From positions 1 through 39,838 of the forward strand of contig NZ_ATUT01000019.1 of the NCBI RefSeq assembly GCF_000420345.1: a DNA stretch of 39,838 nucleotides, given 5' to 3'. The position numbers and the translations under genes were made by a program. This document shows, one piece after another, positions 1-39,838 of the stretch (position 1 is the stretch's first letter; each line of letters begins with the position of its first letter). Origin of the DNA: Faecalicoccus pleomorphus DSM 20574. Lineage in GTDB: Bacteria > Bacillota_I > Bacilli_A > Erysipelotrichales > Erysipelotrichaceae. The notes beneath the pieces were generated by a model that searched no databases, was not told the origin of the DNA, and saw only the letters and a program-made list of their open reading frames with translations.

Positions 1-152
<152 letters not shown>

Positions 153-285
153 GATTTAGCTCTTTCAGATGTCCTCTGACATCGTTTTCTCTTTTACCGA
201 AATTGACGTTTCCTTTTTCTTTCAGGTTTGTTCTTGTTCAGTTTTCAAAGATCTCGCTCAGCGCTTTCCCGCGCCGTGCTCAGTT
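153..285 (-). other. 16S rRNA leader with boxA-like element
   Basis: This is the transcribed spacer between the rrn promoter and the 16S start. Around 237-256 the minus strand reads TCTTTGAAAACTGAACAAG, very like the leader upstream of Bacillus rRNA genes, which carries the boxA antitermination signal. A short hairpin (GATGTC-AGAG-GACATC, about 168-183) lies nearer the 16S and may belong to the processing stem. No coding potential is credible here. Confidence 0.7.
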
Positions 286-314
286 ATATTACCAAATCCA
301 CCGCCACCCGTCAA
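286..314 (-). promoter_or_regulatory. rRNA operon promoter
   Basis: Minus-strand -35 TTGACG (309-314) and -10 TAATAT (286-291) are separated by 17 bp. An A-rich tract (on the minus strand) lies just upstream at about 318-360, as expected of an UP element at rRNA promoters. It reads into the 16S leader. Confidence 0.75.
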
Positions 315-453
315 CATCTTTTTTTACTTTTTTTTAGTTTTTTTCTCCTTTTTCTTCCTTTCTCCTTTGTAATCGGTTTCATTGACAGCCTGTGACTGGA
401 AACTGATATATTTGTTGATATTTTACATACAATTCTCCTTCATTTATGGATTT

Positions 454-488
454 AAAAAAGAGTCATGTTTTAGTTTTTCATGACTCTT
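454..488 (-). terminator. orphan intrinsic terminator
   Basis: A perfect 10-bp stem (458-467 with 479-488, arms AAGAGTCATG/CATGACTCTT) is followed on the minus strand by a run of six T. No recognised minus-strand gene lies directly upstream: the next minus gene ends at 1173 behind its own terminator. It may end an unannotated small transcript from about 490-640, or catch read-through before the rRNA promoter. Confidence 0.75.
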
Positions 489-652
489 CTCAAAAGAAAA
501 TCAACTCATCTCTACCATTCCCCGATAGATAAATCCTTATTTTTGGATGTGATTTCCTCCTTCAAACAAATCATTTATTTTGTGCTCTTATCGTATCACC
601 TTTTTTCTATAAATATAGCTTTGTGTCTTTTTTGGTTTGAAATGTGGCAAAG

Positions 653-682
653 ATGACAGATTCTTTTTACTTATGTTACAAT
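653..682 (+). promoter_or_regulatory. promoter of fRMsr gene (leaderless geometry)
   Basis: -35-like ATGACA (653-658), 18-bp spacer, -10 TACAAT (677-682) preceded by an extended TGT. Six bases separate the -10 box from the ATG at 689, so the transcript is predicted to begin at or within a base of the start codon. Confidence 0.65.
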
Positions 683-688
683 CTCTTC

Positions 689-1183
689 ATGAATACACTT
701 ATATATAAACAATGTAAAAGTTTGATTGATCTAGAGATTCCTTCGATTTCATCCATTTCAAATTTGATTGCTCTGGTCTATCATGAACTCCCTCATTTAA
801 ACTGGGTCGGCTTATACTTAGTACAACAAGACAAAGCAACTTGCACCTTAGGTCCCTTTCAGGGCAAAGTGGCCTGTACGACCATCCCTGTTGGAAAAGG
901 TGTTGTAGGAACCTGTGCCCAACAGCAGAAGATGATCGTTGTCGATGATGTTCATTCTTTTGCCGGACATATCGCATGTGATTCGACATCACAATCCGAA
1001 ATTGTCGTTCCCATTTATAATGGCAATACTCTTTTTGCGATTCTGGATGTCGATTCTGACATTAAAAATCGCTTTCGAATCGAAGAGATTTCATTCTTTC
1101 AATTTTTTGCCGATCAAATTTCATCTTTGGTTTCCAAAGAAAATCAGTCTATCTACTTAAAAACAGAAGTTGTTAATCCATAA
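689..1183 (+). CDS. msrC: GAF-domain free methionine-(R)-sulfoxide reductase
   Basis: This is a 164-residue single GAF domain of the fRMsr family (E. coli MsrC/YebR type), a cytosolic enzyme that reduces free methionine-R-sulfoxide. Diagnostic stretches are GPFQGKVAC (about 55-63), IPVGKGVVG (66-74) and GHIACDSTSQSEIVVP (93-108). Cys63 and Cys97 match two of the three family cysteines. The third position (GVCGT in E. coli) is Val73 here, and a Cys sits three residues later (Cys76). The frame is open upstream to an ATG at 644, but a well-placed promoter lies at 653-682, so the ATG at 689 is preferred. No Shine-Dalgarno precedes it. The 3' end overlaps the convergent AAC(3)-like gene by 11 bp. 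Confidence 0.9.
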   Translation: MNTLIYKQCKSLIDLEIPSISSISNLIALVYHELPHLNWVGLYLVQQDKATCTLGPFQGKVACTTIPVGKGVVGTCAQQQKMIVVDDVHSFAGHIACDSTSQSEIVVPIYNGNTLFAILDVDSDIKNRFRIEEISFFQFFADQISSLVSKENQSIYLKTEVVNP

Positions 1184-1195
1184 CAGCTTCTGTTT
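1161..1195. terminator. bidirectional terminator between convergent genes
   Basis: A 15-bp stem (1161-1175 with 1181-1195, one G-U pair) closes a five-base loop. The minus-strand tail is T-rich (CTGTTTTTAA); the plus tail is weaker. Both flanking genes end inside the stem: TAA at 1181-1183 for the plus gene and the complement of TTA at 1173-1175 for the minus gene. Confidence 0.85.
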
Positions 1196-1922
1196 CTTGT
1201 ATCTCATCTAACGATATTCTATATATAGGAAATTTTCCCAATCTCGTTTCTTTTTTATAACAATATCCCAAAAGTTCTTCTTCCATTCCATCAATCTCTG
1301 TAACCAAGAATGTTTTAACCGCATTATTTTTTCCTTTTTTGATTACGGCCCGCTGTAAAGACGTAACGCCTTTATTTAAAGTCTTCGCAATGGCCGGTAA
1401 AAGAACACTTTCTTCTGGCCCCTTATCAAACAATAGATTAATGGCTTGTTGATCGGCAAAGGAAGAAAGAGCATGAGTAAAAGATAGAGGAAAATTTGAT
1501 CTTTGATCGATCTCCTTTTCTTTAGTATTTCCCCAAAACGCAAAGCTGTAAACCGGATGTGTCGTACGGGTTACATTTTCATTTTTTAAAAACTGATTGG
1601 CCAACGCTCCGTTTTGATCGCAACTTGTCAATATAGGATGATAACCAAGCTGCCATTCGCGTATCTTTTTCCAGTCCTCATACTCTACATTGGTCGCAAG
1701 GCAGGACGGATCCAGCGTTGAAAAAGAAAAAGTCGGCATGAAAAGACAGCCTTCTGTTCCTATTCTATCCATCAACACATTCAAAATAGCCTGTTCTTCT
1801 CCTATTATATGTTTACAGAATCGATCGCTGGCTTGCACACAGACATAGCTTCCTTTTTGAATATGCAGCGCATCCAAGATTGCAGAAATTTCATCGGGCG
1901 TTATAAAAATTGGGTTTTTCAT
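1173..1922 (-). CDS. AAC(3)-family aminoglycoside N-acetyltransferase-like protein
   Basis: The 249-residue protein resembles the AAC(3)/YokD family of acetyl-CoA-dependent N-acetyltransferases. Visible family features are the N-terminal helix with GSYVCVQAS, GxEGCLFMPTFSF (about 57-67), the GALANQF segment (105-111) and the conserved T-x-HPVYSF motif with His122. Many members of this family do not act on aminoglycosides, so resistance should not be assumed. The later x-H-x-x-E motif expected after the CoA-binding strand is not evident; the equivalent stretch reads ESVLLPAIAKTLN. The gene has no SD and is preceded by a -10 box six bases from its ATG. It stands alone, convergent with the fRMsr gene and divergent from a HAD phosphatase 51 bp away. 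Confidence 0.78.
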   Translation of the reverse strand: MKNPIFITPDEISAILDALHIQKGSYVCVQASDRFCKHIIGEEQAILNVLMDRIGTEGCLFMPTFSFSTLDPSCLATNVEYEDWKKIREWQLGYHPILTSCDQNGALANQFLKNENVTRTTHPVYSFAFWGNTKEKEIDQRSNFPLSFTHALSSFADQQAINLLFDKGPEESVLLPAIAKTLNKGVTSLQRAVIKKGKNNAVKTFLVTEIDGMEEELLGYCYKKETRLGKFPIYRISLDEIQETEAVMD

Positions 1923-1928
1923 GGCATC

Positions 1929-1937
1929 ATCATATCA
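1929..1937 (-). promoter_or_regulatory. extended -10 promoter of AAC(3)-like gene
   Basis: The minus strand reads TGA-TATGAT (1937 down to 1929), an extended -10 box that ends six bases before the ATG. The -35 is poor (TGAACA at 16 bp, 4 of 6 matches). The geometry predicts a leaderless mRNA. Confidence 0.5.
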
Positions 1938-1973
1938 TATTTGATAAGATTGTTCACAGAAAAGAGGGAAATC

Positions 1974-2795
1974 ATGATTTCAATTATTGCCAGTGATTTA
2001 GACGAAACATTATTAAATACAAACAAACACGTCGATGCTTATACAATTGAACAAATCAAAAAAGTATCTGACCATGGCATTCAATTTGTTTGTGCAACTG
2101 GAAGACCATTTATATCGATTCAAAATACATTAAAAGAAATTGGTCTGTATGATAAAGAAAACACCTATACCATTTCTTTAAACGGCGCCTGTGTGACCGA
2201 AAATAAAAACAATCGAATCTTATATATGCAGCCGATGGATCATTCTTTGGCAGAACAAATTTATAAGATCGGTCTTCAATATGATGTATGCGTTCAAGTT
2301 TATACGATCGATACCGTTTATGCATATCATCTTAATGATGATGAACTTGACTTTTTAAAAGGTCGTATGCAGGTAAAAGAAATTCATGAAACGGACCTTT
2401 CCTTTTTAAAGGATGTCCCAATCATGAAAGTTCTTTATGAAAATACCAGTTTTGACTATCTTCAATCCATTGATGCATCACTTTTGACAAATATCCGTCA
2501 AGCTTGTGATCTTTCTTATTCCAGTGCTCGCTACTTTGAGTTTAATAAAAAGGGAGTGCATAAAGGAATCGGATTAAAATTTCTATGCGATCATCTACAC
2601 ATCGACATAAAGGATTCTATGGCTATCGGAGACAACATCAATGATTTGGGGATGCTTAAAACAGCCGGTATAGCGATTGGTGTTAAGAACTTGCACCCAT
2701 TGATTAAAGATCAAGTTGATCATATCTGTCCTTACACACATAACGAAAATGCGGTTGGACACATTCTTCACGACTACGTATTAACAAAAAAATAG
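1974..2795 (+). CDS. Cof-type HAD-IIB hydrolase
   Basis: A 273-residue cytosolic phosphatase of the haloacid dehalogenase superfamily, Cof/YidA type. Motif I is SDLDETLL with nucleophile Asp8 and Asp10, motif II is CATGRP with Thr42, the motif III lysine is in NKKGVHKG (192-198), and motif IV is MAIGDNINDLGML with Asp220 and Asp224. The C2B cap lies between motifs II and III. Such enzymes usually dephosphorylate sugar phosphates or flavin/cofactor phosphates; the substrate cannot be read from sequence. The start at 1974 has a purine-rich SD (AGAGGGA) nine bases upstream. An upstream extension would overlap the divergent gene antisense and lacks family homology. The stop codon lies in the downstream terminator. 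Confidence 0.9.
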   Translation: MISIIASDLDETLLNTNKHVDAYTIEQIKKVSDHGIQFVCATGRPFISIQNTLKEIGLYDKENTYTISLNGACVTENKNNRILYMQPMDHSLAEQIYKIGLQYDVCVQVYTIDTVYAYHLNDDELDFLKGRMQVKEIHETDLSFLKDVPIMKVLYENTSFDYLQSIDASLLTNIRQACDLSYSSARYFEFNKKGVHKGIGLKFLCDHLHIDIKDSMAIGDNINDLGMLKTAGIAIGVKNLHPLIKDQVDHICPYTHNENAVGHILHDYVLTKK

Positions 2796-2815
2796 CCGAA
2801 TGATCGGCTTTTTTT
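2794..2815. terminator. bidirectional terminator between HAD gene and femX-like gene
   Basis: Six-bp stem AGCCGA/TCGGCT (2794-2799, 2804-2809) with loop ATGA and seven T on the plus side. On the minus side the stem is followed by ATTTTTTTG, so it can work both ways. It overlaps the HAD stop codon and abuts the convergent gene's stop. Confidence 0.85.
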
Positions 2816-4016
2816 ATGTTTTCCTCTTTAACATCTTTTTGGCCAGTGGCATGGCCTTTATAGCAAGAGCATATAAAACACGATGTACCGGCAAATCAAA
2901 TTCACCTATATATTCACGAATATATGGGGCAAAGTTTGATTTAAATTCAGATAGCCCATCTTGAAAATCACCATCAACACCACCCATTGTGACAAACTCG
3001 GCCTGATTGGCGAAGGCATCTTGAAACTGTCTGGCATATAAAAGATACTGCGGTCTGAAATTCACAAAATCATCGTTACTTCCGGCATACAGCATTTCAT
3101 ATTCCTTACCATAGCCGATCATCATGCCTCCGGCAATGGCTGTTTTATGTGGAGATTTCTCGCAAACCTTTTGAATAGAGGTTAATTCCTCTTGATTTTG
3201 AAGTAATTCATGCTCAGCTTTCTTATTTGATTTTTGTGCAATTCTGGCTTCTAATTCCTTTTTCTTTTGTAACAGTTCATTTTTTCGTTGTAAAGGATCT
3301 ACATATGCCAGATATAAATGGGCCGTTGGATACGTCTGCAACAAAAGGCGAAAATAATCTTCGGTACGCAAATGCACATTTTTTCTTTCTTCGGTCATAT
3401 GCATGATCTGGGCAAATTCAGGCAGTCCTTTTATTCCAACTTCTTCCACTACAACATTTTTCTTGGTTGCCTTTTTAATGGAGCGCTTTGTCGATTTTGG
3501 CAAGTGTTCATCCAGATTACAAGGTTTCAATCCCATTTGAAAACGAGGTTGTACGGTTTCTTCTATATACGTAGTAAAGCCCTTATGCTGCGCATGAATC
3601 CTCTTCATATTTTCTAAGATCGTTTCTGTATAGCCAAACAATGGTGCATCTCTTTGAGATAATGTAAATTCACGGATCACAATGCCGAGATCAAATTTAA
3701 TAAAGATACAGTGTCTTTTCCTGGCTACTTTCTTGAGCGCCTGAAAATAAAACTTCACCATCTCAGCATCTTCAAAATCCAATATGGGACCTTTGGGAAT
3801 ATAAAACATGGTAAAGGAAAGTGGCAGTTGTTTGATCAAAACTAAACCGACAGCCTGCAGCTTTCCATCTTGATATACGCCGGTATGTAATGCCTCCCAA
3901 TTGGATTTTACCTTGGCCCAATCATAGCTTTGCAGCAGGTTACAGAATCGGTGATTTTGGACAAAGTGATCAAATTCTTCTTTTGAAACCTCTGTATCAA
4001 ACTGATAGTCTTTCAT
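2814..4016 (-). CDS. FemX/FemAB-type peptidoglycan bridge aminoacyltransferase
   Basis: A 400-residue protein of the FemABX family. These enzymes transfer amino acids from aminoacyl-tRNA to the lysine side chain of lipid II on the inner membrane face, building the peptidoglycan interpeptide bridge. The two GNAT-like halves are visible, with FYIPKGPILD (71-80) in the first. A lysine/glutamate-rich helical arm (about 243-288) corresponds to the family's coiled-coil insertion. The C-terminal signature MGGVDGDF...LSEFKSNFAP...YIGEFDLPV (344-377) is strong. An in-frame TTG lies two codons upstream, but the ATG at 4016 sits eight bases after AGGA and is preferred. It is a single-gene unit, convergent with the HAD gene. 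The amino acid added (Gly, Ser or Ala) cannot be inferred. Confidence 0.88.
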   Translation of the reverse strand: MKDYQFDTEVSKEEFDHFVQNHRFCNLLQSYDWAKVKSNWEALHTGVYQDGKLQAVGLVLIKQLPLSFTMFYIPKGPILDFEDAEMVKFYFQALKKVARKRHCIFIKFDLGIVIREFTLSQRDAPLFGYTETILENMKRIHAQHKGFTTYIEETVQPRFQMGLKPCNLDEHLPKSTKRSIKKATKKNVVVEEVGIKGLPEFAQIMHMTEERKNVHLRTEDYFRLLLQTYPTAHLYLAYVDPLQRKNELLQKKKELEARIAQKSNKKAEHELLQNQEELTSIQKVCEKSPHKTAIAGGMMIGYGKEYEMLYAGSNDDFVNFRPQYLLYARQFQDAFANQAEFVTMGGVDGDFQDGLSEFKSNFAPYIREYIGEFDLPVHRVLYALAIKAMPLAKKMLKRKT

Positions 4017-4159
4017 AAACAAATTCCTGTCTCTTTCTTATTCAAGTAACTTTAGAATATACTTTATATATACATCTAACTATTGTATAAAGCCAATTCT
4101 CTCTGATTTCTTTCTGTTTTATGACTAGCTTTCCTATGAATTTTCTATATTTTATCATA

Positions 4160-4190
4160 AAAAGAAAGATCAGGAAAATCTCTGATCTTT
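4160..4190 (-). terminator. glpK terminator
   Basis: Nine-bp stem AAAGATCAG/CTGATCTTT (4165-4173, 4182-4190). On the minus strand it is followed by CTTTTTATG. It overlaps the glpK stop codon at 4189-4191. Confidence 0.8.
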
Positions 4191-5655
4191 AATACATCTG
4201 TGTTGCCTGAATGGCCTTCTTCCACTTTTCATAAAGCTTTTCTATGCTTTCATGATCTCTTTGTGGTAAGAATTCCTCCAGTTTTCCATCTTTAAAATCT
4301 TCTCTTTTATAGAAACCACAGGCAAGTCCGGCCAGTCTGGCAGCACCTAAAGCGGTTGTTTCCGTCATGACACTTTTATAGACCGGTATTTCAAGAATAT
4401 CGCTCTGGAATTGGTTTAAGAAACAATTGGCACTGGCACCTCCATCTACTTTTAAATGCGTGATCTTTTGATGCAGATCTTCTTCCATGACCAAAATCAA
4501 GTCTTTGCTTTGATAGGCCATGCTTTCCAGAGAAGCGCGTACTAAATGTCGAATGTCTGTTCCTCTGGTCAATCCAAAAATGGCACCTCGGCACTCATCG
4601 TTCCAATACGGAGCTCCTAATCCGGTAAAGGCTGGAACAATCATGACACCATTGCAGGAATCCACGCTGGTCGCAATGTCTTCTGTTTCTTTGGCGGATT
4701 TAAAAAATTTCAATCCGTCTCTTAACCACTGAATCAAAGAACCGGAAACAAAGATGCTTCCTTCCAGTGCATAACACACTTCATCCTGAATTTTCCATGC
4801 GACCGTCGACAATAATCCTTTCTGTGAATGAATTGGTGTATCCCCGGTATTCATCAATAAAAAGCCGCCGGTTCCGTAAGTGTTTTTGACTTCTCCTTTG
4901 TGAAAACAAGATTGTCCAAACAAAGCGCTTTGTTGATCACCGACCATGGCTCCGATCGGACAGGAAGTATTGAAAAAATGAATCGGATCAATATAGCCGA
5001 CAATACCGGAAGTATCGACGACTTGAGGAAGCATGTTTTGAGGAATATCAAACAATTCCAATAATTCTTTATCCCAATCCAATGTATGAATATTCAACAA
5101 TAGTGTCCGGGAAGCGTTGGTCACATCGGTCACGTGCACCTTGCCATTGGTCATCTTCCAGACAAGCCAGGTATCGATGGTTCCAAACAAAAGATCTTCT
5201 GTATTTTGAATGTTCTTTTCTTCCAAAATCCAGCGAATCTTCGTAGCACTAAAATAAGGATCTAAAACAAGACCTGTTTTTTCTTTGATCAGCGGCTCTA
5301 CTCCCATTTTTTTATAGCGCTCAACGATGGCAGCGGTCTGCCTAGATTGCCATACGATCGCATTATGGATCGGCATACCTGTTTTCTTGTTCCATACTAC
5401 CGTTGTTTCTCTTTGATTGGTAATACCGATCGAAGCAACTTCATCAGGTTGTGCGCCGGATTTTAAAAATAAACTCGATAAGCAGGATAGTGTAGAAAGC
5501 CAAATTTCATTGGCATCTTGTTCAACCCATCCCGGTTGAGGAAAGCTATTATGAATCTCTTCCTGCGAAACCGCCACGATATTTTGTTGTTGATCAAATA
5601 AGATAGCGCGTGTACTGGTCGTACCTTGATCGATTGAAATGATATATTTTTTCAT
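4189..5655 (-). CDS. glpK: glycerol kinase
   Basis: A 488-residue FGGY kinase that phosphorylates glycerol to sn-glycerol 3-phosphate. Family features are the N-terminal phosphate loop IDQGTTSTRAILFD (8-21), SFPQPGWVEQD (37-47), GITNQRETTVVW (77-88), NTYGTGGFLL and the C-terminal DGGASAN. His226 in PIHFFN, just before GDQQSALFGQ, aligns with the histidine that HPr phosphorylates in enterococcal and Bacillus GlpK, suggesting PTS-dependent activation. A GTG five codons upstream is possible, but the ATG at 5655 follows AGGTGAG at good spacing. A cre-like palindrome sits inside the promoter. No glpF or glpD is adjacent. Confidence 0.96.
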   Translation of the reverse strand: MKKYIISIDQGTTSTRAILFDQQQNIVAVSQEEIHNSFPQPGWVEQDANEIWLSTLSCLSSLFLKSGAQPDEVASIGITNQRETTVVWNKKTGMPIHNAIVWQSRQTAAIVERYKKMGVEPLIKEKTGLVLDPYFSATKIRWILEEKNIQNTEDLLFGTIDTWLVWKMTNGKVHVTDVTNASRTLLLNIHTLDWDKELLELFDIPQNMLPQVVDTSGIVGYIDPIHFFNTSCPIGAMVGDQQSALFGQSCFHKGEVKNTYGTGGFLLMNTGDTPIHSQKGLLSTVAWKIQDEVCYALEGSIFVSGSLIQWLRDGLKFFKSAKETEDIATSVDSCNGVMIVPAFTGLGAPYWNDECRGAIFGLTRGTDIRHLVRASLESMAYQSKDLILVMEEDLHQKITHLKVDGGASANCFLNQFQSDILEIPVYKSVMTETTALGAARLAGLACGFYKREDFKDGKLEEFLPQRDHESIEKLYEKWKKAIQATQMY

Positions 5656-5672
5656 GTTACTCACCTGCACCC

Positions 5673-5701
5673 ATCATAGCACAGAAAGCGCTTTCTTAAC
5701 A
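5673..5701 (-). promoter_or_regulatory. glpK promoter
   Basis: Minus-strand -10 TATGAT (5673-5678) carries an extended TGC. A weak -35 TGTTAA (5696-5701) lies 17 bp upstream. The predicted 5' leader is only about a dozen bases and holds the SD. A cre-like box fills the spacer. Confidence 0.55.
5683..5696. promoter_or_regulatory. cre-like CcpA operator at glpK
   Basis: The perfect 14-bp palindrome AGAAAGCGCTTTCT matches the B. subtilis cre optimum TGAAAGCGCTTTCA at 12 of 14 positions, differing only at the two outer bases. It lies between the -35 and -10 boxes of glpK, where CcpA binding would block RNA polymerase. This fits carbon catabolite repression of glycerol use. Confidence 0.75.
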
Positions 5702-5707
5702 GGGCAA

Positions 5708-5731
5708 AAGAAAAGTGCACCATCGTGCACT
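5708..5731 (-). terminator. pheT terminator
   Basis: Seven-bp stem AGTGCAC/GTGCACT (5714-5720, 5725-5731) with a four-base loop. On the minus strand it is followed by TTTTCTTTT. It overlaps the pheT stop codon. Confidence 0.85.
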
Positions 5732-8132
5732 AATTTCGTAATGTCGCATTACATTCCTTCTGTATCGCATCAATGATTCCATTAAACAAAGTATTGATCT
5801 CTTCTTCATTCAATGTTTTCTTATCGCTTTGGAAAAGGATGCGTAAGGCAATACTCTTTTCATTGTCAGCTACATGTTCGCCCTGATAAACATCGAAGAC
5901 TTCCACGCTTTTTACAATCATTTCTTTATCCAGCTTTCCATGCTTGTTGATCACATCAACTACCTGTGAAACCGGCATCGAGCGATCCATGACAAACGCT
6001 AGATCTCGCTGTACACTTGGATATTTTGATATCGGTACATACTTGATCTTTGCCTTCTTGCTGGCAAGAATCTTTCCATAGTCAAATTCACAAAGAATTA
6101 CATCCTTACAATCTGTTTCCTTGGCATATTGTGGATGAATCTGTCCTACGATACCGATCGTTTCCTGATCGATTCGAATACAGGCAGAACGATATGGATG
6201 GAAATGCTGAGTATCGAATTCATTGGCCACAAAGTGAATGCGTTTTTCATTGATTCCCACCTTTTCCAAGATAGCTTCCATCAATCCTTTGGCGGTATAG
6301 AAATCAGCCGGTAAGGAATAACCTGTCCACTTAGTCTGCTGCAGTTCTTCGCTCAACACAAAAGCTCCGTGTGTCTGCACACCTTCTTTGGCAGCTACAT
6401 CGCTTAATTCAAAAACATTGATATTTGGAATATGGCGAGCCTGGTTATAGCTGACTACATCTATAAGACTCGGTAAAATGCTAGTGCGGATATATCGTCT
6501 TTCCTCACTCATGGGACTGGCTAGTTCAATCGCTTCCCCGGCACTTAAGATCGCTTTTTCCATCTTTTTAGTGGAGATTAACGTATAAGTCACACAATCC
6601 TGTAAGCCTTGCGCCGTAAAGTACTGGCGTAGTTCACGACGAAGACGCTGTGAAGGATTCAACTTTCCTTCTGTCATTTCCATCATCGGAAGCGTACTAG
6701 GCAGTCTGTCATACCCAATCAGACGAATCACTTCTTCACTTAAATCAGCCATTCCTTCAACATCGGTTCGGTAGCTTGGAATATCAACCGTAAAGTGATC
6801 CTGATGATCTATCGGATTCCACTGCAAACGTTTGAACACTTCTAAGATCTCTTCTTTGGTAAAATCCGTTCCCAAACGATCGTTGATGGCCATATATTGA
6901 CAGGATAAAGTTTTTGGCTGGTATGGTGTCTGCCCATACTGTACAGTTTCCTCAATTTCTTTGGCATCCGCATATTCGATCAAAAGCTGAACAGCACGAT
7001 CCACAGCTTTTTGAGCTGCCAGAGGTTCAATGCCCTTTTGATAACGAACGCTGGATTCTGTAGCCAAATTCAAACGACGGGCCGTATTTCGAATCGATAC
7101 ATGATTGAAGATCGCACATTCGATGATCAAACCAGTTGTCGTATCCAAGATTTTGGAATCATCACCACCCATGATTCCGGCAATACCGATTGGTTTTCCA
7201 TCATTGGTGATTACGATATCTTCCGGTTGTAAGGCATAAGTAACTCCATCCAACGCCGTATAATCTTCCTGTATGCCATCAACAACTGTAATTTCCTGAT
7301 TTTTGATCGCATCTTTATCATAAAAATGCATCGGTTGTCCTGTCTCCAGCATAACAATATTGGAAATATCGACGACGTTGTTAATAGAATGCATACCGGA
7401 AGCGCGTAAAAGCTCCTTCATCCATAACGGACTTTCTTTGATTGTGATATTGCCAATGACCTTTCCCAAAAATAAAGGACATTTTTTCGTTTTGGATGAA
7501 ACTTGAAGCTTTGTCAATCCACCACATTCAGAAGCCTTTTGATAAGCCGGTAATTTTACTTCACGATGTAAGATGGCACCGGCTTCCACAGCCATATTAA
7601 AGCTGGCCAGGCAATCGTTACGATTGGGTGTCAATCCGATTTCCAGGATCTCATCATCCCATCCCAAATACTGTAAAGGATCAGTATTACCCACAGGTGC
7701 CTTGGCATCTAAAATTTCAATACCTGCTTTTTGTTCTTCGGTCAAAAGATGCGGATCCACACCCAGTTCCAGTAAGGAACAGATCATTCCGTTACTCTCC
7801 TGCCCACGAATCACACCTTTTTTGATTTCACCACCCGGCAACTTAGCGCCCGGTAAGGCAACGATGACTTTTTGTCCGGCAGCCACATTAGGTGCTCCAC
7901 AGACTATATTTAAAACTTCATTGCCGACATTGACTTTTGTACAATGCAGATGATCACTGTCCGGATGGTCGGTACACTCTAACACTTCCCCAATCACCAA
8001 ATTGGTTCCCTGCGATTGATGTTCTACCGCTTCCACTTCTAAACCTGCATCGGTGATTTTTTGAGCGATTTCTTCGATCGAAAGATCAGAAATATCCATA
8101 TATTGTGAAAGCCATTTTCTAGAAATTCGCAT
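5730..8132 (-). CDS. pheT: phenylalanine--tRNA ligase beta subunit
   Basis: An 800-residue bacterial-length PheRS beta chain that forms the alpha2-beta2 enzyme charging tRNA-Phe. Domains in order are an N-terminal helical part (MRISRKWLSQYMD), an EMAP/OB-type tRNA-binding domain (about 40-150, HPDSDHLHCTKVNVG...NIVCGAPNV), the B3/B4 editing domain (about 210-370), the B5 domain (about 400-475), the catalytic-like core, and a C-terminal FDX-ACB anticodon-binding domain (about 705-800, ISKYPSVQRDLAFVMD). It starts 11 bp after pheS with an AGGGGGAAA SD and is co-transcribed with it under the T-box. Confidence 0.98.
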   Translation of the reverse strand: MRISRKWLSQYMDISDLSIEEIAQKITDAGLEVEAVEHQSQGTNLVIGEVLECTDHPDSDHLHCTKVNVGNEVLNIVCGAPNVAAGQKVIVALPGAKLPGGEIKKGVIRGQESNGMICSLLELGVDPHLLTEEQKAGIEILDAKAPVGNTDPLQYLGWDDEILEIGLTPNRNDCLASFNMAVEAGAILHREVKLPAYQKASECGGLTKLQVSSKTKKCPLFLGKVIGNITIKESPLWMKELLRASGMHSINNVVDISNIVMLETGQPMHFYDKDAIKNQEITVVDGIQEDYTALDGVTYALQPEDIVITNDGKPIGIAGIMGGDDSKILDTTTGLIIECAIFNHVSIRNTARRLNLATESSVRYQKGIEPLAAQKAVDRAVQLLIEYADAKEIEETVQYGQTPYQPKTLSCQYMAINDRLGTDFTKEEILEVFKRLQWNPIDHQDHFTVDIPSYRTDVEGMADLSEEVIRLIGYDRLPSTLPMMEMTEGKLNPSQRLRRELRQYFTAQGLQDCVTYTLISTKKMEKAILSAGEAIELASPMSEERRYIRTSILPSLIDVVSYNQARHIPNINVFELSDVAAKEGVQTHGAFVLSEELQQTKWTGYSLPADFYTAKGLMEAILEKVGINEKRIHFVANEFDTQHFHPYRSACIRIDQETIGIVGQIHPQYAKETDCKDVILCEFDYGKILASKKAKIKYVPISKYPSVQRDLAFVMDRSMPVSQVVDVINKHGKLDKEMIVKSVEVFDVYQGEHVADNEKSIALRILFQSDKKTLNEEEINTLFNGIIDAIQKECNATLRN

Positions 8133-8143
8133 TGTCTTTCCCC

Positions 8144-9178
8144 CTATTCAAAACGCTTAAATTCATCCATGAAGCGCATATCGTTTGTATAAAAATGACG
8201 AATATCATCAATACCATATTTCAACATGGCAACACGTTCTATACCTACACCAAAGGCAAAACCGGAACACTTTTCCGGATCATAGCCGGCCATCTTCAAA
8301 ACATTTGGATGCACTTCTCCGGCACCTAAGATTTCGATCCAGCCGGTTCCTTTACATGTCGGACAGCCCTTACCGTTGCAAATATGGCAAGATACATCAA
8401 CTTCTACGCTTGGTTCGGTAAATGGGAAGAAGCTGGGGCGGAAACGAATCTCGCGATCTTGTCCAAACAGCTTACGTGCCATAAATTCCAAGGTTCCTTT
8501 TAAATCGGACAATGTGACATTCTCGCCGATAACCAGACCTTCCATCTGCATAAACTGATGAGAATGAGTCGCATCATCATCATCTCGACGATAGACTTTT
8601 CCCGGACAAACAACCTTGATCGGCAATGAAGGTGCACTTTCTTCCAATACCTTCATTTGGATAGCTGTTGTATGCGTACGAAGCAGCCAGTTTGGATCGA
8701 TATACAAGGAATCCTGCATGTCTCTTGCCGGATGATCCTTAGGAATGTTCGCTCTTTCGAAGCAATATTCGTCACTGACGATATCATCCCCTTCGATCAC
8801 CTGATAGCCTAAACCGATAAACAGATCTTCCAATTCCTGCGTAACAAGATTTAATGGATGTAAATTGGCAAGGTGTGGTTTTCTACCTGGTAAGGTAATA
8901 TCAATTTTTTCATTCTCAATCTTTGCCAACATTTCTTTTTGAGCCAGTTCCTGCCGTTTTTCTTCAATGGCCTGTGAAAGCTCTTGTTTGAGCTGATTCA
9001 CTTTCTGACCAAAAATCGGCTTTTCTTCCGAAGATAAACTCTTCATATTCTTCATCAAGCCTTGAACCGGACCTTTTTTCCCCAGATAATACACACGCAA
9101 TTCATTAAGCGCACTACCCTGTTGGCAATCACGGATCTTTTCCAGTGCCTCTTTTTGAAGCTGTTCGATTTGTTCCAT
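8144..9178 (-). CDS. pheS: phenylalanine--tRNA ligase alpha subunit
   Basis: A 344-residue catalytic alpha chain of PheRS. It has an N-terminal coiled coil (about 1-85) and a class II synthetase core. Motif 2 is represented by the [17 protein letters not shown] region, followed by [17 protein letters not shown], a Cys-rich [17 protein letters not shown] stretch, and motif 3 [17 protein letters not shown] near the C terminus. An ATG at 9187 is possible, but GAGAGG would directly abut it; the ATG at 9178 (MEQIEQ) has proper nine-base spacing. An open frame continues upstream through the T-box leader and is not coding. Confidence 0.98.
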
Positions 9179-9203
9179 TGTCGTCATCCTCTCTTTATAA
9201 AAC

Positions 9204-9416
9204 AAAAAAAGACGAGCACAGGAGCCAGTTACGGCGGTACCATCCTGTTTCGTCTTTACGCACTTATTTACCATGATAACCGTATGAAACGGAAGAGGTT
9301 TACTCTTGCTCCCAGGCGAATTCATCCAACTTCTTTGTTCAGACCTTTCAGCCAATGAGTCTGATTCTCTATCCATCGAATTCTATGGACTACTACTCCT
9401 GTTCAACGCTTTAACA
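9204..9416 (-). promoter_or_regulatory. T-box leader (phenylalanine-specific) of pheST
   Basis: The leader precedes pheS. The T-box core GGATGGTACCGC lies at 9245 down to 9234, with the UGG that pairs with the NCCA end of uncharged tRNA. The stem I elements AGGAGTAGTA and AGAGAATC are upstream. On the 3' side of stem I the specifier loop reads GAA-UUC-GCCTGGGAG, giving UUC (9320-9318), a Phe codon. A strong terminator (arms about 9210-9223 and 9243-9257) with an uninterrupted run of seven T competes with the antiterminator. Uncharged tRNA-Phe is expected to switch on pheST. Confidence 0.93.
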
Positions 9417-9422
9417 CTTGTG

Positions 9423-9451
9423 ATTATACAAAATCCCTTGATAACTTTCAA
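9423..9451 (-). promoter_or_regulatory. pheST promoter
   Basis: -35 TTGAAA (9446-9451), 17-bp spacer, consensus -10 TATAAT (9423-9428). The -35 directly abuts the stop codon of the upstream membrane protein gene at 9452. Confidence 0.88.
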
Positions 9452-10744
9452 CTAAAACTCGTCGGCATCCTGCGATGGAGCCATCGCATCGATCTTAGAC
9501 TGAAAGTGTTTGGCCTTCTGAACAAAAGCCATTTTATTACCCAGACTGATGACTTTTTCAAAGTACATACTGGCCAGAGAATAATCTTGTTCAACAAAGG
9601 AAATCATGCCGATATAATAACACGCATCCACTTGTTGAAACGGCAGTCTTGCCTTCTGCAAAGCCTGCAAATAATACTTTTTGCATGTATTAAACTGCCC
9701 ATTCATCAAATCGACCTTATTTTGAATAGATGCCAGTTCTTCACTTTGTACCAGGACCCCCTGTACACCATAGTTCATACGTACTTTACCGGCTTCTTCT
9801 TTACAGCGATCCAGTGCATCTTCATCTTTTAACATATAATTGATCGTTGCCATCAAGCTCCAATACTGTAACAAGCTTGCCTGATCTCTTCGCGAATAAT
9901 CGATCAGCACATCCATGGCCAGTTGCGGATCGTCCATATAAATCAAAGCCTGTGCCAACAGGATCCGGTTTTTCAGCTTTACTTTCCCATTACGATTTGT
10001 CGAATAATAAATGATAGCGCTGGCACATGCCTCCGGATCACAATTCTGATACAGCAGCAACCGGATCGGCATTAAAGAATTGGCAAAAAATCGCATCAGA
10101 TAATTAAAGGACATAAATAGGAAAACTAACAGTAAAACAAGCACCACAAAGTTTTGTACAAAGAACAGTACACATAATGCGGCAATCACACCTAATGTAT
10201 AAACGACCGTAAACTTACGGACATTTTTCTTACACTCCAAGGCAACTCTTTTGACGTTTTCATCCAATGTGTGATGGATCTTATAGATTCGCACGATCTC
10301 ATCATCATCGGAAAAATTACGCTGTTGTCTTTGAAACGATAAAGAACTTTTTAAGCTGACCATTCCATAGATGCAAACGACGATAGCCGGTATCAATAAT
10401 ACGATTCCTGCCAGAAGCAAATATACCGAGGCCATCAGTAGAAGAACGATAAAGATCAATGGGGCATAGCTGCTTTTACTAGCGACATATTGTGCTAAAA
10501 AAACAATATTGACAAGGCCCGCAAATACAATGCCTGTCATACCTGCCTGTAAAGCCGGATTGACCATCAAATCCCGGACCACGGCAAACTCTGCAGAAGA
10601 TAGACCCGCCTCACGAGCAATCTCCTGTAGATACACCTGCAAGGTATCTCCATATACAAAATATGTAATCAGACCAAAGAGCACTCCGATCCCAAACGAT
10701 GCCAGAAGTGCTAACAAATGCGTCTTACATCGATATTTCCACAT
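9452..10744 (-). CDS. unrecognised membrane protein with C-terminal TPR-like region
   Basis: A 430-residue protein not assigned to a named family. The N-terminal half has hydrophobic segments at about 8-32, 68-88, 92-130 (two helices) and 178-225 (two helices). The C-terminal half (about 255-425) is soluble and shows loosely repeated helical hairpins typical of tetratricopeptide folds, for example ACYYIGMISFVEQDYSLASMYFEKVI, although no clean consensus series. The ATG overlaps the cysE stop as TAATG with GGAAG upstream, so the two genes are probably translationally coupled. A role in scaffolding a membrane complex or in cysteine metabolism would be pure inference. Confidence 0.7.
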   Translation of the reverse strand: MWKYRCKTHLLALLASFGIGVLFGLITYFVYGDTLQVYLQEIAREAGLSSAEFAVVRDLMVNPALQAGMTGIVFAGLVNIVFLAQYVASKSSYAPLIFIVLLLMASVYLLLAGIVLLIPAIVVCIYGMVSLKSSLSFQRQQRNFSDDDEIVRIYKIHHTLDENVKRVALECKKNVRKFTVVYTLGVIAALCVLFFVQNFVVLVLLLVFLFMSFNYLMRFFANSLMPIRLLLYQNCDPEACASAIIYYSTNRNGKVKLKNRILLAQALIYMDDPQLAMDVLIDYSRRDQASLLQYWSLMATINYMLKDEDALDRCKEEAGKVRMNYGVQGVLVQSEELASIQNKVDLMNGQFNTCKKYYLQALQKARLPFQQVDACYYIGMISFVEQDYSLASMYFEKVISLGNKMAFVQKAKHFQSKIDAMAPSQDADEF

Positions 10745-11289
10745 TACTTTTGCTTCCTTTCAATGATCCTGGCAGGCATTCCCACAGCCGTACAGCCATC
10801 CGGTACATCGATCAGCACCACGGCATTGGCACCGATCTTGCAGTGATTGCCTAAAACGATATTTCCCAGACATTTGGCTCCGGAACCAACATACACTCCA
10901 TCCTTTAAAGTTGGATGTCTTTTTTTATGTTGTTTTCCGGTTCCTCCCAAGGTGACGCCATGATAAAGATGACAATCATTTCCGACAATTGCCGTTTCAC
11001 CAATAACAACACCCATTCCATGGTCAATGATCAGCCCTCTTCCAATCGTTGCTCCCGGATGAATCTCGATTCCTGTCCATTTACGGGCAACATTGGAAAC
11101 AAAACGAGCTAAAAAGGTGCGGTGATGATCCCACAGCCAACGAGCGATTCGATGCAATCCGATTGCTTTGATATGCGGATACAACCAGAAAACCTCCCAT
11201 TTCGAATGGGCCGCCGGATCTAGTTCCATCGTTCTTTTTATATTATAAGCAGCATCTTTAAAAAAAGATCTTCCTTCATACTCACTCAT
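10744..11289 (-). CDS. cysE: serine O-acetyltransferase
   Basis: A 181-residue cytosolic enzyme making O-acetylserine from serine and acetyl-CoA, the first step of cysteine synthesis; cysK in this window encodes the second. It is the short Firmicute form: a helical N-terminus (AHSKWEVFWLYPHIKAIGLHRIARW), then a left-handed beta helix of hexapeptide repeats. Catalytic IIDHGMGVVIGETA and LYHGVTLGGTGK are intact, and the C-terminal tail is short. No SD is visible before the ATG at 11289. A good promoter ends six bases before it, so leaderless translation is predicted. It heads an operon with the membrane/TPR-like gene. Confidence 0.96.
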   Translation of the reverse strand: MSEYEGRSFFKDAAYNIKRTMELDPAAHSKWEVFWLYPHIKAIGLHRIARWLWDHHRTFLARFVSNVARKWTGIEIHPGATIGRGLIIDHGMGVVIGETAIVGNDCHLYHGVTLGGTGKQHKKRHPTLKDGVYVGSGAKCLGNIVLGNHCKIGANAVVLIDVPDGCTAVGMPARIIERKQK

Positions 11290-11295
11290 GAATGA

Positions 11296-11324
11296 ATTTT
11301 ATGTTATTTTATGCAAAATTGCAA
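11296..11324 (-). promoter_or_regulatory. cysE promoter (leaderless geometry)
   Basis: -35 TTGCAA (11319-11324), 17-bp spacer, -10 TAAAAT (11296-11301), then six bases (TCATTC) and the ATG. The expected transcription start is the A of the start codon. Confidence 0.72.
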
Positions 11325-11337
11325 GTTACCGACACTT

Positions 11338-11364
11338 AAAAAGGGCAGTATCAAACCACCCTTT
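11338..11364 (-). terminator. terminator of surface adhesin gene
   Basis: On the minus strand a nine-bp stem (11364-11356 with 11348-11340, two G-U pairs) is followed by five T. On the plus strand the two wobble pairs become mismatches, so it is specific to the minus transcript. Confidence 0.75.
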
Positions 11365-11375
11365 ATGACTTCTCA

Positions 11376-14300
11376 TTACCTTTTTCTTCGCATCCATTGA
11401 AGAAATACGATCATACAGCCTAAAAATCCGGACAGAAAAAACCATAACGCATACACAAAATGCATCGATTTACCGGTTGGAATAGAAGGCTGTTTCTCAT
11501 TTTTTACTTTTATATGCAGACAAGATTTTTCCATTTTCTCCTGTTTACCATCGATCCAAACCTCGTGATTTCTGATTTCGATCTTTTGTACATTCTTTTC
11601 CAGCTGATATCCCTTTGGTGCTCTTGTTTCCTTTAGATACCATACACCTTCTGTAACTTCTTTAAACAAAGACATTCCTTTTTTCAGATCCGTTTGTCCT
11701 ACCTGCACTTGTTTTGTACAGGATGAATCTTCATACAGGGTAAATTCAAAATCTTGATTTGTTATTGTTTTCTCACTTTTGGCATCGATCTTTTCCACTT
11801 CTATTTCATAGAAAAATTCTACTTCAAAGCTTTGGTTTTCATCGTTTCCATCTTTATGTTCGGCCAACAAATGTCCTTTATCACAATACAGTTCTTCAAA
11901 TACTACATACTTTCCTTTAGGCAGGCTTTGTTTCTCAATCCAGAAAGAATTATCAACGAATCCCTTTTGATGATCCGGCACAAAGCTGATTTCATGAATC
12001 AGCTCTTTTTCATTGACTTTCACCGGTTTTTGCGTAGTACTATCAATAATCGTACCTTTTAATCGATATGTCTTTTGTGCATCCAAATCCTGAAAAAAGA
12101 TAGTGTCGCGAATCATAAAATCCTGATTTCCATTAAAAATCTTTGTCTGTTTCCCATTCGGTTGAACCGAAGTATCAATTGTGAGCTTTTCATTCTTCAA
12201 TGTTTTAGAAACCTTATAAGATTTTGTCATGTTATCTTTTGCGGTAAACACAAAAGCAATGGGCTCGTCAGCCAGTTTATATCCTTCCTTAGTCTGTATT
12301 TCCTCTAACTGATATACCGTTTTGCCCAATCCGATCGGCAGATTTTCGATACACAGCACCTGATCTTTTCCTAGTGCATAAATTCCCTCTTTGGCTGATC
12401 CCACATTGATCTTTTCATTGGCATGATATAACACACTGCCATCCGATGGATCCAGAATGTCCTCTTTTGCACGCAATACAAACAATACCTCTTGTTGACA
12501 TGTTTCAACCGGATGTGGCTCTTCAAACTCTTTTTGAAGTTCGATCGTAGCTGTTGGCTTTTCATTTTCAATGACGACTTCGACATAAGCATCCTCTTGT
12601 GAATCCTTTTCAGAAACAAAATCTTCTCCAATATCGACCCATACTGGCTTTGAAAGTAAAAGATAGCCTTTAGGAGAAACTTTTTCTTCGATACGATATC
12701 TTCCCGCCTTTAGTTTTAAAGGTATCGTCATCTTTCCCTTTTCCTCTTTGGCCACAAAAATACCTTGTTCTTCCTTTGTCGAATTGGAAGCTGTTTCAAA
12801 AGTATCGAAAATTTTCGGACCAATCTTCATGGTGACTTTTTGATCATTTTGATCAAAGATCTGAAATTTTGCCCCAGAATATACGATTTCTTTTTTGGTA
12901 TCCTTATCCTTTTTGACTAGTCGAAGATAATAATCGCTTGGTCGATTATTAATTGTATATTCCATCGGTTCCCTTTCATTTTCATCTACTGTAAAAGTGA
13001 ATGGTTCTTTTAAGATGTCCGTTTCCTTTTCCCTAGTCAACTGTTGAATCAGATACGTTCCATAAGCAAGCTCTCGACTGGTGACATTTCCTTTCTCATC
13101 GGTATGCAACAGATCCCATTCGTGATTGGTAAATGTATCTTTATGCTTCAAAGCCTCCTGTACGCTTCCATATTGATCCACATACTTTTTAAGCACAGCA
13201 CCAAACTGTGCGTTGGCCTCCGGTTTTACAATCTCCGTTGTACTCGCATCCGTGATAATCTTTTTTAACTGAAATCTTCCAGTCACAACAGAATCCACAA
13301 CCGAGAGTCGAACATCTTGTTGCGCTTTTACATCCGCTGTAATGATTTTAGTATTCAACTGATATCCTTTTGGTGCTTTGATTTCTTTGATCGAGTACGT
13401 TCGATCCGAAGGAAGTTGATCGAGTATATTACTCTGTAGATCATTCTGAATGGTCAGTGTTCCTACCTGTTTTCCGGTTTTATCATCGATTACCGAATAT
13501 TGAGCCCCGACCAAAGTAGCTTCTCCCTGTGCACGTGTACCAGTTTCCTGATCCCCTTTTGTGATCTGAATACTTCCCAATCGCACATGCGCATTCAAAC
13601 GAAGCGTCTGCGAAGAACCGCCGGTAATATATCCAACCTCCTGATAGCCATAAGGGTTCTTATAGGCAATGCTGGTTCCCTGAGGGACATAAAAACAATG
13701 CATAGAAGCACTTCCCTGCAAACCATCTTCTTCATCCAGCCACACACGAACCTGATTTCCATTTCGTTCCATTTTTAAAGTGCTCTGATCCAAAATATAG
13801 TTTTCAAAAACATGATTTTGATCGTTTAATGTCTGTGCAAATTCTTCTCCATATCCATATAAGACAATATTTTGACCTTGAAAAGAAACCGGTGTTTCCA
13901 TGACATGCAAACGTTGATTGATCAAATCGATCTTACTTTGGATTTCCGGATGAATGTTCGTGATCAATCCCGGTGTAATCTCCTGCCAGATTCGAATCTG
14001 TGTGGCATAGTCCATCTCCATGGTTTTATCATTCATATACCCATAGCCCAAGCTGGAAATCCATTCTAATTTCTTTGTCAATGCAGCATTTCCAAAATAG
14101 CTGGCCAAATCCATGACCGTATAGCCTCCATTTCCATTGGCAATCGATGACAAAGGTTGAAGACAATACACTTTTTGTCCATTTATACTTAATTTTGAAT
14201 AATAACTGGAACTATAGCCGGAATCCGTCGGTCGTGTCGTACCAACAGCCCACTTATCATTAGGATCGACATGCACTCCTGTTGGCGCTTCTACATGAAC

Positions 14301-14399
14301 GATTGCCGGACTTTGTGCCAATACAGATAAACTTTGTGTCATCAGCATACAAAAACTGAAAACCAACCAAATTGTTATTTTAATTTTCTTTTGTAACAT
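11376..14399 (-). CDS. thioester/SpaA/VaFE-type wall-anchored surface adhesin
   Basis: A 1007-residue secreted protein. The signal peptide probably ends near residue 28 (SVLA-Q). A thioester-domain pattern follows: Cys79 in VYCLQP and Gln134 in TQIRIWQ would form the Cys-Gln crosslink used for covalent attachment to host surfaces. Several SpaA/Cna-B-like beta domains follow, with repeated KEIKAPKGYQL, EEKVSPKGYLL, EEIQTKEGYKL and KETRAPKGYQL edges. Around 735-860 there is a VaFE-type domain (YVVFEELY...LLAEHKDGN) in which Thr743 and Gln856 are candidates for an intramolecular ester bond. The C-terminus has IPTG (973-976), a hydrophobic helix and RRKR, a sorting-signal layout without a full LPxTG. 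The start at 14399 follows GGAGG. No sortase or pilin gene is adjacent. Confidence 0.88.
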   Translation of the reverse strand: MLQKKIKITIWLVFSFCMLMTQSLSVLAQSPAIVHVEAPTGVHVDPNDKWAVGTTRPTDSGYSSSYYSKLSINGQKVYCLQPLSSIANGNGGYTVMDLASYFGNAALTKKLEWISSLGYGYMNDKTMEMDYATQIRIWQEITPGLITNIHPEIQSKIDLINQRLHVMETPVSFQGQNIVLYGYGEEFAQTLNDQNHVFENYILDQSTLKMERNGNQVRVWLDEEDGLQGSASMHCFYVPQGTSIAYKNPYGYQEVGYITGGSSQTLRLNAHVRLGSIQITKGDQETGTRAQGEATLVGAQYSVIDDKTGKQVGTLTIQNDLQSNILDQLPSDRTYSIKEIKAPKGYQLNTKIITADVKAQQDVRLSVVDSVVTGRFQLKKIITDASTTEIVKPEANAQFGAVLKKYVDQYGSVQEALKHKDTFTNHEWDLLHTDEKGNVTSRELAYGTYLIQQLTREKETDILKEPFTFTVDENEREPMEYTINNRPSDYYLRLVKKDKDTKKEIVYSGAKFQIFDQNDQKVTMKIGPKIFDTFETASNSTKEEQGIFVAKEEKGKMTIPLKLKAGRYRIEEKVSPKGYLLLSKPVWVDIGEDFVSEKDSQEDAYVEVVIENEKPTATIELQKEFEEPHPVETCQQEVLFVLRAKEDILDPSDGSVLYHANEKINVGSAKEGIYALGKDQVLCIENLPIGLGKTVYQLEEIQTKEGYKLADEPIAFVFTAKDNMTKSYKVSKTLKNEKLTIDTSVQPNGKQTKIFNGNQDFMIRDTIFFQDLDAQKTYRLKGTIIDSTTQKPVKVNEKELIHEISFVPDHQKGFVDNSFWIEKQSLPKGKYVVFEELYCDKGHLLAEHKDGNDENQSFEVEFFYEIEVEKIDAKSEKTITNQDFEFTLYEDSSCTKQVQVGQTDLKKGMSLFKEVTEGVWYLKETRAPKGYQLEKNVQKIEIRNHEVWIDGKQEKMEKSCLHIKVKNEKQPSIPTGKSMHFVYALWFFLSGFLGCMIVFLQWMRRKR

Positions 14400-14465
14400 T
14401 ATCTCCTCCACATCCTTAAAATTGATTACCCTATTATTAATTACGAAAAAGAATCAAAAAACTAT

Positions 14466-14497
14466 TAAAAAAAGTTCAGAAAATCTGAACTTTTTTA
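14466..14497. terminator. terminator of KE-tailed membrane protein gene
   Basis: Stem AAGTTCAGA/TCTGAACTT (14472-14480, 14484-14492) with loop AAA, flanked by A and T runs on both sides, so it is symmetric. The small gene's stop codon lies at its edge. Confidence 0.85.
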
Positions 14498-14872
14498 CTC
14501 TTCTTTCGTTTCTGTAGGCTTTTCTTCCTCTTTTTTCTCTTCTTTAGGTTCCTCTTTTATCTCTTCCTTTACCTCTTTTTGTTCAGGAACAGAATCTGGT
14601 TGATCTTCGGCTACGATCTCAAATTCTTGTGTTAAAGAATCGACCATTCCCAAAATTACCGCTAATACATAAAGAACGACCGCAAACATAAAAGGAGCAA
14701 AGGCACTATTGATCAGGTTGTTAACGATTTGTGAAACCGGAGCTGAAGAGCCATATGTCGTATAATACTGTGTAACCGAATCATACGTATAGAATAATAC
14801 ATACCCTGTATAAACTAATGCAAGCAATGATAAACCATACAATACTTTTTGTAACATCTTTTTATTTTTCAT
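14495..14872 (-). CDS. small membrane protein with Lys/Glu-rich tail
   Basis: A 125-residue protein of unknown function. Two hydrophobic helices (about 8-28 and 53-74) are separated by a Tyr/Ser-rich loop (YDSVTQYYTTYG). From about residue 88 to the end the sequence is almost entirely E, K and P with a few T, a disordered charged tail. With a lysine-rich N-terminus both ends are probably cytoplasmic. The ATG at 14872 has GAGG eight bases upstream and is preferred over an ATG two codons earlier. It is a single-gene unit with its own promoter. Confidence 0.75.
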   Translation of the reverse strand: MKNKKMLQKVLYGLSLLALVYTGYVLFYTYDSVTQYYTTYGSSAPVSQIVNNLINSAFAPFMFAVVLYVLAVILGMVDSLTQEFEIVAEDQPDSVPEQKEVKEEIKEEPKEEKKEEEKPTETKEE

Positions 14873-14902
14873 TTTCATATCCTCACTTGATATACAAAAG
14901 TT

Positions 14903-14931
14903 ATTCTACCATAAATGCCTCTTGTCGTAAA
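14903..14931 (-). promoter_or_regulatory. promoter of KE-tailed membrane protein gene
   Basis: -35 TTTACG (14926-14931), 17-bp spacer, -10 TAGAAT (14903-14908) with extended TGG. Confidence 0.65.
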
Positions 14932-14948
14932 AGTCATACCGATTTTGT

Positions 14949-14977
14949 TTGTCAAAGGCATCATTCTTCGCTATAAT
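14949..14977 (+). promoter_or_regulatory. tRNA-Leu promoter
   Basis: -35 TTGTCA (14949-14954), 17-bp spacer, -10 TATAAT (14972-14977), with the tRNA starting 13 bases downstream of the -10. Confidence 0.85.
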
Positions 14978-14989
14978 AAGAAAGCAAAT

Positions 14990-15075
14990 GAGGCCGTGGT
15001 GGAATCGGCAGACACGCTACTTTGAGGGGGTAGTGAGCTTAGCTCGTGTGCGTTCAAGTCGCATCGGCCTCACCA
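14990..15075 (+). tRNA. tRNA-Leu (GAG)
   Basis: 86 nt with encoded CCA. The acceptor arms GAGGCCG (14990-14996) and CGGCCTC (15065-15071) pair fully. The anticodon stem CTACT/GGTAG encloses loop TTGAGGG, giving anticodon GAG for CUC/CUU codons. The long variable arm (TGAGC-TTA-GCTCG) marks a class II leucine tRNA. The T loop reads TTCAAGT. It is a single-tRNA unit with its own promoter and terminator. Confidence 0.97.
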
Positions 15076-15083
15076 TCGCATTC

Positions 15084-15119
15084 AACCAGTCTTTTTAAAC
15101 AAGACTGGTTTTTATTTTT
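15084..15119 (+). terminator. tRNA-Leu terminator
   Basis: Ten-bp stem AACCAGTCTT/AAGACTGGTT (15084-15093, 15101-15110) followed by a T-rich tail (TTTTTATTTTT). It overlaps the end of the convergent rlmD gene; the minus side has no comparable T run. Confidence 0.88.
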
Positions 15120-16407
15120 CTAATAGACAAACACATTCTAAACCATTGGTATGACAGAACATATCCACCGGCTGTACCACCTTACAGTGATATCCAGTTT
15201 CTTCAAATAACTTTACATCTCTTACCAGTGTATTTGGATTACAGGAAATATAGACGACTCGTTTTGGATGCAGTCCGGTAATATGACAAATACCTGCTTC
15301 GCTTAATCCTTTTCTTGGTGGATCCACAAAGACAACATCTGTTTCTTCTTTATATTTTTGCACAAAAATGCTGGCATCTTCACATACAAAATCAATGTTG
15401 GATAATTGATTGAGTTGCGCATTCTTTTTTGCGTTTTCCACGGCTTCCGGTACAATTTCCACACCTGTTACTTTCTTGACATACGGCGCAATGACACAAC
15501 CAATCGTACCTACGCCGGAATATAGATCGATCACACGATCTTCCTTGGACAAGTTTGCCAAATGAATAGCCTGTAAGTAAAGAACTTCCATCTGTTTCGA
15601 ATTAACCTGAAAGAAAGATTTAAAATGTAATTGTATCTTTTGCGACATACATGTCTGGTGCATTGATTCTAAACCATAGAGCACACGATAAGAATCCCCC
15701 AGTATCACATTATCTTCACGATCATTTTTATTAAAAAGGATGGATACTACATTCTTAAAGCTTTCTGTAATCTTCTTGACCAAAGCATCCACATGATTCT
15801 CTTTGCCGATAAAAACGATCTGCACTTGTCCTTGCACATTGGATCGTATCAGTACGTGACGTAATGTCTTTGCACTTTTGACATTCATGTTTGCCTTTAT
15901 AAACTGATAAACCTCATTGATTTCTTTTGATTGAATCACGCAAGAATCGCAATCCACAATAGAATTGGAATGAGGTCGATAAAACCCCATATAGACTGTA
16001 TCATTGATGACTTGTATTGGAAACTGTGCTTTATTTCGATAATAAAAAGGATCTTGCATACCCAGTGTATCCTTGATCGTGCAATCCAGATGATTTCTTA
16101 TAAAGAGCTGGCGCACATACTCTGTTTTTATATCCAGTTGTTTTGTATAGGCAAGATGTTGAAAACAACATCCGCCACATTGGCTGGCCTTAGGGCACTT
16201 TGGCTCTACTCTATCCTTAGAAACAATCTGTAGTTCTTCGATCTTTCCAAACGCATATTTCTTTAAGACTTTTACGATTTTGATTCTTGCCTTTTCTTCT
16301 TTTAAAAGACCTGGCACAAAAACAACCTGCCCATCAATACGTACTACACCATAGCCCTGGTTGGTCACATTCAGACACAAAACTTCATAAATCTCATTTT
16401 TTCTCAT
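15112..16407 (-). CDS. rlmD: 23S rRNA (uracil-5-)-methyltransferase, RlmD/RlmCD type
   Basis: A 431-residue SAM-dependent RNA m5U methyltransferase of the RumA/TrmA family. An N-terminal TRAM domain (about 1-60) precedes the [4Fe-4S] cysteines Cys71, Cys77, Cys80 and a fourth in VDCDSC. The Rossmann methyltransferase domain has DLYSGVGTIG, FVDPPRKGL and the catalytic-cysteine motif YISCNPNTLVRDV. A C-terminal glutamate in TNGLECV acts as base in the family. In Gram-positives such enzymes modify U1939 and sometimes U747 of 23S rRNA; the target here is inferred. No SD precedes the ATG at 16407. Its promoter ends six bases upstream and shares -35 bases with the divergent marR promoter. Confidence 0.9.
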   Translation of the reverse strand: MRKNEIYEVLCLNVTNQGYGVVRIDGQVVFVPGLLKEEKARIKIVKVLKKYAFGKIEELQIVSKDRVEPKCPKASQCGGCCFQHLAYTKQLDIKTEYVRQLFIRNHLDCTIKDTLGMQDPFYYRNKAQFPIQVINDTVYMGFYRPHSNSIVDCDSCVIQSKEINEVYQFIKANMNVKSAKTLRHVLIRSNVQGQVQIVFIGKENHVDALVKKITESFKNVVSILFNKNDREDNVILGDSYRVLYGLESMHQTCMSQKIQLHFKSFFQVNSKQMEVLYLQAIHLANLSKEDRVIDLYSGVGTIGCVIAPYVKKVTGVEIVPEAVENAKKNAQLNQLSNIDFVCEDASIFVQKYKEETDVVFVDPPRKGLSEAGICHITGLHPKRVVYISCNPNTLVRDVKLFEETGYHCKVVQPVDMFCHTNGLECVCLLEK

Positions 16408-16413
16408 AGCGTT

Positions 16414-16442
16414 ATTTTAACTTTTTTTAAGTCTATTGACAA
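16414..16442 (-). promoter_or_regulatory. rlmD promoter (leaderless geometry)
   Basis: Minus-strand -35 TTGTCA (16437-16442), 17-bp spacer, -10 TAAAAT (16414-16419), six bases (AACGCT), then ATG. This is the clearest leaderless-type promoter in the window. Confidence 0.8.
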
Positions 16443-16463
16443 TCCTATCAAATGACATATAAT
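16436..16463 (+). promoter_or_regulatory. marR-ABC exporter promoter
   Basis: Consensus -35 TTGACA (16436-16441), 16-bp spacer, consensus -10 TATAAT (16458-16463). Five -35 bases are shared with the -35 of the divergent rlmD promoter. Confidence 0.88.
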
Positions 16464-16464
16464 T

Positions 16465-16500
16465 ATATAGCAAACTATATTTTTATATAGCAAGCTATAT
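16465..16500. promoter_or_regulatory. tandem palindromic operator, probably for the MarR protein
   Basis: Two copies of the inverted repeat ATATAG-CAAR-CTATAT lie at 16465-16480 and 16485-16500, with a 20-bp period. They directly follow the -10 box and cover the expected start site. This suits autorepression by a dimeric MarR regulator, two dimers on one face of the helix. The assignment to the adjacent regulator is inference from position. Confidence 0.72.
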
Positions 16501-16516
16501 TTTAAGGAGGTGTTGG

Positions 16517-16960
16517 ATGAACCGAAGAAAATATGGTTACGGTTTCTATTTCAAGTGTATTCAATCATCAATTGAAAAACACATGAATGAAACATTAAAG
16601 GATTTTGATTTGACAATGTCACAAGAAAAGGTGCTTCGGTTTTTACGATGGACAAAGCTGGAAAAAGTATCCCAGAAAGATATCGAAGAGTTTTATCACA
16701 TCTCCAATCCAACGGTAACAGGAATATTGAATCGCTTGGAACAAAAGGGATACATTCGCCGTGTGATCAGTGAAAGCGATAAACGCGTTCATTACATTGA
16801 GTCCACCGAAAAAGCCTTAGAGTTGGAAAAAGCTGTACAGCGAAGTGTCAAACTCATAGAAGCAAAACTCGTCGAAGGCTTACAGCCCGATGAGAAAGAG
16901 ATGTTGTTTATCCTTTTAGAGAAAGTAACCAATAACGTAATTGAAAAGGAGGAAGAGTAA
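16517..16960 (+). CDS. MarR-family transcriptional regulator
   Basis: A 147-residue winged-helix regulator. N- and C-terminal helices for dimerisation flank a wHTH: KVSQKDIEEFYHISNPTVTGILNRLEQKGYIRR (about 53-86), followed by the wing SESDKRVHYIE. AAGGAGGTG provides a strong SD. It is the first gene of an operon with the two ABC half-transporters, which start two bases after its stop. This is the usual layout for drug- or lipid-responsive MarR repressors controlling an exporter. The operator candidates upstream imply autoregulation. The inducer is unknown. Confidence 0.92.
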   Translation: MNRRKYGYGFYFKCIQSSIEKHMNETLKDFDLTMSQEKVLRFLRWTKLEKVSQKDIEEFYHISNPTVTGILNRLEQKGYIRRVISESDKRVHYIESTEKALELEKAVQRSVKLIEAKLVEGLQPDEKEMLFILLEKVTNNVIEKEEE

Positions 16961-16962
16961 AT

Positions 16963-18702
16963 ATGTTAAAAACATTGATGGCTCAAATCAAAGAATACAA
17001 GATCAATACGATCAAGTCTCCGCTTTATGTCATCATTGAAGTTATCATGGAAGTCCTGATTCCCTTTCTGATGTCTATTCTGGTCGATCAAGGTATCGAA
17101 CAAGGAAATATGGATATCGTTTGGAAAATCGGCGGTACTATGGTTGCCTGTGCCTTTATCGGACTGTGGGCCGGTGCACAAAGTGGAAAACATGCCGCGA
17201 TTGCCAGCAGTGGTTTTGCGAAAAATCTTCGTAAAGCGGAATATGAAAACATTCAAAAGTTTGCCTTCAGCAACATCGACCAATATTCAACCGGAGGGTT
17301 AATCACACGTATGATGACTGATGTCACCAATGTACAGATGGCCTTTCAGATGATCATTCGTGTCTGTGTTCGAGCCCCATTTATGTTGATTGCTGCTTTA
17401 GGCATGTGCTTCTTTATCAACTTTCAACTATCTTTAGTATTTGTCGTTGTCATTATCTTTTTAGGGATTGCCTTATTTGCGGTCAGCTTTGTCGTTCACC
17501 CTATCTTTGAAAAGATGTTTAGAAAATACGATGCCTTAAATGCTTCTGTACAGGAAAATATCAGCGGCATTCGTGTTGTCAAAGCGTATGTCCGCAGTAA
17601 ATTTGAAACTCAAAAATTTCATAAAGAAAGTGGCGATATTTACCACATTCAGATGAAAGCTGAAAAAATCCTGATTTGGAACATGCCTTTGATGCAGTTA
17701 AGTATGTATGGTGCCATTTTGATGATTTCCTGGTTTGGGGCGCATATGATCGTTGGTTCTTCACTAACAACCGGTGAATTGATGTCTTTGTTTACTTATA
17801 CGGCCAACATCTTAATGTCTTTGATGATGTTTAGTATGGTCTTTGTCATGGTCGTTATGTCCATTGCCAGTGGTGAGCGTATTGCGCAGGTTATCAATCA
17901 GAAAAGTGATCTGGTTTCTCCTGAAAACGGCATCAAAGAAATCAAAAACGGACAAATCGATTTTGAAGATGTTTACTTTGAATACACCAACATTCAAGAT
18001 GAAGCCAATTATGTCTTAGACAATATCGATCTGCATATCCCAAGTGGCTCGACTTTAGGAATCTTGGGAGCTACCGGATCGGCCAAATCATCATTGGTAC
18101 AGTTGATCCCAAGACTTTACGATGTAACTGGCGGAAGCGTAAAAGTAGCCGGTATCGATGTTCGTGATTACGATCTGGAAAGTCTAAGAAACAGTGTGGC
18201 CATGGTTCTTCAAAAGAACGTATTGTTTTCCGGAACCATTAAAGAAAATATGCGCTGGGGTGATCCAAATGCTACCGATGAAGAAATCGAAGAAGCTTGT
18301 AAATTAGCACAGGCCGATGAATTTATTCAGAAAATGCCGGATAAATACGATACGTACATCGAACAAGGTGGAACCAACGTTTCTGGTGGACAGCGTCAGC
18401 GTTTATGTATCGCGCGTGCGATCTTGAAAAAACCAAAAATCTTGATTTTGGATGATTCGACCAGCGCTGTCGATACTAAAACCGATGCCTTGATTCGTCA
18501 GGCTTTCATGGAAAAAATTCCGGATACGACACGGATCATCATTTCACAGCGTGTCAGTTCCATTCAGGACTCGGATCAGATCCTTGTGTTGGATGAGGGA
18601 CATATTTCCGGATTAGGAACACACGAAGAATTGTTGAAGACCAACAAGCTCTATCGTGAAACTTTCCAGGAACAACAGAAAGGAGGCAGTTTAAGTGAAT
18701 AA
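16963..18702 (+). CDS. heterodimeric ABC exporter subunit with degenerate ATPase site
   Basis: A 579-residue half-transporter: six-helix type IV TMD (about 1-310) followed by an NBD. The nucleotide site is atypical. Walker A is GATGSAKSS (Ala in place of the last Gly), Walker B is LILDDSTSAVD (Asp in place of the catalytic Glu), and the switch His is Gln (SQRVSS). The signature VSGGQ is intact. The same set of changes defines the non-catalytic partner in BmrC/BmrD- and TM287/288-type exporters. Its stop overlaps the start of the next gene. The substrate, perhaps drugs, peptides or lipids, is not determined. Confidence 0.93.
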   Translation: MLKTLMAQIKEYKINTIKSPLYVIIEVIMEVLIPFLMSILVDQGIEQGNMDIVWKIGGTMVACAFIGLWAGAQSGKHAAIASSGFAKNLRKAEYENIQKFAFSNIDQYSTGGLITRMMTDVTNVQMAFQMIIRVCVRAPFMLIAALGMCFFINFQLSLVFVVVIIFLGIALFAVSFVVHPIFEKMFRKYDALNASVQENISGIRVVKAYVRSKFETQKFHKESGDIYHIQMKAEKILIWNMPLMQLSMYGAILMISWFGAHMIVGSSLTTGELMSLFTYTANILMSLMMFSMVFVMVVMSIASGERIAQVINQKSDLVSPENGIKEIKNGQIDFEDVYFEYTNIQDEANYVLDNIDLHIPSGSTLGILGATGSAKSSLVQLIPRLYDVTGGSVKVAGIDVRDYDLESLRNSVAMVLQKNVLFSGTIKENMRWGDPNATDEEIEEACKLAQADEFIQKMPDKYDTYIEQGGTNVSGGQRQRLCIARAILKKPKILILDDSTSAVDTKTDALIRQAFMEKIPDTTRIIISQRVSSIQDSDQILVLDEGHISGLGTHEELLKTNKLYRETFQEQQKGGSLSE

Positions 18703-20557
18703 GACAAAAAACAACGGACTTTCTCGTATCATCAAAGTCACGATTTCAAATTATAAACTGGCCTGCTTCTTTATCTTGATCTTTATTTTAATTAGCTGTT
18801 TTGCCAATGTATATGGATCCACTTTCCTAAAAGATTTGATTGACGTGTATATCGTACCGATGTTAAGTCAGGATACACCGGATTTTGAACCGCTGGTACA
18901 AGCGTTATTGACATTGTTGAGTATTTATGTGGCCGGTATTCTTTGTACCTATTTATACAACCGTATTCTGTTGAATGTTGCCTTAGGTACCTTACGTGAT
19001 ACTCGTGACCACTTGTTTGAACATATGGAAACCTTGCCGATCGGCTATTTTGATACCCATGCACATGGCGATATCATGTCGATCTATACCAACGATACCG
19101 ACACTCTTCGTCAGCTGTTGACGATGGCTGTACCGCAGATGATCGTAAGTATCGTGACCATGATTTCCGTTTTGATCTCCATGTTGATTCTGGATATCCC
19201 TTTGACAATCGTTGCGATTGTGATGGCCGTTATCATGATCATCGTATCTCGCTTTATCACTTCCCGCTCCGGCCGATATTTCCGCGCCCAGCAGGATGAT
19301 TTAGGAAAAGTCAACGGATTTATTGAAGAGATGGTCGAAGGAAGCAAGGTCATCAAAGTCTTCTGTCATGAAGAACAAAGCTTAAAAGACTTTAATGTGG
19401 TCAACGATCAGTTGTTTAAAGCCAGTGCCAATGCGAATATGTTTGCCAATATTTTGATGCCGATCATCGGAAACTTAGGCTATTTAAGCTATGTTTTGAC
19501 TGCCATTATCGGATCCTTACTGGCACTTAATGGAATCGGTGGTTTAACGTTAGGTACAATTGCCGCTTTCTTACAGTTGAACCGTTCTTTCAATAACCCG
19601 ATTGGTCAGATTTCGCAACAGATCAACTCCGTTGTCATGGCCGCTGCCGGTGCTTCTCGTATCTTTGAACTGATCGATACACCAAGCGAGGTCGATGACG
19701 GAAAAGTCACTTTGACCAATGTGGAAATTCATGAAGATGGCTCGCTTAGCGAGACAGATAAAAATACCGGACATTGGTGCTGGCGTCACCCAAGAGAAGA
19801 TGGCAGTGTTGAACTGGTTCCATTAAAAGGGGATGTACGTTTCCACGATGTCATCTTTGGCTACAATGAAAAGAAAACGATTTTACACGACATCAATCTA
19901 TTTGCCAAACCAGGTGAAAAAATTGCCTTTGTCGGTGCAACCGGTGCCGGTAAGACAACGATCACCAATTTGATCAACCGTTTCTATGATATTCAAAACG
20001 GATCGATCACCTACGATGGTATCGATATCAAACTGATCAAAAAAGATGATCTAAGACGTTCTTTAGGTATCGTATTGCAGGATACAAACTTATTTACCGG
20101 AACGATCATGGATAACATTCGATATGGTAAACTGGATGCGACCGATGATGAATGTATCAAAGCAGCAAAACTTGCCAATGCGCATGAATTCATCAAGCAT
20201 TTAGATCACGGCTATCAAACGATGATCACAGGCTCCGGCACATCGCTTTCACAGGGACAGAAACAGTTATTGTCCATTGCCCGTGCTGCCGTTGCCAATC
20301 CACCGGTATTGATTTTGGATGAAGCCACTTCATCCATCGACACACATACGGAACGTATCGTGCAGGATGGTATGGATAAGCTGATGCAGGGACGAACAGT
20401 ATTTGTCATAGCCCACCGTTTGAGTACCATTCAAAACAGTGATGCGATCATGGTATTGGAAAATGGTCGAATCATTGAGCGAGGAAGCCATGATGATTTG
20501 ATCCAACAAAAAGGAACGTACTATCAGTTATATACCGGTGCCTTCGAATTAGAATAA
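18695..20557 (+). CDS. heterodimeric ABC exporter subunit with consensus ATPase site
   Basis: A 620-residue partner of the preceding subunit. The six-helix TMD (about 15-330) is followed by a roughly 40-residue insert before the NBD (TDKNTGHWCWRHPREDGS), typical of the BmrD/TM288 side. Walker A GATGAGKTT, Walker B LILDEATSSID and switch AHRLST are all consensus, but the signature is LSQGQ rather than LSGGQ. It thus supplies the working Walker site and the weak signature, complementary to its partner. The start is GTG at 18695 with AAAGGAGG upstream, overlapping the previous gene by eight bases. Confidence 0.93.
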   Translation: MNKTKNNGLSRIIKVTISNYKLACFFILIFILISCFANVYGSTFLKDLIDVYIVPMLSQDTPDFEPLVQALLTLLSIYVAGILCTYLYNRILLNVALGTLRDTRDHLFEHMETLPIGYFDTHAHGDIMSIYTNDTDTLRQLLTMAVPQMIVSIVTMISVLISMLILDIPLTIVAIVMAVIMIIVSRFITSRSGRYFRAQQDDLGKVNGFIEEMVEGSKVIKVFCHEEQSLKDFNVVNDQLFKASANANMFANILMPIIGNLGYLSYVLTAIIGSLLALNGIGGLTLGTIAAFLQLNRSFNNPIGQISQQINSVVMAAAGASRIFELIDTPSEVDDGKVTLTNVEIHEDGSLSETDKNTGHWCWRHPREDGSVELVPLKGDVRFHDVIFGYNEKKTILHDINLFAKPGEKIAFVGATGAGKTTITNLINRFYDIQNGSITYDGIDIKLIKKDDLRRSLGIVLQDTNLFTGTIMDNIRYGKLDATDDECIKAAKLANAHEFIKHLDHGYQTMITGSGTSLSQGQKQLLSIARAAVANPPVLILDEATSSIDTHTERIVQDGMDKLMQGRTVFVIAHRLSTIQNSDAIMVLENGRIIERGSHDDLIQQKGTYYQLYTGAFELE

Positions 20558-20563
20558 AAAAAG

Positions 20564-20609
20564 ATAGAACTTGCCAAGATCTAAAATCTTGCACAAGTTC
20601 TATTTTTTT
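20564..20609 (+). terminator. terminator of marR-ABC operon
   Basis: Two-part hairpin: outer stem ATAGAACTTG/CAAGTTCTAT (20564-20573, 20594-20603) and inner stem CAAGAT/ATCTTG, followed by seven T. Confidence 0.9.
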
Positions 20610-20628
20610 GTTTTATCTTTATGTATGA

Positions 20629-20657
20629 CAAAAGCCCTCCATCAAACAGAGGGCTTT
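20629..20657 (-). terminator. terminator of tandem degV operon
   Basis: Nine-bp stem AAAGCCCTC/GAGGGCTTT (20631-20639, 20649-20657), followed on the minus strand by TTTTGTC. It lies just past the end of the second degV gene. Confidence 0.82.
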
Positions 20658-20660
20658 CTA

Positions 20661-21512
20661 TTATGCATTTTCATTAAAGACTTGTAAGGCCAGGCAGCCT
20701 AAACCGGTATGAATGCCTACGGCACTGACCAAATCAATGATCTTTACTTTAGCGCCATCAAATGACTTTTGTATTTTTTGCGCATAATCAACAGCAGCAT
20801 CCAATACATCGACATGAGCAACGATAAAAGTAAAATCCGAAAGAACACCTTTTTCCTTTATAAATTCAATCACTCGATCCTGGGCTTTTGACATGGTTCT
20901 GACTTTTGCCAATACATCAACACGCCCCTTAGTCTTTTTATCCAAATACAAAACCGGCTTGATTTTTAACAGGCCGCCTAAAACAGCCGCTGTCGGTGTT
21001 AGTCTTCCCCCTCGTTTCATATGGTGAAGATCATCACACAATAAAATGGTTTCGCAGCTTTGGGCAATACGCTCCAGACGGGCAATAGTCTCTTCAATCG
21101 TATGACCGGATTCAATCATCTCCTTGGCAATCTCGATCATTCTACCCTGTACAACCGCGGTAACATAACAATCTACGCCATAAAACTGTAAATTGGCTTC
21201 CTTGGCCATCATTTCCAAGGTATCATACGTGCTGGATAAACCTTTACAGATAGGTACACAGAATACCGCATCATAGCCTTCCTTTTTTAAATCTTCAAAA
21301 AGATCTTCAATCAAACCTGGTTTTGGCAGACTTGTCTTCATCAAGATTTGTTCATGTAGATTTTCAATAACCTTGGCATAGGGAATAGTGACATACTCAT
21401 CATAGGAATTACCATTATATTCGATCTGTAAAGGAAGACAATAGATTCCCCGTTCTTTCCAATAGTCCGGATCATGTCCGGTACCGGTATCCGTTACAAA
21501 TGCGATTTTCAT
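20661..21512 (-). CDS. DegV family fatty-acid-binding protein
   Basis: A 283-residue DegV (EDD fold) protein. The family binds fatty acids and, as FakB, presents them to the kinase FakA. Family marks are the N-terminal VTDTGTG, KTSLPKPG (about 58-66), CKGLSSTYDT, HHMKRGGRLTPTAAVLGGLLKIKPVL and a C-terminal VGIHTGLGCLA. It follows the upstream degV directly (TAAATG) and is a diverged paralogue of it. No FakA-like kinase is in the window. Confidence 0.9.
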   Translation of the reverse strand: MKIAFVTDTGTGHDPDYWKERGIYCLPLQIEYNGNSYDEYVTIPYAKVIENLHEQILMKTSLPKPGLIEDLFEDLKKEGYDAVFCVPICKGLSSTYDTLEMMAKEANLQFYGVDCYVTAVVQGRMIEIAKEMIESGHTIEETIARLERIAQSCETILLCDDLHHMKRGGRLTPTAAVLGGLLKIKPVLYLDKKTKGRVDVLAKVRTMSKAQDRVIEFIKEKGVLSDFTFIVAHVDVLDAAVDYAQKIQKSFDGAKVKIIDLVSAVGIHTGLGCLALQVFNENA

Positions 21513-22379
21513 TTAATCGGCCCCCTTCACCTTTTTACAATACTGAAAAGCAACCGAACCAAGTCCGGTATGAGCGGCAATGACACTGCAGATCGATTCT
21601 CTTTCGATCTTGACATCTTTTCCGATCAAAGCCTGTAATTCTTCCACGCATAGCTTTGCGTTTTCTTCTGATGCGGAATCCAGGACAAAATATACGCAAT
21701 CTCCTGCCTCTTTGGCACCCTTGGCAGTCAGCTTAGCCGCCTTGGAAATAGCTTTGGCCATGGTACGAACCTTATCGCAGGTCCCTACTTTTCCTTCCGA
21801 ATTCTTGCTGACTTCAAGAATCGGTTTAATTTTCAACATGCCGGCCAGTTTGGCAGCCATCGGTGTCAAACGTCCACCACGAGCTAAATGATTCAAGTCT
21901 TCCGGAATCAAAAAGCCCTGTGAATGCTCTACGACAGCCTGTAAACGATGAATGATTTCATCTGGTACATAACCTTTATCATTTAACTTGGCAGCACTGA
22001 TCGCCAAATATTTTTCCACGCTTAATGTCGTATAAATATCAAGTGTATGTACCTTGATTTCATGCCATTTGGCACTGGCCTGTATAGCCTGATTGGTCCC
22101 CGATAAACCGCTGGATAACGTGACTGCCACAACATCGGTCACGCCTTCTTTTTTATATTGATCAAAAAGCTCTTCGATCATGCCTAAAGGTGGCATGCTG
22201 GTTTGCGGTAAATAGCCTTTATCGATCAAATCATATAACTGTTCTGTCGTTAGATCGATACCGTCTAAATACGTTTTATTTTCTACAATGACCTGTAAAG
22301 GCAAATAATCTAAGTGGTACTGTGCTGCCTCTTCTTTGGTCAAGCCACAGCCACTGTCTGTCAATACTCTTACTTTCAT
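21513..22379 (-). CDS. DegV family fatty-acid-binding protein
   Basis: A 288-residue DegV protein, first gene of a two-gene degV operon. It carries LTDSGCGL, QTSMPPLG (about 58-65), SSGLSGTNQA, EDLNHLARGGRLTPMAAKLAGMLKIKPIL and IAAHTGLGSVA, the usual fatty-acid-binding pocket signatures. A GGAGAG SD precedes the ATG. Tandem DegV genes often differ in acyl chain preference (saturated versus unsaturated), which would be one reason to keep both; this is inference. Confidence 0.92.
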   Translation of the reverse strand: MKVRVLTDSGCGLTKEEAAQYHLDYLPLQVIVENKTYLDGIDLTTEQLYDLIDKGYLPQTSMPPLGMIEELFDQYKKEGVTDVVAVTLSSGLSGTNQAIQASAKWHEIKVHTLDIYTTLSVEKYLAISAAKLNDKGYVPDEIIHRLQAVVEHSQGFLIPEDLNHLARGGRLTPMAAKLAGMLKIKPILEVSKNSEGKVGTCDKVRTMAKAISKAAKLTAKGAKEAGDCVYFVLDSASEENAKLCVEELQALIGKDVKIERESICSVIAAHTGLGSVAFQYCKKVKGAD

Positions 22380-22403
22380 TTTGACTCTCCATTCTTTGGC
22401 TAT

Positions 22404-22432
22404 ATGGTATCACGATATCTGGCTTTTCTCAA
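22404..22432 (-). promoter_or_regulatory. promoter of tandem degV operon
   Basis: -35 TTGAGA (22427-22432), 17-bp spacer, -10 TACCAT (22404-22409) with extended TGA. Confidence 0.6.
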
Positions 22433-22461
22433 TCGTGCTCCCCTTGGAATCCCAAAATTCC

Positions 22462-22480
22462 CCCTGTCATTTTGACAGGG
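22462..22480. promoter_or_regulatory. palindromic operator candidate at the FtsX-type ABC promoter
   Basis: Perfect inverted repeat CCCTGTCA-TTT-TGACAGGG (8-bp arms, 22462-22469 and 22473-22480) overlapping the -35 region of the promoter below. No T run follows, so it is more likely a protein-binding site than a terminator. No regulator gene is adjacent. Confidence 0.6.
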
Positions 22481-22492
22481 CCATGGTATAAT
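22464..22492 (+). promoter_or_regulatory. promoter of FtsX-type ABC operon
   Basis: -10 TATAAT (22487-22492) with extended TGG. The best -35 at 17 bp is CTGTCA (22464-22469). An exact TTGACA at 22472 lies only 9 bp from the -10 and is therefore not usable with it. Confidence 0.65.
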
Positions 22493-22518
22493 TGTAGTAA
22501 CAATACAGAGGTGTTTTT

Positions 22519-23223
22519 ATGGCCGGTTTTATTACATTTGAGGATGTCAGAAAAACATATACAATGGGAGAAATCAAGATTCATGCGCTGGATGGCGTAT
22601 CTTTTTCCATTGATCAAGGTGAGTTTGTCATTATCGCCGGTGCCAGTGGAGCCGGTAAGAGTACGATCTTAAATCTTTTAGGCGGCATGGATACTGTCAC
22701 CGAAGGAAAGATCATCGTCGATCATCAAACGATCAGTGCCTATAACGAAAAAGAGCTGACACTGTATCGTCGCTATGATGTCGGTTTTGTCTTTCAGTTT
22801 TATAACCTGGTACAAAATCTAACGCTCAAAGAAAATGTAGAACTTGCCACACAAATTTGTAAAAATCCTTTAGATATAGAAGAAACCATACGATCTGTTG
22901 GATTGGAAGAAAGAATGGATAACTTTCCGAGTCAACTTTCCGGTGGTGAACAACAACGTGTTGCGATTGCCAGAGCACTGGCCAAAAATCCAAAGCTTTT
23001 ACTTTGTGACGAACCAACAGGGGCTCTTGACTACAAAACAGGAAAACAAGTCTTGAAAGTCTTACAGGATACTTGTCGCAAACAAAAGAAGACAGTTGTT
23101 GTCATCACACACAATCTTGCCTTAACGCCGATGGGCGATAAAGTCATCAAAGTAAGGAGCGGAAAGATCGACTCGATTGAAATCAATCCTTCTCCAATGG
23201 ATATTGATCAGATTGAATACTGA
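22519..23223 (+). CDS. LolD/MacB-type ABC transporter ATP-binding protein
   Basis: A 234-residue ATPase for an FtsX-like permease. Walker A is GASGAGKST (about 39-47), followed by the Q-loop [10 protein letters not shown], signature [15 protein letters not shown], Walker [13 protein letters not shown] and switch His VITHN. The [12 protein letters not shown] stretch is typical of the LolD/BceA/MacB class, whose permeases work by mechanotransmission rather than by moving cargo across the membrane. An AGAGGTG SD precedes the ATG. The stop overlaps the permease start (TGATG). Confidence 0.95.
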
Positions 23224-26200
23224 TGCCTAGAACGTTTTTAAAAAATATCTTCTGCGAGATCAAAAGCTCTTTTGGACGATTCTTTTCCATTCTTTCGATC
23301 GTTGCAATTGGAGTTGCCTTTTTTGCGGGCGTAAAAGCCTCCGCTCCCGACATGAAGTATTCTGCCGATCAATATTTTGACCAACAAAATTTACAGGACA
23401 TCCAAATCTATTCGACCTTGGGGTTAACGAAAGAGGATATCGATGCGATTTCCAAAATAGAAGGTGTGGATCGTGTACAGGGCCTCTATACGATGGATGT
23501 GCTGACCAAAAAAGAAAATACACAACTGGTATTAAAGCTTTTCTCGCTTCCCGATCAGCAGGAAGTCAATACGATTCGTTTGGTGGATGGACGCATGCCG
23601 GAAAATGAAAATGAATGCTTGATTGAGGCTGCCAGTGCCACCAATACACTCTTTGGAAATTTAGAGATCGGTGAAAAGATCACATTGACCAGTGGCACTG
23701 ATACGCCAATCAGTGATTCCCTGCAGCAGGATACTTATACGATCGTCGGTACTTGTTATACACCAACGTATTTGAGTTATCAAAAAGGAAGCAGCTCGAT
23801 CGGTTCCGGTACCTTAAATGGGTTTATTTTTGTGCCGGAAGAAAACATCAAATCCGAATACTATACAGAAGCCGATGTACTTGTCAAAGGTGCTAAAGCG
23901 TACAATTCCTACGATGAAGAATACTTTGATATCATCGATCCTGTGGTAAAAAGATTGGAAGACATGGCCGATGGACAAATCAAGATTCGTTTAGAAGAAA
24001 GTCAGGCCGCTGTGGATGATGCCCAAGCAGAGTTTAACAGTGAAATTCAAAATGCGCAGAATCAATTAGATGAAGCCAGTCAACAAATTGAAGATGGCAG
24101 TGCACAGCTGCAACAGAGTGAACAAACATTGGCAGACTCCAAAGCACAGCTGGATGCCGGATGGAAGGAATACTATGCCGGTCAAAGGGCATTAGAAAAT
24201 CTGCCGACTTTAAATGCGGCGCTGGAACAGATCAAACAGGCCGAAGCCAATCTTCCGGCTGTACAGGAAGGACTGGCACAACTGCAAAGTGGTCTGGAAC
24301 AAATACAGGCACAAAAAACACAACTACAGCCAACGTATGATCAAGCGCTTCAAATAAAACCGGAATTAGAAAAACAGCTGAAACAGCTGGAAGATCAAAT
24401 TGCTGCTTTACCACCGGATTCTGAACTTTTAGATCCATTGAACCAAGCTAAGGCCACCCTGGAAGAACAGCTGGCACAAATTGATCAAGCAATCCAGGGC
24501 TATGAATATTTAGTAAATCAGGAACAATCCTTACAAACACAATATACACAACTTCAAACACAGGAAGCAAACATTCAACAAGCGATTCAACAAAAACCGG
24601 AACTGTTGGCAAATCGTGATGCCTTATTAGCTGCCCAAAGCCAGCTTGAGACAGCTTATAACCAGCTTGTACAAGCCCAACAACAATATGAAACTGGTTT
24701 AACACAACTGGAAAGTGCCAAACAAGATTTAGAAAGCGGACGCCAGGAGTTGATAGAGGGGCAGCAGGAGTTAGATTCTCAAAAACAGGAAGCACAAAAA
24801 GAAATCGATGAAGCCCAAAAACAAGTGGATGAATTGAACGGCGAATGGATGGTACTGGATCGTAACTCCCATTACTCATACCGAGATTATGGCGCCTGTG
24901 CCGATCGAATGGATGGAATTGCTGCGGTATTCCCTGTCTTCTTCTTTATGGTGGCTGCCCTTGTTTGTATGACAACCATGACAAGAATGGTTGATGAACA
25001 AAGAAATGAAATCGGTACTTTAAAGGCTTTGGGGTATTCTAAGATACAAATCGCCAGCAAATATTTAATCTATGCCCTGATTGCCAGCATTATAGGCTCT
25101 GCCATTGGATGTGCAGTGGGTATGATTGTCTTTCCAACTGTGATCTTTACCGCATGGAATATGTTATATAATTTAGAGACCATTCATTTCGCATCACAGC
25201 CAGGTTTGATTTTACTGGCCTCCGGTTCTGTAACCGGAATTACTTTACTGGCTACGATTTATTCGATTTATGCCGAACTTATGGAAGTTCCAAGCCAGCT
25301 AATGCGTCCAAAAGCATCCAAAGCCGGAAAGAAAATTTTACTGGAACGTATTAAACCGTTGTGGAACCGACTTACCTTTTTACATAAAGTCACCGCCCGA
25401 AATATCTTCCGCTACAAGAAGCGTTTCTTTATGACCGTCATCGGTATTGCCGGATGTTCGGCCTTGTTGGTAGCCGGATTTGGAATCAACGACAGTATTG
25501 GCGATATTGCCCAACAACAATATGGCAACATCTATCACTATAATGCCACGACCTCGGTCACTCAGGAAAGCGAATCGTTAGCCGACCAGATTCAAGATCT
25601 AAAAGGTGTGGATGCTCTCTTTGAAGAACAACAATTCTCCGGTACAGTTAATATCGAAGGAGAGGATCAGACAGTCACTTCACACATCATTGAGGATTTA
25701 GAACATTTTGATGCGTTTACCACTTTAAAAACGATGAAAGATGATTCTTTATCTTTAAGCGATCAAGGCGTACTGATCTCTCAGAAGCTTGCTGATAAAT
25801 TGAATTTGCAGATAGGCGATACTTTCCAAATCACCAGTGATGATAAAAATCTGGAAATCAAGGTCAGCGGCATCTTTGAAAACTATGTAGGTCATCATAT
25901 CTACATGACAAAAGATTACTTCAACACATTCCATCAAAGTATCGATGTGAATACGATCTACATGCTCAAAACAAAGGATCAAAGTGAGAGCTTTGAAAAA
26001 GAATTAGGAAATCAATTGATGGAACTTAATGGCGTAGAAAGTGTTACTTTCTATTCATCCTTACAGAAAAACTTTACTGATATGATCAGCAGCATTTCCT
26101 TTATCGTTGTGGTATTGGTCATCAGTGCCGCCTTATTAGCCTTTGTGGTATTGTATAATTTAAGTAATGTCAATATCAGCGAAAGAGTCCGTGAAATCGC

Positions 26201-26495
26201 AACGATCAAAGTCTTAGGTTTCACAAAACGAGAAGTAAATCAATATGTCAATCGAGAAGGGATCTTATTATCGATCATAGGTGCCCTATTAGGATTATTT
26301 ATCGGTATCGGCCTTCATCATCTGATCATGAATTTAGCCGAAATGGATGATGTGATGTTTGGCCGAACGATCCTTCCACAATCTTATCTGATCAGTTTTG
26401 CGATGACCATGATCTTTACATTGATCATTAACTTCTTCATGTCCTTTAAATTAAAAAAGATTCAAATGGTTGAATCTTTAAAAGCAGTAGAGTAA
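23223..26495 (+). CDS. large FtsX-like ABC permease with extracellular coiled coil
   Basis: A 1090-residue permease. TM1 is at about 19-40. A first extracellular part (about 45-240) leads into a very long Gln/Glu/Leu-rich coiled coil (about 250-538). Three helices of an FtsX domain follow (about 565-690). After an intracellular linker another helix (about 735-760), a second extracellular domain and a terminal FtsX domain (about 960-1085) complete an eight-helix layout. Conserved cytoplasmic NEIGTLKALGYSKIQI and VREIATIKVLGFTKREV mark the two coupling regions. Such permeases commonly act in envelope processes (signalling to hydrolases, peptide resistance). The coiled coil suggests contact with a wall or extracellular partner. 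Function is unassigned. Confidence 0.92.
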   Translation: MPRTFLKNIFCEIKSSFGRFFSILSIVAIGVAFFAGVKASAPDMKYSADQYFDQQNLQDIQIYSTLGLTKEDIDAISKIEGVDRVQGLYTMDVLTKKENTQLVLKLFSLPDQQEVNTIRLVDGRMPENENECLIEAASATNTLFGNLEIGEKITLTSGTDTPISDSLQQDTYTIVGTCYTPTYLSYQKGSSSIGSGTLNGFIFVPEENIKSEYYTEADVLVKGAKAYNSYDEEYFDIIDPVVKRLEDMADGQIKIRLEESQAAVDDAQAEFNSEIQNAQNQLDEASQQIEDGSAQLQQSEQTLADSKAQLDAGWKEYYAGQRALENLPTLNAALEQIKQAEANLPAVQEGLAQLQSGLEQIQAQKTQLQPTYDQALQIKPELEKQLKQLEDQIAALPPDSELLDPLNQAKATLEEQLAQIDQAIQGYEYLVNQEQSLQTQYTQLQTQEANIQQAIQQKPELLANRDALLAAQSQLETAYNQLVQAQQQYETGLTQLESAKQDLESGRQELIEGQQELDSQKQEAQKEIDEAQKQVDELNGEWMVLDRNSHYSYRDYGACADRMDGIAAVFPVFFFMVAALVCMTTMTRMVDEQRNEIGTLKALGYSKIQIASKYLIYALIASIIGSAIGCAVGMIVFPTVIFTAWNMLYNLETIHFASQPGLILLASGSVTGITLLATIYSIYAELMEVPSQLMRPKASKAGKKILLERIKPLWNRLTFLHKVTARNIFRYKKRFFMTVIGIAGCSALLVAGFGINDSIGDIAQQQYGNIYHYNATTSVTQESESLADQIQDLKGVDALFEEQQFSGTVNIEGEDQTVTSHIIEDLEHFDAFTTLKTMKDDSLSLSDQGVLISQKLADKLNLQIGDTFQITSDDKNLEIKVSGIFENYVGHHIYMTKDYFNTFHQSIDVNTIYMLKTKDQSESFEKELGNQLMELNGVESVTFYSSLQKNFTDMISSISFIVVVLVISAALLAFVVLYNLSNVNISERVREIATIKVLGFTKREVNQYVNREGILLSIIGALLGLFIGIGLHHLIMNLAEMDDVMFGRTILPQSYLISFAMTMIFTLIINFFMSFKLKKIQMVESLKAVE

Positions 26496-26513
26496 GGCTA
26501 AAAACCTTACTCT
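26489..26513 (+). terminator. terminator of FtsX-type ABC operon
   Basis: Nine-bp stem AGAGTAAGG/CCTTACTCT (26489-26497, 26505-26513) that contains the permease stop codon. The tail TTTCATTT is only moderately T-rich. Confidence 0.75.
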
Positions 26514-26544
26514 TTTCATTTGTCGCTTCCCGGTAGTGACCCAA

Positions 26545-26584
26545 GAAAAAAGCTATGAACTTTCGTTTCCTACTCATTCATAGC
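26545..26584 (-). terminator. terminator of pfkA-pyk operon
   Basis: Stem GCTATGAA/TTCATAGC (26552-26559, 26577-26584) with a 17-base loop, followed on the minus strand by six or more T. Confidence 0.82.
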
Positions 26585-26597
26585 GGATTGTGATTAC

Positions 26598-28028
26598 TTA
26601 GTTTTCAGTGATTTCGACAATACGCATCATATTTGTTGCCCCGTGTCCTTCCGGATAACCGGCAACAACAATGATGAAATCGCCGTAATGGCAACCCTTC
26701 ATCAAGGCAATATTCTTTGCCAAATCCACATCATTCTCGCGTGTGTTCTGAATATCGCTGAAATATGGCTCTACACCAAAGATTGGAAGCATGGCTCTTT
26801 CCGTAACTTCGTCAAAACATACACCGATGATTGGAGCTTCTGGTCTAAAACGTGCCAAACGACGAGCTGTTAGACCACTCTGTGTAAAGGCAATGATGCA
26901 TTTGATATCCAACGCAATAGATGTATCGGCAGCACTGACACCAATGGCATCGTTCAAAGAATTACGTGAAGTACGAATTCCTTGTTTTAAACGTTGTTGA
27001 TAAGGAATCATAGGCTCGATCGCATCGGCGATACGGTGCATTGTCTGTACACATTCTACCGGATAATGACCGGCAGCACTTTCTCCTGACAACATGATAC
27101 AGTCTGTACCATCCATAATCGCATTGGCAACGTCACTGGCTTCTGCACGTGTTGGACGTGGGTTTTCCTGCATACTTTCCAACATATGTGTAGCTGTGAC
27201 AACTGGTTTACCTAATTCGTTGGCAATTGAGATGATCTGTTTCTGATAAATCGGAACCATTTCCAGGCTGACATCAACACCTAAGTCACCACGGGCAACC
27301 ATGACACCGTCACTGACTTCCAAAATATCACGCAGGTTATCAAAACCTTCCTGGTTTTCGATCTTAGGGAAAATCTGAATGTTGTCTTTTCTTTCAGAAA
27401 TCAAGATCTTACGAATGGCCAATACATCATCTTTACGGCGTGTAAAGCTGGCTGCGATATAATCCACATCTTGTTTACATCCAAAACGAATATCAGCTTC
27501 ATCCTTTTCCGAAATGAAAGGCATACTTAATACAACACCTGGCAAGTTACATCCTTTACGGCTCTTTAAGAAGTGAGGGTTTTCAATACGTCCCTGAATC
27601 TCATCTTCTGTTACTTCCAGAATCGTCACTTTTAATTTTCCGTCATCCATTAAGATACAGTCACCGGCTTTTACATCGTGGAATACCTCCGGACACCGCA
27701 GTGTAAACTGTTCATGTGTTCCTTCTACTTCCTTTTTAACGATCTTGACAATGTCACCTTCATTAAACTGGCAGCCACCATCTTTAAAATCACCTAAACG
27801 GATTTCCGGACCTTTTGTATCCAATAAGATACCGATTGGTTTATTTAACTCCTTAGAAACTTCACGAATCAATTTGATTCGATTGCCATGTTCTTCATAA
27901 CTTCCATGAGAGAAGTTCAAACGGGCAATGTTCATACCGGCCAAAACCAGCTTCTTCAAAGTTTCCTTATCTTCACTGGCCGGACCAATCGTACAAATAA
28001 TTTTTGTCTTCTTGTCACTAATACACAT
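26598..28028 (-). CDS. pyk: pyruvate kinase
   Basis: A 476-residue enzyme of the last glycolytic step (PEP + ADP to pyruvate + ATP). It has TKIICTIGPAS at the N-terminus, LNFSHGSYEEH, LLDTKGPEIRLG, VDYIAASFTRRKDD, MVARGDLGVD, ATHMLESMQENPRPTRAEASDVANAI and a C-terminal regulatory domain of normal length. The Glu in TKGPEIR corresponds to Glu117 of rabbit muscle enzyme, the state seen in K+-dependent pyruvate kinases. The extra C-terminal PEP-utiliser-like domain of Bacillus Pyk is absent. A GGAAGGA SD precedes the ATG. It is 30 bp behind pfkA. Confidence 0.97.
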   Translation of the reverse strand: MCISDKKTKIICTIGPASEDKETLKKLVLAGMNIARLNFSHGSYEEHGNRIKLIREVSKELNKPIGILLDTKGPEIRLGDFKDGGCQFNEGDIVKIVKKEVEGTHEQFTLRCPEVFHDVKAGDCILMDDGKLKVTILEVTEDEIQGRIENPHFLKSRKGCNLPGVVLSMPFISEKDEADIRFGCKQDVDYIAASFTRRKDDVLAIRKILISERKDNIQIFPKIENQEGFDNLRDILEVSDGVMVARGDLGVDVSLEMVPIYQKQIISIANELGKPVVTATHMLESMQENPRPTRAEASDVANAIMDGTDCIMLSGESAAGHYPVECVQTMHRIADAIEPMIPYQQRLKQGIRTSRNSLNDAIGVSAADTSIALDIKCIIAFTQSGLTARRLARFRPEAPIIGVCFDEVTERAMLPIFGVEPYFSDIQNTRENDVDLAKNIALMKGCHYGDFIIVVAGYPEGHGATNMMRIVEITEN

Positions 28029-28058
28029 AATTTTTTTCGATTCCTTCCTTTTTTCCTT

Positions 28059-29021
28059 CTAAACTAATCGTTCGAATAAGTTTTGTAATGGCTTACGAGA
28101 TTCAGCAGGCATGCTCAGTGCCTTTTCGATCGGGTAAGATACGATCTTATTGTCGCGAATGCAGACACAGTGTCCTCCAATGCCCTGCATTAAAAGATCT
28201 ACTGCTTTTTCTCCCATTTGAGATGCCAACATACGATCATATGGACATGGTGAACCACCACGCTGAATGTGACCTAATACAGTTGCCCTTCCTGAAAAAC
28301 CTGTATTTAACGTCACTTTCTTGGCAAACTGATCGACATCGGTGATCTTCTCGGAAATCACGACAATCGCATGTTTTTTCTTTCGTATAATATCCAAATC
28401 GCGTAAGCGATCCAAAACGTCATTTTCATCAAAACCGGTTTCACTGGTCACGATCATATCGGCTCCGGATGCGATTCCAGACCAAAGTGCCAGATCCCCA
28501 CAACGGTTTCCCATAACTTCGACAATAGAACAGCGATGATGAGAATTTGATGTATCACGCAGTTTATCGATTGCATCGACAACGGTTTCCAATGCCGTAT
28601 GGAATCCAATCGTGAAATCTGTACAGGTGATATCGTTATCGATCGTACCCGGCAAACCGATACAATTGATTCCCATTTCTGTCAACGACAAGGCACCACG
28701 ATACGAACCGTCTCCTCCGATAACAACAACGGCCTCAATGCCTCGTTTGGAAAGCTGATGAATGGCCTTGCGGCGAACTTCCTCATCTTTAAACTCCGGT
28801 AAACGGGCCGATCCAAGAATCGTTCCTCCTCGGTTGACAATCTCACGAATCGTTTCGCGAGTCATCGGTTCAATATAGCCCTCTACCATTCCTTTGTATC
28901 CATTATAGATACCGAATACTTCAAGGCCACTGTTCAAACCGACTTTTGTGACAGCTCGTATGGCTGCATTCATCCCCGGCGAGTCTCCTCCTGAGGTTAA
29001 AATCCCGATTCTTCTAACCAT
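28059..29021 (-). CDS. pfkA: ATP-dependent 6-phosphofructokinase
   Basis: A 320-residue enzyme phosphorylating fructose 6-phosphate. Key motifs are ILTSGGDSPGMNAAIRAV (N-terminal), GGTILGSARLPEF, VVIGGDGSYRGA (GGDGS marks the ATP- rather than PPi-dependent type), GLPGTIDNDI with the catalytic Asp, and GHIQRGGSPCPYDR. The ATG at 29021 has a strong TAGGAGGAA SD and gives the normal family length; a TTG seven codons upstream would place the SD inside the gene. It is followed by pyk in one operon, giving coordinated control of the two irreversible glycolytic steps. Confidence 0.97.
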   Translation of the reverse strand: MVRRIGILTSGGDSPGMNAAIRAVTKVGLNSGLEVFGIYNGYKGMVEGYIEPMTRETIREIVNRGGTILGSARLPEFKDEEVRRKAIHQLSKRGIEAVVVIGGDGSYRGALSLTEMGINCIGLPGTIDNDITCTDFTIGFHTALETVVDAIDKLRDTSNSHHRCSIVEVMGNRCGDLALWSGIASGADMIVTSETGFDENDVLDRLRDLDIIRKKKHAIVVISEKITDVDQFAKKVTLNTGFSGRATVLGHIQRGGSPCPYDRMLASQMGEKAVDLLMQGIGGHCVCIRDNKIVSYPIEKALSMPAESRKPLQNLFERLV

Positions 29022-29177
29022 ATGTATTCCTCCTAAGAACAATCTTTAACCATTCTATAGCACTTTAAATATAACACAATGCCCGTCGAAAAAGAAGAAA
29101 AAAAACTGTTAAGTTTCTATGAAATTTGGATTGTAACAGAATTGAAAAATGTAACTGTTTTCAAAATGACCAACCAC

Positions 29178-29201
29178 AAAAAAAGACCGTTTTTAACGGT
29201 C
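29178..29201 (-). terminator. terminator of lysine ABC transporter operon
   Basis: Seven-bp stem GACCGTT/AACGGTC (29185-29191, 29195-29201) followed on the minus strand by seven T. The stop codon of the ATPase gene lies at the loop. Confidence 0.9.
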
Positions 29202-29930
29202 AAAATAACGTGATAAGAATTGTTTTGTACGCTGGTGCTGCGGTTTTTCAAAAATCTGCTGCGGTGTTCCTTCTTCGGCAATGACACCTTTGTCCATAAA
29301 AATCACACGATCACTGACATCTTTGGCAAACTGCATCTCATGGGTCACAATAGCCATTGTCAAGCCTTCTTTGGCTAGTGTCTGCATAACTTCTAAAACA
29401 TCGCCAACCATTTCCGGGTCTAACGCAGATGTTGGTTCATCAAACAGTAAGACTTCCGGATCCATACATAAAGCACGGGCAATCGCCACACGTTGCTTTT
29501 GTCCACCGGATAAACGTGTCGAACTGGCATCGGCAAAATTCTGCATACCGACTTCTTCCAAGTGCTGCATGGCAATTTTTTGTGCTTCTTCTTTCGAACG
29601 CTTTAAGACTTTGATCTGGCCGATCATACAATTTTCTAAAACGGTCTTATTCGCAAATAAATTAAAGCTTTGAAAAACCATTCCCACTTTGGAACGATAG
29701 GTTGTCAAAGGAAGCTTGCCACTTAAAATATCTGTTCCTTTATATAAGATGTTTCCGCCATCCGGAATCTCCAACAAGTTGATACAGCGAAGAAGCGTAC
29801 TTTTTCCCGAACCGGAGGATCCGATAATCGTAACCACTTCTCCTTTATTGATTTCAAAGTCGATATCGTTTAAAACTTGAAGATCCCCAAAATGTTTTTT
29901 CAAATGTTGTACTTGAATGACTGTTTCCAT
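29193..29930 (-). CDS. amino-acid ABC transporter ATP-binding protein (lysine, by riboswitch)
   Basis: A 245-residue ATPase of the polar amino acid uptake family (GlnQ/ArtP/HisP type). Walker A is GSSGSGKS (37-44), followed by Q-loop VFQSFNLF, signature [15 protein letters not shown], Walker [17 protein letters not shown] and switch His IVTHEM. It is the last gene of an SBP-permease-ATPase operon; an AGGAGG SD precedes the ATG. Sequence alone would not give substrate, but the lysine riboswitch at the operon head points to lysine. Confidence 0.94.
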
Positions 29931-29939
29931 ACAAACCTC

Positions 29940-30668
29940 CTATGCACAGTTTTCCTTGATTGTTACTGTCTTTGTCTTGTTGATTTTTCTTTCCACAGCA
30001 TTCAGGATCAATGTTGCGATCGTTGTTAAGGCAAGGTACATCACCATTTCCAAAAAGTAAACTTCGGCAAATTTCATGTTACTTCCGGCTACCGAAGAAG
30101 ACTGGAAGTAAAGCTCTGTTACCTGGATCGCATTTAACATACAGCTGTCTTTGATGTTGACGATCAGCTGATTTCCAATCGTCGGAAAGGTGTTTTTAAT
30201 GGCTTGCGGAAAAATAATGGAAACCATCGTTTGAAACGTTGTCATCCCCAGGGATTTTGCCGCTTCACTTTGTCCGGCATCGATAGACTGAATACCACCA
30301 CGAATAATTTCCGCCATATAGGCACCAGTATTGACTGAGATGATGATCAAACCGGCCGAGAAACCTGTCCATCCTAAAATCGGACGAAGCAAGTAGAAAA
30401 AGAACAAGGCCTGTACCATCATCGGTGTACCCCTAAAAAACCAGACATAGAAGCCTACGATCCATCTCGCAAGCTTCTTTAAAATCTTAACAGGAAATGA
30501 ATCCATGGGATCTTCCGGAATTGCACGCAAGGCTCCGGTTATCAATCCCAGGATCAGCCCGACAACCGTACCAACGATTGCGAATAAGAGAGTATTTTGG
30601 ATACCGTAAGAAAACAAGCTCCAATTCTCTATAAATATTTCATATGCCCTTCCAAAATCGATACTCAT
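29940..30668 (-). CDS. amino-acid ABC transporter permease (lysine, by riboswitch)
   Basis: A 242-residue permease of the HisMQ family with about five membrane helices. It contains WFFRGTPMMVQALFFFYL, then the EAA loop AGQSEAAKSLGMTTFQTMVSIIFPQA that docks on the ATPase. One permease gene is present, so a homodimer is expected. The SD GGAAGG is rather far (11 bp) from the ATG. It sits between the SBP and ATPase genes. Confidence 0.92.
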   Translation of the reverse strand: MSIDFGRAYEIFIENWSLFSYGIQNTLLFAIVGTVVGLILGLITGALRAIPEDPMDSFPVKILKKLARWIVGFYVWFFRGTPMMVQALFFFYLLRPILGWTGFSAGLIIISVNTGAYMAEIIRGGIQSIDAGQSEAAKSLGMTTFQTMVSIIFPQAIKNTFPTIGNQLIVNIKDSCMLNAIQVTELYFQSSSVAGSNMKFAEVYFLEMVMYLALTTIATLILNAVERKINKTKTVTIKENCA

Positions 30669-30684
30669 GGATCATCAAACCTTC

Positions 30685-31509
30685 CTATTCTTCGGTTGGT
30701 GCGTTTTCAACCGCAGTTTTCATATATTCATTTCTTGTATCTTGACTGATGGAATCTAATGCGTCCTGTACACTCTTGAAGAAATCAGAATCGCGTGTTC
30801 CTTCTTTCAATCCGATTGATACGGTCGTATCTACATCAAATCCATGTCCTTCTGCAAACTGTACGATCGCAAGTCCTGGATTGGCGGCTACAACACCTTC
30901 GGCAACCGGCATTTCCGCTGTTATACCATCGGCTACTCCATTTTGTAAAGCGGCTACTAATTCCGGATACGTTGCAAGTGGTGTCTGATGATCAACACCT
31001 TCGATTTGATCGATAACGGTATCATAGTTGGTGTTTTTCTGTCCGATTACTTTATGACCGGAGAAATCCTGGATATCTGTATAACCGGCCATTTCACTGT
31101 CCGCACGAACGATCATGACCATTCCTTCACTTTCGTAGTAAGGCGTTGTAAAGTCGATTCCTTCTTCACGCTCATCACTGGCTGTCATACCGGCAACGAT
31201 CGCATCAATTTCTCCAGAATCCAAAGCAGGCTGCAGACCATCCCATGAAATTTTCTTCACTTCTAATTTTTGACCTAATTCATCGGCAATGGCTTGTGAC
31301 ATCATTACATCATATCCATCACAATATCCTCCACCGCCGCTGATCTCAACGGCAGAGTCGGTTTGGGCATCGGATGTTTGCCAGTTAAACGGCTGATAAC
31401 CGCATTCCATTCCTACGGTAAACGTGTCATCATTGGCACTGTCTGTACCACTCGAACAACCGGCCAAAGCCAGTGTTCCAACGGCTAATGCTGCAAGTAA
31501 TTTTTTCAT
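30685..31509 (-). CDS. amino-acid ABC transporter substrate-binding lipoprotein (lysine, by riboswitch)
   Basis: A 274-residue family 3 solute-binding protein. The signal peptide ends in lipobox LALAGC with Cys18 as the lipidated residue. The mature part carries VGMECGYQPFNW, DAIVAGMTASDEREEGIDFTTPYYES (the SBP_3 signature) and DGITAEMPVAEG. It is anchored to the outer face of the membrane and hands substrate to the permease. First gene of the operon, with GGAGG before the ATG. The upstream riboswitch is the main evidence for lysine as substrate. Confidence 0.93.
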   Translation of the reverse strand: MKKLLAALAVGTLALAGCSSGTDSANDDTFTVGMECGYQPFNWQTSDAQTDSAVEISGGGGYCDGYDVMMSQAIADELGQKLEVKKISWDGLQPALDSGEIDAIVAGMTASDEREEGIDFTTPYYESEGMVMIVRADSEMAGYTDIQDFSGHKVIGQKNTNYDTVIDQIEGVDHQTPLATYPELVAALQNGVADGITAEMPVAEGVVAANPGLAIVQFAEGHGFDVDTTVSIGLKEGTRDSDFFKSVQDALDSISQDTRNEYMKTAVENAPTEE

Positions 31510-31540
31510 ATCTCTTTTCCTCCTAATTTAGGTTGAAAAT

Positions 31541-31573
31541 AGAAAAGACCATATGTGTTATCCATATGGCCTT
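31541..31573 (-). terminator. riboswitch-controlled terminator
   Basis: Eleven-bp stem with one G-U pair (31545-31555, 31563-31573) and a seven-base loop. On the minus strand it is followed by TTTTCTATTTT. It lies between the lysine aptamer and the SBP gene, as the expression platform. Confidence 0.85.
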
Positions 31574-31764
31574 GGTTCTTTCGCCTTTAAGATAACCCCT
31601 CTTCTTGCGAAGGAGTGCATTGAGTATTTCCCAAAGCCCCAAGAAATGACATTGCCATATCATTCCCTTCGGCGATGATTACCTTTCCTGTATTTCACAG
31701 CCCGCCGGCTCCCTGCAGTACTCTGATGCATCGCTACCTCTATCTTCAACTGATTTACTTGTAT
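31574..31764 (-). promoter_or_regulatory. lysine riboswitch (L box)
   Basis: The minus-strand leader follows the L-box consensus in order: GAAGATAGAGG near the 5' end (about 31750-31738), GCGATGCATCAGAGTACTGC, AGGGAGCC, then GGAAAGGTAATCATCGCCGAAGG (in two parts) with the hallmark TCGCCGAAG, a distal arm, and TTGGGGC...GGGAAATACTCAATGCACTCC closing the aptamer. This matches the layout of the B. subtilis lysC leader. An intrinsic terminator follows. Bound lysine should cause termination, lowering expression of the downstream transporter. Confidence 0.9.
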
Positions 31765-31770
31765 GTGCTC

Positions 31771-31799
31771 ATTATAGGCAGATTAGAAAGGGTTGTCAA
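31771..31799 (-). promoter_or_regulatory. promoter of lysine riboswitch operon
   Basis: Perfect consensus: -35 TTGACA (31794-31799), 17-bp spacer, -10 TATAAT (31771-31776). The start is expected near 31764, just ahead of the aptamer. Confidence 0.93.
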
Positions 31800-31870
31800 C
31801 CTATTTACTTCCTTTTCTGCACGAACGTCCTTTTAAGTCGTATAAACAATAGATTTCCTATCGTTTACCA

Positions 31871-32266
31871 CTATAAAGAAATATGGAAGAACTGTCCGAA
31901 AATACTGTTGGTATCATAAACCATCGGAATATCCGGAAAAATAAAAATCATACGATACATATAATAGACAATCATACAGCCGGCCCACATCCATAGTAAC
32001 CGCTCTTGCCACTTCCTCTTTTTTTTGATATGGCAGTAGAAGATCAACAAGCCGAAGACCATCGTAGGAATTAACATCGCATGATAAAACATGGAAGCCT
32101 TTAGATTTCCCTGAACCAGATAATATAAACTGGTCGTCATATTACAGCCGGGACATGGAATCCCAAAGATTTTTTGTATAGGACAATATACACCGATAAA
32201 AAGAAGAAACAGGAGCAATACGAAAACAACTCCTGTCACCTTGATAATCTTTTTACTCATTTCCAT
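31871..32266 (-). CDS. DUF2752 family membrane protein
   Basis: A 131-residue protein with three probable membrane helices (about 8-28, 62-80, 88-112). The family motif IPCPGCNMTTSLYYLVQGNLKASMFYH (36-62) corresponds to the DUF2752 CPGCGxTR...G; here the usual Gly after the second Cys is Asn and the Thr-Arg is Thr-Thr. The two Cys of CPGC may bind metal or form a disulfide. Its start overlaps the upstream gene by 14 bp, so the two are probably translated together. Function is unknown. Confidence 0.82.
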   Translation of the reverse strand: MEMSKKIIKVTGVVFVLLLFLLFIGVYCPIQKIFGIPCPGCNMTTSLYYLVQGNLKASMFYHAMLIPTMVFGLLIFYCHIKKKRKWQERLLWMWAGCMIVYYMYRMIFIFPDIPMVYDTNSIFGQFFHISL

Positions 32267-33302
32267 AACGACAAATATCGTTTAAAGTGCTTTGGCAAAT
32301 GGCCATTGAAATGATTCCTAAGCCTAAGAACGGAAGAACTAACATGATAATACTGTTATCGGAAACTCTATATCCATTATCAAATTCTAGCTCACTTAAC
32401 ACTTTTCCGGCTTTCCAGTAAAAGTAAATACCGTATAAACCGCATGTGATCAATGACAACAGAACAACAATTCCCGGCTCTCCAGGTCCAGATTTATTTT
32501 GTGCTCTACAACATTCATTGACATCTCTTGCCAAGGTATATAACCAATAGTAATAATAAATGCTGCATGTCACAATGCTTAAGACAATGGACAATCCAAT
32601 GCTTCTTTCTGAAATATGGATCGGCTTTTTTGTAAAAGTTTGATGCGCACTCTCCTGTTTAGGTGCTTCCGGCATCACATAAGAAGCAAGTTCTGTATCC
32701 TTTAAACGCTTCCAGTCAGCCATCCCGGTTTTCCATACAAACGTATTTCCATAAATTTGATGGGCCTGAATCAAGCCTTTCATCTGTTCCACTGTATAAG
32801 GACCATTTTGTTTATTGTTGGCATCGACAAAATACCATTGATCTCCTTCCGGCTTTACATCTGGTGTCGGAAGATATTCTTTTAATTCCGTATCTTTTAA
32901 CTTCTGCCAGTCAGCCATTCCGGCTTTCCATACCAAAGTTTCTTCTTTGATCTGCGCATCACGAATTCGTTCAATCATCTGCTCCAGCGTAAAAGGTCCA
33001 GCCGATTGACTTTCCTTGACATAATACCATTCTTCCTCTCGCGCATTTTCTTCTTCCGATTCAACCGGTTCTTCCTGGATAATCGTATCTTCTTCAGTTT
33101 CCTCTACTTCTTCCACGACATCTTGTACCGGTTCTTCCGCTTCTGTTGTTTGGCCTTCTTCGATAACTTCTTCTACAACTTCTACTTTTTCTTTTGCGGA
33201 TGGTGTTTCTTCGACAACATCATCGGTCGGCACAGGAGCACCACATTCCGGACAAAACTTAGCGTTTTCCGGAAGACTATTTCCACATTGTTTACATTCC
33301 AT
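32253..33302 (-). CDS. zinc-ribbon, double GYF_2, DUF4234 membrane protein
   Basis: A 349-residue modular protein. An N-terminal zinc ribbon (Cys3, Cys6, Cys17, Cys20) is followed by an acidic, disordered stretch (about 27-90). Two GYF_2-type domains follow, at about 91-140 (EWYYVKESQSAGPFTLEQM...VWKAGMADWQKL) and 155-203 (QWYFVDANNKQNGPYTVEQM...VWKTGMADWKRL). A C-terminal DUF4234 membrane domain (about 228-345) has motifs SIYYYYWLYTLARDVNE and GLYGIYFYWKAGKVL. GYF_2 domains are thought to bind peptides. The module order suggests a membrane-tethered sensor or scaffold; the partner may be the overlapping DUF2752 gene. AAGGAG precedes the ATG. Confidence 0.85.
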   Translation of the reverse strand: MECKQCGNSLPENAKFCPECGAPVPTDDVVEETPSAKEKVEVVEEVIEEGQTTEAEEPVQDVVEEVEETEEDTIIQEEPVESEEENAREEEWYYVKESQSAGPFTLEQMIERIRDAQIKEETLVWKAGMADWQKLKDTELKEYLPTPDVKPEGDQWYFVDANNKQNGPYTVEQMKGLIQAHQIYGNTFVWKTGMADWKRLKDTELASYVMPEAPKQESAHQTFTKKPIHISERSIGLSIVLSIVTCSIYYYYWLYTLARDVNECCRAQNKSGPGEPGIVVLLSLITCGLYGIYFYWKAGKVLSELEFDNGYRVSDNSIIMLVLPFLGLGIISMAICQSTLNDICRYGNE

Positions 33303-33338
33303 GTTCGCATCTCCTTAAAGTTTATTTTGATTAAACAA

Positions 33339-33366
33339 ATTATACCTTATTTTAACTAAATTACAA
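33339..33366 (-). promoter_or_regulatory. promoter of zinc-ribbon/DUF4234 gene
   Basis: -10 TATAAT (33339-33344), 16-bp spacer, -35 TTGTAA (33361-33366). The -35 overlaps the stop codon of the upstream vanZ-like gene. Confidence 0.65.
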
Positions 33367-33903
33367 TCTCTGCCTTGGTTTTGAACGAAGGCTGGCGCAG
33401 AAAGCAGATATGACCCAACAAAGTCCTAAACTCATTAAAGTTCCGCACATATCCACTATAACATCGTCCATCGTACTGATTCTTCCGATGACCATACTTT
33501 GATGAAATTCATCAAATAGTGCATAGCCTAAACAAATCAATAAAGATAAGATGATCTTCCAAAGTCGGGAAATTCCGGCAATGGAAAAAGTAATGTACAA
33601 TAAAAGCGCAAGAAAGAAATACAAACTGAAATGCGCAATATCACGAATGGTCTGATACCAGTTATCCCCATCCGGAGAAATCGCTTCAATCAAAGATTGA
33701 AGTCCATAGTGAAGGTTCTGTCCTATTTCTGTTGAATCCATATATTCATGAACGTTTTCTTTAATGATTTCCTGTACATTGGCACTGCGTTGTCCGGAGG
33801 CGTATCCATCTTCACTTGACAACGTATAAATGATAAACATCAAACCCATACAACATACCGCAAACAGAAAAGAAAACAAAAACCGTATTTTTCTATTTTT
33901 CAT
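33361..33903 (-). CDS. VanZ-family membrane protein
   Basis: A 180-residue VanZ-like protein with about four membrane helices. It carries the family pattern: an extracellular region after TM1 (SSEDGYASGQRS), a conserved RDIAHFSLYFFLALLLY helix and GYALFDEFHQSMVIGRISTMDDVIVDMCGT. VanZ proteins can lower teicoplanin sensitivity, but most chromosomal copies have no proven role. The frame is open to an ATG at 33921, but a TATACT box ends seven bases before the ATG at 33903, which starts the typical basic-hydrophobic N-terminus (MKNRKIRFLF). No SD is visible at either. Single-gene unit. Confidence 0.85.
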   Translation of the reverse strand: MKNRKIRFLFSFLFAVCCMGLMFIIYTLSSEDGYASGQRSANVQEIIKENVHEYMDSTEIGQNLHYGLQSLIEAISPDGDNWYQTIRDIAHFSLYFFLALLLYITFSIAGISRLWKIILSLLICLGYALFDEFHQSMVIGRISTMDDVIVDMCGTLMSLGLCWVISAFCASLRSKPRQRL

Positions 33904-33910
33904 AGGTGAC

Positions 33911-33916
33911 AGTATA
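33911..33916 (-). promoter_or_regulatory. -10 box of vanZ-like gene (leaderless geometry)
   Basis: TATACT ends seven bases before the ATG at 33903. No convincing -35 is seen, so this is one of the weaker members of the leaderless set. Confidence 0.4.
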
Positions 33917-33965
33917 AGCATGAACTGTAAGATGAATTTAAAATGAATATGTTAAATTATGGTGT

Positions 33966-33988
33966 AAAAAAAGCGGAATGCTCCGCCT
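33966..33988 (-). terminator. terminator of HAD-degV operon
   Basis: Stem GCGGA/TCCGC (33973-33977, 33982-33986) with loop GCAT on the minus strand, followed by seven T. It lies directly after the degV stop. Confidence 0.85.
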
Positions 33989-33990
33989 TT

Positions 33991-34830
33991 CTAATATTCT
34001 ATCTTTTTGACGCGTCCAAAACCGATGGTTCCTTTGCCTACATGTGATAAGATGACCGTTTTAAAAGAGTGCTGCTGTACCGGTTGACCGATGGCCTCCT
34101 CCAACATCTTTTTACAGTCTTCGCTTTTCTTTGGATCAAAGGCATCGATAACCATCCAGATATAATCCTCCGGATTCACATCCTTTGTCACGACTTCAAT
34201 TCCTTTTTGATAAGCTTTCTTCAAGGTGCGAACCTTGTCTTCTAAATCAATGGCACCATGACGAATATTCAATAAAGGAACGATCTTCAATAATCCTGCT
34301 ATAGCGGCAACAGCCGGTGATATACGACCTCCTGCTTTTAATGTATCCAGCTTTTCCGGTATCAATACCGCCAGCAATTCTCCTTCTGTTTCAATTTTTT
34401 CCTTGATCTGCGCACAAGTATATCCTTTTTCAATCATCTCTTTGACCATCTGCATCATGATCACCGTTGGATAACAAACAAATTCACTTTGTACAACCGT
34501 TACTTTCCCCTCATAGTTCTTTGCCAGTGTGATTGCCGTTTTGTTGGTGCCGGATAAGGCATTGCTTAAGGGAAGATAAAACACCTCATCGTGTGTTTTC
34601 AACAAATCATCCCACATGCGTATCATATCACCGACAATTGGCTGAGCCGTTTTTACACTTTTTTGTGCTTCCAACGCCTCTAACACTTGTTCATCGGTAA
34701 TCGTTTCTGCTTCCATGTATTCTTTTCCATCTACGATAACAGGCATACGCAAAACATGAAGGTTTAGTTCTTTTGCCTTTTCTTTGGTAATATCCGCACT
34801 TGAATCGATCATTAATGCAACTTTCTTCAT
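33991..34830 (-). CDS. DegV family fatty-acid-binding protein
   Basis: A 279-residue DegV protein, the third in the window and distinct from the tandem pair. It carries MIDSSADI, KTAQPIVG (in place of the more common TSQPs), NALSGTNKTA, EKLDTLKAGGRISPAVAAIAGLLKIVPLL and SHVGKGTIGFGRV. The Thr-Ala for Thr-Ser change falls at the residue that contacts the fatty acid carboxylate in FakB structures, so ligand preference may differ. It starts three bases after the HAD phosphatase stop with an AGGAGG SD; the two form an operon. Confidence 0.9.
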   Translation of the reverse strand: MKKVALMIDSSADITKEKAKELNLHVLRMPVIVDGKEYMEAETITDEQVLEALEAQKSVKTAQPIVGDMIRMWDDLLKTHDEVFYLPLSNALSGTNKTAITLAKNYEGKVTVVQSEFVCYPTVIMMQMVKEMIEKGYTCAQIKEKIETEGELLAVLIPEKLDTLKAGGRISPAVAAIAGLLKIVPLLNIRHGAIDLEDKVRTLKKAYQKGIEVVTKDVNPEDYIWMVIDAFDPKKSEDCKKMLEEAIGQPVQQHSFKTVILSHVGKGTIGFGRVKKIEY

Positions 34831-34833
34831 GGT

Positions 34834-35664
34834 CTAACCTCCTTGATGTCTGAAAAAATGTTTCTCGATATAGTTGGCTACGCCATCATGGTCATTGTCA
34901 AATTCTGTGATTTCATCCGCTATGGCCTTGGTATCATCGCTTCCGTTACACATACAAATGCCCCTGCCACTTACTTCCAACATCGTGTTGTCGTTGGTCG
35001 TATCGCCAAAAGCCCAAATGTTTTCCAATCCAAAATCATACTGATCAGCCAGCTTTTTAACGGTATAGCCTTTTGATATACGACGATCGGCAAATTCCAA
35101 CAACGTTGTCTGTGTCTTAAATGCCTTATAATAAGGATTGGGATGTTCATTAAAATACTTTTCGGCCTTCAACGTATCTTCAGCACTCATACGAAACATG
35201 ATCTTCGCATTATCATAAGCGTATAACTCGGCATCACTTTCGATCACGTGGATCAGTTTTTGTGAGGTCACAGCCGAATGCTTCATCGCTTCATCGATTC
35301 TTTGTGCCACCAATTTGCCATCCAAATAAATGAACGCATTGGCTTCAAAGGGATGCATGGCCTCCAGGATTTCCTGGATCCATTCTTTTTTCAACTTATA
35401 GTAATCGTATTGCTTATGATGAATTTCATCCCATAGCTCACTACCGTTCATACCAATTAAAACTTCGAAAGGAAAGGAAATCCCCCATCCTGTCGCATAG
35501 CGCTGCAGTTCATCCACCGGTCTTCCGGAAGCCAAACCGAAATACACACCTTGCGCATGCAGCTTTTCAATCATATCTTTCGTACGGGGGGTTAATTCCC
35601 TCTTTGAATTGATCAGCGTACTGTCAATATCACACAAAACCAAACGTAGTCTATTTGTTTCCAT
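34834..35664 (-). CDS. Cof-type HAD-IIB hydrolase
   Basis: A 276-residue HAD phosphatase, paralogous in type to the one at 1974. Motif I is LCDIDSTLINS with nucleophile Asp11 and Asp13, motif II is LASGRP, the motif III Lys lies in DRRISKGYTV, and motif IV is WAFGDTTNDNTMLEVSG. Motif I has Ser-Thr (DIDST) rather than the usual Gly-Thr. No SD precedes the ATG at 35664; an extended -10 box ends six bases upstream. Head of an operon with degV. The substrate is unknown. Confidence 0.9.
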   Translation of the reverse strand: METNRLRLVLCDIDSTLINSKRELTPRTKDMIEKLHAQGVYFGLASGRPVDELQRYATGWGISFPFEVLIGMNGSELWDEIHHKQYDYYKLKKEWIQEILEAMHPFEANAFIYLDGKLVAQRIDEAMKHSAVTSQKLIHVIESDAELYAYDNAKIMFRMSAEDTLKAEKYFNEHPNPYYKAFKTQTTLLEFADRRISKGYTVKKLADQYDFGLENIWAFGDTTNDNTMLEVSGRGICMCNGSDDTKAIADEITEFDNDHDGVANYIEKHFFRHQGG

Positions 35665-35670
35665 GAAAGA

Positions 35671-35679
35671 AGTATATCA
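35671..35679 (-). promoter_or_regulatory. extended -10 promoter of HAD-degV operon
   Basis: Minus strand TGA-TATACT (35679 down to 35671) ends six bases before the ATG at 35664. The -35 is weak. The geometry is leaderless. Confidence 0.5.
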
Positions 35680-35742
35680 CAAGTATAAATTGTTTTTCTA
35701 TGGACTAATTGTGAAAAGTGTCTAATTTTTCTCTTGTTTTCT

Positions 35743-36870
35743 TTATCGTAAACGAACTGTAAAATCTTTTAATACTTCCGAAATATGAATTTGTTGCGGA
35801 CAAACCTTTTCACAACTATGACATTGTACGCAGACACCAGGCCCTTTGTCTTTCAAGGTAGAAACAACCATAGGGGCAATAAATCCTCCCTGACTAAAGG
35901 CATGTTCATTGTATAAGGATAATAATTTGGGAATATCCAGTCCCTGTGGACAACGAGAAGTACAATAACGACAGGAAGTACAAGGAACGACGATCTTCTT
36001 TATCATCTCTTCCACAATGGAAAACAGGACTTCTTTTTCCGTATCGTTTAAAGTTTTTTTCGTTGACCACGTTTCAATGTTTTCCTGCAGCTGTTGCATA
36101 TTCGACATCCCGGAAAGTACCATCTTTACCTGTGGTATACTCTGCAGGAATCGAAAAGCCCAGGCTGGTATGCTTTCCGTAGGGCGAAGCGCATGTAATC
36201 GACTTTCATATTCCGGCTTTAACTGGGCCAGCTTGCCACCACGCAAAGGCTCCATGACCCAAACATCAATACCGTATTCATCCAACAACTCCACCTTTTC
36301 CTTGGCATGTTGAAATTTCCAATCCACATAATTGATCTGCAGCTGACAAAACTCCATATATTCGCCGTATTCCTTTAAAAATCTTTTTAATACCGGCATT
36401 TCTCCATGACAGGAAAAACCTAAATGACAGATTCTTCCCTGTTCCTTTTGTTTTAAAAGATAGTCTAAAATTTGATATTGCGGATCGAGATACGCATCGA
36501 TATTTTTCTCACAGACATTATGAAATAAATAAAAATCAAAGTATTCTGTTTGACACTTTTGTAGTTGTTTAGTAAAGATTTCTTCAACATGTGGCATATT
36601 ATCTAAATCATATCCGGGAAATTTGTCAGCCAGATAATATTGCGAGCGATCAAATTTCTTTAAAGCATTGCCTAAAACGATTTCGCTTTGACCTCCATGA
36701 TAGCCCCATGCGGTATCAAAATAATTGATACCCTGTTCAATCGCATATGCTACCATTTCATTGACTTTGTCTTGATCTGGTTGATTCTCTTTTCCCTCTA
36801 CAGTAGGTAATCGCATTGCACCTAAGCCTAAACCGGATAATTTCACTCCTTTAAAATCATGTGTAATCAA
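35743..36870 (-). CDS. aldo/keto reductase with C-terminal ferredoxin-type Fe-S domain
   Basis: A 375-residue protein: an aldo/keto reductase barrel (about 1-275) fused to a two-cluster 4Fe-4S domain. The barrel retains the family's Asp-Tyr-Lys-His set in FDTAWGYHGG, LADKFP and HLGFSCHG. The C-terminus carries CTSCRYCTSRCPQG and CVQCHSCEKVCPQQ, the two cluster motifs. Proteins of this architecture are widespread in anaerobic Firmicutes, and their substrates are mostly unknown. The start is TTG at 36870, six bases after GGAGGGG; no in-frame ATG fits better. Confidence 0.9.
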   Translation of the reverse strand: MITHDFKGVKLSGLGLGAMRLPTVEGKENQPDQDKVNEMVAYAIEQGINYFDTAWGYHGGQSEIVLGNALKKFDRSQYYLADKFPGYDLDNMPHVEEIFTKQLQKCQTEYFDFYLFHNVCEKNIDAYLDPQYQILDYLLKQKEQGRICHLGFSCHGEMPVLKRFLKEYGEYMEFCQLQINYVDWKFQHAKEKVELLDEYGIDVWVMEPLRGGKLAQLKPEYESRLHALRPTESIPAWAFRFLQSIPQVKMVLSGMSNMQQLQENIETWSTKKTLNDTEKEVLFSIVEEMIKKIVVPCTSCRYCTSRCPQGLDIPKLLSLYNEHAFSQGGFIAPMVVSTLKDKGPGVCVQCHSCEKVCPQQIHISEVLKDFTVRLR

Positions 36871-36902
36871 GATGATCCCCTCCTTTATTTATCTTCAGTT
36901 TT

Positions 36903-36932
36903 ATTATAAAACCAATCTCAGTCGTCTTCCAA
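36903..36932 (-). promoter_or_regulatory. promoter of Fe-S aldo/keto reductase gene
   Basis: -35 TTGGAA (36927-36932), 18-bp spacer, -10 TATAAT (36903-36908). Confidence 0.7.
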
Positions 36933-36968
36933 TATCAGTTTACTATAGCCGATAATGTATTTTGCATA

Positions 36969-36974
36969 TACAAT
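36969..36974 (+). promoter_or_regulatory. -10 box of EutH-like gene (leaderless geometry)
   Basis: TACAAT ends six bases before the ATG at 36981. The -35 region is poor. No SD lies between. Confidence 0.45.
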
Positions 36975-36980
36975 ATACAC

Positions 36981-38012
36981 ATGAATATATTTGTATGCAT
37001 TCTCATCGGTTTTGCGATTGTAGGTTTACTCGATAAACTTCAAAATGGAAAATGGGGATTGGCCGGATGTATCGACCAGGCTTTAAATACTATGGGCAGT
37101 CTCTGTCTTTCCTTATTAGGATTTTATTGTCTGTTTGTCACTTTATCCGACCAGTTAGACCTTTCCTTTTTACGCTTACATCCTTCCAGCAGCGTGATCA
37201 TAGGCTCTTTATTGTCACCCGATCTAGGCGGTCTGCCGCTAATTCAAAGCTATATTCATGATCCTGCCACCTTTTTTCTAACCGGTGTCTTTTTAACAAG
37301 CACGTTAGGATGTCTGATCAGTTTTCAATTTCCTATCTTTTTAGGTCAATTAAAGCCAAAAGAACACCCTCTTTTTATGGAAGGTGTTACGTATGGCTTA
37401 TTAGGACTCATTCCTATATTGCTTCTATTGTCCTTACAAATCGATTTTGTCCTATTGATTCCACTATTTTGTATCTATGGACTTTTATTTTTAGGATTAT
37501 GGAAGAATAAAAGCTTGCTGCTGAGGCTTCTTCAGTATTTTGCCAAGGGAATTGAAATCATCGGTCTTCTTTGTTTTGGAATCGTACTTCTCTCTTATTT
37601 CTTCCATCTACCTTTTGTATCTATGAATACTTTACTTGATGGATTATTGCTTGTCTTTCAAATCACAATGATTGTTGCCGGCTCGCATGTGTTGTGTCAA
37701 CTCATTTTACATTATGCCAAAAAGCCACTACAGAGCTTTACAAGGTTTTGCGGTATCGAAACAATGACCTTAATTGGATTGTTGCTTTCTTTAGGCAGTT
37801 CCATTGCGATCTTGTCACTGTATCCGAAAATGAGTCCGGAAGGCAAAAGAATCAACGCTGCCTTTTGCGTTAGCGGTGCGTATGCCTTAGGAGGACAAAT
37901 GGGCTTTATTGCGGCAATGACGGATACAAAGACAACCTTTTTCTTTATCGTATTTAAATTAACAGGTGGACTTTTGGCCATTTATCTAACCAAAAGAAAA
38001 AGCCAGAAATAA
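36981..38012 (+). CDS. EutH-like transporter (ethanolamine permease family)
   Basis: A 343-residue polytopic membrane protein with about ten helices. It resembles EutH, the ethanolamine transporter of eut operons: GCIDQALNTMGSLCLSLLG near the N-terminus, GSLLSPDLGGLPLIQ (EutH: NDMGGYPLA), and the C-terminal GKRINAAFCVSGAYALGGQMGFIAAM (EutH: GKIINVAFAVSAAFVFGDHLGF). No eutBC, microcompartment or regulator gene is nearby, so it may import ethanolamine for other use or carry a related small amine. Similarity was judged by eye. It stands alone, convergent with cysK; the stop codon lies in the shared hairpin loop. Confidence 0.75.
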   Translation: MNIFVCILIGFAIVGLLDKLQNGKWGLAGCIDQALNTMGSLCLSLLGFYCLFVTLSDQLDLSFLRLHPSSSVIIGSLLSPDLGGLPLIQSYIHDPATFFLTGVFLTSTLGCLISFQFPIFLGQLKPKEHPLFMEGVTYGLLGLIPILLLLSLQIDFVLLIPLFCIYGLLFLGLWKNKSLLLRLLQYFAKGIEIIGLLCFGIVLLSYFFHLPFVSMNTLLDGLLLVFQITMIVAGSHVLCQLILHYAKKPLQSFTRFCGIETMTLIGLLLSLGSSIAILSLYPKMSPEGKRINAAFCVSGAYALGGQMGFIAAMTDTKTTFFFIVFKLTGGLLAIYLTKRKSQK

Positions 38013-38022
38013 ATTCTGACTT
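37991..38022 (-). terminator. cysK terminator, shared with EutH-like gene end
   Basis: Nine-bp stem on the minus strand with one G-U pair (38014-38022 and 38000-38008), five-base loop, followed by TTTTTCTTTT. The EutH-like stop codon is in the loop and the cysK stop at its base. Confidence 0.8.
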
Positions 38023-38953
38023 ACTCTTGTGTAAACATCGGTGTAGAAAGATAACGCTCTCCGGTATCTGGCATTAAGGCTACGATACGTTTTCCTTCGT
38101 TTTCCGGACGCTTTGCCAATTGAATAGCTGCATATACGCTGGCCCCGGAAGATATTCCCACCAATAGTCCTTCTTTTTGGGCAATGGCACGGCCTGTGTT
38201 ATAGGCATTTTCGTTAGTAACGGTAACAATCTCATCATAGATCTGTGTATTTAACGTATCCGGTACAAATCCGGCGCCGATTCCCTGGATGCCATGTGGA
38301 CCGGCTTTTCCCTGGGATAATACCGGTGATCCTTCCGGCTCCACCGCAACAATCTTTATATTCGGATTCTTTTCCTTCAAATATTTTCCGGTACCGCTGA
38401 TTGTTCCACCCGTTCCGACACCTGCCACAAAGATATCAATCTCTCCATCCGTTTGTTCCCAAAGCTCCGGCCCGGTGGTTTCATAATGTGCCTGTGGGTT
38501 TTCCAAATTAGTAAACTGACTTGGAATCAAAGAATTTGGCGTACTTTCCTGCAGTTCCTTTGCCTTGGCAATCGCACCTTTCATTCCCTGTGAGCCTGGT
38601 GTTAAGACAATCTTGGCTCCATAAGCCTTTAAAAGATTTCTTCTTTCCACACTCATCGTTTCCGGCATGGTAAATATAGCTTTATATCCCTTGGAGGCAC
38701 AGACAGAAGCTAACCCGATTCCTGTATTTCCACTGGTTGGTTCAATGATCGTCGCTCCTTTTTTCAATAAGCCCTGTTCTTCCGCTTTTTCAATCATTCT
38801 TTTCGCAATACGATCTTTTACACTGCCAGCTGGATTAAAGAATTCCACTTTCGCCAACAACTGCACCTTCAATCCTTGTTCCTTTTCCAGATTGGACAGT
38901 TCCACTACCGGTGTATTTCCGATGAGCTCTGTAACATTTTTGTAGATAGTCAT
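38021..38953 (-). CDS. cysK: cysteine synthase (O-acetylserine sulfhydrylase)
   Basis: A 310-residue PLP enzyme converting O-acetylserine and sulfide to cysteine, the step after CysE. The PLP lysine is in NPAGSVKDR (about 41-49), the substrate loop is [11 protein letters not shown], the phosphate-binding glycine loop is [15 protein letters not shown], and the C-terminal part has [11 protein letters not shown]. Length and motifs are CysK-like. A strong GGAGG SD precedes the ATG. It is transcribed alone from a near-consensus promoter. Confidence 0.96.
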
Positions 38954-38993
38954 ATGTATGCCTCCTTTATCAACGCCTATCTTTATAGTAGGA

Positions 38994-39021
38994 ATTATAA
39001 CAAACTTTTCAAAATTGTCAA
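38994..39021 (-). promoter_or_regulatory. cysK promoter
   Basis: -35 TTGACA (39016-39021), 16-bp spacer, -10 TATAAT (38994-38999). Both hexamers are consensus. It abuts the transketolase terminator. Confidence 0.88.
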
Positions 39022-39044
39022 AAGAACTGCCCTATGGCAGTTCT
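39020..39044 (-). terminator. transketolase terminator
   Basis: Nine-bp stem AGAACTGCC/GGCAGTTCT (39023-39031, 39036-39044) followed on the minus strand by TTTTGAC. It ends the tkt gene just before the cysK promoter. Confidence 0.8.
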
Positions 39045-39046
39045 CG

Positions 39047-39838
39047 TTACTTCATGATTTCTTTGATCTTTTGGGCAATGCTTGAAGCATCCAAATGATA
39101 GTGGGCTAATAAGTCTTTTGGTTTACCGCTTCGTCCAAAACTGTCCTGCATACCCATCATGTACTGACGACATGGTAGTCCATATGGTGCCAGGGTTTCG
39201 GCTACTGCTCCACCCAGGCCGCCGATCACATTGTGCTCCTCGATCGTTACGATCACATCATGTGTCTTGGCCGTTTCTAAGATCAAATCCTTATCGATTG
39301 GCTTGATCGTGGAAATGTTGATCAGTGTCGGTTCGATACCTTCCAGCTGTTCGATGGCTTTCAAGGATTCCTGTACCATAAGTCCTGTTGCAATGATGGC
39401 GATCTTGCTTCCTTTTTTGAGTACCTGTCCCTTGCCGTATTCCCACGTATAACTGTCATCATACACATCCTCTACGCCCAATCGTCCCAAACGTACATAA
39501 CACGGTCCTTCGATATCGGCCACGGCCTTGATGATCTGTTCGGTCTCCCTGGCATCGCAGGGCTGGAACACTTTCATGTTCGGGATGCTTCGCATGATCG
39601 CAATATCCTCCACACTCTGATGGCTGGCGCCGTCTTCGCCTACACTGATCCCCGCATGGGTCGCACACACCTTGACGTTCAAATTCGGATAACAGATGCT
39701 GTTGCGGATCTGTTCAAACGCTCTTCCTGCCGCAAACATCGCAAAGCTCGATGCATAGACAATCTTATGACTGGCTGCCAGTCCCGCTGCCACGCCCATC
39801 ATGTTGCCTTCCGCGATCCCCATATTGAAATGTCTTTC
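39047..39838 (-). CDS. transketolase, C-terminal subunit (partial, cut by window edge)
   Basis: 263 residues are visible, reading off the right edge; the first visible codons spell ERHFNMGIAEG, the conserved ThDP-activating-Glu region of the pyrimidine-binding domain, so about 45 N-terminal residues are missing. HAGISVGEDGASHQSVEDIA and RLGRLG confirm the transketolase type, and the C-terminal domain has TIEEHNVIGGLG. The protein ends soon after the C-terminal domain, and the spacing fits the split two-gene transketolase of many Firmicutes, with the N-terminal subunit expected upstream outside the window. It serves the non-oxidative pentose phosphate pathway. Confidence 0.92.
   Translation of the reverse strand, partial: ERHFNMGIAEGNMMGVAAGLAASHKIVYASSFAMFAAGRAFEQIRNSICYPNLNVKVCATHAGISVGEDGASHQSVEDIAIMRSIPNMKVFQPCDARETEQIIKAVADIEGPCYVRLGRLGVEDVYDDSYTWEYGKGQVLKKGSKIAIIATGLMVQESLKAIEQLEGIEPTLINISTIKPIDKDLILETAKTHDVIVTIEEHNVIGGLGGAVAETLAPYGLPCRQYMMGMQDSFGRSGKPKDLLAHYHLDASSIAQKIKEIMK

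Follow-up and report, generated by a model that had tools for sequence, protein, structure and literature searches.

A probable autorepressed MarR-ABC exporter operon sharing a -35 element with an apparently leaderless rlmD promoter in Faecalicoccus pleomorphus

We examined a 39,838 bp stretch of the Faecalicoccus pleomorphus DSM 20574 genome (contig NZ_ATUT01000019.1), referred to here as the window, in which a MarR repressor and a heterodimeric ABC exporter most probably form an autorepressed operon, back to back with an apparently leaderless rlmD promoter, any coupling of the two promoters being a probable by-product of compactness. The -35 element common to both promoters is real, rare in this genome and recurrent in related genera; it is not a rule of the locus. 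Two results were considered solid, namely the conserved, apparently leaderless rlmD in Erysipelotrichaceae and the twin MarR operator found family-wide, which can be used for annotating Erysipelotrichaceae exporters. An earlier note on this DNA had described the overlapping -35 elements and the duplicated operator and proposed a regulatory link between the two directions; the observation was confirmed, while its interpretation was partly supported.

Organization of the locus

The minus strand (15112-16407) carries a gene for an RlmD-type 23S rRNA m5U methyltransferase, which scored 370 bits with TIGR00479 (cut-off 183.55) and whose predicted product is of the housekeeping type. Since three genes of the genome exceed this cut-off, the match does not fix the target of the enzyme (U747, U1939 or other). 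The other two RlmD-family genes that pass the curated cut-off are located on contigs C2 and C9 (L113 and L114).

On the plus strand, a gene for a MarR-family repressor (PF01047, 16517-16960) lies directly upstream of two half-ABC exporter genes (16963-18702 and 18695-20557), and virtually every locus surveyed has exporter genes downstream of marR. The nearest solved relatives of the repressor are MepR and other MarR proteins, and its closest named relatives come from Faecalicoccus acidiformans and Faecalicoccus metagenome bins. As read from the sequence, the TM287-like first half has a Walker B with DD (ILILDD) and a switch Q (IIISQR), and the second half has the canonical Walker B DE (ILDE). 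We take the degenerate Walker B and the switch Q of the first half to indicate a heterodimeric ABC exporter with one degenerate ATP site. TM287/288, which likewise consists of two half-transporters and has DD in Walker B and a switch Q at its one degenerate ATP site, was among the best bacterial PDB matches.

The two promoters and their common heptamer

The predicted sigma-A promoter of the marR-exporter operon (16436-16463, plus strand) matches the consensus at 12 of 12 positions, with TTGACA at 16436-16441, a 16-bp spacer and TATAAT at 16458-16463. The rlmD promoter (16414-16442, minus strand) matches at 10 of 12, with TTGTCA at 16442-16437, a 17-bp spacer and TAAAAT at 16419-16414. Both -35 elements are housed in the heptamer TTGACAA (16436-16442), which reads TTGACA on one strand and TTGTCA on the other with an offset of one base, so that 5 bp (16437-16441) are common to both. 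The coordinates given for the two opposed -35 elements in the earlier note were correct, and their arrangement is conserved in four Faecalicoccus species.

Consensus promoter matches in the region were not above chance (7 found, 9.4 expected from shuffles), and conservation was therefore taken as the test of the promoters. All four Faecalicoccus species keep TTGACAA, both -10 elements and both operators, invariant or nearly so; the hexamers and spacing of the marR promoter are identical across these species and g42, and the heptamer does not vary within the genus, in contrast to the remaining spacer. What the sequence and its conservation establish is thus two predicted promoters, a twin operator and the gene order, where a match to the consensus speaks for promoter strength and is no proof of occupancy. 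Transcription of marR would start at about 16470, inside operator 1 and about 63 bp from the inferred rlmD start, and the marR gene has a Shine-Dalgarno sequence, AAGGAGGTG, at 16504-16512.

A conserved, probably leaderless start of rlmD

The main feature of the rlmD promoter, overlooked in the earlier note, appears to be a leaderless start. Exactly 6 nt separate the end of its -10 element from the rlmD ATG, which would place the transcription start at 16407, the A of the ATG, and no Shine-Dalgarno sequence was found before rlmD. A TANNNT hexamer was present at exactly 6 nt from the ATG in 17 of 23 RlmD relatives and at 8 nt in 3 more, against a mean of 0.94 per position at other distances (12-80 nt) in the same 23 relatives, and this position is kept despite strong divergence of their rlmD coding sequences. 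The conserved position of the -10, together with the lack of a Shine-Dalgarno sequence, strongly suggests that the rlmD mRNA is leaderless. When 16 divergent intergenic regions were scanned for promoters with no constraint, most had their best rlmD-side -10 likewise 6 or 8 nt from the ATG. At L057, rlmD is located elsewhere, yet it has a -10 of this type, also at 6 nt. In most cases, a Shine-Dalgarno sequence takes its place in the genes of more distant RlmD proteins.

Other genes of this genome appear to be leaderless too. Among 407 genes (440 kb of the same genome), 9 cases of strong promoters located 5-7 nt before an ATG with no Shine-Dalgarno sequence were found, with few at nearby distances, while starts bearing a Shine-Dalgarno sequence had their promoters mostly at least 20 nt upstream. 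Within the window, leaderless-type starts, each with a strong promoter ending 6 nt before an ATG that lacks a Shine-Dalgarno sequence, were observed for a hexapeptide-repeat transferase (11289, minus strand) and a GAF-domain protein (689, plus strand).

The same placement of the -10 for a start at the ATG, with no Shine-Dalgarno sequence, is described for leaderless genes of Firmicutes and streptococci (PMC3160421, PMC6431027), and 8.6% of the mRNAs of S. pyogenes are leaderless (PMC6431027). Leaderless genes among Firmicutes are concentrated in Lactobacillales and Mycoplasma (PMC3160421), whereas the rlmD described here belongs to Erysipelotrichaceae.

A twin MarR operator across the family

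Two 16-bp palindromes, both predicted MarR sites, were identified at the marR promoter, in agreement with the earlier note. Operator 1, ATATAGCAAACTATAT (16465-16480), lies over the inferred marR start (about -5 to +11), and operator 2, ATATAGCAAGCTATAT (16485-16500), is located in the marR 5′UTR, in an exact 20-bp phase with the first. The oriented upstream regions of 31 marR genes from Erysipelotrichaceae were scanned for palindromes of the ATAGNNNNCTAT type with at most one mismatch. Two copies were found in 27 of these 31 marR-exporter loci and at least one in 30, across many genera, with ATAGCNNGCTAT as the most frequent motif. The operators follow the marR promoter, and not rlmD, when the intergenic distance changes, and many marR-exporter loci with no rlmD still retain them. 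The predicted twin operator is a conserved and ordinary feature of the family.

The two operators are spaced by 20-21 bp, centre to centre, in many loci; another group has a spacing of 15 bp, and a few loci one of 12 or 39-41 bp. Strict helical phasing was therefore rejected as a rule, and cooperativity of dimers bound to the same face would not be general. Operator pairs 12 or 15 bp apart were seen in other genera (L019, L022, L023, L029-L032, L034, L035, L037 and L038), on which the placement of MarR dimers along the helix must differ from that on pairs 20-21 bp apart.

A wider MarR regulon was also rejected. The exact operator core occurs in this genome at these two sites only, and the 12 one-mismatch matches are fewer than those of the reversed control pattern (46 matches in all). 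As exact operators are found nowhere else in the genome, the repressor is most likely dedicated to its own exporter operon.

Rarity and recurrence of the shared -35 element

In 440 kb of the same genome, no strong promoters (score of at least 10 each) other than the marR/rlmD pair have overlapping -35 elements; 0.4 such pairs were expected by simulation at a cut-off of 10, and none was obtained in any of 8 simulations at a cut-off of 11. For comparison, we used 16 species in which rlmD and marR are divergent within 182 bp. The -35 element of the two best promoters is shared in 7 of these pairs (four from Faecalicoccus, two from genus g22 and one from g2), always with the same one-base offset. 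The sharing genera do not form one clade in the RlmD and exporter trees, which indicates that the sharing was gained or lost more than once. On the other hand, it is absent in the other 9 pairs, most of which retain both promoters and the operators, and the shared -35 was consequently rejected as a conserved rule of the locus. In the pairs with no sharing, the rlmD -35 is mostly found near 30-35 bp from the rlmD ATG with the marR promoter and operators farther off, although in some of them a pair of recognisable -35 elements in common was not found. In g42 (L014), the two -35 elements lie 12 bp apart. Across the divergent pairs, it is the marR promoter that shifts, while the rlmD -35 keeps its position.

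Related genera carry these promoters and operators, some with a common -35 and some with none, and so offer a clean natural test of whether -35 sharing, or mere closeness, is the cause of promoter competition.

Proposed mechanism and alternatives

In the mechanism that we favour, MarR dimers on the two palindromes would block RNA polymerase at the marR promoter, and a ligand would free MarR from the operators and turn the exporter on; MarR most likely represses no other operon. The rlmD promoter would be fixed in place by the coincidence of transcription start and start codon, with its -35 always about 30-35 bp upstream of the ATG, and the marR promoter of Faecalicoccus and certain relatives may have settled where the quasi-palindromic TTGACAA serves as -35 for both strands. 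Judging from the size of the polymerase footprint, the two polymerases are likely to be mutually exclusive, as the earlier note had assumed, so that strong transcription of the exporter would mildly depress rlmD and MarR binding would relieve this depression. In E. coli bidirectional promoters, the loss of one direction brings the other almost no gain when basal activity is low, whereas a strengthened direction represses the opposite one, with competition only when one direction is strong (PMC12825309). As the marR promoter has the full consensus, some depression of rlmD is expected upon exporter induction. The shared -35 is probably incidental to compactness and not a selected purpose.

It could be argued against the by-product reading that a single register in three genera, combined with rarity in the genome, means that the element is maintained for a reason. 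Under such selection the shared -35 would act as a toggle, where the repressed exporter frees the element for rlmD and induction shuts rlmD, making methylation and efflux inverse; we consider this unlikely. The exact register is kept in the four Faecalicoccus species despite a variable spacer, and it recurs in two more genera; the pair is the only one of its kind in the 440 kb, and marked competition is known at shared promoters with one strong direction (PMC12825309). However, the constant one-base offset follows from sequence economy, given that only TTGNCAA, here TTGACAA, provides a good -35 on both strands, and polymerase footprints would overlap in several pairs that have no shared -35, so that sharing adds little. 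With 9 of 16 pairs also lacking it, most of them with promoters and operators intact, selection for promoter coupling is unsupported. What stands of the earlier proposal, that MarR represses the exporter and thereby frees the -35 for rlmD, is an operator placed to block the exporter promoter and not that of rlmD; a conserved regulatory coupling through the shared -35 is not supported. The complete chain of events, in which release of MarR turns the exporter on, the shared -35 becomes occupied, leaderless rlmD goes down and 23S m5U methylation is lower during efflux, would be very improbable. If it were true, efflux and lowered methylation could work to the same end, as loss of RlmCD in erm(B) pneumococci leads to a higher telithromycin MIC (PMC4605293). 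This link to drugs is remote, and a role in the response to ribosome-targeting drugs, about which the earlier note had speculated, is unsupported: RlmD is of the housekeeping type, and competition would lower rlmD upon exporter induction, which amounts to an inverse coupling and not to a co-induced defence.

Two other readings concern the rlmD side. It is highly unlikely that the called rlmD promoter is not the working one, in which case rlmD transcription would begin farther upstream and the two -35 elements would overlap through a chance resemblance. Consensus matches in the region are indeed no commoner than in shuffles, and a weaker alternative promoter lies 22 nt from the ATG; but a leadered mRNA would have no Shine-Dalgarno sequence, 17 of 23 relatives with strongly diverged coding sequences keep the -10 at exactly 6 nt, and most of the 16 intergenic regions have their best rlmD-side promoter at 6 or 8 nt. 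We give hardly any credence to repression of both directions, including rlmD, by MarR on the twin operator. This would follow the precedent of AcrR, which represses both RNAs at the shared acrA/acrR promoter (PMC12825309), and the divergent region is short; alpha-CTD contacts, some 40-60 bp ahead of the rlmD start, might be hindered by an array of bound MarR. Nevertheless, the nearest operator edge would lie about 58 bp upstream of that start, outside the core polymerase site and too far to block rlmD, and the operators track the marR promoter as the intergenic distance changes.

Comparison with known systems

In its predicted organization, the operon is closest to PefR-PefCD of streptococci. 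There, the gene of a MarR repressor comes first in the same operon as a two-gene ABC exporter, PefR represses pefRCD, and two inverted-repeat operator copies of a genomically rare motif lie upstream (PMC2858704). The PefR operator, TAAAATAGTTCTCACGATAACTA, differs from the ATAGCNNGCTAT found here, and no divergent rlmD with a shared -35 was noted in the passages of PMC2858704 consulted. The heme ligand of S. agalactiae PefR is the alpha-5 His114, a residue poorly conserved even when two PefRs are compared (PMC8044140). The MarR protein described here has no histidine in its C-terminal 55 residues (none after about residue 92). With no counterpart of the alpha-5 histidine and with a different operator, membership in the PefR heme sensors was rejected.

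The protein itself is a MarR/MepR-type winged helix, MepR having a GTTAG signature, and the core TAGCAAGCTA is common to operator 2 and the SlyA consensus TTAGCAAGCTAA (PMC5797941). Unlike in SlyA and MepR, the sites are doubled here and serve an ABC exporter. SlyA membership was rejected, as the protein scored 44.4 bits against an NCBIfam equivalog cut-off of 120 bits.

As in bidirectional promoters with a shared -10, one quasi-symmetric element is read on both strands and the polymerases would compete (PMC12825309, PMC10268837). In those promoters the starts are 7-25 bp apart, whereas here it is the -35 that is common, with two separate -10 elements and the more distant starts given above, which places the pair outside that class. 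A limited literature search, which is no proof of absence, returned no clear precedent for divergent promoters with a common -35.

Divergence from Faecalicoccus acidiformans

Compared with the corresponding locus of F. acidiformans (L039), RlmD is 54% identical and the two ORFs beyond it 47-48% (11376-16407 of the window), while on the other side MarR is 74%, the exporter halves 89-95% and DegV 85% identical. An abrupt change in divergence coincides with the promoter region, and the left block may have been replaced by other genes or may have evolved fast. The far end of this block (11376-14411, minus strand) encodes a large surface protein; its SpaA-type, T-Q ester and thioester domains recall the architecture of an adhesin or a pilin.
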